From positions 62,001-126,000 of the forward strand of contig JALHMX010000005.1 of assembly GCA_022843825.1 (NCBI GenBank): DNA of 64,000 nt, written 5' to 3'. Under the pieces are notes generated by a model. The model was not told the origin of the DNA. It worked only from the letters and a program-made list of their open reading frames with translations, and did no database searches. Within the stretch, counting starts at the first letter, position 1. The number at the start of each line of letters is the position of its first letter. Source of the stretch: Pseudobdellovibrionaceae bacterium (lineage in GTDB: Bacteria; Bdellovibrionota; Bdellovibrionia; Bdellovibrionales; Bdellovibrionaceae). A program made the position numbers and the translations under genes. Positions 1 through 64,000 of the stretch are shown here, piece after piece.

Positions 1-2368
1 CGCTACCTAAACTTGAATTCATTTCGTCAATTTTTTCATTTAAAGAACTCAGTTGTTCTTGTAAACGGCGAACTTCTTTTTCTTGGCGCTCAACAACTGA
101 TTTAGCTTGTTCAAATTCATTCTCGACGCGCTCTAAATCTTTTTTAAACTCAGCGGCCTTAACTTCTTGATCATTTCTGCGCTTTTGAGCACCTTCATAA
201 TCCGTTAAAATATTTTTCAATTGTTCTTCTGTTTTCTTTAAAGCTTGCGAAGCCAACGCGAGCTTGCCCGCCCATTCGGATTTCTTCTGAGACAATTCTT
301 TAATTTCCCGACGACGCTTAAGCACTCCGCTTTCTGCGGACTCTTTTGCTCCGCCAGTGAGTACGCCATCAGAAGACAGAGTGTCGCCCTCTTCGGTCAC
401 AAAAGTCCAACCTGAATAATTAGGTCTTAACTGTAACGCTGTACGAATAGAGTCAACTATCGCAACTCCACCTAAAATGTGCTGAACCGATTGCTTAAAG
501 GTCTCATCAGCCTGAACCACTTCATTTAATAATCCTAAAACGCCAGATTCATTTTTTGGATTACCCTGAACCATTGCCGTAGAGCTGTCATTGGAGTAAA
601 AACTTGATCGGCCCGCTTGTTGAGATTTTAAGTAATCAACCGCTTCAATGGAGTGATCTTGCTTGTTAGATAATAAAATTTGAAGCTTAGATCCCAAAGC
701 CGCTTCCATTGCTACTTCATACTGGCTAGGAACTTGAATCACTTCAGAGACCGGATGAAAAACTTCAGAGACCGTGCCGTCAGCGTGTATTTCTGTTGAT
801 TTTGTTTTGCTCCAAAGCATGACTTGTTTCACGCCTTCTTCAAAACCCTCAAAATTTGAATGCAAATTTTCCAATCCATATAATAAAGATGTCACTTCAT
901 TAAGATTATCTTTAAATTCTTGGACTTCCTGTTGTTTAGTTTCTAATTGCTCCGTTAAAATTTTCTTATTGGCTTCAAAAGACTCGACGTCATTTGATAG
1001 ATCCAATTGCAATTGACGTTGCTCGTCCAAATGCGTGATCACCTTACGTCGACGATTTTCAAATTCATGCTGAGTTTCTCGATATTCACTAAGTTTAATT
1101 TCTTCCTCAGAAATGCGATCGGAAACCTCTTGCTGTTGAGCTTTGTAGGTGTTTAATCGCGCATCAATCGAGGATTCCGACTGACCTAAGGCAAATTGCT
1201 CGCGTCGTTTAACAGTCAATTCTTCGTCAATCTCAACATATCTTTTTTGTTGCGCTGTAAAAATCTCAGATTTTTCTACAGACTCAACGCTTAAAGATTC
1301 TGATTCCGCTTTTAATTCATCGGCCTGTGCTTGCAACTGAACTTGATCCCGAGAAAGCAGATCAAAGCGTGCCTGCTGCTCGTTCAAAATACTACCGGTC
1401 ATTTGCTCGTTGCGTTTAGCTTGCTCTAAAGTAAAGCGAAGCTCTTGAATTTCCATTTCCTTTTTCTGAACTGCAGATTGATGATTGTAAAAATCCTGCT
1501 GTTTGGTTTCCACGGCTTTTTCTTGTTCAAGGATAGACAATTTCAATGCTTCAAGCTGCGATTGCATTCCGGCAAGCTCTGCCTCACTTCCGATTTCTAA
1601 ACTTTGCGCTTCGTCAAAGATTTTTTGCGCTTCGTCTGCAGCACGTTTTAATTCTACATATTGAATTGACGACAACCACAACTCAAGATCTTCAATTTGA
1701 GTTTTAATTCCCTTATAACGCTCAGCCCGTTGAGCTTGTCGCTGTAGACTGTCGATTTGGCGCTTTAATTCTCCAATGATATCTTGTAACCGAATCAAAT
1801 TTTGATCCGTTGATAAAAGCTTTCTTTGCGATTCTTTTTTGCGCGCTTTGAACTTCGTAATTCCCGCCGCTTCCTCGATAAGCATTCGGCGATCTTCTGG
1901 TTTCGAAGTAATGATCTTCCCAATCATTCCTTGTGCGATAATGGAAAAACCCTTAGAGCCCGCTCCGGTGTCCATAAAAATTTCTTGAACATCTTTAAGT
2001 CGTGACGGCTCTTTATTTATAAAATACTCACCTTCACCGCTGCGATGAAGTCGCCGAGTGACCATGATTTCAGAATGCTTCAAATATTTAACAGGAAATG
2101 GACCGCCATCATTTTCTAAGGTCAGTGAAACTTCGCACATTCCCAATGGAGAATAGCCTTCCGCTCCGCCAAAAATAACATCCGTCATGGTCGACGCGCG
2201 AAGATCTTTCGCCGATTGATCCCCCATCACCCACATCAAAGCATCTACGATATTTGATTTACCGCATCCATTAGGTCCTACAATTCCCGTAATCCCTGCG
2301 TCAAACTGTATAACTGTGCGATCTTTAAATGATTTAAACCCAATTAGTTCAAGTTTTTTGATTCTCAA
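1..2368 (-). CDS. smc: Chromosome segregation protein SMC, N-terminal part; runs off the left edge; probable TTG start
   Basis: Absent from the ORF track because it is open at the edge. Minus-strand translation from TTG at 2366-2368 reads (M)RIKKLELIGFKSFKDRTVIQFDAGITGIVGPNGCGKSNIVDALMWVMGDQSAKDLR..., with Walker A GPNGCGKS, followed by a long coiled coil. Confidence 0.93.
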   Translation of the reverse strand, partial: MRIKKLELIGFKSFKDRTVIQFDAGITGIVGPNGCGKSNIVDALMWVMGDQSAKDLRASTMTDVIFGGAEGYSPLGMCEVSLTLENDGGPFPVKYLKHSEIMVTRRLHRSGEGEYFINKEPSRLKDVQEIFMDTGAGSKGFSIIAQGMIGKIITSKPEDRRMLIEEAAGITKFKARKKESQRKLLSTDQNLIRLQDIIGELKRQIDSLQRQAQRAERYKGIKTQIEDLELWLSSIQYVELKRAADEAQKIFDEAQSLEIGSEAELAGMQSQLEALKLSILEQEKAVETKQQDFYNHQSAVQKKEMEIQELRFTLEQAKRNEQMTGSILNEQQARFDLLSRDQVQLQAQADELKAESESLSVESVEKSEIFTAQQKRYVEIDEELTVKRREQFALGQSESSIDARLNTYKAQQQEVSDRISEEEIKLSEYRETQHEFENRRRKVITHLDEQRQLQLDLSNDVESFEANKKILTEQLETKQQEVQEFKDNLNEVTSLLYGLENLHSNFEGFEEGVKQVMLWSKTKSTEIHADGTVSEVFHPVSEVIQVPSQYEVAMEAALGSKLQILLSNKQDHSIEAVDYLKSQQAGRSSFYSNDSSTAMVQGNPKNESGVLGLLNEVVQADETFKQSVQHILGGVAIVDSIRTALQLRPNYSGWTFVTEEGDTLSSDGVLTGGAKESAESGVLKRRREIKELSQKKSEWAGKLALASQALKKTEEQLKNILTDYEGAQKRRNDQEVKAAEFKKDLERVENEFEQAKSVVERQEKEVRRLQEQLSSLNEKIDEMNSSLGS

Positions 2369-2449
2369 AGCGTTGTCCCCCAAATTGTCGTACCAGTTCC
2401 ATGCCTATCCTATAACTGTCCTTTGGTCCGGTGCATGAGTCAACTACCC

Positions 2450-2536
2450 AAAAAGGGGTGCTGGCACTTTTTTTGGCGCGCCGCCTATATGGTTGTTTGC
2501 TGCGCTGCTTACAGGAAGGGAGCCTGACCCCTTTTT
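2450..2536. repeat. Imperfect inverted-repeat element R1 (AAAAAGGGGT...ACCCCTTTTT)
   Basis: Outer arms aaaaaggggt (2450-2459) and acccctttttt-type arm (2527-2536) are complementary; internal ggtgctggcactttttttgg resembles R2 and R3; overlaps the stop codon of the transglycosylase gene. Confidence 0.65.
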
Positions 2537-4910
2537 AATTGGTTTCTTTCATTTTTTTGGAGAAGGGTTCCCATTCTTCGTTTAGAGCGATGGGGCCTTG
2601 AATTTTGATGGGCTGAGGTTGCAGCAAATAATTGAGATCAGCTATGTTCATTTTTTTCTGATAAATTTTATCATAGGTGGATCTAAAAGTAATAACTCGT
2701 TTGACGTAGGTTCGGGTCTCGGCAAATGGAATATGCTCAACAAATACATCATAATCGACGTTGCCCCATCTTTGAATCCAAGATTTCACGCGATGTGGTC
2801 CACCGTTATAAGCTGCAGCCATCAATGGCACCTGCTTATCGAGTTCAAGTGATAGTTTCTTTAAATAGCTGGCTCCGTATTGAATTGATTTGTAAGGCTC
2901 GAATAACTCTTCAACTTGCGTGTTATTACCAATCAGCTTAGTTAACTTCTCTAAGGTGTAAGGCATGAATTGCATAAGCCCCACAGCTCCTACTGGCGAG
3001 ATAGCGTCGGATTTATACTGGGTCTCCGCCTTCATAATGGACCAAATTAAATACGGATCAATTTTCCGTTTTTTAGCATACTTACTGACATCGTCTTTGT
3101 AGGCTTCAGGATAAATAGATCTAAGCAGAAAAATATCACTATCGAAAGACATGCGATTAGCTCTTTGTTGCTGAGCTAATGATAGCGCTCGATAATAAAA
3201 ACTTTGTTCGGCATAAAATTGAATAAGTGCTTTGGAGTTTTTAGAGAATCTTAAATTTTTCTCAAGCTCGTAAAGATGCCATTTTGCTAATTCAGGTTGA
3301 TTGTTAGTTATCAAAAACTGCGACCATCCAATATGACGTTTTAGTTCGGATTCAGTCTCAACGACAATCCCTGCATTTTCATCAGAAAAAATAACTTCGT
3401 TTTCGTCGTTAGCGACCGCTATAGGGTTTTGATCTTCGCCACCAGTCTCCGCTAAAATAAAACTGTAAAGTTTGTTGATTTCATCGCGTGTCACTTGCTC
3501 GCTAGGAATAGGAAACATAGAGTGTCTGTCCTTAGAAACCAACAACAAATCCTTAATTAAACCATTTTTCTCTAAGTCAGTATTTTTTTTCTTTAGATCA
3601 TTATAACGTAACCATGACATCAAGTTATAGTATGAAAATGTTTGGTTGTTACTTATAGTCTCTGACGATTTTTTAAAAAGCTCCATTGCGGTCAATGGCT
3701 GATCCAACCTTTGATAGCACATGGCGATCCAGTAACTCAGTCGCGAGGGATCAGAAGTATAATCCTTTGTCTCATTAAAAGCGATCAAGGCTTTGTCTAT
3801 GTCATTATTTAAATACAATGCCCACGCCCGCAACCACCCGATTTGCTCTTGTCGGGCCACGCGGCGCTTTCGATTTTTTTTCTCGCGCAAAGTGGGCTTA
3901 GTATATAGTCGATCAAAAACTTCCACCGCTTTTGCATATTGGGCATTTTGATAGAATAAAAATGCCATCTGAAAATACAGCTCATTCGTGTTTTTGTTAT
4001 TTTCTTTATAGTTCTTAATTATTTTATTTACTATGACTTCGGCCTTTTCTAACTCTCCAGCACGTTGAGCAATGTAAAAGTAATTTTCTGCGTAATCTGA
4101 TTTTATTAAATCTTCTTCGTGTGGAATTAAACTTTCAAAGGCGGCTAAAGGATCCCCAACATTTGAATCAAAAACCGCCTGTACATATGCTTTTTCGAAA
4201 AGCTTAAGTGCTTTTTCACTTTCAATATACGCCTTAATTTCTTTTTGTGCCTGATCTTCACGAGCTGCAAAAATTAAACGTCTTACGCGCAACAGGAAAT
4301 CTTCAAGTTTTAGCGGGCACGTTGACAAACCTTGCTGAATTTCTGTTAACTCAATATCTGGCTGAGTCACCCATCTACGCCGTTCGCGTCCGCACACAAC
4401 GCTATAATATTTATTACGCTGAATCCATTTTAAATAATTGGTTTCAACCGCTTCGCCTTCAGAGGTGCCACTCAGTTGTTTTAAAATAATAGGAGCTTCT
4501 TTTTTAATAAGTGCATCTGTAAGCGTTTTGCGATTTTTATTTTCTTCTTCACTGGCTAAAATGACTTTATTAAATAAATCCAATCGAACACGTAACATTT
4601 TTTTCTGACTTTTTAGCTCTCGGTACTGATTCCAAACTTTATCTAAATCTGCGCCCCAAATATTTCCCCAATAAGTTTTATATTCTTTCTGGTAATTTTC
4701 CTGGGGCTCCCACTTGTTTAATTCGGCAGTGGCCTCTGACAGTTTGCCTGAGTGAGCCAGCTTCAATGCGCCGGCAAGCTTAGATGGCATGTTAATATCA
4801 ACACGTGACAAAGGCTCGTCCACAGCTCGCTTCCCGCTTGCGTGAGCGTGTAAACTTAAAATAAGCATGATTTGTATATAAATAACTAACTTTAAATGCA
4901 TTGGCCCCAT
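2535..4910 (-). CDS. Soluble lytic murein transglycosylase (Slt70-like, TPR-type N-terminal region plus SLT domain)
   Basis: C-terminal SLT motifs KAETQYKSDAISPVGAVGLMQFMPYT and AAYNGGPHRV; N-terminal signal peptide; helical repeats. Confidence 0.9.
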   Translation of the reverse strand: MGPMHLKLVIYIQIMLILSLHAHASGKRAVDEPLSRVDINMPSKLAGALKLAHSGKLSEATAELNKWEPQENYQKEYKTYWGNIWGADLDKVWNQYRELKSQKKMLRVRLDLFNKVILASEEENKNRKTLTDALIKKEAPIILKQLSGTSEGEAVETNYLKWIQRNKYYSVVCGRERRRWVTQPDIELTEIQQGLSTCPLKLEDFLLRVRRLIFAAREDQAQKEIKAYIESEKALKLFEKAYVQAVFDSNVGDPLAAFESLIPHEEDLIKSDYAENYFYIAQRAGELEKAEVIVNKIIKNYKENNKNTNELYFQMAFLFYQNAQYAKAVEVFDRLYTKPTLREKKNRKRRVARQEQIGWLRAWALYLNNDIDKALIAFNETKDYTSDPSRLSYWIAMCYQRLDQPLTAMELFKKSSETISNNQTFSYYNLMSWLRYNDLKKKNTDLEKNGLIKDLLLVSKDRHSMFPIPSEQVTRDEINKLYSFILAETGGEDQNPIAVANDENEVIFSDENAGIVVETESELKRHIGWSQFLITNNQPELAKWHLYELEKNLRFSKNSKALIQFYAEQSFYYRALSLAQQQRANRMSFDSDIFLLRSIYPEAYKDDVSKYAKKRKIDPYLIWSIMKAETQYKSDAISPVGAVGLMQFMPYTLEKLTKLIGNNTQVEELFEPYKSIQYGASYLKKLSLELDKQVPLMAAAYNGGPHRVKSWIQRWGNVDYDVFVEHIPFAETRTYVKRVITFRSTYDKIYQKKMNIADLNYLLQPQPIKIQGPIALNEEWEPFSKKMKETN

Positions 4911-5191
4911 CCCTTAAATAATGCTAACCTCAACTGCTCGAAAAGCGAAGTACAAAGCGATTTTATTTTTCTTCGATTGCAGAGCGCAAAAAAAGTTCGT
5001 CGGCTGGACCTTCCAAATGTAGAAATAAGTCTAGCTCTCCTCTAATGTATTCTTTATCTGTATGACTGACAAATTTTGTCTCTTGTTGATGAAAACTAGT
5101 TATACAGTCCATTAGACTCAACAAATGCTTTTTAGACTGTCCCAATATGGAACAGGCCTTGCTATTTCGTATTACGAGGAAGGATGACTGT

Positions 5192-6478
5192 ATGAAAAAA
5201 CTGACTGTCACCAAAATCTTAGTATTAATCACTGTATGGAGTTTTACAGCCTGTGGGCCTATGGGTTCTCAAATGACCCCAAATAATATACGTACTGGTC
5301 AATTCCTACCGGACTATGAAACTCAAATCGAAGAAGAGTATGAAATTTTAACTCGAAAAGTAGAGGAAGCACTGGCCGATGCAAAAAAACGTAAAGCAGA
5401 GGCTGAAAAATCTCAAACCACGGCCGAATTAGAATACATTGAGGCCGAACAAGCCGAAGAGCTGGCTAAAAAAGAACAGGCAGAGGCAGAGGCTGCAGAA
5501 AAAGCAGCTGAAGAAGAAGCTCAAAAAACTGAAGACTCTGAGAAGAAAGCTGAGGCCGAAGCGCGTCGAGTAGAAGCGGAAGCCAAGAAGAAAAAAGCTG
5601 AGGCTGAGCGCCTTGCCGCTGAAAAAAAGAAAAAAGAAGCGGATGAAAAGAAAAAGCAAGCTGAAGAAGAGCGTCACGCGGCTGAAGAAGCTGGCAAAAA
5701 AGCTGAAGAAGATTTAGCTGAGATTAATCGTAAAAAACAAGAGGCCCTAGAGGGAGAAAAGCAACGCAAAGAGAAAGCTGAAGCCGATCGTATTGCCGCC
5801 GAGAAAAAGGCAGAAGAAGAAAAAAAGAAAAACGGTGGAAAAACCCCTCCACAGTCCATCCCACCTACGAATGTGCGTGCGGATACCTCTGATTTTACGA
5901 AACTTGTGTGGGAAAAAGATCGCCATATCGGGCCGCAAGCCAAAGAGTGGACCAAGATGGTCTATGCCACTATTGAACAGGAAGAGCCTCAGCTCTTAAG
6001 TCAAAATCCAGCTAAGGATATTGAAAGATTTTGTCCGAAATTTCGCTCAATGACAGACGCCCAAAGACTTAATTTTTGGGGGCAACTCATCGCTGCGATG
6101 GCATTACCTGAAAGCAGCTGGAGACCCACCACTCAGATGGTAGAAACGACCATGGGTAAAGACCCTGTGACCCAACAGCAGGTAAAAAGTGAAGGCCTAC
6201 TGCAGTTGTCCTATCAAGATGAACGTAACTACAGAATTAATTGTGGTTTTGATTGGAACAAAGACAAACTGCTGCCAGCAAAAGATCCCCGCAGAACCAT
6301 TTTAAATCCGTATCTGAATTTGCGTTGCGGAATAAAAATTCTTGCGATTCAGTTAAAAAACCGAGGCGCCATCGCATTAGAGAAAAATGTTTACTGGGCG
6401 GTTTTAAGAATAAATGGAAAATACAGTAAAATTGCTCAGATTTCTGCGACCACTCGGGCCGTAAAGGGTTGCCAGTAA
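5192..6478 (+). CDS. Lipoprotein with long K/E/A-rich coiled coil and C-terminal lysozyme/SLT-like domain
   Basis: Start refined to ATG 5192 (gagga SD-like upstream). Lipobox SFTAC; charged coiled coil; ALPESSWRP...SEGLLQLSYQDERNY...NPYLNLRCGIKIL resembles SLT E/GLMQ/NxxLG motifs. Confidence 0.7.
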   Translation: MKKLTVTKILVLITVWSFTACGPMGSQMTPNNIRTGQFLPDYETQIEEEYEILTRKVEEALADAKKRKAEAEKSQTTAELEYIEAEQAEELAKKEQAEAEAAEKAAEEEAQKTEDSEKKAEAEARRVEAEAKKKKAEAERLAAEKKKKEADEKKKQAEEERHAAEEAGKKAEEDLAEINRKKQEALEGEKQRKEKAEADRIAAEKKAEEEKKKNGGKTPPQSIPPTNVRADTSDFTKLVWEKDRHIGPQAKEWTKMVYATIEQEEPQLLSQNPAKDIERFCPKFRSMTDAQRLNFWGQLIAAMALPESSWRPTTQMVETTMGKDPVTQQQVKSEGLLQLSYQDERNYRINCGFDWNKDKLLPAKDPRRTILNPYLNLRCGIKILAIQLKNRGAIALEKNVYWAVLRINGKYSKIAQISATTRAVKGCQ

Positions 6479-6534
6479 GGTACCAGTTCCCTTTTGGTAT
6501 TGCATTGCAATACCAAAAGGGAACTGGTACCTTA
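6476..6534. repeat. Perfect palindrome R2, 29-bp arms around a single central base
   Basis: taaggtaccagttcccttttggtattgca-t-tgcaataccaaaagggaactggtacctta; contains the TAA stop of the upstream gene. Confidence 0.95.
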
Positions 6535-6538
6535 AATC

Positions 6539-6889
6539 ATGCTGCGGAAAATAAACTACAAAGCTAATGATTTTATATTTTTCGAAACGGATATTGAATC
6601 TCACTTCTTTGTTATTGAATCAGGCTTTGTCACGGTCTTTACTAAGAACTCCAAAGGAGAAAAAGTGGTTTTGGCCGAACTTGGCGCTGGTGAAATTTTC
6701 GGCGAACAGGCCTTGATTGATAAATCTGAGCGCTCTGCCACAGCGCAAGCGAAAACAAATTGTGTTCTGGTCAAGATCTCTGAAGTTGAATATCAGTCGC
6801 TGTTAAAAGAGCTTCCGGTATGGGCTTCATCCATGCTAAAAAGTTTTTCTCAGCGCCTAAAGCATATGAATACTAAAGTTAAGAAATAA
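6539..6889 (+). CDS. Small stand-alone cyclic nucleotide-binding domain protein
   Basis: VIESGFVTVFTKNSKGEKVVLAELGAGEIFGEQALIDKSERSATAQAKTNCVLVKI matches the CNB fold pattern (GEIFGEQALI...RSATA). Confidence 0.8.
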   Translation: MLRKINYKANDFIFFETDIESHFFVIESGFVTVFTKNSKGEKVVLAELGAGEIFGEQALIDKSERSATAQAKTNCVLVKISEVEYQSLLKELPVWASSMLKSFSQRLKHMNTKVKK

Positions 6890-8369
6890 TTTTCACTTTC
6901 TTAATCGCTTTATTCCAACTGATCATTCTCTCTTTTAATTTCTTCGCTGTAATTTGAGGTTTAAAATTTCGGTCAACCAAAGATAATTTTTGAATCTCCG
7001 TTAAATCTTTCCACACCCCAGCCCCTAGACCTGCCAGAAATGCCGCTCCGACTGCTGTTGTTTCAACAACCTTGGGACGCATGACCTGACACTGTAAATA
7101 ATCGCTCTGAATTTGCATCAATAAATTATTTTCAGAGGCTCCGCCATCTACGCGCAAGGTCTTCATTTTCTTTTTTAAGTCTTTTTGCATCGCCTGTAGA
7201 ATATCAGCGTTTTGAAGAGCCATTGCTTCTAAAGTCGCACGCGCTACATGAGCCCTGGTCGTCCCGCGCGTAAGACCGGTAATCTCTCCCCGAGCTTCAG
7301 CGATCCAATACGGAGCCCCTAGGCCCGTCAGAGCGGGAACAAATTCGACGCCATCGCTTGATGAAACTTGAGAGGCCAACTGCTCAATCTCGGAACTTTT
7401 AGTTATAAATCCCATCCCGTCACGCAGCCAACCCACAGCGGCTCCGCATATGAATGCTCCACCCTCTATAGCGTACACTAGGGGTTGATTTTTAATTCTC
7501 CAAGCGACAGTTGAAAGCAATCCAAAACGGGATTTAACAATTTTAGTCCCCGTATTCATAAGTATAAAACTGCCCGTTCCAAAAGTGCATTTACTGTCAC
7601 CGGGCTTAAAGCACGTTTGTCCGAACAAGGCCGACTGCTGATCCCCAGCTATGCCATTAACTGTCGTCGCACTTCCTACAAACGAAATTCCTTCAACCGC
7701 TCCGAAGTTATCTGCTGATGATTTAATTTCCGGTAAGCACGAACGATTGACTTTAAAAAGCTTTAATAACTCTTCATCCCATTCAGCTGTCTTTAAATTC
7801 ATGAGTAAGGTTCTTGAAGCATTACTCACGTCAGTGCAATAGGATTTTCCACCAGTCAATCTCCACAAAATAAAAGTATCTATGGTGCCAAAGGCTAAGT
7901 CGTTATTTTTAAGTTCATTCGCGACCGCGGGTACATTTTCAATTAACCAACGCATTTTTGTTCCTGAGAAATAAGGATCCAAAACTAAACCCGTTTTATT
8001 TTTAATTTTCTTTGACCATTTGAATTTTAATTTATTGCACATTTCTGTGGTCCGACGACACTGCCAAACAATAGCGTTATACAAAATTTTAGAATCAGAC
8101 TTTCTCCAGGCTATTACAGTTTCTCGTTGATTGGTAATTCCTATGGTTAAAATATTATCCGGCTGCAACCCCGCTTTTCTTAAGGCCTGATGAGCGGCGG
8201 TCTCGATGCTTTGCCAGATCTCTTCAGGATTATGTTCTACCCAACCTGGCTTGGGGAAAATCTGAGGAAAATCTTGATCGGCCGCTCCGACCAGACTTCC
8301 GCCCTGATCCATAATAACAACGTTTGATCCTGTAGTGCCTTGATCTATCGACATGATATACTTTTTCAT
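6879..8369 (-). CDS. glpK: Glycerol kinase
   Basis: MSIDQGTTGSNVVIMD, GITNQRETVIAW, GIAGDQQSALFGQTCFKPGDSKCTFGTGSFILMNTG, FVPALTGLGAPYW. Confidence 0.93.
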   Translation of the reverse strand: MKKYIMSIDQGTTGSNVVIMDQGGSLVGAADQDFPQIFPKPGWVEHNPEEIWQSIETAAHQALRKAGLQPDNILTIGITNQRETVIAWRKSDSKILYNAIVWQCRRTTEMCNKLKFKWSKKIKNKTGLVLDPYFSGTKMRWLIENVPAVANELKNNDLAFGTIDTFILWRLTGGKSYCTDVSNASRTLLMNLKTAEWDEELLKLFKVNRSCLPEIKSSADNFGAVEGISFVGSATTVNGIAGDQQSALFGQTCFKPGDSKCTFGTGSFILMNTGTKIVKSRFGLLSTVAWRIKNQPLVYAIEGGAFICGAAVGWLRDGMGFITKSSEIEQLASQVSSSDGVEFVPALTGLGAPYWIAEARGEITGLTRGTTRAHVARATLEAMALQNADILQAMQKDLKKKMKTLRVDGGASENNLLMQIQSDYLQCQVMRPKVVETTAVGAAFLAGLGAGVWKDLTEIQKLSLVDRNFKPQITAKKLKERMISWNKAIKKVKIIS

Positions 8370-8378
8370 AACACCATT

Positions 8379-9149
8379 ATGATCAATTTTTTTAAAAAAC
8401 CCAACGAAAAAGTCTTTAATGTCTTCAGCTTAAGTAAAGAAGAGCTGATATATAAAGTATTTCCTCGTCTATTTATGGAAATTTTGAAAAAATATTTTCG
8501 CTTAGAAGTTGAAGGTGTTGAAAACATTCCTAAAGAGGGGCCGGTTTTAATTGTTCCTAATCACTCGGGTTTTTCGGGTATTGATGCCATGCTGCTTTCT
8601 TATATCCTGCAACAACATACAAAAAGAAAATCGCATGTGATGACTCATCACCTTTGGTTTTTAACAGACAAAACGGCTTTGCCTGCACATAAGCTAGGGT
8701 TTGTCGAAGCCAACTATGAAAATGGTGTTAACCTTCTCAAGAAAAAAAATATGGTGGTGCTTTTTCCTGAGGGTGAGCACGGAAATTTTAAACCCACCTC
8801 TAAACGTTATCAACTACAAGAGTTTAAGCGCGGATTTATTCGCATGGCCTTGGCCTCAGGTGCGCAGATTGTTCCTACATTAGTCATCGGTGCTGAAGAA
8901 ACCCATATCAATCTTAAAAAATTAAAATTCAGTAAATATTTGCGTGGCTTAGTTCTACCTTTACCCCTTAATATCATTCCCCTACCCGCAAAATGGAAAA
9001 TCGTATTTTTAGAACCCATCTCTTTGCCCTTTGAATCCAAAAAAGTGAAAGATTCTGAATTATGCCGAGAACTGGCCTCAGAAATTCAAGAAGACATGCA
9101 AAGTAAAATCAATAAGATCGTCCGCAAACGCGGTTTCGGTTTTTTTTAA
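8379..9149 (+). CDS. PlsC-like acyltransferase (1-acylglycerol-3-phosphate acyltransferase family)
   Basis: PNHSGFSGIDAM and VVLFPEGEHGNF acyltransferase motifs; start refined to ATG 8379. Confidence 0.8.
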   Translation: MINFFKKPNEKVFNVFSLSKEELIYKVFPRLFMEILKKYFRLEVEGVENIPKEGPVLIVPNHSGFSGIDAMLLSYILQQHTKRKSHVMTHHLWFLTDKTALPAHKLGFVEANYENGVNLLKKKNMVVLFPEGEHGNFKPTSKRYQLQEFKRGFIRMALASGAQIVPTLVIGAEETHINLKKLKFSKYLRGLVLPLPLNIIPLPAKWKIVFLEPISLPFESKKVKDSELCRELASEIQEDMQSKINKIVRKRGFGFF

Positions 9150-9213
9150 AAAAGGTGCCAGGCTACTTTTTGGAACGCGTCGCGTATCCAAAAGTAGCCT
9201 GGCACCTTTTAAT
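9150..9213. repeat. Inverted-repeat element R3 between convergent genes
   Basis: aaaaggtgccaggctactttttgga ... atccaaaagtagcctggcacctttt; near-perfect hairpin with T/A tracts on both sides, same core as R2. Confidence 0.9.
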
Positions 9214-9439
9214 TACAGTTTGGAGAATTAAAATCGGTTTGATTGGGGCAATCGGGCAAATCGTTTCCAATAACTTGAATGATTCGATGCCAGCTTTTAA
9301 TCAGTACGCCGCTCTCCTCCACACTACTACGACGACCTACTAAAGCCGTGGTTAAAATGACAGCGGTAGAAACAGCGATCAATAACAATAAAATATACTC
9401 GACTAAGATTTGACCGGACTGATTACGAAGTAATTTCAT
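9209..9439 (-). CDS. Flp-type pilin-like small protein
   Basis: MKLLRNQSGQILVEYILLLLIAVSTAVILTTALVGRRS: Gly followed by an EY-containing hydrophobic segment, as in Flp pilins; start refined to 9439. Confidence 0.65.
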   Translation of the reverse strand: MKLLRNQSGQILVEYILLLLIAVSTAVILTTALVGRRSSVEESGVLIKSWHRIIQVIGNDLPDCPNQTDFNSPNCN

Positions 9440-9857
9440 GGTCAGCTCTCCCCATGTGTTCCTTCTCGCTGACAAAAGCTTTAAGCTGATCAATAACTAT
9501 ACTTAACAAAAAGTCAAAATGCGCTTCCTGATTTTCAGACGTGTTCTCTATACCTATAATCAAACCCTCATCCCAATCACTAAAAATGGGGGTATCTGCA
9601 GTATCGGAAAAAGCTATGCCGACGTCTTCTTTAGAAGGATAAACTAAAATAAACACATTCTTCCGGGTTTGCTCTGACCACTTTTTATATTTATTCCAAA
9701 GTGATTTATGATCAGACTGAATAATATGATAAATTTTTAGTGCTGTTGATTCATAGCTCTGAGAGAAGTAAATTCTAAAAGCTCCATCAAACAACGCGGT
9801 GTTAAAAACTGGACTATAATAAGGGGAGGTCAAAAATGATGAATAACTTGCTGCCAT
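9423..9857 (-). CDS. Hypothetical protein overlapping the pilin start
   Basis: 144-aa ORF on the same strand, 17-nt overlap with the downstream pilin ORF. Confidence 0.5.
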   Translation of the reverse strand: MAASYSSFLTSPYYSPVFNTALFDGAFRIYFSQSYESTALKIYHIIQSDHKSLWNKYKKWSEQTRKNVFILVYPSKEDVGIAFSDTADTPIFSDWDEGLIIGIENTSENQEAHFDFLLSIVIDQLKAFVSEKEHMGRADHEITS

Positions 9858-9948
9858 ATTTCGAGCATCGAACGCAAATTCAAACTAAACAACTAAATTT
9901 TAAGATTCTTAAATTTTTCTTTGCGTTGCGTTATATCAGCTCAACTTA

Positions 9949-11145
9949 TTATATTTTTACCTTGTTGCCACGAATGAAAAGAGTGTGCGCTGGTACGTGA
10001 CCAGCTGAATAGAAAAAATCTGTCATGTCCGCAGTGGTGCAAATAAAATTAGCCCATTTTCCTTTTTCTAAAGACCCCTCTTCATTTTCTAGTCCTAGCG
10101 CTTTAGCCGCGTTGATCGTATAAGCCAAAAACACTTCCGACAGACTCATTTTCATTTCTAGTCGCGCCAATAAACCCACCAACATTACATCTTGCGTGGG
10201 ACTGCTTCCTGGGTTGAAATCCGTAGCTAATGCCACCGTCGCTCCGGCATCTATAAGTTTACGAGCTGGTGGATATTCACATTGCATATAAAGATCTGCG
10301 GCGGGCAATAAGACCGCCACAGTTTTTGAGCGAGAAAATTCATGAATATCTTCATCGTTAATATGAATAACATGGTCTGCGGAACGCGCTTGAAGCTCAA
10401 TCGCTAAAGAGGCGCCCCCAGATTGCGACATTTGATTTGCATGTATAGTCACGTCAAAATCTTCATCTTGAAATTTTTTAAGATATTTCCTGGCTGCCTC
10501 TACTTCAAAAAAATTTTTCTCTATGAAAATATCTACTCGGCGAGACAACTTTTTCTTTTTCAAAACTGGTAAGACGTTTATTAATAAAAAATCTAAATAC
10601 TCTTCATAATTTTCAAACTCTTTCGGCTTAGCATGCGCTCCTAAAAAAGTTGTGACAATCCGTGGACCTTTAAGCGCTTTGGCTACTTCTAAAGTTTTAA
10701 TCTCGGTTTCAAGGTCCAATCCGTAACCTGACTTAACTTCTACTGTAGAAACACCTTGTCGCATAAAGTGATGGATTCGTTCTTGCGCCAATTTTAGTAA
10801 TTCTTTTTTAGACGTCGTACGTGTATTCTTTACGGTTGATAAAATTCCTCCGCCACGCGCTGCAATTTCTAAGTAACTCACGCCTTGGTTGCGCTGTTCG
10901 AATTCATCGGCTCGTGTCCCTGCAAAAACAGTATGCGTATGACATTCTATAAATGAGGGAAAAACTTTCTGGTTCTTTAAATTAACTTTGGCAGCCAGGC
11001 CTTTAACTGATGGTTGCTGCGATAACGGCCCTATCCATTGAATACGCCCTGCTTTAACCACCATAGCCTGTGGCTGATCTAACACACCTGAAAAATCAGG
11101 TTTAACTAATTGAAAGTTATAAAAAATCTTAAGTCCAGAAGCCAT
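9949..11145 (-). CDS. hutI: Imidazolonepropionase
   Basis: ECHTHTVFAGTRADEFEQRNQGVSYLEIAARGGGI, VEVKSGYGLDLETEIKTL, ALATDFNPGSSPT. Confidence 0.93.
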   Translation of the reverse strand: MASGLKIFYNFQLVKPDFSGVLDQPQAMVVKAGRIQWIGPLSQQPSVKGLAAKVNLKNQKVFPSFIECHTHTVFAGTRADEFEQRNQGVSYLEIAARGGGILSTVKNTRTTSKKELLKLAQERIHHFMRQGVSTVEVKSGYGLDLETEIKTLEVAKALKGPRIVTTFLGAHAKPKEFENYEEYLDFLLINVLPVLKKKKLSRRVDIFIEKNFFEVEAARKYLKKFQDEDFDVTIHANQMSQSGGASLAIELQARSADHVIHINDEDIHEFSRSKTVAVLLPAADLYMQCEYPPARKLIDAGATVALATDFNPGSSPTQDVMLVGLLARLEMKMSLSEVFLAYTINAAKALGLENEEGSLEKGKWANFICTTADMTDFFYSAGHVPAHTLFIRGNKVKI

Positions 11146-11369
11146 GGCACTATTTAATCCCTGGGACTATTTTTATTCAAGTAGAAATACCCGTTGAGTT
11201 TTTAAAAAAATCCACATAAGCTGACTGCAGTTCATTCTTTAAGAGTCTCTTTTAAAGAGTTTACTAACTTGTGATATCAACCGATTTTTATGAGGAGTTT
11301 TTAACTGCTTCACTAAAGATCAAAATCAAGCAAAGAATTTTTTTAAAAATCCTTTGCAAAGGAGCCTTC

Positions 11370-13598
11370 ATGTCTTCAGAGAACCCTCGCGTTAGCGCCT
11401 TTCAATCCGCCGTAGAAACAAAAAAATTACCTCTTAATAAATTAGTCGACAAGAACTCGGAGCAATTTAGTAAAGACACCGCTATCTCTGAGTATTTCGG
11501 CTGTATGACCTTTGGACTTTCGCAAATGCGAGAAAAGCTTCCTAAAGAAGACTATAATCATCTTTTAAAAACTTTAGATCATGGAAAAAAACTTCCCAAA
11601 GAAACTGCTGATGCCATTGCCTTAGCTATTAAGGAATGGTCTGTAACAAAGGGCGTGACCCACTTTTGTCACTGGTTTCAACCTATGACCGGCACAACCG
11701 CAGAAAAACATGATGCCTTTATTTCCATTCAACACGCTCATCATTCAGAACTTAAAGTGATCGAAAAATTTACTGGGTCACAGCTCATTCAAGGTGAACC
11801 TGATGCCTCTTCATTTCCCTCTGGTGGAATGCGCTCAACCTTTGAAGCGCGTGGATATACCGCCTGGGATCCTTCGTCTCCACTATTTATAGTTGAAGAA
11901 GCTTACGGCCGCACTTTATGTATTCCTACTGTATTTTTTGGCTACCATGGTCAGGCGCTGGATAACAAAACTCCACTTTTAAGATCATTAGAGGCTTTAT
12001 CAAATTCTGCTTGCGAATTCTTAAAACTTATTGGTGATGTCGATGTCAAAAAAGTTCAAACAACTTTAGGAGTTGAACAAGAATATTTCTTAGTTGATAA
12101 AAGATTAGTGGCTTTACGGCCTGATTTAATTATGACGGGAAGAACACTCATCGGATCCGCGGCTGCTCGCGGACAGCAATTAGAAGATCATTATTTTGGA
12201 TCAATACCTTCCCGAGTTAAACAGTACATGCAAGAAGTTGAATTTGAATTATATAAACTCGGTGTGCCGGTGAAAACCAGACACAATGAGGTCGCCCCAA
12301 GCCAGTTTGAATTAGCTCCAATATTTGAAGATCTGAACATAGCATCTGATCACAATTTATTAACTATGGAAGTTCTGAAACGGACGGCACTTAAACATGA
12401 GTTAGTTTGTCTACTTCATGAAAAGCCGTTCGCAGGAGTTAATGGTTCTGGTAAACACAACAACTGGTCTATGGCTAATGACAAAGGCGAGAACCTGCTA
12501 GAGCCCGGCACTACGCCCCACCAAAATCTGCGCTTCTTGGCCTGCTTAGCTATAACCTTAAAAGCTGTCCACGATCATGCGGCCGCCCTTAGAGCTTCAA
12601 TTGCGAGTCCTGGAAATGATCATCGCTTAGGGGCTAATGAGGCCCCTCCTGCAATTATTTCTGCGTTCTTAGGTTCATTACTCGAAGACATTTTAAATAC
12701 TATAGAATCTGGGAAAACTCTAAAAGCGACGGATCAGCAAATTATTGATTTAGGTGTAAATAAAATTCCAAATGTTTCAAAAGATTATACAGATCGAAAT
12801 CGCACCAGTCCTTTTGCTTTTACAGGAAATAAATTTGAATTTCGAGCTGTTGGGTCTTCACAAAACTCCGCAGTACCCATGGCTTTCCTCAATGCCGCAG
12901 TCACAGCTAGCTTTAAAGAGTGCAGCGAAAGGCTACGCGAGTTACTGAAAAATAAAGGCCGAGACGAAGCCTTAATGGATCTTATTCGTCAAATTGTTAA
13001 AGAAACCAAAAATATTCGTTTTTCAGGTAATGGCTATTCAGATGAATGGAAAGCTGAAGCGAAGAAACGAGGACTGCCTATTTTAAAAAATACGCCAGAG
13101 GCTTTGGCTGTCTATAAAGATAAAAAGGCTATGCAGTTTCTCATCGACACTCGGGTTTTTAGTGCTGAAGAACTACATAGTCGACATCATATCGCTGTTG
13201 AACGCTACGTAAAAACGCTTGAGATTGAATGCATCACCTTACTTGAGTTGGCTGAAACTTATGTGGTCCCCGCATTAGAGAAGCAAATTAAGATCACCGG
13301 AGATATCGATAAACTTATATCTGCCAAGACAACCATTAAAGCCTATGATAAGCGCTTTAAAGAGCTGGATTTAATTTATGGAAAAGTTCTTACAGAAATT
13401 GAAGAATTTCAGACTTTACTGACCAAATCACAGGCTATTCAGGATGAAGAAAAACGCATGGTGAATATCGCTCAGTCCGTAATACCCGCTAGTGTAAAAT
13501 TGCGTGATGCTTGTGATCTTGCTGAAAAGGTTGTAGCTGATGAATTGTGGCCGCTACCTAAATATCGTGAAATTTTATTAGCGAGCTCGTTATCCTAA
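11370..13598 (+). CDS. glnN: Glutamine synthetase type III (GlnN family)
   Basis: Start refined to ATG 11370 (SD aaaggag). Large GS with FPSGGMRSTFEARGYTAWDPSSP, EQEYFLVD, EVAPSQFELAPIFE, SGKHNNWS. Confidence 0.92.
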   Translation: MSSENPRVSAFQSAVETKKLPLNKLVDKNSEQFSKDTAISEYFGCMTFGLSQMREKLPKEDYNHLLKTLDHGKKLPKETADAIALAIKEWSVTKGVTHFCHWFQPMTGTTAEKHDAFISIQHAHHSELKVIEKFTGSQLIQGEPDASSFPSGGMRSTFEARGYTAWDPSSPLFIVEEAYGRTLCIPTVFFGYHGQALDNKTPLLRSLEALSNSACEFLKLIGDVDVKKVQTTLGVEQEYFLVDKRLVALRPDLIMTGRTLIGSAAARGQQLEDHYFGSIPSRVKQYMQEVEFELYKLGVPVKTRHNEVAPSQFELAPIFEDLNIASDHNLLTMEVLKRTALKHELVCLLHEKPFAGVNGSGKHNNWSMANDKGENLLEPGTTPHQNLRFLACLAITLKAVHDHAAALRASIASPGNDHRLGANEAPPAIISAFLGSLLEDILNTIESGKTLKATDQQIIDLGVNKIPNVSKDYTDRNRTSPFAFTGNKFEFRAVGSSQNSAVPMAFLNAAVTASFKECSERLRELLKNKGRDEALMDLIRQIVKETKNIRFSGNGYSDEWKAEAKKRGLPILKNTPEALAVYKDKKAMQFLIDTRVFSAEELHSRHHIAVERYVKTLEIECITLLELAETYVVPALEKQIKITGDIDKLISAKTTIKAYDKRFKELDLIYGKVLTEIEEFQTLLTKSQAIQDEEKRMVNIAQSVIPASVKLRDACDLAEKVVADELWPLPKYREILLASSLS

Positions 13599-13605
13599 CG
13601 AGCTC
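13583..13605. terminator. Perfect 10-bp hairpin between convergent genes (GAGCTCGTTA-TCC-TAACGAGCTC)
   Basis: Palindrome overlaps the glnN stop codon; no clear U tract, so terminator function is uncertain. Confidence 0.45.
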
Positions 13606-13609
13606 AGAC

Positions 13610-14263
13610 TTACCATTTCTGATTCTTAGCCATGGCTTTCCATTGCTGCACTAAATCAGTAGAGGTCTTAGCGCTTAAGCGAATTGATGTGATTTTCTCT
13701 AAGGCTTGAGTGCTTAGGTTGGCTATTTCAATGTCTTGATCATGCAAATACTTAACAAAAAAGTCTCTTTCAGATTTGTCTGCATGTTTGACTAAATATT
13801 CCATCATTTGTTTTCTGACCCACAAGCTGCTTTTTCCACTGAAATTATATTTCTTATCTAACTCTTGAGAATATATTCTTTTGACCATATCGCTATTATC
13901 ACGTCGAGAAAGCACATCAACTGCAGCGGAACGAACCACTAACGCCTTGTCTGTAATTAATTTTTGAGCTTGATCATAAACCATATTATTACCTAATTGA
14001 TCTAACGCTACTAAACTGGCATTACGCATGTACCAGTCTTTGCTGTCTCCGAATGCAACAATTTTTGCAACATCATTCCCTTGAGCTAAGGCCGTCGCCT
14101 TTTGTAAAGCCTTCCAGCGTTGATTCATTCCTAAATTCCCATTATTAGCAATACGGTATTGATCTTCAAAAGTGGTTTGATCTTTGATCGCTGCTGATAA
14201 TGAAAAACTGATTAAAAGAATGACCAGCGCAAGAACCCTTTTAACTAAATAAATAAATTTCAT
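13610..14263 (-). CDS. Secreted HEAT-repeat-like protein
   Basis: Signal peptide; helical repeat pattern (AFGDSKDWYMRNASLVALDQLGNNMVYDQAQKLITDKALVVRSAAVDVLSRR). Confidence 0.65.
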   Translation of the reverse strand: MKFIYLVKRVLALVILLISFSLSAAIKDQTTFEDQYRIANNGNLGMNQRWKALQKATALAQGNDVAKIVAFGDSKDWYMRNASLVALDQLGNNMVYDQAQKLITDKALVVRSAAVDVLSRRDNSDMVKRIYSQELDKKYNFSGKSSLWVRKQMMEYLVKHADKSERDFFVKYLHDQDIEIANLSTQALEKITSIRLSAKTSTDLVQQWKAMAKNQKW

Positions 14264-14270
14264 AAATCCC

Positions 14271-14957
14271 CTAAGTTGTTGTCGCTGAAACTTTTTCTTT
14301 TAACTCAGCATTTTCTTTACGTAAATTTTGCAGCTCTGATATATCATCTGCAATAATATCATATTCCGCCAATTTTTTTTGTAATTCATCAATTTTATCA
14401 ATCAGGCTTTGTTCACCGGTCAAAGTGGACGTATCTATCATGACACGAGTGGTGGTCTTCGCATTTCTTTCCACATCTTTTTGCATCTCCACCAATTGCT
14501 CTTTCGCAGCGTTTAATTCAGCGGTCTTAGACTTAGCCTCTAGCTGCATTTTTTCTAGTTCTTTTTTTAAATTTTCAATCTCCGCAGATGCTGTGTCCGC
14601 GGCTGGCTGTGTAGCCTCTAAAGCTTCTGGCGTCTCTGGCGCAGTCTCTGACGGTGGCGAAGGCTCCATAGCCACCGGTGAACTCACGTCACTTGGCACT
14701 GCTTCTTGAGGCACAGCGGGCTCGCTAACTACTTCAGTACTTGCTGTATCGATGCTTTGGTGGTTTTCTTTTATCGTTGCTTCATACGTTGCCGACGAAG
14801 CAGATGGTTTTAAGGGTATAATCACACCGGATGTTTGACTTTTAGGACTAAAAAAAACTCTATATGCTAAATACACTAACAGTGTGCCGATAAGCACCGC
14901 TAATACCTGGATAATGTTTTGGTTATTATTCGTATACCAGTATAAAAAATTGTCCAT
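14271..14957 (-). CDS. Membrane-anchored coiled-coil protein, unknown function
   Basis: N-terminal TM segment, P/E/A-rich linker, coiled coil. Confidence 0.6.
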   Translation of the reverse strand: MDNFLYWYTNNNQNIIQVLAVLIGTLLVYLAYRVFFSPKSQTSGVIIPLKPSASSATYEATIKENHQSIDTASTEVVSEPAVPQEAVPSDVSSPVAMEPSPPSETAPETPEALEATQPAADTASAEIENLKKELEKMQLEAKSKTAELNAAKEQLVEMQKDVERNAKTTTRVMIDTSTLTGEQSLIDKIDELQKKLAEYDIIADDISELQNLRKENAELKEKVSATTT

Positions 14958-15011
14958 TATTTAATTTTTATAGAAGCAGCCCAACATTGCAATCCAGACT
15001 AGACTATTTAC

Positions 15012-16370
15012 TTGGCCATTTGTTATGTTAATGCCATGGCCCACTATGACGCTATCCTAAAACATGGCACAACACTTATATTTGATGAAAAAAGTCAGCT
15101 TATCTCTAGTCACGGACTTAACTTAGGGCTTTCCCAAGGCAAAATAGCGTCCTTATCCGTAAGCCCAACCGACACTGGGGATCAGGTATTTGATTTAACA
15201 GGTCTTCATATCCTTCCGGGGGTCATTGACTCTCAGGTTCACTTCCGCGAGCCGGGAATGACACACAAAGAAGACCTTGAATCAGGCACACGCTCGGCAC
15301 TGCTCGGCGGCGTAACCAGCATATTCGAGATGCCTAATACCATTCCCAGCACCACCACCGAAGACCACTTTAAGGATAAATTGTCTCGAGCTTTCAATCG
15401 GGCCCATTGTCACTATGCTTTTTTTGTCGGGGGCAGTCCTGAAAATATTGAACAACTTGCGCACTTAGAAAATTTAGATCATTGCAGCGGTATTAAAATT
15501 TTTTTAGGAAGCTCATTTGGTAATTTACTCGTCGACGAGGATGCCGTCTTTGAAAAAATACTTCAAAGTGGACGACGTCGGGTGATCATACACAGTGAAG
15601 ATGAAAAACGCTTACGCGAACGTAAACAAATAGCGGTCGATGCGGCCCATCCTCGCGCGCACTGTATATGGAGAGATGAAGAAAGTGCGTTGATATCAAC
15701 CCAAAAATCGATCCGCCTGGCCAAAAAATATAATCGCCCTGTTCATATTCTACATGTGTCTAGCCGGGAAGAGATGGAATTTCTTTCTCAACATAAAGAC
15801 ATCGCGACGGTTGAAATACTGCCACAGTATCTGACTTTTTCTGCTCCTGAATGTTATGAAAAATTCGGCACATTGGCTCAGCAAAATCCACCCATCCGCG
15901 ATCAACGTCATTTTGAATACTTATGGAAAGCTGTTAATAACGGTACCGTTGATATTATTGGATCAGATCATGCGCCTCACACATTAGAGGAAAAAGCTAA
16001 ACCATACCCTCAGTCCCCGTCGGGTACTCCAGGTGTTCAAACGTTACTGCCCGTAATGCTGAATCATGTTCATCACCAAAGATTGTCCTTAGAAAAATTG
16101 ACAGAATTAATTACTGAAAATCCGCGACGTATTTTTGGATTAAAAAATAAAGGACGTATCGCCGTGGGATATGATGCGGATCTAACGATTGTTGATTTAA
16201 AAATGACGAAAGAAATCACCCGTGAATGGATTGCCTCTAAATCTAAATGGTCAATTTTTGAGGGAATGCAGGTCACAGGGTGGCCAATGAAGGTTTTTCT
16301 TAACGGCCAACTCGCCATGAGTGATGATCAAATTATTCTGCCCAGTGCCGGTCAGCCTTTGTTATTTTAA
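15012..16370 (+). CDS. pyrC: Dihydroorotase (true start may be ATG 15036)
   Basis: HILPGVIDSQVHFREPGMTHKEDLESGTRSALLGGVTSIFEMPNT, IIGSDHAPHTLEEKAKPYPQSPSGTPGVQT. Confidence 0.9.
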   Translation: MAICYVNAMAHYDAILKHGTTLIFDEKSQLISSHGLNLGLSQGKIASLSVSPTDTGDQVFDLTGLHILPGVIDSQVHFREPGMTHKEDLESGTRSALLGGVTSIFEMPNTIPSTTTEDHFKDKLSRAFNRAHCHYAFFVGGSPENIEQLAHLENLDHCSGIKIFLGSSFGNLLVDEDAVFEKILQSGRRRVIIHSEDEKRLRERKQIAVDAAHPRAHCIWRDEESALISTQKSIRLAKKYNRPVHILHVSSREEMEFLSQHKDIATVEILPQYLTFSAPECYEKFGTLAQQNPPIRDQRHFEYLWKAVNNGTVDIIGSDHAPHTLEEKAKPYPQSPSGTPGVQTLLPVMLNHVHHQRLSLEKLTELITENPRRIFGLKNKGRIAVGYDADLTIVDLKMTKEITREWIASKSKWSIFEGMQVTGWPMKVFLNGQLAMSDDQIILPSAGQPLLF

Positions 16371-17765
16371 GATATTAATTTCAGCGCTTGTAGCCACACG
16401 GCCGCCTTCATCCGTCGCCTTAACCGTAACTTTTCCCTTGGCTTTAGCCACTAATACTCCTGTGCGAGGATCGATGGTTGCCACTGAGGGTTTGGAAGAA
16501 TCGTATTTCACAAAGCCCTGAGCGTTTTTTACACTAAAAGATAAACTATTTCCCACCTTCAAAGTTCCCACTGCAGGGATCAACCACGGCTTTTTACTGA
16601 GTAACGTATCGACAGCAGCAAAGGCATCAACTCGGCAATTGCATTCAGTTTTTATGCTGACTTTTTTTCCTGTAGATTGAAGTAAAGATTTAATTTCGGC
16701 TCCGGTCAGACTTGGATCCTGAGCTTTTAAAAATGCAGCCAATCCTGCCACAAAAGGTGTGGCCATAGATGTTCCAGACATATTTTCGTATCTGTTATTA
16801 GGCAAGGTCGACATGATCGCGTCGCCCGGTGCAGCTATAGAAACAGTCGCCGGCCCATAATTCGACCACGACGGGCGTCCGTCTGATGAGTTCGAAGCAG
16901 CAATGGCCATAGTGTGTTCTAAATTTATATTGGATGGATAAACATCGTAACTATCATTATTTTTACCATCATTAGCTGCAGCAGAAATATGAATTACTCC
17001 GGCACGATTGGCACGCTCAATAGCCTCAATCAGCGGGCGCGCACCGCTGGCCGACATTTTTGCAGACCACGAAGAAGATATAATATCAACTTTTTGACTT
17101 ACGGCATAGTCAATAGCTCGAATAGCATTGTATACAGTTCCATTACCAGTAGGTCCCATAAATCGAAGAGGCATAATTGAAACTTCAGGACTTACTCCAA
17201 TAATTCCGTCATCGACTAATCCATTCCCACCCACTATCCCCGCACAATGGGTACCATGTCCACGGTTTCTTTGAGGAGAAGTCTCATCCATAGGACTTAC
17301 ATCTTCTGAATAAAAGTCATAGCCTGGGATCATATTGCTCGACAAATTTTTATGATTGTAATCAACACCTGTATCTAAAACTGCAACCACGATACTTTTA
17401 CTTCCCTTGTTTCCCGCGCGTGCCCATGCTTTTTCAACATTCGTTTTTGTTATGGCATACTGTTTTTTTAGCGCCTTAGTATTCACGTTATTTATTGCCG
17501 GATTAAAAATGCTAATTCTAGTGTTCGGCACAATATATTCAATATTTTGGTCGTTCCTTAAATTGGAGATGAAGTTTGATTTATTGTCGCCTGCCGGAAT
17601 TTCAATGCGAGCCAATTGCCCAACGTAATGAATGTCTTTTATGTAGTGTCCAGAAATTTTACTCATAACCTTTTCATTTTTATATTTTACAATATACTCT
17701 TCGGCATGCGCCACTGCCCCTAATTGAAAAAAAAGCGCCAAGGTTATAACTTTAAAAATTTTCAT
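16362..17765 (-). CDS. Secreted subtilisin-like serine protease (S8) with propeptide and C-terminal Ig-like (BIG2-like) domain
   Basis: VAVLDTGVDYNHKNL (D), RGHGTHCAGIVGG (H), MSGTSMATPFVAGLAA (S); C-term SKPSVATIDPRTGVLVAKAKGKVTVKATD. Confidence 0.92.
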   Translation of the reverse strand: MKIFKVITLALFFQLGAVAHAEEYIVKYKNEKVMSKISGHYIKDIHYVGQLARIEIPAGDNKSNFISNLRNDQNIEYIVPNTRISIFNPAINNVNTKALKKQYAITKTNVEKAWARAGNKGSKSIVVAVLDTGVDYNHKNLSSNMIPGYDFYSEDVSPMDETSPQRNRGHGTHCAGIVGGNGLVDDGIIGVSPEVSIMPLRFMGPTGNGTVYNAIRAIDYAVSQKVDIISSSWSAKMSASGARPLIEAIERANRAGVIHISAAANDGKNNDSYDVYPSNINLEHTMAIAASNSSDGRPSWSNYGPATVSIAAPGDAIMSTLPNNRYENMSGTSMATPFVAGLAAFLKAQDPSLTGAEIKSLLQSTGKKVSIKTECNCRVDAFAAVDTLLSKKPWLIPAVGTLKVGNSLSFSVKNAQGFVKYDSSKPSVATIDPRTGVLVAKAKGKVTVKATDEGGRVATSAEINILK

Positions 17766-17790
17766 AAGTACTCCTGATTTTTTGTGTGCT

Positions 17791-18363
17791 TCAAAGGCTC
17801 TTTAACCACTCTTTATATTTCAAATAATGAATATCATTTTCTTCACTCACTATTTGTACGCGCTGCTTAACTTTTTGATCTTCAACAAGCGAACATATCA
17901 CCTGATAAAAAGTCTTAGCGTCAAAAACTCGAACAATAAAATATCCTGACACCCATTCTGGAATTGTATCTTTAAAGTACAAACCGCCTTCAGACAGGTC
18001 TATAGTAATGGATTCGAAAGATTTATTTTGCCCCTCAATGACCACCTTAACATTTGCATCTATACGATCATGCAGACGAGCCAAATATTTTTTCTGAGGC
18101 TTTATGACGAAAAAATCAGTGTCTGCTTCAAGTGTGCTTTCTGCTATTTTATATTCAGGAAAGCCCGTGCTTTCTTTTCCTACTTCAGAAAAAAAGTCGG
18201 GATGTGTATCCCGACTTAGATTTTCCCACTGATTAGAATTGAGTGCGGTTATACGGGTCAATTTGACTTCGTTTAATGTCAAAGTGCTGACTATAAGTTG
18301 TACCTCACGAAGGCTCAACTTATATAAGGTCCACCCTTTTACTGAATTGTAAATTGCCCACAT
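17791..18363 (-). CDS. PilZ-domain protein
   Basis: RLHDR (RxxxR) and DLSEGGLYF (D/NxSxxG) c-di-GMP-binding signatures. Confidence 0.75.
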   Translation of the reverse strand: MWAIYNSVKGWTLYKLSLREVQLIVSTLTLNEVKLTRITALNSNQWENLSRDTHPDFFSEVGKESTGFPEYKIAESTLEADTDFFVIKPQKKYLARLHDRIDANVKVVIEGQNKSFESITIDLSEGGLYFKDTIPEWVSGYFIVRVFDAKTFYQVICSLVEDQKVKQRVQIVSEENDIHYLKYKEWLKSL

Positions 18364-19523
18364 TTAATTTTTTCCGTTTCAAGTTTAACTTTTTCAGCTT
18401 TAAGCTCTGCCTCGGAAATACTTCTCTTGTTTTTCAAGTTTTCAATATTGTTGTTTACTTTTTCAATATGTTGTTTAAGTCGACCTAACTCATTTGTCGC
18501 CTTTTCTTTATCTGAAGTTAGCTTTTGCACTTCAGCTGTATAACGACGCTCTTCTTGCTCGATCGTCGCTAGCGTTCTTTTATTCTGAGCCGTTACATTG
18601 TTCAGCTCGCTGTTAGCCTTGGTTAACTCGATCTTATTTTTATTGTATTCGTTATTAATGCTCTCTCTTTGTCGTTGAGCTGTGTCTTCCTCTTTTTTAA
18701 GTGCCGCCAGTTGATTTCGAACCTCTTTTAAGTTTTGCTCTGTCGTTTTGCTGTGAGTCTGTATGTTTTCAATTTCTTTTTGAAGTTTTTCAACTGCTGT
18801 CGTGTACACTTGCTGTTGTTGTTTCAGCTGATTAAGCTCTGTCTCGTTTCTTTTGTTCTGAGCTTCTTGTCGAGTTTTTTCTTGGCTCAAACGCGCCTCT
18901 TCTAGTCTAAGGTTCGCTGCAGATTTTGCTATGTTAGCTTTATTTTTATTGTGCAGATTTAACTCTTCTGTCGTTTTTCTCTGTTCCTCATAAACTTGTT
19001 TTTGCGTTTTAGTAATTTCAGCTTGTAGCTGAGCTAACTCTTTGTCCGCCTCTTTGTTTTTCGCCTGAGTTTCTTTTAATGATGCCTGGGCCTTACTTAG
19101 TGCGGCCAAGGTTTCTTCTTTTTTTGTTTTTGCGGCACTCGTTCTTTCCTGGACTTGTTTAATCTGATTTTGATGGTTTGCTGCCTGCTTTTCCGCTAAA
19201 GCTTTATTTCGCTCATTCTCAGCTATTTCAGCATTAGTCTGAGCTATATCTTTTTCCGCTTGTGCTTGTTCTTTTTTTAAGTCTTGTTCTAGTTTTTTAG
19301 CACTATCAAAAGCTTTCTTTGCCTCTGCTTTGGCTTGAGCAAGTTTTTTAGATTCTGCTTCTAAACGACGTTTTACTTCAGCATGTTCTGCTTTCGCTTC
19401 ATCAAGATCAGCCTGCGCCTCTTCGGCTTCGATTTGCGCAGACTCAACATCATTATTGGTCGCCGCAAAAGCTGGCATTGAATTATAAGTAACGGCAATT
19501 AATAGTATCAGGATTGTTTTCAT
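18339..19523 (-). CDS. Exported long coiled-coil protein
   Basis: Signal peptide MKTILILLIAVTYNSMPAFA then about 360 aa of heptad-rich sequence. Confidence 0.7.
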   Translation of the reverse strand: MKTILILLIAVTYNSMPAFAATNNDVESAQIEAEEAQADLDEAKAEHAEVKRRLEAESKKLAQAKAEAKKAFDSAKKLEQDLKKEQAQAEKDIAQTNAEIAENERNKALAEKQAANHQNQIKQVQERTSAAKTKKEETLAALSKAQASLKETQAKNKEADKELAQLQAEITKTQKQVYEEQRKTTEELNLHNKNKANIAKSAANLRLEEARLSQEKTRQEAQNKRNETELNQLKQQQQVYTTAVEKLQKEIENIQTHSKTTEQNLKEVRNQLAALKKEEDTAQRQRESINNEYNKNKIELTKANSELNNVTAQNKRTLATIEQEERRYTAEVQKLTSDKEKATNELGRLKQHIEKVNNNIENLKNKRSISEAELKAEKVKLETEKIKCGQFTIQ

Positions 19524-19730
19524 TTTAGTGTTCCTCTTTGAATAGCGATGGCTGCAATATCTATTTTTTTCTGATAAGCCCCACAGAACAACACATTTTA
19601 ATTAAAACAGACCTATGTCTGACAATATTTGCTGCTGTAAAAGATATAGACATCTTAAAGTTTCCTTATTCGCCATAAGTGCGCGTCAATCTTGGCTAAA
19701 GTCTTGCTAACTAGTAAAGTACCCCCATGG

Positions 19731-19771
19731 CGACTAGGCATCCCCCCCCCACCTGGTCGTCAATTTTTTTT
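19731..19771 (+). terminator. Terminator-like hairpin with C9 loop tract and T8 tail
   Basis: cgactagg (19731-19738) pairs with cctggtcg (19752-19759, one G-U); loop contains nine C; T-run 19764-19771. Confidence 0.45.
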
Positions 19772-19825
19772 CTCTAGCGCAAAACTTGACTTACATAATC
19801 CCATTTAAAAGTTAAACTAAAAATA

Positions 19826-20527
19826 ATGAACCTTCTATCACTGATATGTTTATTATCGTTTACTCTCTCTGTGGTCAGTCCGCTGGTCGCCCAGGGTAAG
19901 ATCCATGTGCTTATTGATCCAGGTCATGGCGGGCAGGATAAAGGCGCGACCATTCTTCACAATTCAACTCAGCTTATTAAGGAATCCGATTTAACGCTGT
20001 CCCTCAGCCAAAAGATTCTCAATTTGATACAAAGTCAATACAGTCATGTTATTGATGCTGAGGTTACACGGACTGGCAACCAGTACGTCTCGCTACCTGA
20101 ACGCGTAAAGAGGGCTCAGTCATCTCAGCTCGACTTATACATCAGTCTTCATTACAACACCGCACCTTCAAACAATTTATCCGGAACTGAAATCTACTTT
20201 CCTCAAGAAAATAAAATTCAAGAGAGCTTACCTGTGCTCGAAGCTATTAAACAGGATGTTATAGAAACTGGGCGCATCAAGAAAAGCCTGCAGTTCTCTC
20301 AGCTTCTAAGCCCTGAATGGAAACTGACACAACTTAAAATTCGCCGTGCTCCTTTTTATATACTCGATAAATCACCCGTGCCGTCGATTCTTATTGAAGT
20401 TGGCTATCTGTCGAATCCTCAGGAACAGAAAAAGCTGCTCAAGCATCAAAATCAAGACCTTGTCGCTGAATCTATTGTTAAAGCGTTACTCAATTTTAAA
20501 GAAAATCGTGACAACCAGCTGAATTGA
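19826..20527 (+). CDS. N-acetylmuramoyl-L-alanine amidase (Amidase_3)
   Basis: IHVLIDPGHGGQDKGA, DLYISLHYN, ILIEVGYLSNPQEQKKL. Confidence 0.9.
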   Translation: MNLLSLICLLSFTLSVVSPLVAQGKIHVLIDPGHGGQDKGATILHNSTQLIKESDLTLSLSQKILNLIQSQYSHVIDAEVTRTGNQYVSLPERVKRAQSSQLDLYISLHYNTAPSNNLSGTEIYFPQENKIQESLPVLEAIKQDVIETGRIKKSLQFSQLLSPEWKLTQLKIRRAPFYILDKSPVPSILIEVGYLSNPQEQKKLLKHQNQDLVAESIVKALLNFKENRDNQLN

Positions 20528-20565
20528 TTAGATATATATTTGTATCAACAAAAGGCAGGTTCACT

Positions 20566-21309
20566 ATGTCAAAAATAATTAAGCGTGCAGAAGGTCGTTT
20601 GCAGAACCAGCTTAGAAAAATTAATATTACACCTCAGGTTTCTGAATACGCCGAAGGCTCGGCCTTAATTGAATTTGGAAAAACCAAAGTTCTATGCACG
20701 GCTACATTTGAATCTAAAGCGCCTTCATGGCTTATTGGTACAGGCAGCGGCTGGGTCACCGCAGAGTACGGCATGTTGCCCCGCTCGACGCACACCCGGA
20801 TCAAAAGAGATAAAGCCTTAACAGGCGGACGCACCCAGGAAATATCGCGACTGATCGGCAGAAGTCTACGCTCAGCTGTGGATTTAACAGTCCTTAACGA
20901 AAAACAAATCATCGTTGATTGCGATGTGATTACGGCAGATGGGGGCACTCGAACAGCTGCCGTCACCGGAGGATTTATTGCCTTGGCGCTCGCTCTAAAA
21001 AAACTTCAAGGTCTAAATGAAATTAAAGCTTTGGGTTTAAAACATTATGTATCGGCTATTTCTGTGGGGCTATGGGAGTCAGTTCCACTTATTGATTTGG
21101 ATTACGAAGAAGACTCAGAGATTGGCACCGATATGAATTTTGTAATGAACAATAAAAATGAGTTTATCGAAGTGCAGGGCACAGCGGAAGAAGGAACTTT
21201 TAGTCGAGCGCAACTTTTTAGTATGATGGAAATAGCTGAAGGTGGTTGCAAAGAGTTATTTGTAAATCAAGAAAAAATTATCGGATCTTTTTTTCCGCTC
21301 AATTTATAA
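20566..21309 (+). CDS. rph: Ribonuclease PH
   Basis: GSGWVTAEYGMLPRSTHTRIKRD, GGRTQEISRLIGRSLRSAVDL, DCDVITADGGTRTAAVTGG; start refined to ATG 20566. Confidence 0.95.
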   Translation: MSKIIKRAEGRLQNQLRKINITPQVSEYAEGSALIEFGKTKVLCTATFESKAPSWLIGTGSGWVTAEYGMLPRSTHTRIKRDKALTGGRTQEISRLIGRSLRSAVDLTVLNEKQIIVDCDVITADGGTRTAAVTGGFIALALALKKLQGLNEIKALGLKHYVSAISVGLWESVPLIDLDYEEDSEIGTDMNFVMNNKNEFIEVQGTAEEGTFSRAQLFSMMEIAEGGCKELFVNQEKIIGSFFPLNL

Positions 21310-21323
21310 TTTAAAGGAACACC

Positions 21324-21917
21324 ATGGAATTATGGATCGCCACAGGTAACAAAGGAAAACTTGAAGAGTACACGCTAGCTTTAAAAAGTTTGCCTGATCT
21401 TAAATTATTTTCCCAGGCTGATCTTAAAAGCTTTACTCCTCGTCCAGAAGATGGACAAACATTCTTAGACAATGCCCGCATCAAAGCGCGCTCTGTTAAA
21501 TCTTTAAAACCGGAAGCTTGGGTTTTAGGTGAAGACGCTGGCTTAGAAGTCGAAGGCCTAGGAAATTTACCCGGCGTGCATTCTGCACGCTATGCGGGCC
21601 CACATGCTCGTGATTCTGAAAATGTCGCTAAACTTTTGAAAATGATGCAAATTCGGAATATTTCACCACGTACAGCCCATTTTAAATGTGTCAGCGTGGT
21701 TTTAACTCCACAAGGTGACGAGTGGATTTTTGAAGGAAAGCTTTCTGGAAAAATTGGATCAAAACCTGTCGGCCTGATGGGCTTCGGCTACGACCCTATC
21801 TTTATACCTGACGGCGAAGAAAAAACTTTAGCAGAACTAGGACCCGGTTACAAAATCCAAAAATCCCACCGCGCCCAAGCTCTTTCGCAATTTTTAGCGA
21901 AGCTAAAAGAATTGTAA
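21324..21917 (+). CDS. rdgB: XTP/dITP diphosphatase (Ham1/RdgB)
   Basis: ATGNKGKLEEY, EDAGLEVEGLGNLPGVHSARYAG, GFGYDPIF. Confidence 0.93.
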   Translation: MELWIATGNKGKLEEYTLALKSLPDLKLFSQADLKSFTPRPEDGQTFLDNARIKARSVKSLKPEAWVLGEDAGLEVEGLGNLPGVHSARYAGPHARDSENVAKLLKMMQIRNISPRTAHFKCVSVVLTPQGDEWIFEGKLSGKIGSKPVGLMGFGYDPIFIPDGEEKTLAELGPGYKIQKSHRAQALSQFLAKLKEL

Positions 21918-21926
21918 AATTTAAAA

Positions 21927-22253
21927 CTAAGCCTTTTCTTTAATTAAAGCTTCGATATTTTCTTTAGGATGATTCCCCACCAATTCGCCCACTTTGCTTC
22001 CACCTTTAAATAAAAGCATGGCCGGAATTCCGCGAATACCAAATTGACTTGGAGTTTGTTGGTTTTCATCAACATTCATTTTTACAATTTTTACTTGGCT
22101 TCCCATTTCCTGCGCAATTTCTTCTAGCTTTGGTCCTAAAGCACGGCAAGGACCACACCACTCTGCCCAAAAGTCCACAAGTACTAATTGATTCGACTTT
22201 AAAACATCTGTTTCAAATGATGCATCTGTTACTGGTTTTGTGTATTGTCCCAT
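21927..22253 (-). CDS. trxA: Thioredoxin
   Basis: VDFWAEWCGPCRALGPKLEEIA; FGIRGIPAMLLFK. Confidence 0.95.
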   Translation of the reverse strand: MGQYTKPVTDASFETDVLKSNQLVLVDFWAEWCGPCRALGPKLEEIAQEMGSQVKIVKMNVDENQQTPSQFGIRGIPAMLLFKGGSKVGELVGNHPKENIEALIKEKA

Positions 22254-22255
22254 AC

Positions 22256-23041
22256 TTACTGCTCCTTTTTCTTGAAAAGCTCACTTACAAATTCTTTTCG
22301 GCTGGCATCTAAATCACTGACATGATCGTCATCTGTAATTCCCCAGGTTTGACGATTTTCTTTATTCTCTTTTCTAGTTTCGCGCATACTCAAGCTTTTT
22401 TTCAAGTCGACATCGATTTTATCGATTTGCTGATTATATGCTTCAATCTTAGCACTCTGGCTACCCGCTAAAGTTTGGATTTCTTGTGCTATTCTTTCAT
22501 TCAATCTTTTCAAAGTTGCCGCTTCCGATTCATTAATCTCAGTATCCCAAGCCTGTACTCTTGTCATTTCCTGTTCAACCGTCGTGCCAAACTGGATCAA
22601 AAAGGCTTGTTCCTCCGCTCTGAACACCGGATCCTCATTAATCATTTTGTAGAGCTTATCCTTCATTGGCGCTTTATCAATTGGCTCTAAATTAAGGATA
22701 TTAACGGCTATTCTAAGGGCGCTGGCAGGATCTTCCAGTATGACATCAGACCTCATTTTAACAAGCTGATCAGCCTGAGGAACTGTGCCCGTATCAAAAA
22801 TTAAAACGCACTTACCTTGAAATCGCAGCATATCTTTTAACTTGCGCCCTACATTTCCAGTCGACAAACGAGTGCTGGTGCCCCGAGCAACTACAATGTC
22901 TGGATTAAATGACAACATGCGCTCAGACAGGTTGTACTCGTTTTGTAACGATTCTGTAATATATCCCACTTTTCTTAATGTATTTTCTAAGTGAGCACTA
23001 AACTGAATGTTATCGAAAACAAGTAATATTCTATCCATCAA
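22256..23041 (-). CDS. Receiver-like domain protein lacking the phosphoacceptor, with C-terminal coiled coil
   Basis: MDRILLVFDNIQFSAHLENTLRKVGYITESLQNEYNLSERMLSFNPDIVVARGTST has receiver-like architecture; no Asp at the usual acceptor position. Confidence 0.5.
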   Translation of the reverse strand: MMDRILLVFDNIQFSAHLENTLRKVGYITESLQNEYNLSERMLSFNPDIVVARGTSTRLSTGNVGRKLKDMLRFQGKCVLIFDTGTVPQADQLVKMRSDVILEDPASALRIAVNILNLEPIDKAPMKDKLYKMINEDPVFRAEEQAFLIQFGTTVEQEMTRVQAWDTEINESEAATLKRLNERIAQEIQTLAGSQSAKIEAYNQQIDKIDVDLKKSLSMRETRKENKENRQTWGITDDDHVSDLDASRKEFVSELFKKKEQ

Positions 23042-23095
23042 ACTATTCTAAAAGTCCTCCATGACCAACGCAAAGAAATAATGTAAATTGATTTT

Positions 23096-24193
23096 ATGTG
23101 GCGATCACGAAGGATCATTATTTATCTTTTATCAGAAATGATACCGGCATTTTTGCTAGGAATTGTAATCTTTATTTCGATCCTTTTGATGTTTCAAGCT
23201 CTTCGTCTAACTGAATTCGTCCTGGTTCATGGTATAAATATCATGATCCTCTTCGATATTATTGGTTATATGAGTATTTCATTTCTGCCTATTCTACTAC
23301 CCATGAGTCTGCTATTTGCTATTTTAATGACCTACAACAGAATGTCACAAGAGTCAGAGATTATTGCGATGAAAAGCTCTGGTATCTCCGGCTGGCATTT
23401 ACTAACACCTTCCTTACTATTGGCAGGCATGGTGTTTGTCTTCTCAGCTCAAACCGCTTTTTTTATGGCACCATGGGGGAATCGGCAATTTGAAGTTCTT
23501 ATTACTCAACTCAGTAATACAAAGGCCGCGGCCTCTATCAAAGAAGGAACTTTTTCTGAAGGTTTTTTTGATATGGTGGTCTATGCTAACAAAGTGAATA
23601 GCTCTACGGGGCAGATTGAAAATTTATTTATATACGATGAAAAAGAATCTTCATCGCCAATCACAATAATCGCGCCTCGGGGAGAATTGGTACCAGATAC
23701 AGATTATCCCGGGCATAGCATCCTGTTGCGCTTATTTGATGGGGAAATTCATCGGGGCGGAAAAGGTCACACTATTATCAATTTCAACGCCTATGACGTG
23801 CGTTTAAATGATCCCATACGTATTGAAGAGCGGGCGAAATCCCCTCCATCCTTATCCCTTAACGAACTCCGTGAACGCATTAATGATCCTCAAATAGTCG
23901 ATAAAGATAAAAAAACTTTCTATATCGAGTATCATAAACGTTTAGCCTTAAGCTTTGCCTGTTTTGTATTTGCCTTAGTGGGCGTGGCTTTCGGGATTCA
24001 AAATGATCGACGTGGAGGAAAATCTTCAGGTTTTATTTTAGCCGTCGGCTTTATTATATTGTATTGGATTCTGTATTTGACGTTTGAAGGTTTCGCCCGC
24101 AATGGCCACATACATGTGACAATTGCTGCCTGGAGCACCAACTTTATATTCCTTGTACTTGCAACATTAAATCTAAGAAAAAAACTTAACTAG
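23096..24193 (+). CDS. LptF/LptG-family permease
   Basis: YxLSEMIPAFLLGIVIFISILLMFQALRL...MAPWGNRQFEVL...EGTFSEGFFDMVVYANKV...EYHKRLALSFACFVFALVGVAFGIQ. Confidence 0.88.
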   Translation: MWRSRRIIIYLLSEMIPAFLLGIVIFISILLMFQALRLTEFVLVHGINIMILFDIIGYMSISFLPILLPMSLLFAILMTYNRMSQESEIIAMKSSGISGWHLLTPSLLLAGMVFVFSAQTAFFMAPWGNRQFEVLITQLSNTKAAASIKEGTFSEGFFDMVVYANKVNSSTGQIENLFIYDEKESSSPITIIAPRGELVPDTDYPGHSILLRLFDGEIHRGGKGHTIINFNAYDVRLNDPIRIEERAKSPPSLSLNELRERINDPQIVDKDKKTFYIEYHKRLALSFACFVFALVGVAFGIQNDRRGGKSSGFILAVGFIILYWILYLTFEGFARNGHIHVTIAAWSTNFIFLVLATLNLRKKLN

Positions 24194-24401
24194 TCATAGA
24201 AACGTGCTTTTGAATTTTGTGATTTATTTTTAAAAGATAATGAAATTCTGATGAAGAAAAAAACGAGACGACGCAGTAGCATCCTTACCACCATGGTCAT
24301 CCTTGACCACATCGCCCCTCCCTTATATACATTTAAGAATATTTAAGCTCATTTTTCAAAGGCTTTTTTAAGATTTTTTCATTTTTTATTATGTTCAGGA
24401 C

Positions 24402-24464
24402 TATAATATGGGCAACCACTAGCCGTAGGGCCATGTTATTTCTCCAGCAACTACTGGAGCTAAC
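24402..24464 (+). ncRNA. Candidate small structured RNA with perfect -10 box
   Basis: TATAAT at 24402-24407, then GGGCAACCACTAGCC, and nested GTTA...CTCCAG-CAACTA-CTGGAG-C-TAAC ending at 24464. Speculative. Confidence 0.3.
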
Positions 24465-24466
24465 TT

Positions 24467-25297
24467 CTATATTTGCATCCCCCCAGACCATGATTCAGCC
24501 TTCCAAAAGTCGTATAATGTAACGCAGTTTTGAATAACCGCAGCTCCATCGTGAATCAATTTTAGGTTCCCACTAAACTCTACAAGCAATGGATGCGAAG
24601 GAATTGTGGCCACAGGACGTCCATTCTGTAAAGCATGGTGCACGGTTAACAACGTTCCTGATTTCAATCCTGCCTGCGTAACTAAACATACTTTTCCCAA
24701 AGCGGCGATCAATCGATTTCGAAAATAAAAAAATGATTTGTGAATTTTTTGATCCGTTTCAAATTCTGTCATAACAGCGCCTCCATTTTCTGTAATCGGC
24801 GCCACCAAAGACCTAAATTCAGTTGGATATATACAAGATAAACCCGATGGCAAAATGGCAATCGTCGGCTTTTGTGCTCTTAAAGACACCGAATGAGCTC
24901 GTATATCTACCCCTCTTGCGCCACCGCTCACTATCCCGACATTCTCAAGCTTAAGAAAATGAAGCAACTGTGTATCCATCCATCGAGCTGTCAGGTCATG
25001 ACATTCACGCGAGCCAACCACAGACATAAATTCAACGCTGCTCCAAACTGGATGCCCCAAAAATTCGATAAACAAAGGTGGCTCTATCATTTTATAAAAA
25101 TCCATAGGATAATGAGACTCACCAGGATAGGTATAACGAATACCCTGTTTTTCAATTTGCTTGAGGTAACTTTCAGACTGCAACAGTTCTGATTTAGAAA
25201 AAATCGCTGCTTCCGGAGGATTAAGTCGATTTTCCGAGTTACGGTATTTATTTCTTCTTTGTAATGCTTTAAATAGAATTGCTGGGTTCATACCCAA
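24467..25297 (-). CDS. dprA: DNA processing protein DprA/Smf
   Basis: SVVGSRE, GIVSGGARGVDIRAHSVSL, ILPSGLSCIYP, FYFRNRLIAALGKVCLVTQAGLKSGTLLTVHHAL. Confidence 0.9.
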   Translation of the reverse strand: MGMNPAILFKALQRRNKYRNSENRLNPPEAAIFSKSELLQSESYLKQIEKQGIRYTYPGESHYPMDFYKMIEPPLFIEFLGHPVWSSVEFMSVVGSRECHDLTARWMDTQLLHFLKLENVGIVSGGARGVDIRAHSVSLRAQKPTIAILPSGLSCIYPTEFRSLVAPITENGGAVMTEFETDQKIHKSFFYFRNRLIAALGKVCLVTQAGLKSGTLLTVHHALQNGRPVATIPSHPLLVEFSGNLKLIHDGAAVIQNCVTLYDFWKAESWSGGMQI

Positions 25298-25330
25298 TCG
25301 TGTTACAATAGTCGTTCCAAAAAATGGAGA

Positions 25331-26806
25331 TTATTCGACCAGACGATCACCGTGATTTATTTGATCTTTGACTTGAGTTACGACAGCTATAGCCATAGTT
25401 CCTGTGCGTTGAATTATCTTAAGTTGTCCTACTACTTTTCCTTGAGCATCTGAATAAATGTTTAAACGTCCACCCACTTCCGCATTGACCCCATCAACAT
25501 TGACAATAAGATACTGATTACCGGAAAAAACCTCTTGCGAAAGAAACTCAAAGCCGTCCACGATGCGTGCTCCCGTTTTAAAGGTTTCCGTTGGGACACT
25601 TGCCGACGCCAGCTTATCTTCCGAAATAATTAACGTTTTAGTATCCATTAACTGATTACAATTGCTCACGCGCATTTGATTTTTCTCGTCGATAATAACT
25701 GAACCAATTTTTTTGTATTTATGCGTATTCTTAAGACGATTTCGATCATCCACAAGTTTTTCTACTATTAGAAATCGACCAACTCCTACATTAATATTCT
25801 TTTTTACCACAATGGGTACAAACTGGTTGTCTTTACATAGCAAGTTCTGAACTTGATCCGCTGGCACCACAAAATCTGACTGCAACTCCGTCGATGAAAG
25901 AGTGTAGGGATTGGTAAAATTTTCTGGCTCATTGTACTGCAGATCTCGTATATCAATCTGCGTCGTATTCTTTTCCTCAGAAAAATATTTTGAACTATAC
26001 GTTTCCGGTAGGCTTTCAGGAATAGGCACAGGATAGCTTCGGTTTTTCTGCGGACTTGCTATTAAAGAGCGATTGCCAAATTCTGTATTCTGCGAAGGCT
26101 CTTGAGGTCCCGCATCGGCTCCTGCCGATTGTTGCGAGGAAAGACTTAATGTCGGCGCATTCTGTCCATCTCCTGAGTAAAAATATATTTTCATTCCAGG
26201 ATAGATTTGATGAGGGTTGAAAATGCTGTCCCGATTTAGAGCCCATATTTTTGGCCAAAATTTACTATCGCCGAATAATGTTCTACTGATTGTATATAAA
26301 TTATCCATTTTCTGAACGACGTAAATATTTTCCCTTTGCCCAGCCGTGGCTTTACCCCACTGCTCTGCGGATGTAGGTGTCTGATCATACCTTAAATACT
26401 GCTGATACAACTTGTTTTCGGTTTGATAATCTGGTTCATCCGAGAATCGCGTTCTTCGGTTGACTTGCGACTGTCTTTTTTTAGTTATTGCGTTCCTGCT
26501 TTTGTTTGTCGTCGTTTTAGTCTTTGATGAAACTTGTTTTTCTACTTCAGTTTGTACTTCCATGTCACTTGATTGAACTGCCGGCAACTGACTATCAAGG
26601 ACTCCTCGAATATCATCTAAAATAATTTCGTCTCCATCTTTAATATTTTCACGATTTACCGGCAAAGGATCCAAAGGATCTGGATCAACCACAAAAGAAC
26701 TGCTGTCTTTGTTGTTATCATCAATAATGACATCGCTGTAATCCTGAGCGTGCACACTCAAAACAATCGAAGCAGTGGCAACAGCACAGAATAACTTAAG
26801 CCTCAT
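25331..26806 (-). CDS. Exported LysM-domain protein
   Basis: Signal peptide; YVVQKMDNLYTISRTLFGDSKFWPKIWALNRDSIFNPHQIYPGMKIYF is a LysM motif. Confidence 0.8.
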   Translation of the reverse strand: MRLKLFCAVATASIVLSVHAQDYSDVIIDDNNKDSSSFVVDPDPLDPLPVNRENIKDGDEIILDDIRGVLDSQLPAVQSSDMEVQTEVEKQVSSKTKTTTNKSRNAITKKRQSQVNRRTRFSDEPDYQTENKLYQQYLRYDQTPTSAEQWGKATAGQRENIYVVQKMDNLYTISRTLFGDSKFWPKIWALNRDSIFNPHQIYPGMKIYFYSGDGQNAPTLSLSSQQSAGADAGPQEPSQNTEFGNRSLIASPQKNRSYPVPIPESLPETYSSKYFSEEKNTTQIDIRDLQYNEPENFTNPYTLSSTELQSDFVVPADQVQNLLCKDNQFVPIVVKKNINVGVGRFLIVEKLVDDRNRLKNTHKYKKIGSVIIDEKNQMRVSNCNQLMDTKTLIISEDKLASASVPTETFKTGARIVDGFEFLSQEVFSGNQYLIVNVDGVNAEVGGRLNIYSDAQGKVVGQLKIIQRTGTMAIAVVTQVKDQINHGDRLVE

Positions 26807-26811
26807 TTATT

Positions 26812-27360
26812 TTACCTTTTTACAGCTGGTTTCGAAGTCGCTTTGGATGCGGGTGTCGGAGTGGCCTTTGAAGTCATATTTTTCCGAACAATAGGTCGCA
26901 TAGTCGAAATTCGCTTTTGATTGTACGCTGCTTGTTCTGACAAGCCCATTTCTTTATACAAAGATGCCTTGTCAGCCAGCGCTATCTTAGCTTGGGGTGT
27001 TTTTGAATAATACTTCAAAATAAAGTTGTACCTTTTAATTGCCAAAATATAATTTTTTTCAGTACGACTCTGACGAGCCAAAGTTAATGCTTTCGTAGCT
27101 GAAGCTAAAACTTTAGGATTGCCGACCTTAGATGCTTTTGCACGAGAACCCGCTGGAGGCTTTCCTGCTAACTGTTCATACAGCTGTTGTGATTGAATCG
27201 CTGATTTTGGAGACAATGAAGTGGGCTTTTTTAACTTTTCAGGAACTGCGGCCATAGCCAAGGGACAGGCGAATACAACGGCCATAAATAATTTATTTTT
27301 CATAAAGCCTCCATGCTTTGGTTCATATCTTATTACACTGAATCTTTGAGGTTTTTTCAA
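26812..27360 (-). CDS. Exported TPR-like hypothetical protein
   Basis: Signal peptide; TLARQSRTEKNYILAIKRYNFILKYYSKTPQAKIALADKASLYKEMG is TPR-like. Confidence 0.55.
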   Translation of the reverse strand: MKKPQRFSVIRYEPKHGGFMKNKLFMAVVFACPLAMAAVPEKLKKPTSLSPKSAIQSQQLYEQLAGKPPAGSRAKASKVGNPKVLASATKALTLARQSRTEKNYILAIKRYNFILKYYSKTPQAKIALADKASLYKEMGLSEQAAYNQKRISTMRPIVRKNMTSKATPTPASKATSKPAVKR

Positions 27361-27630
27361 CCAAACCTGTATAGGTTTTCCACATAAATTGTTTATAAGC
27401 CCTCATTCTAGACGTAAGACCCGTTTATATTCAGGCTTTTAGCGATTTGATACAAAATTAATCATATATAACTATTTGTTTTCTATGCATATTTTTTAAT
27501 TGTTCCCTTTTTCTTAAATGAATTGTGTCAGGTTATGACAGAAATATCTAGCCATAAAGACTGATACAACTGCTTTTGGCCTCCACAGGAGTATTCATAG
27601 CAATGGCACACTTATTTTGCACAGGCGTAG

Positions 27631-28530
27631 ATGATCTTACTTCTCTTCGGATTTATAGGCGTAACTGTTTTGTATATGATTCGATTTTCGGTTATCGGCG
27701 AACTCACTCCGATAAGCCTATTTTTGCATCATAAATGTCTGTCCTACATGCCAGCTGAATCTCTGTACATTAATTCCTTATCTGCTCTGGTTTGCGGAAA
27801 AAACTTCGACTTACTTCAAGATTCATATCTCTATACATCAACAGGTCTAATACATCTTTTTGTAGTTTCAGGTTCTCATCTCATTGTCTTAAAAAAAATT
27901 ATAGATCAAATTTCTAAGTTATTTTTAAAAAAAGAATTTTATATAATTACGATTCTTTTGCTTTTAGTTTACTGTGCCGTTTGCCAGTTTAACGCTCCTG
28001 TTGTTCGAAGTTTTTGCTTTCTGAGCTTGTCAACATTACTGACAAAGATCCACCGAAAGTGGAGTCCTGATTATATATTATTCTTAGCTGGGTTCCTGGC
28101 ACTATCTTTAAAACCTGAATGGCTTTCTTCTTTAAGTTTGCAAATGAGTTGGCTGGCTTCTTTAGTGCTATTAATTTATCAACAAAAACTGCAAAATCAT
28201 CCGCTTATAGTTCGACAAACAATATTCTATTTTATATTTTCGTTTTGTTTCCGCATTTTAGGATTTCCCGCCTTCAGCATCACCATTCTGTGTGTGCTTA
28301 TGACGCCAATTCTTGAGTACATTTTATTTCCGTTGGCATTGCTAACAACATTGCTTCATGTAATAGAGCCTATCTTTGCTTTTGTTATATCAACATTGAA
28401 TTATATTTTATCGCTACTCAGCTACAGCTCGACGCCATCTGAACATGATATGGAGTCCGTTAAGTATCTTAACTGGGTCACGATTTTCAGTTGCCACTAT
28501 CTGTTGTTTTTTAAAAAAGAGAAAACTTAA
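27631..28530 (+). CDS. ComEC/Rec2 competence-domain membrane protein (N-terminal half of a split ComEC)
   Basis: TGLIHLFVVSGSHLIVLKKIID competence-domain signature; polytopic membrane protein. Confidence 0.8.
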   Translation: MILLLFGFIGVTVLYMIRFSVIGELTPISLFLHHKCLSYMPAESLYINSLSALVCGKNFDLLQDSYLYTSTGLIHLFVVSGSHLIVLKKIIDQISKLFLKKEFYIITILLLLVYCAVCQFNAPVVRSFCFLSLSTLLTKIHRKWSPDYILFLAGFLALSLKPEWLSSLSLQMSWLASLVLLIYQQKLQNHPLIVRQTIFYFIFSFCFRILGFPAFSITILCVLMTPILEYILFPLALLTTLLHVIEPIFAFVISTLNYILSLLSYSSTPSEHDMESVKYLNWVTIFSCHYLLFFKKEKT

Positions 28531-29270
28531 TGTCTTATCCTACTTATATTTTTATTGTTTGTTTTCTAAAAATAAATATTGCCGTCGCGCCTGTGTATAA
28601 AAATTATTTTATAGTGCGCAATGTGGGACAGGGTCAGTGGACTACCTATGTCACTTACGATAGTTGTTTACATTTTGATTTCGGAGGTGAGTTTTTTATG
28701 TCAAAATACTTAAACTCTAAATTTAGAAAGCAATGTGGCTATAAAACAAATGTTCTTTTTTTGACACATGCTGATTGGGATCACTATTCATTCCTTCCCC
28801 TTATTCTAAGAAGTTCTAAAAAAGTCTGCTGGGGTTATCGATCTATTGATGCTCTGAAACCCGATTTAGAAAATCTAAATATCCCCTTCTGTAGCAAACA
28901 AGAGCTCTTCAATCAAGGGCGAGCAAAAATACTATTTTATAGCCCACAAGAAAAAAATAAAAATACACGATCAATCGTCTTGCTGTTTCAAAGTTTTTTA
29001 ATTCCAGGAGACTCACCCATCCAAATGGAAAAAAAATGGATAGACCGACTATCTGCTGAGCAAACCAAGTATTTAATTTTAGGACATCACGGAAGTCGAA
29101 GCAGCACGGGGAACAAGCTTTTAAGTCACTTAAAAAAAATGGACCTAGCCATTGTCAGCGCTAGATCCAAAAAATATAATCATCCTCATCCGGCGACAGT
29201 CTCAAGGCTTAAAAGGTCGCGAATTCCTTTACTTAAAACTGAAGACTGGGGTGATATAACTATCTACTAA
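28530..29270 (+). CDS. ComEC-type metallo-beta-lactamase domain protein (C-terminal half of a split ComEC)
   Basis: VRNVGQGQWTTY...LHFDFGG...FLTHADWDHYSFLPLI...YLILGHHGSRSSTGNKLL...SARSKKYNHPHPATVSRL. Confidence 0.85.
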   Translation: MSYPTYIFIVCFLKINIAVAPVYKNYFIVRNVGQGQWTTYVTYDSCLHFDFGGEFFMSKYLNSKFRKQCGYKTNVLFLTHADWDHYSFLPLILRSSKKVCWGYRSIDALKPDLENLNIPFCSKQELFNQGRAKILFYSPQEKNKNTRSIVLLFQSFLIPGDSPIQMEKKWIDRLSAEQTKYLILGHHGSRSSTGNKLLSHLKKMDLAIVSARSKKYNHPHPATVSRLKRSRIPLLKTEDWGDITIY

Positions 29271-31034
29271 TTACTTAACAAAACCTTCACCACAGTTCTC
29301 TTTAGGAGTTCCTTGTGCAGTTAAATTATTGAGATATAGAATCGAGTCCATTTCACCCTCAAGTGTTGTTCCTAGGCGGTCTAAGGCGCGCTCATGATCC
29401 GCCAAACTGTTAGTTCCTAAGCTGGTTTCATCAAACCAATTCAGATTAAAATTAACAGGCTTTTTATCTGCAACAGATTTTGAACTGTACCAGTTTTCTT
29501 TTTTGATTTTAAAAATAAACATCCAATGCTTACATCCGTCGGCCGGTGATCCCACTGTAACGCCCGGTTGAGCAAAGGTATCAGAAGCTTTCATTTCAAA
29601 ACTACTGGCTACAAAAGGGGAATAGGCCTGATCTCGAACTTGACCTGCTAAATCATCATACTTACTAGCATACCAATCCGTATGACGATTCACGGAATCG
29701 CGCAAACGCTCAAAAACCATTTCTGTATTGGCTGTCGGGGTTCCCAAACCTGTAATTATATTGAATCCCATGTCTGGACGCTTCCAGTAGTCAATGCGAT
29801 TATCCATCCACTCAGGCATCATTTTCTGAGCAATTTCACTTGATACAACATAATCAAAGGCCGTGTTTAATTTATCATAATTTGGTCTAACGGTTACGTC
29901 ATCTTTAGCATTTGAAAAAATGGAATCTGCCTCTTTACTGCGGAACATCCAAACCGCCAATCCCGCGCGCGCGGCCATCCAACGATGCGCAAACGGCGCC
30001 TTAGCATAGTCTTCGCAAATATTCTGGTTAGTAAATTTATCCTTAGAGGCCTCTTTCAATACCAGGACTCCGTTTTTACGTTCACAATTTCCACTGATTG
30101 TCGATGAGTACCATATCATGCCATTAGATTCAGGAGAGTTAGGCTTAAAATTAGAGTCACCACGAAAGTCATAGTAATAGGCCAGATCCCCTTGAGAGCA
30201 CTTGCTGGTAAATTTCTTATAATCGTCCATGTATTTATCGTAATCCGGCAAAGTTGTTTTCTTAGGGATTATATAGTTATGAAAAATGTATTTAGTTTCA
30301 CAAATTGTATAAGGCTCTACCGGCGCTGGTTCTGAGTATTTTCCCATGACTATATTTGCATCTGCCGAGGCTTTAAGATTAGCCTCTTTCATTCGATAAA
30401 TAGCGTAGGAAAGATTAATATAGGCGCTATATGATTCCGCTGTCATTTTAGACCATACATGATCCTTTATCCTCATTCTTCTCTGTGCCTTAACAGGCAA
30501 CTTATTTATACTGTTGACCCAGTTAATTTTTTCTCTGATTAAAGTTGGGCGATCTCGGAATTCACCACACAACATCGTTAAAAAAGCGTGAGCATTTTTC
30601 TTACCGTTTTTAACTTCTTTCGAAGACGGAAAGTTTTTAGGCGGATCAACCAGCTCGCGCGTAAGCTTACCCGAAGTTTCATCTGTTTTTCTAAGCTCAT
30701 ACATACTTAATGGACCTGCATAGAAATAAAAACTTTGCGGATGTACCATAGCCAACCTTCTGGCCGCGCTGGTTACTTCCCGATTGCTGTAGTTGGGCAT
30801 CGGAATTTCTGTTGATACGCGATCACCACCACAATAGGTGCTCCAAATTTTATTCATCAGTTTTTCATCAGCGTACACAGGTGGTAACGCACTTTGAACA
30901 ATTTCTGTATCCGCTGGCCAGCGATCGATCTTAATAGGGTTATTTTTGTTATTTGCCTGGGGAGCTATCGGTTTTTGAGTACACGCGGCCAAGATTATAG
31001 TTGATAATGTAATAGCGATTTTTAATGTTTTCAT
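29271..31034 (-). CDS. Large lipoprotein of unknown function
   Basis: Lipobox ILAAC; 587 aa; no family recognised. Confidence 0.6.
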   Translation of the reverse strand: MKTLKIAITLSTIILAACTQKPIAPQANNKNNPIKIDRWPADTEIVQSALPPVYADEKLMNKIWSTYCGGDRVSTEIPMPNYSNREVTSAARRLAMVHPQSFYFYAGPLSMYELRKTDETSGKLTRELVDPPKNFPSSKEVKNGKKNAHAFLTMLCGEFRDRPTLIREKINWVNSINKLPVKAQRRMRIKDHVWSKMTAESYSAYINLSYAIYRMKEANLKASADANIVMGKYSEPAPVEPYTICETKYIFHNYIIPKKTTLPDYDKYMDDYKKFTSKCSQGDLAYYYDFRGDSNFKPNSPESNGMIWYSSTISGNCERKNGVLVLKEASKDKFTNQNICEDYAKAPFAHRWMAARAGLAVWMFRSKEADSIFSNAKDDVTVRPNYDKLNTAFDYVVSSEIAQKMMPEWMDNRIDYWKRPDMGFNIITGLGTPTANTEMVFERLRDSVNRHTDWYASKYDDLAGQVRDQAYSPFVASSFEMKASDTFAQPGVTVGSPADGCKHWMFIFKIKKENWYSSKSVADKKPVNFNLNWFDETSLGTNSLADHERALDRLGTTLEGEMDSILYLNNLTAQGTPKENCGEGFVK

Positions 31035-31046
31035 TTTTTCCTCTTA

Positions 31047-32495
31047 TTATTTAATTGCTGGAAGATCTTCTAAATATTGTCCTACGACTGGCTGTTTCGG
31101 CAAGTCCCGGGGACTTGTTGCCATTCTATCCCACATCATTTTGTATTGATCCGCGTATGCGTTAACCACTTCCGGAATCATAATGTAATATGAGTTCTCC
31201 CAATTTTTATTGAATCCCGCCCCTGTCAAATTAGCTGAGCCGGTAAATACCGCTGTAAATTTCTTATATCTATCAGCGAAAATTAAAAACTTGCTATGGT
31301 GTAACTGTCTTTCTTCACTATTCGTTTCCATATATTTTTCTTGAGCACCACGTTTAACTAATGATTGGATATGGTTGTATTCAGCCGCCATAACCTCTGA
31401 TTCATAATTAGGGTCATTGGCTACGTAGAAGGTGCCTGCATCTGCCACTATTCGCAGGTCAGGCCTTTTTCCAAAAGACATTCTATTTTTTAAAGCGTTA
31501 ATCATTTTATTATAAAAGAACCGATGAGCAGCAATCCATATACGAGATGCATTTTTAATTCCTGGAAATTTCCCATCTCCTTCAATCATATATTCAGAGG
31601 CTGTTTTAACACCGTATTTTTCACCGTACTCAGGCTCACCTTCACCCGGTATAAAAAATACTTTAATGTCTTTTTCTACAGGTGCTTTAATCTGAGCTCG
31701 GCAAGATTTTATATAATCGATATATGCTTGACGACTACGTCCTGCAGTTTCTGACCATTCAGCATTCATGGCACATAAGTGAGCCTGAGCGAAGTACGAT
31801 TGAGAGTTCGTAGTTATAAAGTTCCAGTTCTCATGATGGATAATAACACCTGAACTCATGTTTCCCGAACTAAATACGATTTTAAATTCCCCTGGAGTGT
31901 TAGGATTAATAATAAAAAATTTATTATGAGCGTAACCTAATTCATTCTCGCCACCGCGCAACTTCATCTCGACGTTACCTGGTTTACACGCAATAAGCTC
32001 TTGCGCACGCGTTTGATCCGTTCCACTATCAAGTACAAACTTAACTTTTATATTTCTTTTAACCATCGCATCACACAACGCGTCTTTAACCGCCCGATTG
32101 CTGAATGATAGATAAGTAAAAAATACTTCTCTTGTTTGTGGATGATTAATCCACTCAATAAGTCTGTACTGAGGACTTAATGGATTTTCGCTTGATCGCT
32201 TGAAGTCATGTTGATTTCTGCAATAAACATTCTCAGGTTTTTGCTTTAATGTCTTTCCTCTTTGACTTAAAACTTTGGTTTTATATTTATAAGGACCGCA
32301 TATAGGATTGGTAAACAGCACTTCATATTTGTAAGGTGTATACTGCGTTAAGTAATCATAAGATTGTGATTTAAGATAACTTTCAGGCTGCGCTTGCGCA
32401 ACATCTCGTTGACCTACTGAATTATGTTGAGGTGTCTGACAACCAAAAACAAAAAACAAAAGCAAAATACCAAGCATATTCGAAACAACACGCAT
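31047..32495 (-). CDS. Phospholipase D-like lipoprotein
   Basis: Lipobox VFGC; YAHNKFFIIN...SSGNMSSG and LHHSKFLIFAD...FTGSANLTGAGFN. Confidence 0.8.
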   Translation of the reverse strand: MRVVSNMLGILLLFFVFGCQTPQHNSVGQRDVAQAQPESYLKSQSYDYLTQYTPYKYEVLFTNPICGPYKYKTKVLSQRGKTLKQKPENVYCRNQHDFKRSSENPLSPQYRLIEWINHPQTREVFFTYLSFSNRAVKDALCDAMVKRNIKVKFVLDSGTDQTRAQELIACKPGNVEMKLRGGENELGYAHNKFFIINPNTPGEFKIVFSSGNMSSGVIIHHENWNFITTNSQSYFAQAHLCAMNAEWSETAGRSRQAYIDYIKSCRAQIKAPVEKDIKVFFIPGEGEPEYGEKYGVKTASEYMIEGDGKFPGIKNASRIWIAAHRFFYNKMINALKNRMSFGKRPDLRIVADAGTFYVANDPNYESEVMAAEYNHIQSLVKRGAQEKYMETNSEERQLHHSKFLIFADRYKKFTAVFTGSANLTGAGFNKNWENSYYIMIPEVVNAYADQYKMMWDRMATSPRDLPKQPVVGQYLEDLPAIK

Positions 32496-32563
32496 ACAGT
32501 CTCCTTTAAAAATTATTTCTATCTTTAAAGTTAAGACTACCTATTAAATCACTTAAAAGAAAC

Positions 32564-32602
32564 TAGCCCATCCATCACCTATACAAAGGTCTGGGTGGGC
32601 TA
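32564..32602 (-). terminator. Intrinsic terminator-like hairpin downstream of the second PLD gene
   Basis: tagcccatcca / tgggtgggcta (11-bp stem, one wobble); minus-strand RNA continues GUUUCUUUU. Confidence 0.55.
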
Positions 32603-32626
32603 TTGCTCTGAGTTTAACCGAAATAC

Positions 32627-34744
32627 TTATTGTTTTAGAATCGTGGTACTTAATGACCAAATTCTTGAATCGAATTCTTCGTTATAATCTGTCATAACAG
32701 CTAAAGACTTAGTTTTATTACTAATAGTGATTACATTTTCATCATTTAAGTCATTGCCACTGCCTGACCAGTTTTGCGATCCAATTATGATCACTTCAGG
32801 GTGGTATGACCCGTCAGCCATTTTACGAGTCAAAGTTGCAGCCTTATAATGATTTAAACCTTTCCAATCATTTTTTCGAACTTCTATAAGACCTTTAATT
32901 TGTTCTGCTTGTTGATATGGATTCGGCTCTAATAAACTGGCGGTGGTACTTTTAATCCATGATCCTGTTCCGGCACCCGATAAAGAATCCACTGCGATTC
33001 TCACTTCAACACCACGAGCTGCTGCCGATTGTAATGCTCGCACTAATTCATATCCAGCAGAGCCAAACATACTAATACGAATGATGTCACCCTTGCGAGC
33101 CGAATACAGCATCGGAAGAATCACGCGATGTTCAGCATCGTCTGTTGGAGAAAAGTGTACTCGTACATGCGTTCCGTCGTCGAAAGTAAAATATCTTTTT
33201 GTATTAGGTCGTTTTTTAGTATGAAATGCGCCCGTTATTAATGATTCCAACTGCCCGTTGTTTGATGGGCCATACATTTCATTAAATTCGTCTTGGAAGG
33301 CCTGTGCAATCAAAGTGTTTTTTACATAGACTGACATATTCGCATTTTCTTCACTACCCATACATGTTCTAGAAATGTTAGCTGTTCCTGTCCATACTGA
33401 TTTGCTTTGATCATTTTTTTCAAAGACTACAAATTTGTTATGCATAATTCCTGAATATGGGTATTCGATACGACCCATAGATTCAGCATCAGTACGTGAA
33501 TTAGAGTTAATGACTCTTAATAAATCCTGCGTAGCTTGATATTGATAAGCCATGCGGGTCAAAGTTGACTCAACATCATTCGATTTTTTATTAATTGCTA
33601 TCCAAAGAATATCTGCCAAAATAGACTTTGTATTTCCAGTAAAGCTTTTATCAAACTTAATCATCTTTGTAGACACATGCTCTTTAATCTTTGACTGAGA
33701 CATCCCTTGCGTTGCTGCTTCTACATCTTTCAAAAATTGAACGGCCCAATAAGGAGCACCAAAAGCCCAGTTCGCAGGGTTCTTAGGGTTAACGTAGGAA
33801 AGATCTAACAACCCCGGCATATGAATGACTTTATAAGTGCCATCTTCCTGTCTAATAAGATCATAATCACGAATTAAATCATTAGGACGAGTCGCATCGC
33901 TGACGTCAACGACAGCTTTTACGGGAATCTTTTCAATTACTCTTTTTTGAACGGCTTGATACACCGAAGACATTGAGTCTGAAATATCATCAATACCATA
34001 CAGCGCCATCGACATAGATTTTACCTCAGGTGAACTGATTTTTTCTGCCAACTTCTTAGCAACCGTCACCTCTGGAATAATAAAAGGCTTTTGCTTCTTG
34101 ATATGATTATCATACCAGCCCTTAGTAAAATAATATTCGATATCTAACTTGTCGCCGGCACGAACAGGTTTACCTAAGTCATTGGCTGTATCTACTCGTA
34201 ATATTTTTCTTGGCGCAATAGCCGGAGCATCTTCTAAACACTGTAAGTCTTCAAGACTCGTGCACAGAATAAATTGAGTTGAAGAGTCCAATAAACGCGA
34301 AACATCTTTTTTATAGTGGGCTTGGCTAGGGCTTAGTTTAATATACGAAAGATACTTTGCAATTTTCAAGATTTGTTCATCAGAAGCCTCTTTAAGTTGA
34401 CCCTTTAAATAAGCTACATTTTCTTCAATCCTTTTCTTATTTTCTTCCTTGGTTGTAAACTGACTGTGTAGATCGCCGACCAACGACTCAGGCTGGTCAA
34501 CAATTGTATCTTCAATTACAGGTGCATCGACTTCAGCATCAATATCCGGTGGCTGAGTTTTACAACTAGGATCGTTCAGCGCACAGATATTTTCATTAAT
34601 TGTGATTTCTTGTTTTTGATCAACAGCTTGCTTTTTTAAGGCTTCAGCATCGCGCTGACTACAGCCAGAAGTAAGTGCAACGCTAAACAAAACTGATAGT
34701 AGAGACGTTGAAAAAGCCAAGCGTGTTTTTGTAATGAAATGCAT
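32627..34744 (-). CDS. Phospholipase D-like lipoprotein (two PLD repeats)
   Basis: Lipobox LTSGC; GIMHNKFVVFEKN...WTGTANIS and NHYKAATLT...IIGSQNWSGSG. Confidence 0.8.
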   Translation of the reverse strand: MHFITKTRLAFSTSLLSVLFSVALTSGCSQRDAEALKKQAVDQKQEITINENICALNDPSCKTQPPDIDAEVDAPVIEDTIVDQPESLVGDLHSQFTTKEENKKRIEENVAYLKGQLKEASDEQILKIAKYLSYIKLSPSQAHYKKDVSRLLDSSTQFILCTSLEDLQCLEDAPAIAPRKILRVDTANDLGKPVRAGDKLDIEYYFTKGWYDNHIKKQKPFIIPEVTVAKKLAEKISSPEVKSMSMALYGIDDISDSMSSVYQAVQKRVIEKIPVKAVVDVSDATRPNDLIRDYDLIRQEDGTYKVIHMPGLLDLSYVNPKNPANWAFGAPYWAVQFLKDVEAATQGMSQSKIKEHVSTKMIKFDKSFTGNTKSILADILWIAINKKSNDVESTLTRMAYQYQATQDLLRVINSNSRTDAESMGRIEYPYSGIMHNKFVVFEKNDQSKSVWTGTANISRTCMGSEENANMSVYVKNTLIAQAFQDEFNEMYGPSNNGQLESLITGAFHTKKRPNTKRYFTFDDGTHVRVHFSPTDDAEHRVILPMLYSARKGDIIRISMFGSAGYELVRALQSAAARGVEVRIAVDSLSGAGTGSWIKSTTASLLEPNPYQQAEQIKGLIEVRKNDWKGLNHYKAATLTRKMADGSYHPEVIIIGSQNWSGSGNDLNDENVITISNKTKSLAVMTDYNEEFDSRIWSLSTTILKQ

Positions 34745-34858
34745 ATAACCTCCATGGGGTTACTAAGGGTTATGCTATTCCAATACCGTTTTAGAATGAA
34801 TATATTCGAGCTTAAGGCGCTAACGGTCCTTTAGAGCCATTTAGCGCTGGCCACACTG

Positions 34859-35536
34859 TCAATGATTTTGACGGGTGCGTATTTCGTTGCGAACTTTCAT
34901 GTAAATTTCATGATATTTATAAGCCGGCGGTACATCAGCGGCTTGAACATGATCGGCAATAAATTTCAAGTCACCTGTTGATAACAACAAATTTTTGACT
35001 TCTGCATTTTGCATAACCTTAAGTTTCGACGCTTTATAAATAATGTTGTAATGTCTTTTCGCACCGGAGCCTTTGTATTCGATTTTTCTTCCGCGATATG
35101 TAACCCATTCAATGCCTAATTTTTTCATTAAGGCATTAGCCAGATCACCGGCTTTTTTGGCTTCAAAGCCCTCCATCGCATAAACTTGCTGTCGGGTGTA
35201 GGGCCATACGACGCTTGGGTCTTTTAAACGTAAGTCATTAGAATTTTCCGGATACTTCATACCCTGCCACAATCCTTCTGTTGATTTGTAGTGAATCCCA
35301 TCCATCACAAAGCCTGCATTACCTAAGTTTGAAAATATACCCAATTCATTTCTTTTCGATAAAACGACTTCACCCTTGCAACGGTTAGCGTGTTGTGGAG
35401 CGATCTCCCAACTTTTAATTTCTTCTTGGGGGATAGCTTGCCACCATATGTCTGGATATTTATCCGCGATAGGACAAGCAGACACATTTGTCGAAGCTAA
35501 AAACACTACGGCAGTTAAAGCAAAAAAGAAATTCAT
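34859..35536 (-). CDS. Secreted NADAR-like (YbiA/DUF1768-type) protein
   Basis: Start refined to MNFFFALTAVVFLASTNVSA; IFSNLGNAGFVMDGIHYKSTEGLWQGMKYP and SKLKVMQNAEVKNLLLSTGDLKFIADH match the NADAR pattern (FSN..., TVEHYFQAQKF, NPELREKLLATGD). Confidence 0.65.
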   Translation of the reverse strand: MNFFFALTAVVFLASTNVSACPIADKYPDIWWQAIPQEEIKSWEIAPQHANRCKGEVVLSKRNELGIFSNLGNAGFVMDGIHYKSTEGLWQGMKYPENSNDLRLKDPSVVWPYTRQQVYAMEGFEAKKAGDLANALMKKLGIEWVTYRGRKIEYKGSGAKRHYNIIYKASKLKVMQNAEVKNLLLSTGDLKFIADHVQAADVPPAYKYHEIYMKVRNEIRTRQNH

Positions 35537-35552
35537 ACGCGATTCTCCATTG

Positions 35553-36320
35553 TTAAAATACAAAACCATTATCTAATAAAATTTTCTTTATTGGTGTAAA
35601 CGTAATATATTGCCCAAAATTCACAATAGCCTCTGTACGTGTTCCATCTGAATTAAACTCTCCATCTCCAGATAAATGCATGCCAACCATATGTCCATTT
35701 TGCGCGTTCAGTATGGCCGCTCCACTACTTCCCACTTCAGTATCACAAACATGATGTATTGAGTTCGGTCGATTGTCTATTGGTCTAACTTTTTTTAACC
35801 GACAATACTGTGACCACGATAATGGAGCTTCATTAGGATATGAGAAAATAGTAAACCACTGAGACGTCCGCGGTTTGTTATACCAATCAACGACTATAAA
35901 CTCCTTAGGTGGATTTGAAATTTTCATTATTGCAAAGTCCAGATCTAGGTCATCGTTTTTTTGCATAGCGATAACCTCAACACATTTGGATATCCTAGGG
36001 TTTGCCCCATCAGCAGTTTGTTTCCAAGTTATAGTCTCATCGATACAAGGTTGATTTAATTTTAGGTCGCCATCAAAAAAAGTCTGCCAAAAACAATGTC
36101 CAGCAGTCAAAGCATACCCCTGCCCGATATGAGTTATCGTACACCCTGAACTCAGGTTGCCTATGGCAGGCATTAAACTTTTAAAGCGTCTCGGGATATT
36201 AGATAAGTCGTCTTTAACGAGGACTAAGTCATTTTCACCGATAATCCTGAAAAACGAATGAGCCTGCGTGCTGATACCGCAAGCCAGAGAAATCGATAGA
36301 ATAATAAACAAAATTTTCAC
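35553..36320 (-). CDS. Secreted trypsin-like serine protease
   Basis: Signal peptide; YALTAGHCFW (H), DLDFAIMKI (D), EVGSSGAAILNAQNGHMVGMH (S). Confidence 0.8.
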   Translation of the reverse strand: MKILFIILSISLACGISTQAHSFFRIIGENDLVLVKDDLSNIPRRFKSLMPAIGNLSSGCTITHIGQGYALTAGHCFWQTFFDGDLKLNQPCIDETITWKQTADGANPRISKCVEVIAMQKNDDLDLDFAIMKISNPPKEFIVVDWYNKPRTSQWFTIFSYPNEAPLSWSQYCRLKKVRPIDNRPNSIHHVCDTEVGSSGAAILNAQNGHMVGMHLSGDGEFNSDGTRTEAIVNFGQYITFTPIKKILLDNGFVF

Positions 36321-36349
36321 AACTCCTCCTTATCTTTTCATTTGTATAA

Positions 36350-36940
36350 TTATAGCTTTTTGATTCCAACCAAAAAGATCTCTTTTGAAATTTTTCGTGT
36401 GGAATCTGGCTTTATAGCTTCAAACCGGTTAAATTCTTTTTTGATTTGATCTCGCAGTACAGTAAAATCATCTGAATGAAATAGCTTGCACACAAAATGG
36501 CCATCTTTTTTAAGAAATTGTCGTGCAACATTCAAAGCCAGCTCGCAGAGCTCAAAAGAACGGACCTGATCCGTAAGCCTTATGCCCGTAGTCTTAGGCG
36601 CCATATCCGATAAAACCACATCAAACGGCTCATTGAAGCCGTGCTCTATAAAAACCTTATCGAGGTTCATATCCCTTAAATCTGCTTGAACGAAGTGAGC
36701 ATTCGGCAGCTTGAGATTAATCGCGGTCAAGTCTACTCCTAAGATTCGACCTTGAGGGCCAACTTTTTTAGAACAGTATTGAGACCACGATCCTGGAGAT
36801 GCCCCAAGATCTAAAATCTTATTATGAGGATGAATAATTTTTAGCCGTTGATCAATTTCTTCTAATTTAAATACTGAGCGCGCTGCAAAATTCTGCTCTT
36901 TGGCCTTCTTAAAATAATGATCTTTTGGATTGTATCCCAT
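36350..36940 (-). CDS. rlmE: 23S rRNA 2'-O-ribose methyltransferase RlmE/FtsJ family
   Basis: RSVFKLEEIDQRLKI...ILDLGASPGSWSQYCSKKVG...DVVLSDMAPKTTGIRLTDQVRSFELCELAL. Confidence 0.92.
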   Translation of the reverse strand: MGYNPKDHYFKKAKEQNFAARSVFKLEEIDQRLKIIHPHNKILDLGASPGSWSQYCSKKVGPQGRILGVDLTAINLKLPNAHFVQADLRDMNLDKVFIEHGFNEPFDVVLSDMAPKTTGIRLTDQVRSFELCELALNVARQFLKKDGHFVCKLFHSDDFTVLRDQIKKEFNRFEAIKPDSTRKISKEIFLVGIKKL

Positions 36941-36996
36941 CCGCCTCGAATACCAAACTTCTTGTGTCCTGTCACAGAGTGTTTTACGTTCAGTGG

Positions 36997-37158
36997 ATGG
37001 ACGTTATTTGGATTCTTATTTTCTTTTTTGCCTTCGTGACTATTGTTTTTGTAGGTTTTGCTTTCTTTTTTCCAGAATGGGTCGGAATTACTGGTAAAAA
37101 AGCCTTAGAAATTCAAAAACATCAAAAAGAAGATACCACTCAAGCCGCTGACGAGTGA
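36997..37158 (+). CDS. Small single-TM membrane protein
   Basis: MDVIWILIFFFAFVTIVFVGFAFFFPEWVGITGKKALE; start refined. Confidence 0.5.
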   Translation: MDVIWILIFFFAFVTIVFVGFAFFFPEWVGITGKKALEIQKHQKEDTTQAADE

Positions 37159-38432
37159 TCTCGCTTAACTTTTACCTTAAGTAAAAAATACAAACCAAAA
37201 CAGAATAAAATAAGTAGGCTTAGGATCGCTTTTCTTACGTCATGAAAATACATCATAAAAACAGCCATAAGCAAGGGCCCTAAAACTGAAGCAAATTTGC
37301 CAAGGAGATTATAAAACCCAAAATACTCTCCGGCATTATGCGCTGGGATCAGTTGAGCAAATAGCGATCTAGATAGCGCCTGTATAGTCCCTTGAGCCAA
37401 CCCTATAAGGCCTGCCATGGCGTAGAAATGAGTTTCAGATCTCATCTGGGTCGCAGATAAAACAACTCCGATGTAGATCATAACTCCTACTGAAATAACA
37501 GCTTTGGGGCCGAAGCGGTGAGCTAGTGTGCCGGAAAGATACGCCGCTGGGAATCCTACTGCTTGTGTTAAAATCAGCGCCTTGATTAAGGAGCCTGAAT
37601 CCAAGTTAATCGATACGCCAAAATCTACAGCCATACCCATCATTGTTGCAACGCCATCAATATAAAACCAATAGGCCAATAGAAAATACATCAAATTGCG
37701 ATTTTGCCTGATTTTAGAAAAGGTTACAGCTAACTGAGAAAAGCAATTCTTTAAAAGAACAGATAGTTTTTCAGATGAAATATTATGACTTGGTTCTTCG
37801 ACATTCATCATTATGGGTATTGTTAATAAAAACCACCAAACGGCAACTGTCATAAAGGATACCAGTATCGCCGCTGTTGCTGACTCTAAGCCAAACAGTT
37901 CGGGCTTTAAATACATTAAAACGTTAACACTGAATAAAACCCCACCAGCCAAGTAACCAAAGCCAAATCCTAAGGAAGATACCATATCATAAAATCGTGG
38001 TTTGGTTACTGAGACCAGCAAAGAGTCATAAAATACTGTACTTCCTGTGCAGCAAAGTAAAGCAAATCCATAGAGTACTGCCGCCGGAAACCACTGCCCC
38101 TGAGGGATAAAAGCCAGGCTAAAAGTAGACAACGCCCCCATTAACATAAAAACAAACAACAAGATTTTTTTGTATTTTTTCTTGTCCGAAATAACACCCA
38201 GTATCGGCGACATAATTGCGAGCAGGAACCCAGATATAGCCAAAATCCACCCTAAACGCTGGGTACTTAATGCGACATCGGCTCCCATACTCCAATATTT
38301 TTTAAAAAAAATAGGGAAAAAGCCGGCCATCACAGTTGTATAGAATGCGCTGTTGGCGCAGTCATAGAGCACCCAGGAAACGACAGACTTGTTCCACATC
38401 TTATCTTTAACAGCCTTGGTCTCCATATTCAC
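37140..38432 (-). CDS. UMF1/Atg22-type major facilitator superfamily transporter
   Basis: SWVLYDCANSAFYTTVMAGFFPIFFKKYW...; GLIGLAQGTIQALSRSLFAQLIPAHNAGEYFGFYNLLGKFASVLGP. Confidence 0.88.
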   Translation of the reverse strand: MNMETKAVKDKMWNKSVVSWVLYDCANSAFYTTVMAGFFPIFFKKYWSMGADVALSTQRLGWILAISGFLLAIMSPILGVISDKKKYKKILLFVFMLMGALSTFSLAFIPQGQWFPAAVLYGFALLCCTGSTVFYDSLLVSVTKPRFYDMVSSLGFGFGYLAGGVLFSVNVLMYLKPELFGLESATAAILVSFMTVAVWWFLLTIPIMMNVEEPSHNISSEKLSVLLKNCFSQLAVTFSKIRQNRNLMYFLLAYWFYIDGVATMMGMAVDFGVSINLDSGSLIKALILTQAVGFPAAYLSGTLAHRFGPKAVISVGVMIYIGVVLSATQMRSETHFYAMAGLIGLAQGTIQALSRSLFAQLIPAHNAGEYFGFYNLLGKFASVLGPLLMAVFMMYFHDVRKAILSLLILFCFGLYFLLKVKVKRDHSSAA

Positions 38433-38515
38433 ATTCCTTTGTAATATGTAAATAGCATAGGGATATATATGGAATTTGTCTTGAAAAAAAAGCAGTTTAA
38501 GTACAAATTCCTGTT

Positions 38516-38938
38516 ATGGTAAATGTTCAATTTGCGACTTCTGTTCATATAATCTTGGCTCTGGCCCTAATGTCAAAAGAGACCAAGCGATTGCCTAATT
38601 CCGATAGTTTGGCAGAAAGCATACAAACTAATCCGGTGGTAGTTCGGCGCTTGCTTTCTTTATTGAACAAAGCAGGTCTTATTAAGTCCACTCGTGGAAA
38701 AAATGGTGGCGTACAACTTAAGAAAAGTCCTCCTGAAATTACTTTAAAAGATGTTTATTTAGCCTTAGAAATAGAAGAGTGCGTAAAGCCTCATAATAAG
38801 CCGCCACACAAAGAGTGCCCCGTAAGCTGTTCTATTCATGGCATCATGAGCAGCATTGCCGAAGGCTATCAGAAAACTAACTTAAAATATCTTGAGTCAC
38901 TTAAGCTATCGGACCTTTTAAAAAAAATAAAAGCTTAA
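38516..38938 (+). CDS. Rrf2-family transcriptional regulator
   Basis: FATSVHIILALALM...ADSIQTNPVVVRRLLSLLNKAGLIKSTRGKNGGVQLKKSPPEITLKDVYLAL; Cys triad ECVK...ECPVSC. Confidence 0.88.
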   Translation: MVNVQFATSVHIILALALMSKETKRLPNSDSLAESIQTNPVVVRRLLSLLNKAGLIKSTRGKNGGVQLKKSPPEITLKDVYLALEIEECVKPHNKPPHKECPVSCSIHGIMSSIAEGYQKTNLKYLESLKLSDLLKKIKA

Positions 38939-38944
38939 GCACCC

Positions 38945-39694
38945 ATGGATGCAATTCGTTTTGCTGATTCTTTTGAACCGACCATGACCTATGAAGATGA
39001 GCACCTGCTTATCCTTTCCAAACCTTCCGCTTATTACGTACATCCCCCGGAAAACAAGTATGCTAAACAAAAGGTGGGAAGAAACACATGCATTCACTGG
39101 CTATCGGATCACCACCAATTAAAGAGCTTCCCGATCCATCGTTTAGATTATGCCACTGAAGGTTTGGTCTTATTTGGAAAAACAGCTGTAGCCACGACCA
39201 AGCTGAATGAAATGATGCGCGCTAAGGAAATTAAAAAATACTATGATGCCATTGTGCGTGGTTGGTTTAAACAGCCCTACGGCATTATTGATCTGCCGCT
39301 TGAACTGGATTCGACTGGGGATCTTGTTGATTGCCTGACCTTATACGGCACGCTCTACCAAATGGAATTCAATGAATCGGTTAATTCAAAATTTAGTACA
39401 AGCCGTTATTCTTGGGTCGACATCGAACTGAAAACGGGGCGGTGGCATCAGATCCGTCGACATATGAATCGCGTGGCTCATCCGGTGATCGGGGATCGCG
39501 AACACGGAGATTCTCACCATAACCGCTTTTTCCGCGACCACTTAAAGGTCGACGGCCTTTGCCTAAAAGCCAAAAGACTAGTTTTCACTCACCCTATCGA
39601 AAATAAAGTCATCGACATCACTTCACCGATGAGTCCCAAGTGGCAGCGCCTGACTGATTTGTTTTGTAAATCACAGGCTCCGGATCTTACGTAA
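38945..39694 (+). CDS. RluA/TruC-like pseudouridine synthase
   Basis: YEDEHLLILSKPSAYYVHP, IHRLDYATEGLVLFGKTA, ELKTGRWHQIRRHMNRVAHPVIGDREHGD. Confidence 0.88.
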   Translation: MDAIRFADSFEPTMTYEDEHLLILSKPSAYYVHPPENKYAKQKVGRNTCIHWLSDHHQLKSFPIHRLDYATEGLVLFGKTAVATTKLNEMMRAKEIKKYYDAIVRGWFKQPYGIIDLPLELDSTGDLVDCLTLYGTLYQMEFNESVNSKFSTSRYSWVDIELKTGRWHQIRRHMNRVAHPVIGDREHGDSHHNRFFRDHLKVDGLCLKAKRLVFTHPIENKVIDITSPMSPKWQRLTDLFCKSQAPDLT

Positions 39695-39767
39695 TAGCTA
39701 CGAAGTTTATTATCTTACGAATGTGTGTCGCCACGTTGCCTACTAATACCTACAAAGCATATTTATA

Positions 39768-40367
39768 CTACGCAATTGTCCGCGCTTTTCTTTGCCTTAA
39801 TCGATAAATAAACTGATTGAACTGTTTCAAGTACATTTCTCGCTCTTGATATCCTAGTTCACGTTGTCGGTGATTTCCTTCGAAATAGCCTCTTAAACCC
39901 AACTCTTCAAGTTTACTCATCAACACTCTGGTAAAAGCCAACCCATCCCAAAACCGACCAAAAGAACTTGATCTATGAGCCCCTGTAATTTTACGAGACA
40001 ATATTGCGGCAAACGTTCTTAAAAAGTTTTGGAACCTTTCTTTATCTTTAAAACGGACTTTCAAATGCAAATGATTTCCCATATTCACAAAATCCAGAAT
40101 CTCTATATAGAATTTCTTAGCTCTTTCCTTAATTAAACTTTGGACTAATCCTTTGTGGACATAAAAAGAAAGTTTTCCCGTCGCTTTACTTGATTTAAAG
40201 ACCACATGATGAACCAAACCTTCAATTAAAGGACGCGCCACTTTTCGTCTTTTCTTTAAAGATATCCCGCCAAAGCTATAGGCTTTGACGGCTCTGAGAT
40301 CTTTTTGAGGAATAAGATTTAACTGTGACATACGGGGCAGTATATTTAATCTACAAACGAGAGTCAA
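39768..40367 (-). mobile_element. Y1/HUH transposase-like protein of the RAYT type
   Basis: YIEILDFVNMGNHLHLKVRFKDKERFQNFLRTFAAILSRKITGAHR; HLH HUH motif followed by a Y1-Tnp-like helix region; no IS ends seen. Confidence 0.75.
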
Positions 40368-40405
40368 ATATTATTTACTAATTACATGTATTTATCTTAT
40401 GATTT

Positions 40406-40499
40406 CGTTAGAAAGTATCGCAAATATCATCAAGTAGTTCGTATATCATTTTAAGTAGTTGATCGTTAGAAATTGATCGCTTATGACATCTTCAATAGA
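40406..40499. repeat. Pair of diverged direct repeats upstream of the RAYT-like gene
   Basis: CGTTAGAAAGTATCGCAAATATCATCAAGTAG (40406) versus CGTTAGAAATTGATCGCTTATGACATCTTCAATAG (40464). Confidence 0.5.
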
Positions 40500-40529
40500 G
40501 GATTCTGACGTCGCGAAGTAGGAAATATT

Positions 40530-40553
40530 AGCTTGATAATAAAGTATCAAGCT
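40530..40553. repeat. Perfect 9-bp hairpin AGCTTGATA-ATAAAG-TATCAAGCT
   Basis: Direct reading of the sequence. Confidence 0.8.
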
Positions 40554-40635
40554 GCATTAATAAATTAACTGTACCTGCGGGAAGTGTGTTAGTTTTTAAA
40601 GAGGGTGCGCAGGCAATTAGACGGGATACTGAAAA

Positions 40636-41922
40636 CTAACTCTCTCCGCGGATCCAATTTAAGTATTCGGTGATGTTTTTTTCAAAGCCGCGATTTAGGG
40701 GCTCATAGAACTTCTGGGGCTTCATATCTTGAGGCCAATAGTTTTGTTCGACGTAACCTTTAGCGTAGCTATGGGGATATTTATAACCCTCAATTTTAGA
40801 GGCTGAGCGCAGAATGGCAGGAATATCGTAATTAATATGGGTCTTTACGTACTCCATGGCCTTGTTTATCGCTTCATAACTGGCATTAGACTTCGGACAC
40901 GATGCTAAAAAGGTTACCCCTTGGGCCAAATTAATTCGACACTCAGGCATACCGATGGCCTCCACTGCCTGTAAACACGCAACAGCTAACGGCAGCGCGC
41001 GGGGCTCGGCATTTCCTATATCTTCACTGGCAAAAATAATCATGCGACGCGCGACAAAAACTGGGTCTTCGCCGCCCTCTAACATGCGGGCCAAATACAA
41101 CAACGCCGCATCTGGATCAGATCCGCGCAAAGACTTAATAAATGCAGAAATAGTATCGTAGTGTTGATCTGACTTTTTATCATAACTGAGAACCCTTTTA
41201 TTTAAAAATTGCTCTACGTTTTTATTTTCTAAAGGAAATAACTCTTTATGCGTCTCTAACAAATAGACATTCATGATAACTTCAAAAACATTTAGTAATC
41301 GACGAGCATCTCCATCTGAAAATCGCGTTAAAGTCTTTATAGTTTCGGGCTTCAGAACTTTTTCTAAATCTACCGATTCCTTTATGCAGGCATTTTTTAG
41401 AATAATTTCTAAATCATACTCAGTAATTTTTCTAAAATCTAAAATTTGACAGCGGCTCAGAAGCGCTTTGTTTAATTCATAGCTTGGAAACTCTGTTGTT
41501 GCTCCGATCAGATAGACATCCCCGCGTTCCACAAAAGGCAAAAGAACATCTTGCTGTGTTTTATTAAAACGATGGATTTCATCCACAAATAAAATGGTTT
41601 TTTGTCTTTGCTCAAGTTTATAATTTCGGCCAGCCTCACAAGCCGCCTTTAATTCTTTAACGCCTGCATCCACAGCATTCATTTGAATAAACTGGGATTT
41701 ATTCTGCTGAGCCAAATTAAGCGCAAAAGTCGTCTTACCCGTACCCGGAGGACCCCATAAAATGAGATTTAATAATTGCCCGTTATTAAGCAAAGAGATG
41801 ATCGGAGATTTACTATTAAAAAGATGATCTTGCCCTATAAGCCCTTTAAGCTGACGCGGTCGCGAGCGTTCCGCTAACGGCAATAAATCCTGCGATTCTG
41901 AGGAAGAAAACAAGTCTGACAT
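40636..41922 (-). CDS. rarA: Replication-associated recombination protein A (RarA/MgsA) AAA ATPase
   Basis: LAERSRPRQLKGLIGQDHLF, LWGPPGTGKTTFA, FVDEIHRFNKTQQDVLLPFVERG, C-term SYAKGYVEQNYWPQDM. Confidence 0.93.
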   Translation of the reverse strand: MSDLFSSSESQDLLPLAERSRPRQLKGLIGQDHLFNSKSPIISLLNNGQLLNLILWGPPGTGKTTFALNLAQQNKSQFIQMNAVDAGVKELKAACEAGRNYKLEQRQKTILFVDEIHRFNKTQQDVLLPFVERGDVYLIGATTEFPSYELNKALLSRCQILDFRKITEYDLEIILKNACIKESVDLEKVLKPETIKTLTRFSDGDARRLLNVFEVIMNVYLLETHKELFPLENKNVEQFLNKRVLSYDKKSDQHYDTISAFIKSLRGSDPDAALLYLARMLEGGEDPVFVARRMIIFASEDIGNAEPRALPLAVACLQAVEAIGMPECRINLAQGVTFLASCPKSNASYEAINKAMEYVKTHINYDIPAILRSASKIEGYKYPHSYAKGYVEQNYWPQDMKPQKFYEPLNRGFEKNITEYLNWIRGES

Positions 41923-41994
41923 TCACTCAAGTTCTTATCGACAGCAGGTGAATTTTGCAATAAATAGTTTTATAACTTAGCGCAAGGGGGAAAT

Positions 41995-43101
41995 ATGCAT
42001 CAAAATCAAGGACCCGTCTATTATGGAGATTACCTTAAATTAGACCAGTTGCTCAACTCGCAAGAACCTTTAAGTCGTAAATTTTCTAGCTCAGAAAATC
42101 CAGAAGCACATGACGAAATGCTTTTTATAATTGTTCATCAATCCTACGAACTGTGGTTTAAACAAATTCTTCATGATCTTCGATCAGTAGCAGAGACCTT
42201 TAGCCTGCCCTCTCTCCCAGAGCAAGTCTTCGGGCAAATCAATGTGCGCTTAAATCGTATAACTAAAATTCAAAATATGATTCTTGGCTATTTAGAAATT
42301 TTGGAGACCATGACGCCCATGGATTTTCTTGAGTTTAGAAACTTATTAATCCCCGCATCTGGATTTCAAAGCACGCAGTTTCGCGAAATTGAAATTCTGA
42401 TGGGCTTAAAAACTCATGATCGCCAAAGCATAGATAAAGAATTTTTCTTAGGCCGTTTAAGCGCTGCGGATAAAGAAAAATTGATCAGTTTAGAAAAAAC
42501 ACCTTCTTTACTCGATCAAGTTCAAAAGTGGCTTGAAAGAACCCCTTTTACGAATCAGTCGACGTTCAACTTCTGGAAAGAATATCAAAAAACTATACAT
42601 CATATGTTAGAACAAGATAAAGAAACCATTATGTCTAATGTCGCCAAGCTCACACCTGAGCATCAACAGTTACAATTAGATAATTTAAAAATGACCGAGA
42701 CCACTTTTGACAGTCTGTTTAATGAAAATTTGCATATGAACTTAGTTCATGAAGGAAAAAGAAAACTCTCGCAAAAAGCTATTCTAAACGCCCTTTTTAT
42801 TTTACTTTACCGTGACGAACCTATGTTATCGCAACCTCATCGCATGCTGTCTTTACTTATGGACATAGACGAAAACTTTACCACCTGGCGATACCGTCAC
42901 GCACTTTTAGCTAAGCGAATGCTCGGAACTAAAATAGGAACCGGTGGAAGCTCGGGCCATCAGTATCTAAAAAAAGCCGCCGACAACAACCAGGCTTTTA
43001 TGGATTTGTTTAATTTGTCTACCTATCTTATTCCGCGCAGTATCTTACCAAAGCTGCCGGAAGATATAAAAAAACAACTAAACTTTAATCAGCTGAACTA
43101 A
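41995..43101 (+). CDS. kynA: Tryptophan 2,3-dioxygenase
   Basis: VYYGDYLKLDQLLNSQ...AHDEMLFIIVHQSYELWFKQILHDL...WRYRHALLAKRMLGTKIGTGGSSGHQYLKK. Confidence 0.92.
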   Translation: MHQNQGPVYYGDYLKLDQLLNSQEPLSRKFSSSENPEAHDEMLFIIVHQSYELWFKQILHDLRSVAETFSLPSLPEQVFGQINVRLNRITKIQNMILGYLEILETMTPMDFLEFRNLLIPASGFQSTQFREIEILMGLKTHDRQSIDKEFFLGRLSAADKEKLISLEKTPSLLDQVQKWLERTPFTNQSTFNFWKEYQKTIHHMLEQDKETIMSNVAKLTPEHQQLQLDNLKMTETTFDSLFNENLHMNLVHEGKRKLSQKAILNALFILLYRDEPMLSQPHRMLSLLMDIDENFTTWRYRHALLAKRMLGTKIGTGGSSGHQYLKKAADNNQAFMDLFNLSTYLIPRSILPKLPEDIKKQLNFNQLN

Positions 43102-43104
43102 AAC

Positions 43105-44244
43105 ATGTATAAAAAGTTTTACTCCCGTTTTATTAATGCCAATCCTGAAATACAGCACTACGCATCCCACAGTCATCACTATTGGCCCGATGTGACGTAC
43201 GATGCTATGATCGAATACTGGAATGATGCTGCCCGTCTGGTCGACAACAAATGGGATTATATACTAGGTCAAAAAGTTCCAGAGACTCAAAAACTCATCG
43301 CAGAGGTTTTAAACTTAAAAAACTATGAAAATATTTGTTTTGCTAGCAATACACATGAACTGCTTATTCGCTTACTTTCATGTTTTAACAAGAAAATTAA
43401 AATTCTTACGACTGATTCAGAGTTTTACAGTTTTTCTCGCCAGACTCAAAGATTAAGCGAAATGGACTTGGCCGAGATCACTTACATACCCACGGAGCCC
43501 TTCGATACTTTTAATGAAAGATTCACTTTAGAGGCGCAAAAATATGATTATGATCTTGTGTTCTTCAGTCAGGTATTTTTTAACTCAGGACTTGCGATTA
43601 AAAACTTAGATCTGCTTGTTAATGAATTACACAGCCACAGCAAAATGATCATTGTCGACGGCTACCACGGCTTTATGGCGCTGCCTACGGACCTCTCAAC
43701 AATTCAGGACAAGATATTTTATATCACGGGCTCATATAAATATGCTCAAGGGGGCGAGGGCTGTTGTTTTATGAGTACGCCCTCAGGCTTTTCTTTGAAT
43801 CCGATCATTACCGGGTGGTTTGCAGGCTTTGAAAACTTAGCGGATACCCAACAACAGGTATCTTTTGCACAAGATGGTTATCGTTTTGCTGGATCAACTA
43901 TGGATTATTCAGCGCTGTATCGACTGAATGCAGCTCTTAAGCTTTTCAAAACTCAACAGATTACAGTTCATATAATTCATCAGCATGTTCAAAAACTTCA
44001 AAAGAACTTTTTAAAGCATATTGATGAAATAAATCATATTCATATAAATCAAAAAAATTTAATTTTGAATGACCTAGAAAACCACGGACATTTTTTTGCT
44101 TTTAAACTTCCCGATACAGAGAGCTGCCAAAAACTGATGAGGGAACTTCGACAAAAAAGAATTATGACTGATTCGCGAAAAAATATTCTACGCTTTGGAT
44201 TTGGGCTTTATCAAGATGATACTATTAATTTAAAAAGTGTTTAA
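43105..44244 (+). CDS. PLP-dependent class V aminotransferase / kynureninase-like enzyme
   Basis: IIVDGYHGFMALPTDLS...IFYITGSYKYAQGGEGCCFMSTP (candidate PLP lysine); directly follows kynA. Confidence 0.75.
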   Translation: MYKKFYSRFINANPEIQHYASHSHHYWPDVTYDAMIEYWNDAARLVDNKWDYILGQKVPETQKLIAEVLNLKNYENICFASNTHELLIRLLSCFNKKIKILTTDSEFYSFSRQTQRLSEMDLAEITYIPTEPFDTFNERFTLEAQKYDYDLVFFSQVFFNSGLAIKNLDLLVNELHSHSKMIIVDGYHGFMALPTDLSTIQDKIFYITGSYKYAQGGEGCCFMSTPSGFSLNPIITGWFAGFENLADTQQQVSFAQDGYRFAGSTMDYSALYRLNAALKLFKTQQITVHIIHQHVQKLQKNFLKHIDEINHIHINQKNLILNDLENHGHFFAFKLPDTESCQKLMRELRQKRIMTDSRKNILRFGFGLYQDDTINLKSV

Positions 44245-45133
44245 TTGCTTCAGAAACCGACAAAAAATTATCTGTCCACTGAATTTCTTGATCGCGCTTA
44301 AACCAGGTTCTTTGTTTTTTAATAAGTTTATACGTGCTTTGATTAATAGCGTCTGCCAATCCTGTACGATCAGTTTTTCCCTGTAGACATTCTTTGGCCT
44401 CAAAATAACCAACGCTATTTAAAGGCGCCCAATCCGCATAGCCTTTCTCAAGCAACGATTTAACTTCATCCAGTAGTCCATCATTTAACATCTTTGTTGT
44501 TCGTTTTTGAATATTCGCTTTTAATACGTCTTTTTCTAAATCCACACCTACTTTAAGCTGTGCAAAAGGCAACTTGTACTTCGTGTCTTGCTCTGATTGC
44601 TCTTTAAGTTCAGACATTTTAAAATTAAATGCTCTTTTAACCTCTAGTGCTCGCCCAATGCGGTAGGTATCATTAGGGTGCACCTTCGTTTGCGGATCAA
44701 AGGCGATCAGTTCTTTATACGCCTTTTCATTTCCATGAAGTTTAATTTCCTCTTCAATTTCTATTTTCAAAGACGCATCGATAGGCGGTACATTGTACAT
44801 CCCCTTCTCTAAAGCCTGAATATAAAACCCCGTTCCTCCGACTACTATTAAAGGGAAAGAAAGTTTTTTTTCTGTTTCTATCAGCTGATAAAAATCTCTT
44901 AAAAAGGCTCCCGCTGTCATCTCAAGTGGGGCTTTCACATAGGAATATAAATAGTGTGGCGCCTGTTTTAAATCTTCACTAGAGGGTGATGCAGACCCTA
45001 TTTTTAAGTCCTCATAAAATTGAATACTATCCGCATTAACAATACTGCCATTATATTTTCTAGCAATTTCTATAGCCAAACGACTTTTGCCCGCACCCGT
45101 AGGCCCGACTACAAAAATAACTTTTTTATTCAC
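44225..45133 (-). CDS. miaA: tRNA dimethylallyltransferase
   Basis: VVGPTGAGKSRLAIEIARKYNGSIVNADSIQFYEDLKIGSASPS, VGGTGFYIQAL. Confidence 0.94.
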   Translation of the reverse strand: MNKKVIFVVGPTGAGKSRLAIEIARKYNGSIVNADSIQFYEDLKIGSASPSSEDLKQAPHYLYSYVKAPLEMTAGAFLRDFYQLIETEKKLSFPLIVVGGTGFYIQALEKGMYNVPPIDASLKIEIEEEIKLHGNEKAYKELIAFDPQTKVHPNDTYRIGRALEVKRAFNFKMSELKEQSEQDTKYKLPFAQLKVGVDLEKDVLKANIQKRTTKMLNDGLLDEVKSLLEKGYADWAPLNSVGYFEAKECLQGKTDRTGLADAINQSTYKLIKKQRTWFKRDQEIQWTDNFLSVSEAIKHFLN

Positions 45134-46893
45134 TAGTTAATCCGTCCAAATTTTCGTTCGATTTCACTAAAATTAAACTCAACACTTACAGGCCGACCGT
45201 GAGGACAAAAGCTAGACAAAGGGAACTGATCCATGTCCTGTAATAATTTTTTCATTTCTTGATAGCTCAGAGTTTGGCCCGCGCGAACAACCGAATGGCA
45301 GGCCATCGTTGCAAAAATATCACCCACGATTTTCTCTAGGCGATGAGACCCGCCATGATCTATCAACTCTTGAGCCATTTTTTCAAAAACAAATGGATAA
45401 ACAGATTCCTTTATAAACTGGGGCGATGACTTTAAACCCAACACCTGAGGCCCCATAACTTCATATTCTATACCTATTTTTTTCATGGTTTCTTGAATGC
45501 TCATTAGGGCTTCAATTTTTTCCACAGAAAGGTCGATGGATAAAGGAAACAAGAAATCCTGAATATCAATTTTGTCTTCTGGACTTTTCCATTTACTCAT
45601 TAACCTTTCATAGGCGACACGCTCATGGGCTGCATGCTGGTCTACTAAAATCATTTTATCATCTTTTTGACAAACAATGTATGTTTGACTGATCTGTCCT
45701 ATAACATCAAAGTGGGACCAGTACAGCTGCTTATGCTCAGTTACCGGAGCGCTCCGGTCTATTTGTAAATTTTCAAGCGTAGAGATCTCAAAATGCTTTT
45801 TCTTCTGGATTGTTTGATGAACACCTTGGTCTTTAAAAAAATAATTCTCAGGAGGTTTTTCATTATAGGCGTTCGAAATAAAACTCCGCTGCGGAATTGT
45901 CGTCGTTTTTTCTATCCACGGAGCTTGCTCTATACTATCACGCAATGCCGCCTGAACAGATCTAAAAGCCAAGCTAGCGTCTTGAAACTTGACCTGACTT
46001 TTTGTTGGATGAATATTCACATCAATATTCTCCGGATTACATTTAAGAAAAATGGCACAAATCGGATATTCTCCGTGCATAAGCAAACTGCGATAGGCCT
46101 CCATAACAGCAGCATGCAAACCACGATCTTGAATCCAGCGACCTTGAGCAAAAATCCAAATATTTTTAGAAGTCTTGTGCACATCCTGAGGACTGCAGTA
46201 AAAGGCCGTCGCCCTGTAGTCTTCACGATGACTCGTGTTTTCAAACATTCGATTAAATTCTAAAACTTCCTTAACTCGATCGATGTGTTGATCCTTGCGA
46301 CTGTAATAAAGTTCTAATTTGCCCGCATTAACGAGTTTAAATTCAATCTGAGGATTCGCTAAGGCCATGGCCTTAATGCTACTTTTAATTTGAGCAAACT
46401 CAGCCGCATCTGACTTTAAAAATTTTAAACGCGCCGGCACATTCTCAAATAAGTCTTCTATTTTAATTTCAGTACCTTCATTTCGATGAGCCACTATCAT
46501 TTCGGACAAGATACCAAAATCAGATTTTACTTGATAGGCCTCCTGAGCCTGCTGGTTCTTACTTATTAATGTGAGTTTAGACACAGCCGCAGCGCTGGCT
46601 AAGGCTTCTCCACGAAATCCAAAAGTATGAAGTTGCCATAGGTCATCTGTTTTAGTTATTTTACTTGTGGCATGACGAGTGAGCGCTAATTCAAGGTCTT
46701 CTTTATTTATGCCACATCCATTATCCATAACTCGTACGAAGCGCCCTCCAGCGGCAACTTCAATATGAATTGAAGTGCTACCTGCGTCGATGCTGTTTTC
46801 TACTAATTCTTTAACTAAATGAGCAGGCTTTTCCACCACTTCGCCAGCAGAAATTTGATTTACTACATCTTGAGATAGTTTAAATATAGGCAT
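45133..46893 (-). CDS. mutL: DNA mismatch repair protein MutL
   Basis: QISAGEVVEKPAHLVKELVENSIDAGST, MDNGCGI, TFGFRGEALASAAAVS; C-term MACHSVVRAGQTLS...FCPHGRPVSVEF. Confidence 0.95.
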   Translation of the reverse strand: MPIFKLSQDVVNQISAGEVVEKPAHLVKELVENSIDAGSTSIHIEVAAGGRFVRVMDNGCGINKEDLELALTRHATSKITKTDDLWQLHTFGFRGEALASAAAVSKLTLISKNQQAQEAYQVKSDFGILSEMIVAHRNEGTEIKIEDLFENVPARLKFLKSDAAEFAQIKSSIKAMALANPQIEFKLVNAGKLELYYSRKDQHIDRVKEVLEFNRMFENTSHREDYRATAFYCSPQDVHKTSKNIWIFAQGRWIQDRGLHAAVMEAYRSLLMHGEYPICAIFLKCNPENIDVNIHPTKSQVKFQDASLAFRSVQAALRDSIEQAPWIEKTTTIPQRSFISNAYNEKPPENYFFKDQGVHQTIQKKKHFEISTLENLQIDRSAPVTEHKQLYWSHFDVIGQISQTYIVCQKDDKMILVDQHAAHERVAYERLMSKWKSPEDKIDIQDFLFPLSIDLSVEKIEALMSIQETMKKIGIEYEVMGPQVLGLKSSPQFIKESVYPFVFEKMAQELIDHGGSHRLEKIVGDIFATMACHSVVRAGQTLSYQEMKKLLQDMDQFPLSSFCPHGRPVSVEFNFSEIERKFGRIN

Positions 46894-46902
46894 ATCGGCG
46901 TA

Positions 46903-47763
46903 TTAGAACAGAAATCCCAAACTAAGTCCACCGTAAGCCTCGCGCTCCCAATAGTATCTTAATCCCAGATCCACAGCGACCCAGCGGGTATGAAAAATAA
47001 AACCACCCTCAAGCAGCATTCCAAAAGTCAGCTCCTGCAAAGAGTAGTTTTTAGCGCTGGTTTCTAGGCTGTAATTTGAGTATTTTAAGAAAGGGCCAAG
47101 TCCATAACGTAGAGTTTTATTCCGGTCTATAATGGATATATTAACCACTTGGGCTCCACCCCACGCGGTTATACCCTTACCTTCTATTGATAAACGCTCC
47201 GAATAATATTTTGGCAAACCGTAGGCCACATTTATATCCCAGGCAATTGAAGAGGAGTAATCGCTCAAAAATGGAATATAGCGATAGCCAAGCGCATACA
47301 TGTCAGCGACCTGTAGGCCACCCATTGTTTTTTCATGATAATTAACGAGACTTATAATCAAACCATGATAGCGATCCTGAAAGATCGTACTGTCTTCCTC
47401 ATCATCTTGTATATTCATTCTATCTATCTCTGAAATTTCTAATGGGTCCGGGTCATCAATAAATGGTTTTGGCTGCAAGCGTCCGACACCCTCTATATCA
47501 ATCTCACTGTCGGCGACAAAACCAATTATTTTGTTACTAATTTTTATACGATAAAAGGCGCCAAATTTTTTATTTGAAATATGATAAAACTTCCCTGGAT
47601 TTATATAGGCTACAATCTTTGCATCGAAGTTTGCCGCATTAAAAATTTCTACATCTTGCCGTACGGCCTGAGCACGCCGGAACTGTGTGGACCAACCACT
47701 CTCGGGTATGGCTGCGATAATTATAAAACATAAGAATAAGAAAAACCGAAAAGCTCCCGCCAT
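46903..47763 (-). CDS. Exported SH3-like plus outer-membrane-barrel-like protein
   Basis: Signal peptide; VRQDVEIFNAANFDAKIVAYINPGKFYHISNKKFGAFYRIKISNKIIGFVADSEI (SH3b-like); aromatic beta-strand C-terminus. Confidence 0.55.
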   Translation of the reverse strand: MAGAFRFFLFLCFIIIAAIPESGWSTQFRRAQAVRQDVEIFNAANFDAKIVAYINPGKFYHISNKKFGAFYRIKISNKIIGFVADSEIDIEGVGRLQPKPFIDDPDPLEISEIDRMNIQDDEEDSTIFQDRYHGLIISLVNYHEKTMGGLQVADMYALGYRYIPFLSDYSSSIAWDINVAYGLPKYYSERLSIEGKGITAWGGAQVVNISIIDRNKTLRYGLGPFLKYSNYSLETSAKNYSLQELTFGMLLEGGFIFHTRWVAVDLGLRYYWEREAYGGLSLGFLF

Positions 47764-47787
47764 ACCTAGGAACTATAAAACGACTTT

Positions 47788-48225
47788 TTAGACCTGCAAA
47801 GATAATTTTTTACCTTTTTCGTCAACGCTTTGCTCTATCTCATCCACGCGACCGTAGGCAGATTTAGGAATACTGATGGGTCTCAATAAAAACTCTGGTC
47901 GCTCTGCGCGCAGAGCCAAGTAGTCTCTGATTTTTTCACCACATTTTTCAGGATCCTTATTATACATGATCACGTCAAAACCACAATTCATACAAATCAT
48001 CGACTGACGCCACTTAGCTTGAGAAAATAACTCTGCTGCCAAAAGCAATGGAAGAAAAAGAAAGAGACCACGTATATCCAAAGTATTCCATATTGCTATA
48101 GTAAAAAGTAAGCTTAACCCCGCCAAACCCGCAATGGATATAATACCTAAATACTTAGATTTATAGACATGGCGCGGAGCCTTACAGAATGCGCAAAAGC
48201 ACTTTCGTCTTTGTTTAAATAGCAT
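47788..48225 (-). CDS. Membrane protein with CxxC pairs (zinc-ribbon-like)
   Basis: CFCAFCKAP and CMNCGFD around two TM segments. Confidence 0.5.
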   Translation of the reverse strand: MLFKQRRKCFCAFCKAPRHVYKSKYLGIISIAGLAGLSLLFTIAIWNTLDIRGLFLFLPLLLAAELFSQAKWRQSMICMNCGFDVIMYNKDPEKCGEKIRDYLALRAERPEFLLRPISIPKSAYGRVDEIEQSVDEKGKKLSLQV

Positions 48226-48266
48226 GAGTTATCAATCCCCTTATTCTATATATATCTTGCCAAAAA

Positions 48267-48701
48267 ATGACTCTTTTATCTATGCTTGGACATATGTTTA
48301 TACGTGAACTCGCCCTTAGACCTAACTGCCTACTTACTCGCAGGCCCATACAAATCCTTACTAGACCAAAAAATATACTCGGTAGACTTATCCGCCCTTT
48401 GAGTTCCTGGACACAGTTAAGATATTTTCTTTATCAGCATGGCTATCAGGTTGAGCTTATTCATCACATAACACAGGTTCAAAATGACAGACATATAATC
48501 TGTGATGAGGCCACCTATATGAACCTGATGGATCAGCTAGATACCAACAACACTCTCACTGTAGTTTCTACTCAACCACTTAATGTTGATAACAAAACGA
48601 CTTATCAAGTTTATACGCAGGCTCATCGAAATCGTGAATTCTACTCAAAAATGCTCGATCACTGTATTGTCTTAGCAGAATATGACTATCTCAAAGGTTG
48701 A
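48267..48701 (+). CDS. Hypothetical protein
   Basis: 144-aa ORF in a gene-sized gap; no family recognised. Confidence 0.45.
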   Translation: MTLLSMLGHMFIRELALRPNCLLTRRPIQILTRPKNILGRLIRPLSSWTQLRYFLYQHGYQVELIHHITQVQNDRHIICDEATYMNLMDQLDTNNTLTVVSTQPLNVDNKTTYQVYTQAHRNREFYSKMLDHCIVLAEYDYLKG

Positions 48702-48732
48702 TTTCATATTGTAAGCATGTTCATATAATCTT

Positions 48733-49284
48733 ATGAAAGAAGTGAACAGCGATAAACAGGCTCGCCTTATTGATTTTAAAGCTATTATCCAATTTTTAGT
48801 TCAGTTTATCAAAAATCCTGTTAAACATATTACTGAAATTCCTGATTGGAATCTTCCTTCTTTATTTTTTATTCAAATATCTATTTCAATTACTTCCGGA
48901 GTATTAGCCGGCTTATTAAAAATGAATATCTATCGCGTAGCCAACGGTCTTATACTAATGCCTATAGTATCAACGATCACTTCGTTGCTTTTAACGACTT
49001 TACTCTACTACTATTTTCAGTTTTTCGAAAAACGAACAGTATCATTTAAGAAGCTCTTCTCATTGGTCATAATCGCATCAATTCCATTTTATTTATTTCA
49101 AGTTATTTCAGAATACTTCGCGCCCATCGCCCTGGTCGGTTTTGCTTTTAATTCGATTTTACTGATCGTCGGGCTGAATGAAGTCTTCAAAGTTGAAAAA
49201 AAGCGCTGCTACGAAATTGTAGGAGCGCTTTTCGCATTAGTCTTATTAACTTGGATTGGAAGTAAAATCTCTCCCAACCTATAA
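48733..49284 (+). CDS. Yip1-like polytopic membrane protein
   Basis: IKNPVKHITEIPDWNLPSLFFIQISISITSGVLAGLL and multiple TM segments. Confidence 0.55.
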   Translation: MKEVNSDKQARLIDFKAIIQFLVQFIKNPVKHITEIPDWNLPSLFFIQISISITSGVLAGLLKMNIYRVANGLILMPIVSTITSLLLTTLLYYYFQFFEKRTVSFKKLFSLVIIASIPFYLFQVISEYFAPIALVGFAFNSILLIVGLNEVFKVEKKRCYEIVGALFALVLLTWIGSKISPNL

Positions 49285-49290
49285 CCGTAT

Positions 49291-49746
49291 TTACTGACGT
49301 AAATTTTCTTGTTTTCCCGTAGATCCAAAGCCGGCCTCACCGCGAGCAGTGTCTGATAACTCTGTCACTAAATCAAATTGAGCATGAACCACAGGACAAA
49401 TAACCAATTGCGCACAGCGATCTTGATCATTAATCGTGACTGACTCTTGACCTAAATTAATAACAATAATTTTAATCTCTCCGCGATAATCAGCATCTAT
49501 AGTTCCTGGAGTATTTAATAAAGTTAAACCCTGTTTAGCGGCCCAACCGCTGCGTGGACGCGCCTGAATTTCATAACCCTCAGGAATTTCAAACGTAAGG
49601 CCCGTAGGAACTAAAACTCTCTCCATAGGTTTTAAAACAATTGGCTTATCAATACATGCGCGAACATCAAACCCACTGGCGCCCGCTGACTGATACTGTG
49701 GTAACTCTCCCTTAAAGTGTGGCCAAGTTTTTACTTTTACTTTCAT
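49291..49746 (-). CDS. dut: dUTP diphosphatase
   Basis: GASGFDVRA, RPRSGWAAKQGLTLLNTPGTIDADYRGEIKI, DRCAQLVICPV, RGEAGFGSTGK; SD ggaggag lies in the end of the upstream gene. Confidence 0.95.
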   Translation of the reverse strand: MKVKVKTWPHFKGELPQYQSAGASGFDVRACIDKPIVLKPMERVLVPTGLTFEIPEGYEIQARPRSGWAAKQGLTLLNTPGTIDADYRGEIKIIVINLGQESVTINDQDRCAQLVICPVVHAQFDLVTELSDTARGEAGFGSTGKQENLRQ

Positions 49747-49747
49747 A

Positions 49748-51034
49748 TTATCTCCTCCGTTTGCGTCCTGTGAAATCAAAATTTTCAATCCATGTTTTTA
49801 ATACATTAACTTCTGGTCCCATAATAATGGCTGCAGCTTTATCTAAATCAAAATAATTATTCAGATAATAGTTAACTGATTTTAATGTAATTTTGTTTAT
49901 TTCATGAATGACGCGGTCAACTGATCGGTACTCACCAAATATCATTTCATTTACTCCCAATGAAGACATTCTGTTTTCCACATCGTCTGATCCCATCAGC
50001 AGCTGACCACGCACTTGGGTTTTAAACATATTTAAATCTGATTGTTTAATTTTATTTTTTTTTAATCTTATCAATTCGTCGGCCACAATTTGAATGACTT
50101 TTTTCACATTTTTTATATCCGTACCGGCATATATTGCAATGTTACCGCTATCAGTTTGGGTGTTTAAAGTAGAAAACACCGAGTACGCCAACCCTTGTCT
50201 TTCTCGCACAGCTTGATACAAACGCGACGTCATCCCGCCGCCGAGCAGAGAGTTAATAATAAAAGCCTCAAAGCGGTATTTATCGTTAAAGCTGGTTGCT
50301 GGCAGTGCTACCAAAATATGTGCTTGCTCCATATCTTTTTCGTAGACGACGCGCGCGGCCTTCCAAATCGGAGCGCGACGACGAACATCTAATGTAAATT
50401 TTTTTCGACTTTTAAATAACTTTTGGCATTCAATGACAAGCTCATTGTGACTGATGGCTCCAGATGCACTGATGATTAGATTGCTGCCTTGATAGTATTT
50501 CTTATAGAAATCAAAAATTCTTTTTTGAGTCATTCGTTGTACAGTCCCGCTTTTTCCCAAAATCTGACGACCAAGCGGATGGCGAGCATACACAGACTCG
50601 AACAAGTAATCGTATATAATTTCCTCTGGAGTGTCGTCGCTCATTGCAATTTCCTGCAATATAACTTTTTTCTCCAGTTCAAAATCTTTATTCGATATTT
50701 TCATGTTGCATACAAGATCAGAAAGAACCTCTAGGCCTTCTTTCCAATCTTCATTTAATACTAAACTATGATAGCAGGTGTACTCACGCGTAGTGTAAGC
50801 ATTAAGCTCTCCACCCAAAGACTCAAGAGATTTGGCGATCTGGAGAGCGTTGCGTTTCTTTGTCCCCTTAAATACTAAATGTTCTGTAAAATGAGAAATA
50901 CCCACATCTTCTTCATTTTCATCTCGAGTTCCGACCAGGACCCAAGCGCCAATAGATACGGACTTTGAGTGCGACATACTTTCAGTCACCACTCGCACTC
51001 CGTTGGGTAAAATTGATTTTTTAAACTGGCTCAT
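49748..51034 (-). CDS. M16-family zinc peptidase (PqqL/YmxG-like)
   Basis: GISHFTEHLVFKGTKKRNALQIAKSLESLGGELNAYTTREYTCYHS; HxxEH motif. Confidence 0.92.
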   Translation of the reverse strand: MSQFKKSILPNGVRVVTESMSHSKSVSIGAWVLVGTRDENEEDVGISHFTEHLVFKGTKKRNALQIAKSLESLGGELNAYTTREYTCYHSLVLNEDWKEGLEVLSDLVCNMKISNKDFELEKKVILQEIAMSDDTPEEIIYDYLFESVYARHPLGRQILGKSGTVQRMTQKRIFDFYKKYYQGSNLIISASGAISHNELVIECQKLFKSRKKFTLDVRRRAPIWKAARVVYEKDMEQAHILVALPATSFNDKYRFEAFIINSLLGGGMTSRLYQAVRERQGLAYSVFSTLNTQTDSGNIAIYAGTDIKNVKKVIQIVADELIRLKKNKIKQSDLNMFKTQVRGQLLMGSDDVENRMSSLGVNEMIFGEYRSVDRVIHEINKITLKSVNYYLNNYFDLDKAAAIIMGPEVNVLKTWIENFDFTGRKRRR

Positions 51035-51071
51035 TCCGCCGAACTCACCCTTGATTTAGCTTTCAAGCTTG

Positions 51072-53174
51072 TTACTGTAAAGTTGCTCGACGAGATAACT
51101 TGATGCGACCTGCACGATCAACCTCTAGAACTTTAACGTCTACGATATCTCCCTCGTTAACAACATCCGTAACTTGACGAACACGTTCATTAGCAAGTTC
51201 AGAGATATGTAATAACCCTTGAGTATTTGGTAAAATCTCTACGAAGGCTCCAAATTCTGCAATTTTAACAACACGACCTTTATAGGTCTTGCCCACTTCT
51301 GCTTCTGCGCAAATACCTAGAATAATTTCGATAGCACGTTTCGTGGCTAATGGATCTGATGAAGCTAAATTAATTGTTCCATCATCTTGAATTTCAATTT
51401 TAACGCCCGTTTGCTCAGTGATGCTACGAATAACTTTACCACCACTACCGATAACTTCACGAATTTTATCTGGTTTAATCTTAATTGTCTCAATACGTGG
51501 AGCAAATTCAGAAAGCTGTCCTCGTGGTACCTTCATTACTTTTTCCATTTCATTAAGAATATGTAATCGCCCCTCTTTAGCTTGGTTTAAAGCCGTTTCC
51601 ATAACTTGAAAGCTTACTGAGTCTATTTTAATATCCATTTGTAAAGCCGTAATTCCTGAAGCACTTCCTGCGACTTTAAAGTCCATATCACCTAAATGAT
51701 CTTCATCGCCTAGAATATCTGTTAATACAGCAATGCGATCATTTTCTTTTATTAAACCCATCGCGATACCCGCAACGTTTTGAGTAATTTTAATTCCCGC
51801 ATCTAACATAGCCAAAGTCGAGGCACACACAGTCGCCATCGAGCTTGATCCATTACTTTCTAAAACTTCACCCACAATCCGAATAGTGTATGGAAAACCG
51901 ACAAAATCAGGAATAACTGATTTTACTGAGCGCTCCGCTAAATTTCCATGACCAATCTCACGACGTCCTTGACCGCCGAATCGCCCCACTTCACCAACTG
52001 AATATGGAGGGAAGTTGTAATGCAGTAAAAACTTTTTCTTGTAATTTCCATTCATAGTTTCAATGTTTTGCTCATCGTCAGCAGTTCCTAAGGTCACAGT
52101 ACCTAAACATTGAGTTTCTCCGCGAGTAAATAAACCTGAGCCATGAGCTCGAGGCAAAATCCCAACTTCACAAGCTATTGGCCGAACTGTTTTTGTATCT
52201 CGACCATCTAAACGAGTTCCCTTATCTAAAATCATTGCACGTGCGACTTTGTACTGAAGATCTTCCAAAATAGTTTTAGCCTCTGATGTGCGCTGAGCTT
52301 TTAATTTATCATCAGTAATTTGAGATAGTAATTGCGATGAAACTTCAGTGAAGGCCTCAGCATATCCCGCATAACGCTCTTGTTTAATTTTAATCGCCAT
52401 CGCTTTTTCAACTAGCGGCTTCATAATATTTTCGGCTTGAGTTTTAAAGTCTGAATCAATGACCGCAGGAGTAAATTTACGTTTTTCTTTCGAACCGGTT
52501 TTTTCGCGCAATTCGTCCTGAATTTGCAAAAGTCCCATTAATGTATTGTGACCAAACTTTAAAGCAGCCAAAGCATCCGCTTCAGAAATAAATTTAGCTT
52601 CACCCTCAACCATCAAAATACCATTCTTAGTCCCTGAAACTAGAATATCCATATCTGATTTTGCTATTTGCTCCGGTGTCGGCAAAGCCACAAACTGACC
52701 GTCAACACGGGCCACGTGGCAAGCTGCCGTTGGGCCTGCAAAAGGAATATCAGAAATATGCAAAGCCGCCGAAGCCCCTAGAGACGCTAAAACATCCATC
52801 GATATAGAGCCATCAGCACTCAGAATTGTGGCGGCGACTTGAGTTTCATTAAGGTATCCTTCTGGAAACAATGGTCGAATAGGACGATCAATAATACGCG
52901 CACTTAAAGCAGACTCAGTAGACGGTCTTCCTTCGCGTTTAAAATATCCACCTGGAATTTTTCCAATAGCATAAAATTTTTCAATGTACTCAACAGTTAG
53001 CGGGAAAAAACCCTGTCCTGGTTTTGCTTCTTTAGATGATACCGCAGTCACTAACACCATATTGTTTCCACACGTTACCAAAACTGAACCATCAGTTTGT
53101 TTGGCCAAGCGACCGGTTTCAATTGTTATTTGCTTACCTGCTATAGTGGTAGATACTGTATTCATCATGGACAA
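51072..53174 (-). CDS. pnp: Polyribonucleotide nucleotidyltransferase
   Basis: Two RNase PH cores plus KH and S1 domains: IREVIGSGGKVIRSITEQTGVKIEIQDDG, GKTYKGRVVKIAEFGAFVEILP. Confidence 0.97.
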   Translation of the reverse strand: MSMMNTVSTTIAGKQITIETGRLAKQTDGSVLVTCGNNMVLVTAVSSKEAKPGQGFFPLTVEYIEKFYAIGKIPGGYFKREGRPSTESALSARIIDRPIRPLFPEGYLNETQVAATILSADGSISMDVLASLGASAALHISDIPFAGPTAACHVARVDGQFVALPTPEQIAKSDMDILVSGTKNGILMVEGEAKFISEADALAALKFGHNTLMGLLQIQDELREKTGSKEKRKFTPAVIDSDFKTQAENIMKPLVEKAMAIKIKQERYAGYAEAFTEVSSQLLSQITDDKLKAQRTSEAKTILEDLQYKVARAMILDKGTRLDGRDTKTVRPIACEVGILPRAHGSGLFTRGETQCLGTVTLGTADDEQNIETMNGNYKKKFLLHYNFPPYSVGEVGRFGGQGRREIGHGNLAERSVKSVIPDFVGFPYTIRIVGEVLESNGSSSMATVCASTLAMLDAGIKITQNVAGIAMGLIKENDRIAVLTDILGDEDHLGDMDFKVAGSASGITALQMDIKIDSVSFQVMETALNQAKEGRLHILNEMEKVMKVPRGQLSEFAPRIETIKIKPDKIREVIGSGGKVIRSITEQTGVKIEIQDDGTINLASSDPLATKRAIEIILGICAEAEVGKTYKGRVVKIAEFGAFVEILPNTQGLLHISELANERVRQVTDVVNEGDIVDVKVLEVDRAGRIKLSRRATLQ

Positions 53175-53286
53175 TCTCTCTTTCCGCTTCTTCTTTTGCG
53201 TTTTTTATAGTTTTTTTACTTTTTAAATTTCTAGTATTATTCAATGAATTTCCCGTAAGGACAAGCTTGATAAAAGCCTGAATTGA

Positions 53287-53313
53287 AAAAGGCCCTTGTA
53301 AGGGCCTTTTTTT
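53287..53313 (-). terminator. Intrinsic terminator between rpsO and pnp
   Basis: aaaaaggcccttgtaagggccttttttt: GC stem with A/T tracts on both sides. Confidence 0.85.
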
Positions 53314-53323
53314 AATATTGCGA

Positions 53324-53593
53324 TTATTTACGAATATTGAGTGCAGAGATCAATGCGTCATAGCGCTTAACATCTTTTGATTTCAAATAATCTAATAGTT
53401 TTCTACGACGATTTACTGCCGTAATAAGACCACGTTTACCGTGATTATCTTTTTTATGAATAGCAAAGTGACTCGTCAACTCATTGATATTTGCAGTCAA
53501 TAGGGCCACTTGTACTTCTGGCGATCCCGTATCCAACTCAGCTGTTTTAAATTTTTTAAGAATTTGCGATTTTTGTTCTTTTGTAACGGCCAT
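53324..53593 (-). CDS. rpsO: 30S ribosomal protein S15
   Basis: [54 protein letters not shown]. Confidence 0.98.
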
Positions 53594-53725
53594 TAACGTC
53601 TCCTGTTTATTTCATGTTTATTTCACCGATTAATCGTCATGGCTGACGGAATAATCAGTTTTAGAAGCTGATATAATTAACAATATCAATGCGGGTTGGC
53701 AAGACTAAATTTGCGGCTTTGCTGG

Positions 53726-54442
53726 CTAATTATCGATTGTAATGTCCCAAATCATTCTTTGCCCTAGAACAGGCAAACCATTAGGGCCATAGTCAATACG
53801 ACGGCCTTTAAAGTCCTTATAATTTGAATCATAGTAGGTGTACTCATACCCTAGCCCAACTTTGCGTATAGACGTGACCAACATGACATGGGAATAGACC
53901 AAAATTAAGGGGTACCGCCCAGTCTGCAAAAGGCCCCTTTGTCGACGAACTGTTAAATCCATACTTATTTGTTGAGCGAAATTTTCAGTGGGATGATCTT
54001 TAATTAAATTAAACTGAGGATAAATAGGCAAGATATCGTGAATCGCTATGTCGCGATTCAAATCAATACTCTGCTTAAGAAAAACATTTCTATAATCTCT
54101 ACATAAAGCATTTAAGCCTTTATACCCTGTAATCACGATTTTCTGCGATGGTCTTATTCGGTATGAATTATAGGCGTCAAATATACTCTGTAAATTCAGT
54201 TCACGATTCTTGGGATGCTCAGGACGAAACTCAACATTTTCTTTGTAGATCTTCGACAGGCCAGCCATTCCCTGACATACGCCTTCTCTAACTCCAAGCT
54301 CTCCCCAAAAACCAAATTGTGCTAAATCTGGATCTTTATTTAAGAAGCAAAGATCATCTTTCCCCATGTGAAATGCAGCGTGTGCATAAACTGAAAAAAA
54401 CAGTACTAATAATAAAGTTAAGCTTGATAATAGTTTTTTCAT
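53726..54442 (-). CDS. Exported protein with candidate papain-like Cys-His-Asp/Asn arrangement
   Basis: Signal peptide MKKLLSSLTLLLVLFFSVYAHA; REGVCQGMAGLSK (Cys), LILVYSHVMLVTSIRK (His), YTYYDSNYKDFKG (Asp/Asn). Confidence 0.55.
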   Translation of the reverse strand: MKKLLSSLTLLLVLFFSVYAHAAFHMGKDDLCFLNKDPDLAQFGFWGELGVREGVCQGMAGLSKIYKENVEFRPEHPKNRELNLQSIFDAYNSYRIRPSQKIVITGYKGLNALCRDYRNVFLKQSIDLNRDIAIHDILPIYPQFNLIKDHPTENFAQQISMDLTVRRQRGLLQTGRYPLILVYSHVMLVTSIRKVGLGYEYTYYDSNYKDFKGRRIDYGPNGLPVLGQRMIWDITIDN

Positions 54443-54446
54443 AAAA

Positions 54447-55361
54447 TTAGTTAAACACTCTTTTTATTCTAAACCCTTTTCCCGTCTCTAGGCCAATTAA
54501 AGCCACCAGCTTAGCACTCGCATCAGTGACTTGAATATACTGATCTGTTTCCGGGTTAAATACTATAATCAATCGCGACCGTAAATCATGACTAATTTGA
54601 CCATTTCGCAAAAGGTTAAAGTCTTGGCCCTTAACTTTAAGCTGCTTAACGTCAGGCAAAGCCTCATTCATTGATACCAAAAAGTTTTCCGGGTTAAGAG
54701 ACAATTTTAAGGTCTCTAAATCAATCGCATCCGCTAACTTTTGTTTATGCGATGAAGTGCGCACTAAACCTGACATCGTTGCTCCACAGCCCAGTCGGTC
54801 GCCTAAAAGTTTTACCCAAGAACGAATAAAACTTCCCTTAGAGCATGAAAGCTCAAAAGAAATCCTGCGATCAGCTGATCGATTTTCAATGTTCCAAAAT
54901 TTCATTTTTTTTCGCGGAATTTCAACTTCAATATTTTCACGCGCATATTCGTATAATTTTTTTCCATCAATTTTCTTTGCTGAAAATAAAGGAATAGGTA
55001 ACTCCATCTCTCCGTGCAGATGTGCTGCCGTTTCAATAATTTCTTCAATAGTTGAACAAACAGGTTTCTCAAATAAAACATTTCCAGTAATATCCAGTGT
55101 GTCTGTCTCTAGACCCAACTTAACGTCTACTTGATACGACTTATCACCTTCCGTAATATATGAACTCAGCTTAGTGGCTTCGCCAATCAGTAAAACCATT
55201 AATCCACTAGCCAAAGGATCCAATGTGCCCGAGTGCCCTACTTCTTTGGTTTTAAAAATCTTACGTACCTGCGCCACGACATCATGGCTGGTGCACCCTA
55301 TGGGCTTATTTACTAGAAGTAATCCATGATGCACTGTCATTAAATCAAATCTCTTCGTCAT
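54447..55361 (-). CDS. truB: tRNA pseudouridine(55) synthase
   Basis: LLVNKPIGCTSHDVVAQVRKIFKTKEVGHSGTLDPLASGLMVLLIGEATKLSSYI. Confidence 0.95.
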   Translation of the reverse strand: MTKRFDLMTVHHGLLLVNKPIGCTSHDVVAQVRKIFKTKEVGHSGTLDPLASGLMVLLIGEATKLSSYITEGDKSYQVDVKLGLETDTLDITGNVLFEKPVCSTIEEIIETAAHLHGEMELPIPLFSAKKIDGKKLYEYARENIEVEIPRKKMKFWNIENRSADRRISFELSCSKGSFIRSWVKLLGDRLGCGATMSGLVRTSSHKQKLADAIDLETLKLSLNPENFLVSMNEALPDVKQLKVKGQDFNLLRNGQISHDLRSRLIIVFNPETDQYIQVTDASAKLVALIGLETGKGFRIKRVFN

Positions 55362-55773
55362 CTATATTTTTAAGATTTGCAGTTCCCATTTGATTAAGCA
55401 ATTTTTCGATTTTCAAAATTTTTTCAGTAGATTCATCGGCAAAAAAAGTCAGCTTTGGAATATACTTCATCTGCACCTTACGCGAGATCTCAGACTGAAT
55501 GTCTTTAGCTGAACGCTGTAAAATGTCTATTGTGTTTTCTAAGTCCTGAACTTTTTGTTGGCCATTTTTTTCTTCAGATAAGTTCAATAGGCTAACGTAT
55601 ACATTAGCTATACGTAAATCCGCTGGCACTTGGACTCGAGCCACCGTAACTAGCCCCGGAAGTTCAGATTGTAAATTGTGAATAATATATAAAGAAACAA
55701 TCGACTGTATCTCGTTTTCAAAGCGAGATACTCGGCGTCCATCTGGTTTAGCACTCGATTGATTTTTTTTCAT
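55345..55773 (-). CDS. rbfA: Ribosome-binding factor A
   Basis: RVSRFENEIQSIVSLYI...VTVARVQVPADLRIANVYVSLL...KYIPKLTFFADESTEKILKIEKLL; position between infB and truB. Confidence 0.9.
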   Translation of the reverse strand: MKKNQSSAKPDGRRVSRFENEIQSIVSLYIIHNLQSELPGLVTVARVQVPADLRIANVYVSLLNLSEEKNGQQKVQDLENTIDILQRSAKDIQSEISRKVQMKYIPKLTFFADESTEKILKIEKLLNQMGTANLKNIDDEEI

Positions 55774-55778
55774 CTCAA

Positions 55779-58649
55779 TTAAGCGTCTTTACCCGGTGCC
55801 GTCATCGGCGTTAGTTCCCGAGCAACTTCTTCCTTAACAAAAGCTTCGATCACATCGCCAACTTTTAGATCGTTAAAGTTCTCAATTCCAATACCACACT
55901 CAAAGCCTTCAGCTACTTCTTTAGCATCGTCTTTAAAACGTTTAAGCGAAGCCACTTTGCCTTCGTAGATAATTTTACCTTCTCGCACTAAACGAAGCAT
56001 ATTTGATCTCTGAATTTTACCTGAGGTAATAAAACTTCCAGCAATTGTTCCAATTTTAGGAACTGTAAAGATATTTCGTACTTCCGCAGTACCCATAACT
56101 TTTTCCACAACCTGAGGAGTAAGCAAACCTTGCATAGCTTTGCGAATATCATCCATCATTTCATAAACAATAGTGTATGTTCTAATTTCTACTCCCAATT
56201 GCTTCGCTTTGGCTTGAGCATTATTATCTGGACGAACATTAAAACCTATAACCACGCCCTTAGAGGTCAACGCTAAGGTTACATCATTTTCAGTAATTCC
56301 TCCCACGGCTGAATGAATCACTTTATTTTTCACTTCCATCGAGGTCATTTTAGTAAGCATGCCCTTAATTGCCTCAAGTGATCCGTCCACATCAGCTTTA
56401 AGGATGATATTAAAGTCTTTAATATCTCCTTGAGTCACTTTCGAAAACATATCTTCTAAAGATAAACTTTTTTGAGTTTGCGACGCAGCCAAAGTGGCAT
56501 TTTTACGAATTGAAACAACTTCTTCTGCTGTCTTCTCATCAGCAACCACATCAAAACGATCTCCGGCTGACGGAACACCATCAAGACCTAAGACCTCTGC
56601 CGGTAAACCTGGGGTAACTCGGTCAATTTTTTCACCTTTATCATTAATTAAAGACTTAACTTTACCCTTCATAGAGCCAGCGACTATGTATTGCCCTACT
56701 TCAACAAATCCATCTTTCACCAATATTGTGGCTACCGCGCCTTTACCTTTTTCAAGTTTAGCTTCAATGACTAAACCAGTTCCCGATCGCTCAGGATTGG
56801 CTTTAAGCTCAGCTACTTCTGAAAGAAGTTTAATATTTTCTAATAATTCTTTAATCCCTGTTCTTTTTAAAGCAGAAACTTCACAGAAAATCGTGTTACC
56901 GCCCCACTCTTCAGGAACGATTTCAAGTTCTGTTAATTGCTGCTTGATTCGATCAGGATTAGCACCTGGCTTATCCATTTTATTCACAGCAACAATAATC
57001 GGTACACCCGCAGCCTTAGCATGATTAATTGCTTCTGCCGTTTGTGGCATCATACCATCGTCAGCAGCTACAACTATGATCGCTATGTCTGTGGCATTCG
57101 CTCCACGCGAACGCATAGCTGTAAAGGCCTCATGACCTGGAGTATCCAGGAATGTCACCAAACTTCCATCTTCGACTTTTACTGAGTACGCTCCGATGTG
57201 CTGAGTAATACCGCCAGCTTCGCCTGAAGCGACATCGGCGTTGCGGATGGCATCTAATAAAGATGTCTTTCCGTGGTCAACGTGACCCATAACAGTGACG
57301 ACTGGAGGACGTGTAACCAACTCTGCATCCAGCTTTCCAAAAGCCGTGTCACCAACGACTTCTTCAGCAGTTTTAAAAATATTTTGCGCTTCCCAACCAA
57401 ATTCAGGAACAATTAAGGCCAAAGTATCAAAGTCTAATTCCGTGTTCATGCTGGCCATTACACCATTTTTTATAAGCACCTTGGTCAACTGAGCCGCTTT
57501 GATTCCCATACCTTCTGCGGCGTCTGAAAGCTTCATTTTATTATTAATTTTTAAAACACGCTTAGAGGCCTTAGGTTGTGTGATCTGAGTTTTCATAGCT
57601 TCACGATTTAGCGAACCTTGCTTCTTTCGCGGTTGAAATACCATTTCTCGTTTTCTAAATTCAACAGCATTGAAACTTTGAAGAAGCTCAGCTTCTTCTT
57701 TTTCCTTGGCGGAAAGCCCGCCCGTCATATTACTAAATTTTTTAGCTTTTTTGTCTAAATCCCTTTTGGAATCATCGGTATAAGAACTGACTGGGTCTGG
57801 CATTGAGTTCGCCGCAGCCACAAATCCTGCGCGTATATTGCGACCTGCTGGCGTAGAGCCCGTTTGACGGTTGCTAAAACCTCCGGCTCCCACTGGGCCA
57901 CGATTAAATCCACCGGTTTGTGGTGCCCCGCCGCCGCCCTGATAAGATCGAGGACCACTGATGGGGCGCTGCTGCTGACCACCACCTGCTGGTCCGCTTT
58001 GCTGGACACGGCTTAAATCCATGCGACCAACAATATTACGTCGCGCCATATTGGCTGAACTAGAAATTCCACTTCCGCCGATAGCAACTTCTTTTTTACG
58101 AGAAGGTACAACAACTGCCGGAGTAGTCGGTGCAACTGCCGCTGCAGTTGGCGCATCAGGAGTTTTAATTTCTACTTTTTCTATAACAGGTTCAGCTAAA
58201 ATAGGTTCAGAAACTACCGGTGCAGAAACTTCAACCTCTATCTCCGCTTGCGCGGCAGGTTCAATATCTTTAGTTTTTCGACGAATAACTGAAGAGGTTT
58301 TTACCTCAGCGGCCGCTTTTGCTGTCGTTTTTTTTGCAGCTTTCGGCGCCGTCTTGTTCGCCGGTGCTTGAATCGTTTTTACAGCTGTCGCTTTTTTAGT
58401 TGTGGTGGCGGCCTTTGCTGTCGTTTTTTTTTCAGTTGCTTTTTTAGCCGATGCTTTTTTAGGTTTTTCCTGAGCATCTGACGAATCGCCAGAACCGGAT
58501 AAATTTATTTTAATCTGATTCAAAACTTCTGGCTCAAGTTCAGCCATATGATTTTTAACTGGTAACTTCCATTCTTTGATTTTATCCATCAAAGCTAGTG
58601 GGGTCATCCCGATCTCTTTAGCAAACTCGAATACTTTTGGATTACTCAC
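55779..58649 (-). CDS. infB: Translation initiation factor IF-2
   Basis: [65 protein letters not shown]. Confidence 0.97.
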
Positions 58650-58677
58650 GCAATTTCTGTCCTTTGTTCTTCTTCAG

Positions 58678-60090
58678 TTAATTGTCATCTTGGGTTTCAA
58701 GTTTTGAAAGTTCAGCTTTTAACTGTTCTTCAGCTTTTTGTTTAACAGTTGAATTTTCTTTTAACGCCTGTGTTTGTGGGGACACCGGAATTGGCTCACC
58801 TTTGGCTTCGTATGATTTAATCAACTCTTGCGCCTCAGTAATTAATTTCTGTGCCTTATCTGGATCATCGTATCCTGGTATAGTCATGACTTCTTCAACT
58901 GTAGTTGAAGCCAACGACTGGAATGAGCCAAACCCAGATTGTAAAATATTTTGAGCCATAGTTTCATTCATGCCCGGAATTAACATTAAATTGAAAATTG
59001 ACTCTGCCGTACGAGCTTGCGCCGAAGAGCTTGAAATAATATCCAATTTCCAACCCGTTAATTTTGCTGCTAAGCGAACATTCTGTCCACGCTTACCAAT
59101 CGCTTTACTTAGCTCCGAATCTGGAACCACGATTTCCATTTCTTTATTTTCTTCATCTAAGAAAACTTTGGAAATTTCTGCAGGCCCTAAGGCATTACAT
59201 ACAAACCGTGTAATATCTTCGTTCCATAAAACGATATCAATTTTTTCACCGCGAAGTTCTTGGACTATATTTTGTACGCGAGAACCCTTCATTCCAACAC
59301 ATGCGCCAACGGGCTCAACGGATGGATCTTTTGACGTCACAGCAATTTTCGCACGTTGTCCCGGCTCTCGTGCTGCAGCCATAATTTCTACCACACCGTC
59401 ATAAATTTCTGGAACTTCCATTTCAAATAATTTAACTAAATATCTTTCGTCCGCACGTGACATGATAATTTGTGGTCCACGAGTTGTTTGTCGAACTTCT
59501 GATAAGTAACCTTGAATGCGATCCCCAGGCTTGAAAATCTCTCCTGGAATTTGCTCGCGTGGAGGAATGTGAGCTTCCGTGCGACCAAGATCTACTACGA
59601 TTGCCCCCTTTTCTACTCGGCGTGCAATCCCTGACGCGACCTCACCTTTTCTTTGTTCGAATTCAGAAAAAATAATATCGCGTTCAGCGTCTCGTACTTT
59701 TTGTAAAATAATTTGTTTAGCGGTTTGAGCGGCAATACGACCTAAATCAGAAGAATCCAATTTAATACCAATAGAGTCGTCGAGCTGAGCCCCAGGATCT
59801 AACTTTAAAGCATCATCCAAAGTGATCTCAACTTCTTCGTCTACAAACTTTTCAGCCAAAACAACTTCTTTAAATTCGTAAAGCTCTACTTCGCCTGTCT
59901 CTTCATTATACTGAGCTTCAATTTCACGATAGGTACCAAATTTTTTACGGGCTGCGACCAACATCGCTTGCTTAACTGCATCAATAACAATTTCTTTATC
60001 TATGCCTTTATCACGTCCGACTTGATCTATAACTCCCGCTAAGTTTGAAAACAAATTCTCTGCCATAGTTTCCCCTTTAATTCTCCTCAA
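58678..60090 (-). CDS. nusA: Transcription termination/antitermination factor NusA
   Basis: GACVGMKGSRVQNIVQELRGEKIDIVLW, IGKRGQNVRLAAKLTGWKLDI; C-terminal helix-hairpin-helix repeats. Confidence 0.96.
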   Translation of the reverse strand: MRRIKGETMAENLFSNLAGVIDQVGRDKGIDKEIVIDAVKQAMLVAARKKFGTYREIEAQYNEETGEVELYEFKEVVLAEKFVDEEVEITLDDALKLDPGAQLDDSIGIKLDSSDLGRIAAQTAKQIILQKVRDAERDIIFSEFEQRKGEVASGIARRVEKGAIVVDLGRTEAHIPPREQIPGEIFKPGDRIQGYLSEVRQTTRGPQIIMSRADERYLVKLFEMEVPEIYDGVVEIMAAAREPGQRAKIAVTSKDPSVEPVGACVGMKGSRVQNIVQELRGEKIDIVLWNEDITRFVCNALGPAEISKVFLDEENKEMEIVVPDSELSKAIGKRGQNVRLAAKLTGWKLDIISSSSAQARTAESIFNLMLIPGMNETMAQNILQSGFGSFQSLASTTVEEVMTIPGYDDPDKAQKLITEAQELIKSYEAKGEPIPVSPQTQALKENSTVKQKAEEQLKAELSKLETQDDN

Positions 60091-60125
60091 ACAGTTCTAT
60101 TTAGAACATGTTTGAGGCCACCTTT

Positions 60126-60644
60126 TCACTTTTTTAATAGTGGCTTATTAGTTTTAAACTCAAAAACCAGTTTTGCCTTTTCAACAGCATTCAATGGAAT
60201 TTTCATTTTTTCATTTTTTAAATCAAAAACAATACAACCATCTTCGACCGAAGCCAAATCGCTTTCAAACTTCTTCATAGCTTGAATGCTTTTCTCTTGC
60301 GCCCCGAGAGATCCTAAATTTTGTGACAATTGAATCGCCACTTTTTTGCCGATAACTTTTTTGAAATGGTTCTCTGTTCTTAGGCGACGATCTAATCCCG
60401 GGCTTGAAACCTCAAGATTATATTCTCCGCCGGGAACAATATCTTCGCTGTCCAAAACTTCATTTAAACCTTTAGACACATTCGAACAATCTTCGATACC
60501 GATACCAACTTCTGGTTTATCTATAAATACACGTAGTACGCGGTTGGCACCCGCGCCCACCATTTCAATATCATACAATTCGCAACCCGCGCTTTGTGCA
60601 ACATCTACAGCTACTTTATGTATTTTCTCTAACCAAGCTTCCAA
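60126..60644 (-). CDS. rimP: Ribosome maturation factor RimP; probable TTG start
   Basis: LEKIHKVAVDVAQSAGCELYDIEMVGAGANRVLRVFIDKPEVGIGIEDCSNVSKGLNEVLD...LEVSSPGLDRRLRTENHF; AGGGGA SD upstream of TTG 60644. The ORF-track start at 60737 would translate through a terminator. Confidence 0.9.
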   Translation of the reverse strand: MEAWLEKIHKVAVDVAQSAGCELYDIEMVGAGANRVLRVFIDKPEVGIGIEDCSNVSKGLNEVLDSEDIVPGGEYNLEVSSPGLDRRLRTENHFKKVIGKKVAIQLSQNLGSLGAQEKSIQAMKKFESDLASVEDGCIVFDLKNEKMKIPLNAVEKAKLVFEFKTNKPLLKK

Positions 60645-60672
60645 AAACAGAATTCCCCTAAATGATCGACGA

Positions 60673-60727
60673 CAAAAAAAAATTGGGCTTGTGGCCCAAT
60701 TCGCTGGCAGATTATCAAAGCCCAATT
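60673..60727 (-). terminator. Intrinsic terminator with duplicated 5' arm immediately upstream of rimP
   Basis: Minus-strand RNA: AAUUGGGC(60720-60727)...AAUUGGGC(60694-60701)-CACAA-GCCCAAUU(60681-60688)-U tract. Confidence 0.8.
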
Positions 60728-60762
60728 TGTAAAGCAACCATTTCTCTACGTGGTAGCTATCT

Positions 60763-61209
60763 TTAAAAATAGCTCATCTCTAGGCCGTCTGAGCCATCCT
60801 TATAGTAGCTTTTTCTTACTCTGGACAATTTGAAACCGCATTTATCGTATAAAGAGATAGCAGCTTTATTTAATGGATGTACTTCTAGATATATTCCCTT
60901 GCCATTTTTGCTGAATTTTTCAGCAAAGCCTTTGAGCAGCCCTTTCATTGTTCCTGAGCGCAGTCTGTCCGGGGCCGTACCCAGAGCCAAGATCTCGATG
61001 GAATCCGCATTTTCACGAAAGCTGATAAAGGCCTCGATCACCTGATCAGTGGACAGTGAAACATAGAACTGACTATTAATCAGCTCAGTTTCAATCATCT
61101 CCGGACTCCAATTAAACAATTTTGAATTATCAATGCTTTCACGGACTTTTAAAAATAGTGACCTTACACCCTGAAGATCGTCTTCCCCAGCCAAACGATA
61201 TGTGTTCAT
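60763..61209 (-). CDS. GNAT-family N-acetyltransferase
   Basis: IEILALGTAPDRLRSGTMKGLLKGFAEKFSKNGKGIYLEVHPLNKAAISLYDKCGFKLSRVRKSYYKDGSDGLEM. Confidence 0.85.
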   Translation of the reverse strand: MNTYRLAGEDDLQGVRSLFLKVRESIDNSKLFNWSPEMIETELINSQFYVSLSTDQVIEAFISFRENADSIEILALGTAPDRLRSGTMKGLLKGFAEKFSKNGKGIYLEVHPLNKAAISLYDKCGFKLSRVRKSYYKDGSDGLEMSYF

Positions 61210-61646
61210 TGCGCTGTATAGTTATATTTTTTTTTCATGTAGTTAAACCACAATTCGTATCTTTCAGCGACGGCCAGCTGTTGAAATCGAGCGCTTTCCT
61301 GATCTGCCAACATGATTATTTTTAATCGTTCAATTTCTGCATTCAAGCTGTCGTTCTGTGATTGAAATTTTTTAATCGCATTAATGTGACTTGTTTCTTT
61401 AGAGCTCAATCCTGTCGTAATGATTTGATAATATAGAATACGCGTAAAAATAAATAAATCCATGTCGGTCTTTGGCTGTTTCAAAAAGGCCGCAGTCAAA
61501 GGAACTTTGTCCTTCGCTTTGACAAACTGTTGGTAATCGTAGCTGGTCCAGACCTCTTCATTCAGCTCAAACAACACCTCATTAATAACTTCAGCTGAAG
61601 ACATCGATACAAAAATAAATATAAGACCGCTTAAAATAAACTTCAT
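61206..61646 (-). CDS. Exported hypothetical protein
   Basis: Signal peptide MKFILSGLIFIFVSMSSA; SurA-N-like charged helices possible. Confidence 0.5.
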   Translation of the reverse strand: MKFILSGLIFIFVSMSSAEVINEVLFELNEEVWTSYDYQQFVKAKDKVPLTAAFLKQPKTDMDLFIFTRILYYQIITTGLSSKETSHINAIKKFQSQNDSLNAEIERLKIIMLADQESARFQQLAVAERYELWFNYMKKKYNYTAQ

Positions 61647-61679
61647 AGCCTATCAAACATGACTATGCCCCAAATGAAA

Positions 61680-61712
61680 AGAGCCGACTCTTAGAGTCAG
61701 CTCTTTTTATTT
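61680..61712 (-). terminator. Intrinsic terminator downstream of the outer-membrane protein gene
   Basis: aaaagagccgactcttagagtcagctcttttt hairpin with A/T tracts. Confidence 0.75.
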
Positions 61713-61734
61713 CAATTATATCAACAGGATTAAA

Positions 61735-62931
61735 TTAGAACGACATTTTGCCTGCTACGCCTAAGACGTAGTAATTCATCTTTTCTGGTGACTTATAACC
61801 AGGAACTGTACCTTCTTCTAAATTCGAAGACATATTAAACATATATTTAAAGTCTGCGCCTAAAGAAAACCGACGACTTAACTTTATATCTACCCCTGCA
61901 GTTACACCGGCGTCGATAGCACTGGTATTACCATCACCCATACCTGGAGGCGCATACTGAAATCGGTCAGGGCTTACTTCATAAGTTCTGTAAGAGTAAG
62001 CCAAGATACCACCCACCGTAGGACGAATAGAACCTGTGAACACAATAAACTTACCAGACAAGTAACCTTGATATTGATTCATGTCGTGATCCGCATAAGC
62101 AACACCCATATATGGATACTGAGTCAGATAAGCGGCGTTTTCTACTTTAAATGAAGAGTAAATAAATCCACCTTCAACTTCAAAGAAGTCATTGGCGGCA
62201 CCAACACCCATACCCACTGAGTAGTTACCTTTAATAGCTTGTGCACTGGAATACATCGGCATACCGGCTTGGAAAGACATATATCGTCTGTCAAAGCCAT
62301 CATAGTCATCCTCTGCAACTTCTTTTTCTGCCGCTAAGGCTGCACGAACTTCTTCATGAACTACATCGCGGTCTATAGTTTCAGTTTGTTGAACTATAAT
62401 AGGCTGCGGCTGAACATGTGATGAAGGCGCAACGATAGTTTCAGACTGAATAGGCTGAGTCTGCGCTGGTTGCTGATTGTTTAATGAATCAAATCGATCA
62501 CCAAATAAAGTTTGGGCTCGTCTTTTCTCGTCTTCCATACGGCTGATTTCAAGCTTCTCAACAATACGTGTTTCAGTTCTTAACTCTTCTTCTTGACGAT
62601 TTTTACGAATCGCATCGGCATTCGAGTTAGACAAAGGCGACGCTTCAATCACCGTAACAGGCTGCTTTTGCACTGTTGCCTGTTGCGGAACCACCACGAT
62701 CTGAGTGCGGTTCATGTTCGCAGATCCTGCACCTTGAGGCGCAACGTACATGCGCTCAATCTCTGCATCGACCTCAGCATTCAAGCTGACGTCTTCCGAC
62801 TGCGCATGAGTTGAAACTGCAAATAAAGATGCAGCCAACATAGTAAATAGATAACTTTTAAGATAATTCATAAAATACTCCCCATATTTAATAAAATAGT
62901 ACGGAAAATACTTGAGCAACCTGAGTGCCAA
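61735..62931 (-). CDS. Outer-membrane beta-barrel protein (OmpA-like N-terminal barrel type)
   Basis: Signal peptide; alternating aromatic strands; terminal ...VLGVAGKMSF. Confidence 0.65.
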   Translation of the reverse strand: MALRLLKYFPYYFIKYGEYFMNYLKSYLFTMLAASLFAVSTHAQSEDVSLNAEVDAEIERMYVAPQGAGSANMNRTQIVVVPQQATVQKQPVTVIEASPLSNSNADAIRKNRQEEELRTETRIVEKLEISRMEDEKRRAQTLFGDRFDSLNNQQPAQTQPIQSETIVAPSSHVQPQPIIVQQTETIDRDVVHEEVRAALAAEKEVAEDDYDGFDRRYMSFQAGMPMYSSAQAIKGNYSVGMGVGAANDFFEVEGGFIYSSFKVENAAYLTQYPYMGVAYADHDMNQYQGYLSGKFIVFTGSIRPTVGGILAYSYRTYEVSPDRFQYAPPGMGDGNTSAIDAGVTAGVDIKLSRRFSLGADFKYMFNMSSNLEEGTVPGYKSPEKMNYYVLGVAGKMSF

Positions 62932-63155
62932 GAAATGTCGCTTTAACCGCCCACCGCGATTTTACGAACTAAGCGTCTGATTTAACAGGTAAATTGAAGG
63001 CATTTTTTTTACAAAGACGTTGGCACCGATTAAATTCGGACCATAAAAAATGACATAACTTGTAGACAACCCTGAAAAAAATACTTGAATGTTTGTAGAG
63101 AATATCTTTAATATCGTGACTTCAAACAGGTCTTTAAATGCATTTAAATCAGCGT

Positions 63156-63242
63156 GGCTCGGTGATGAAATTGGTAGACTTGCTAGACTCAAAATCTTGT
63201 GGGAGCAATCCCGTGTCGGTTCGAGTCCGACCCGAGCCACCA
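63156..63242 (+). tRNA. tRNA-Leu(CAA), CCA encoded
   Basis: Acceptor GGCTCGG/CCGAGCC, A73, CCA; D-loop AATTGGTAGAC; anticodon loop CTCAAAA; variable arm GGGAGCAATCCC; T-loop GGTTCGAGTCC. Confidence 0.93.
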
Positions 63243-63416
63243 CTTCAATCAGATATCCGATGGGCAACGACGAAAATTCGGTGAATCCTTAATATCAGAA
63301 TTAACTAGTTTATAATTATAGGTACATTTAGCGAGGCACGGTGCCACATCCACTTTATTATATTGATTCTTCGCTGTGAGCAAGGGAATGTTATCTCCTA
63401 TAAAAAAGGAGACCCT

Positions 63417-63887
63417 ATGAAAACTATTTTAATGATCGCTACGATGATAACTGCTGCTACTGTTTGGGCTATGCCTAATGTTGGTGATAGCGCCTTGTAT
63501 AATGTAAAGTTGACTGAAGGAACGACGACCAATGACTACACATTCGAGCAAACAATCACTTCACAAGAGACCAATGGCAATTTCAATATAACACAGACAG
63601 TGGCTTTTAATGGCATTGTTGATTCTACTATTACCCAAATAAGCCCAGATCAAATGGCCTCGACGGACATGATTGATTTATATCTGGCTAACTGTGCCTT
63701 GGCTGAAGGAAAACTTGAAACTATCACAGTCCCTGCTGGTACTTTTAATACTTGTGCCGTAAAAGACGAATTAAATGCGACAACATGGATCGCACATGTA
63801 CCCTTTGGAATGGTTCGCATGGAAGGTCCCACCAGCGATGGTACATACCGAGTGATTGAATTACAATCTTACGTTAACGGGAAATAA
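63417..63887 (+). CDS. Exported hypothetical protein
   Basis: Signal peptide MKTILMIATMITAATVWA; start refined to ATG 63417 with aaaaggag SD. Confidence 0.65.
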   Translation: MKTILMIATMITAATVWAMPNVGDSALYNVKLTEGTTTNDYTFEQTITSQETNGNFNITQTVAFNGIVDSTITQISPDQMASTDMIDLYLANCALAEGKLETITVPAGTFNTCAVKDELNATTWIAHVPFGMVRMEGPTSDGTYRVIELQSYVNGK

Positions 63888-63905
63888 TAGTCGTTTTTAA
63901 TAAAT

Positions 63906-63942
63906 AAAAAAGGCTTGGTTGAAAACCAAGCCTTTTTTATTT
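63906..63942. terminator. Bidirectional intrinsic terminator
   Basis: aaaaaaggcttggttgaaaaccaagccttttttatttt. Confidence 0.9.
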
Positions 63943-63957
63943 TAATTTACGATAAGA

Positions 63958-64000
63958 TTACTGAGCCACGATATTAAGTGGCTGCATATTTTCAGTCAAC
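63958..64000 (-). CDS. C-terminal end of a minus-strand gene running off the right edge
   Basis: Minus-strand frame ...LTENMQPLNIVAQ* ending at TAA 63958-63960, facing the bidirectional terminator. Confidence 0.45.
   Translation of the reverse strand, partial: LTENMQPLNIVAQ

Follow-up and report, generated by a model that had tools for sequence, protein, structure and literature searches.

In the literature that we found, NADAR proteins are cytosolic, serving as antitoxins, as phage proteins or in the hydrolysis of riboflavin intermediates. The catalytic residues are E43, K50 and E125 in the P. nicotianae NADAR and E88, K95 and D171 in E. coli C7, and the third of them varies between groups, being Glu in YbiA, Asp in BC4488 and His in the phage groups (PMC11543638, PMC11125620). 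In the P. nicotianae structure (8bau), R79 and the D130/W133 motif touch the pyrophosphate of ADP-ribose (PMC11543638), and guanosine-ADPr is hydrolysed in vitro by both phage gp30.3 and YbiA (PMC11125620, PMC11833690). The openly accessible literature yielded nothing relevant on exported NADAR/YbiA proteins or on those of Bdellovibrio.

The window, which is the whole stretch of 64,000 nucleotides analysed here from a Pseudobdellovibrionaceae bacterium with a genome near Pseudobdellovibrio, contains at 34859–35536 on the reverse strand a gene for a predicted exported NADAR-superfamily protein of 225 aa, belonging to a gp30.3-like subfamily with an Asp-His pair ('DH'). The reading frame is judged to be real; the motifs quoted in the preliminary description are found in its product, and a GGAG ribosome-binding site (35545–35548, reverse strand) is situated 8 nt 5' of the ATG at 35536. 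Unlike the gene of phage gp30.3, it is chromosomal, present as a single copy in the genome and adjoined by rlmE/FtsJ and conserved genes of the genus. A pattern scan of a collection of genome contigs returned Bdellovibrio-type relatives only, such patterns reaching only close relatives. No close relative of the protein was found in IMG/VR, phages or plasmids, and the idea that the gene came from a phage or plasmid was rejected, the viral and plasmid relatives being distant gp30.3 proteins only.

The NADAR-like domain named in the preliminary description is weakly visible to single-sequence profiles and strongly so to family profiles, hhalign and the fold search. With the window protein alone, Pfam returns Phage_30_3 (PF08010) at 2.8e-7 and NADAR (PF08719) at 1e-3, both under gathering, with 31.1 bits vs a curated cut-off of 36 and 20.0 bits vs 35.1, respectively; TIGR02464 matches at 1.2e-4, likewise under its curated cut-off, such cut-offs being a convention and not a biological criterion. 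A single-sequence search of the PDB gave noise only. About 94 distinct relatives were collected, and among the 81 aligned for the family profile Phage_30_3 is matched by 80 and NADAR by 62. In hhalign, the subfamily aligns with T4-like phage gp30.3 at 99.6% (E 1e-24) and with YbiA-type NADARs at 98.6% (E 7e-16). The AF2 model of the window protein has a mean pLDDT of 93.7, and its credible Foldseek matches in the PDB are three NADAR/YbiA structures only: 2b3w (probability 1.00, E 8e-5, the sole match below 0.001), 8bau (E 0.024, probability 0.99) and 8bat (E 0.036, probability 0.98), the next match having a probability of 0.03. In BFVD, a gp30.3-like protein from Acinetobacter phage Henu6 ranks first, with NADAR-named viral proteins prominent below it. 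Because the profile matches of the relatives, hhalign and the predicted fold with its Foldseek matches agree, membership of the NADAR superfamily is secure at the level of sequence and model comparison, despite the missed gathering scores.

By sequence comparison, T4-like phage gp30.3 is the protein nearest to the window's NADAR. It gives the best profile match and shares SN-x(4)F-x(2)DG, S-x-EG-x(2)Q, AK, QN and the His of the last strand. However, the phage proteins are cytosolic, with about 150–166 aa and without a signal sequence, and they possess neither the Asp before the His nor the N-terminal WW...WE...SKR region of the window's subfamily. One IMG/VR contig carries a phage cluster (L101:492-5699) of a macrodomain-like ORF, a gp30.3-like NADAR and, by eye, a DUF4326-like ORF, resembling the ADP-ribose clusters of PMC9503650. 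In the case of E. coli YbiA (PF08719; TIGR02464), the fold, E-x6-K and an acid-His pair in the last strand are common to both, whereas YbiA is cytosolic, has a Glu (E125) where all members of the window's subfamily have Asp195, and keeps the NDxYWGDGG and GR motifs that are missing from the subfamily; identity over the structural alignment is 16%. The DarT1-associated NADAR antitoxins (BC4488; G. lovleyi, E. coli C7) resemble the window's protein in fold, as represented by 8bat, and BC4488 NADARs also use Asp, not Glu, as the third catalytic residue, but they are cytosolic and encoded beside DarT1. DarT is absent from the window's genome and was found in 6/144 in the phylum, and a role as a DarT1 antitoxin is unlikely, DarT being absent from the genome.

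Glu87 (35276–35278, reverse strand) corresponds to the catalytic, ribose-binding Glu (E43 in P. nicotianae, E88 in E. coli C7, E48 in YbiA), and Lys94 (35255–35257, reverse strand) corresponds to K50 and K95 of the first two; their E+7=K spacing matches that in PMC11543638. Among the roughly 94 relatives, E87 is invariant and K94 is 93% conserved, which bears out the expectation that orthologues retain the catalytic Glu and Lys. In the last strand, Asp195-His196 (34949–34954, reverse strand) has an Asp where YbiA has E125, then a His as in YbiA and gp30.3; when the families are aligned jointly, D195 is placed at YbiA E125 and H196 at both YbiA H126 and the phage His, and within the subfamily the two are 100% and 99% conserved, respectively. 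E87, D195, K173, R115, T187, Y208 and R216 are invariant across relatives with 38–63% identity to the window protein, and this invariance argues for selection on the active site. The equivalents of R79 and of the D130/W133 motif are not conserved in the subfamily, so the identity of the substrate cannot be assumed. The D130/W133 motif is missing from phage gp30.3 too, which still hydrolyses guanosine-ADPr, and since the catalytic residues are kept, the sequence makes hydrolase activity of the window's NADAR likely.

The preliminary description also proposed an N-terminal signal peptide, and such a peptide is predicted. The signal sequence MNFFFALTAVVFLASTNVSA (35477–35536, reverse strand) is directly followed by Cys21; it begins with MNFFF, has no basic n-region, and ends in ...NVSA|C, a VSAC site suiting signal peptidase I or a possible lipobox alike. 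A lipobox occurs in about a third of the relatives, among them every near one within the genus, where close examples read IVGC, LCGC, LSSC, TLGC and LAGC. In a simple test of hydrophobicity and lipobox motif, 91 of the 94 relatives exceed the threshold for a hydrophobic, signal-like N-terminus, compared with 0/15 cytosolic NADAR controls (phage proteins, E. coli YbiA and four Bdellovibrionota outliers) and 0/39 housekeeping ORFs; the start codons of the relatives were picked partly by hydrophobicity, which favours this result, and most have one plausible ATG. The window protein thus bears a predicted cleavable signal or lipobox, as would an exported protein, and we infer its location to be the periplasm, the surface or the prey. 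Lack of profile support, of catalytic residues or of export had been named as grounds for abandoning the preliminary description; none was encountered, export here being a sequence prediction.

The Asp-His type was found in 88 of 291 Bdellovibrionota genomes, with 38–63% identity, and in the searches made here the subfamily appears only in Bdellovibrionota. A PF08719 search of Bdellovibrionota gives 32 matches over the cut-off, all YbiA-type NADARs, and 28 of them have a signal sequence or lipobox at the N-terminus, as in L106 (MKALSIFVFLLLSSC) and L104 (MTKLMLVMAFIISLSC). These exported YbiA-type proteins share phylum, superfamily and predicted export with the window's NADAR, but they form a separate lineage and carry Glu-His, not Asp-His. 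A 455-aa exported protein (L103, G113:C107) has its NADAR domain C-terminal to about 290 aa without assignment. The four outliers without a signal are L116, L138, L139 and L140; two of these (L139:1875-3483 in G145 and L140:886-2570 in G024) belong to a conserved two-gene unit in which a PRTase-like protein (PADLOC PRTase_III-A) accompanies a signal-less NADAR (PADLOC PDC-M42C-like), and which is probably a defence module.

The exported Asp-His proteins form a clade (support 99) in a 63-sequence tree; together with phage gp30.3, this clade is split from YbiA and the cytosolic forms (support 100). The exported YbiA-type clade (support 93) joins E. coli YbiA (support 100), and cytosolic NADARs flank the two exported clades on either side. 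On the simplest reading of this topology of two separate exported clades with cytosolic members on both sides, export would have arisen at least twice among Bdellovibrionota NADARs. Within 24 genomes of the genus Bdellovibrio, nine have the Asp-His type only, 12 the YbiA type only, none both and three neither; the hypergeometric probability of zero overlap is 1.7e-4, a value that ignores shared ancestry. The idea that the YbiA type had replaced the Asp-His type in place within this genus was rejected, the flanks being unrelated. By our own count, an exported NADAR of either type is present in 107 of the 291 genomes, and because about two thirds of the sampled genomes have neither, it is not essential for predation generally.

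The gene immediately 5' of NADAR encodes an exported trypsin-like protease (35553–36320, reverse strand; Trypsin_2 3.3e-10; cluster c4), and this protease–NADAR pair is conserved in the window's genus; at L006:3392-4987 the protease lies upstream of NADAR in a tandem duplicate. Directly downstream, a PLD-domain (NucT-like) lipoprotein (32627–34744, reverse strand; PLDc_2 1e-23, NucT 1.9e-8) is also present 3' of NADAR in the nearest relative, L002. It is followed by a second PLD-domain lipoprotein, assigned by profile matches (31047–32495, reverse strand), to which the next ORF of L002 is similar in order and size, and by further lipoprotein-like ORFs in both loci. A 587-aa lipoprotein without a family match (29271–31034, reverse strand) lies 3' of both PLD lipoproteins, and L002 has an ORF at the equivalent place. 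At 28530–29270 on the forward strand is a stand-alone exported metallo-beta-lactamase, which resembles the C-terminal portion of ComEC (TIGR00361 4.6e-15) and does not include the channel part.

Elsewhere in the phylum, in a different family, an exported endonuclease/exonuclease/phosphatase (EEP) gene is located directly 5' of NADAR at 10 loci, and an exported PF01663 type I phosphodiesterase/nucleotide pyrophosphatase (ENPP-type) directly 3' of it at seven; the order EEP–NADAR–PF01663 is found at four loci (L028, L029, L032 and L053). Furthermore, an exported S1/P1 nuclease lies 5' of NADAR in L018. In L055, the gene directly 5' of NADAR (L055:4667-5524, reverse strand) encodes a BtpA-family protein whose N-terminus is hydrophobic and signal-like. 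The neighbour survey counted 50 families among 65 neighbours, with most loci free of nucleotide enzymes and the neighbours varying by lineage; the link of NADAR genes with nucleotide and nucleic-acid enzymes is suggestive and not general.

On balance, and with slightly better than even confidence from sequence and model, we regard the window's protein as an extracytoplasmic NADAR, probably an active ribosyl N-glycosidase or ADP-ribosyl hydrolase using E-K-(D)H for catalysis, which helps to degrade the nucleic acids and nucleotides of the prey. The enzyme, located in the periplasm or held by a lipid anchor, would act outside the predator cytoplasm together with other exported hydrolases that degrade these prey molecules. 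Exported nucleases would release nucleotides from prey nucleic acid, NADAR would cut an N-ribosyl bond, for example in ADP-ribosyl-guanine, an NAD/ADP-ribose-derived compound or a ribosylamino compound, and nucleotide pyrophosphatases would process the ADP-ribose-type product for uptake.

It is unlikely that the enzyme instead scavenges without any link to nucleic-acid ADP-ribosylation, splitting ribosylamino-pyrimidine phosphates or compounds of the NAD/NMN type that the prey releases into base and ribose phosphate for uptake. The TIGR02464 match and the hydrolysis of riboflavin intermediates by YbiA, as cited within PMC11543638, are consistent with such a role, and the basic residues K61, R62, K94, R103 and R115, invariant or nearly so in the subfamily, would suit a phosphorylated ligand. 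However, RibH and NadA are both encoded in the window's genome, so both cofactors are probably self-made, and export parts the enzyme from the cell's own riboflavin intermediates; since these lie across the membrane and RibH is present, a role on them is unlikely.

Quite unlikely in our judgement, though a serious alternative, is counter-defence or self-protection, in which the enzyme would remove ADP-ribose set by ADP-ribosyltransferases of prey or competitors, or destroy ADP-ribose-derived signals, during attack. NADAR antitoxins reverse guanosine ADP-ribosylation (PMC11543638), phage NADARs have been proposed to act against host NAD/ADPr immunity (PMC9503650), with the window's subfamily nearest to the phage proteins, and the patchy distribution of two alternating types fits a conflict gene. 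Against this, known ADPr-DNA targets are cytosolic whereas Sec export reaches the periplasm or surface, and the rarity of DarT in the phylum and its absence from this genome also weigh against it. The recurrent nucleotide-enzyme neighbours are, moreover, degradative, and we favour breakdown over counter-defence because the operon neighbours in related lineages are an exported nuclease and an ENPP-type nucleotide pyrophosphatase; as a counterpoint, the conserved neighbour in the window's own genus is a protease. That the fold is catalytically dead or repurposed, with a binding or structural role for the exported protein, is very improbable, for although K94 is substituted in about 7% of relatives and some ADPr contacts are lost, the seven residues from E87 to R216 listed above stay invariant, as would be expected under selection on an active site.

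With its Asp-His pair, the subfamily adds a variant of the catalytic residues that stands between those of gp30.3, YbiA and BC4488. The alternation of two exported lineages in Bdellovibrio suggests selection for NADAR chemistry outside the cell. More broadly, and tentatively, at somewhat less than even confidence, Bdellovibrionota predators may twice have turned a cytosolic NADAR, phage-like in one case and YbiA-like in the other, into an enzyme that is exported and often carries a lipid anchor; these would be the first described extracytoplasmic NADARs, and during predation they would remove ribose or ADP-ribose from molecules derived from the nucleic acids or NAD of the prey, for nutrition or counter-defence. 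Through exported NADARs, the processing of prey NAD/ADP-ribose and nucleic acids by predators becomes accessible to genetic tests.
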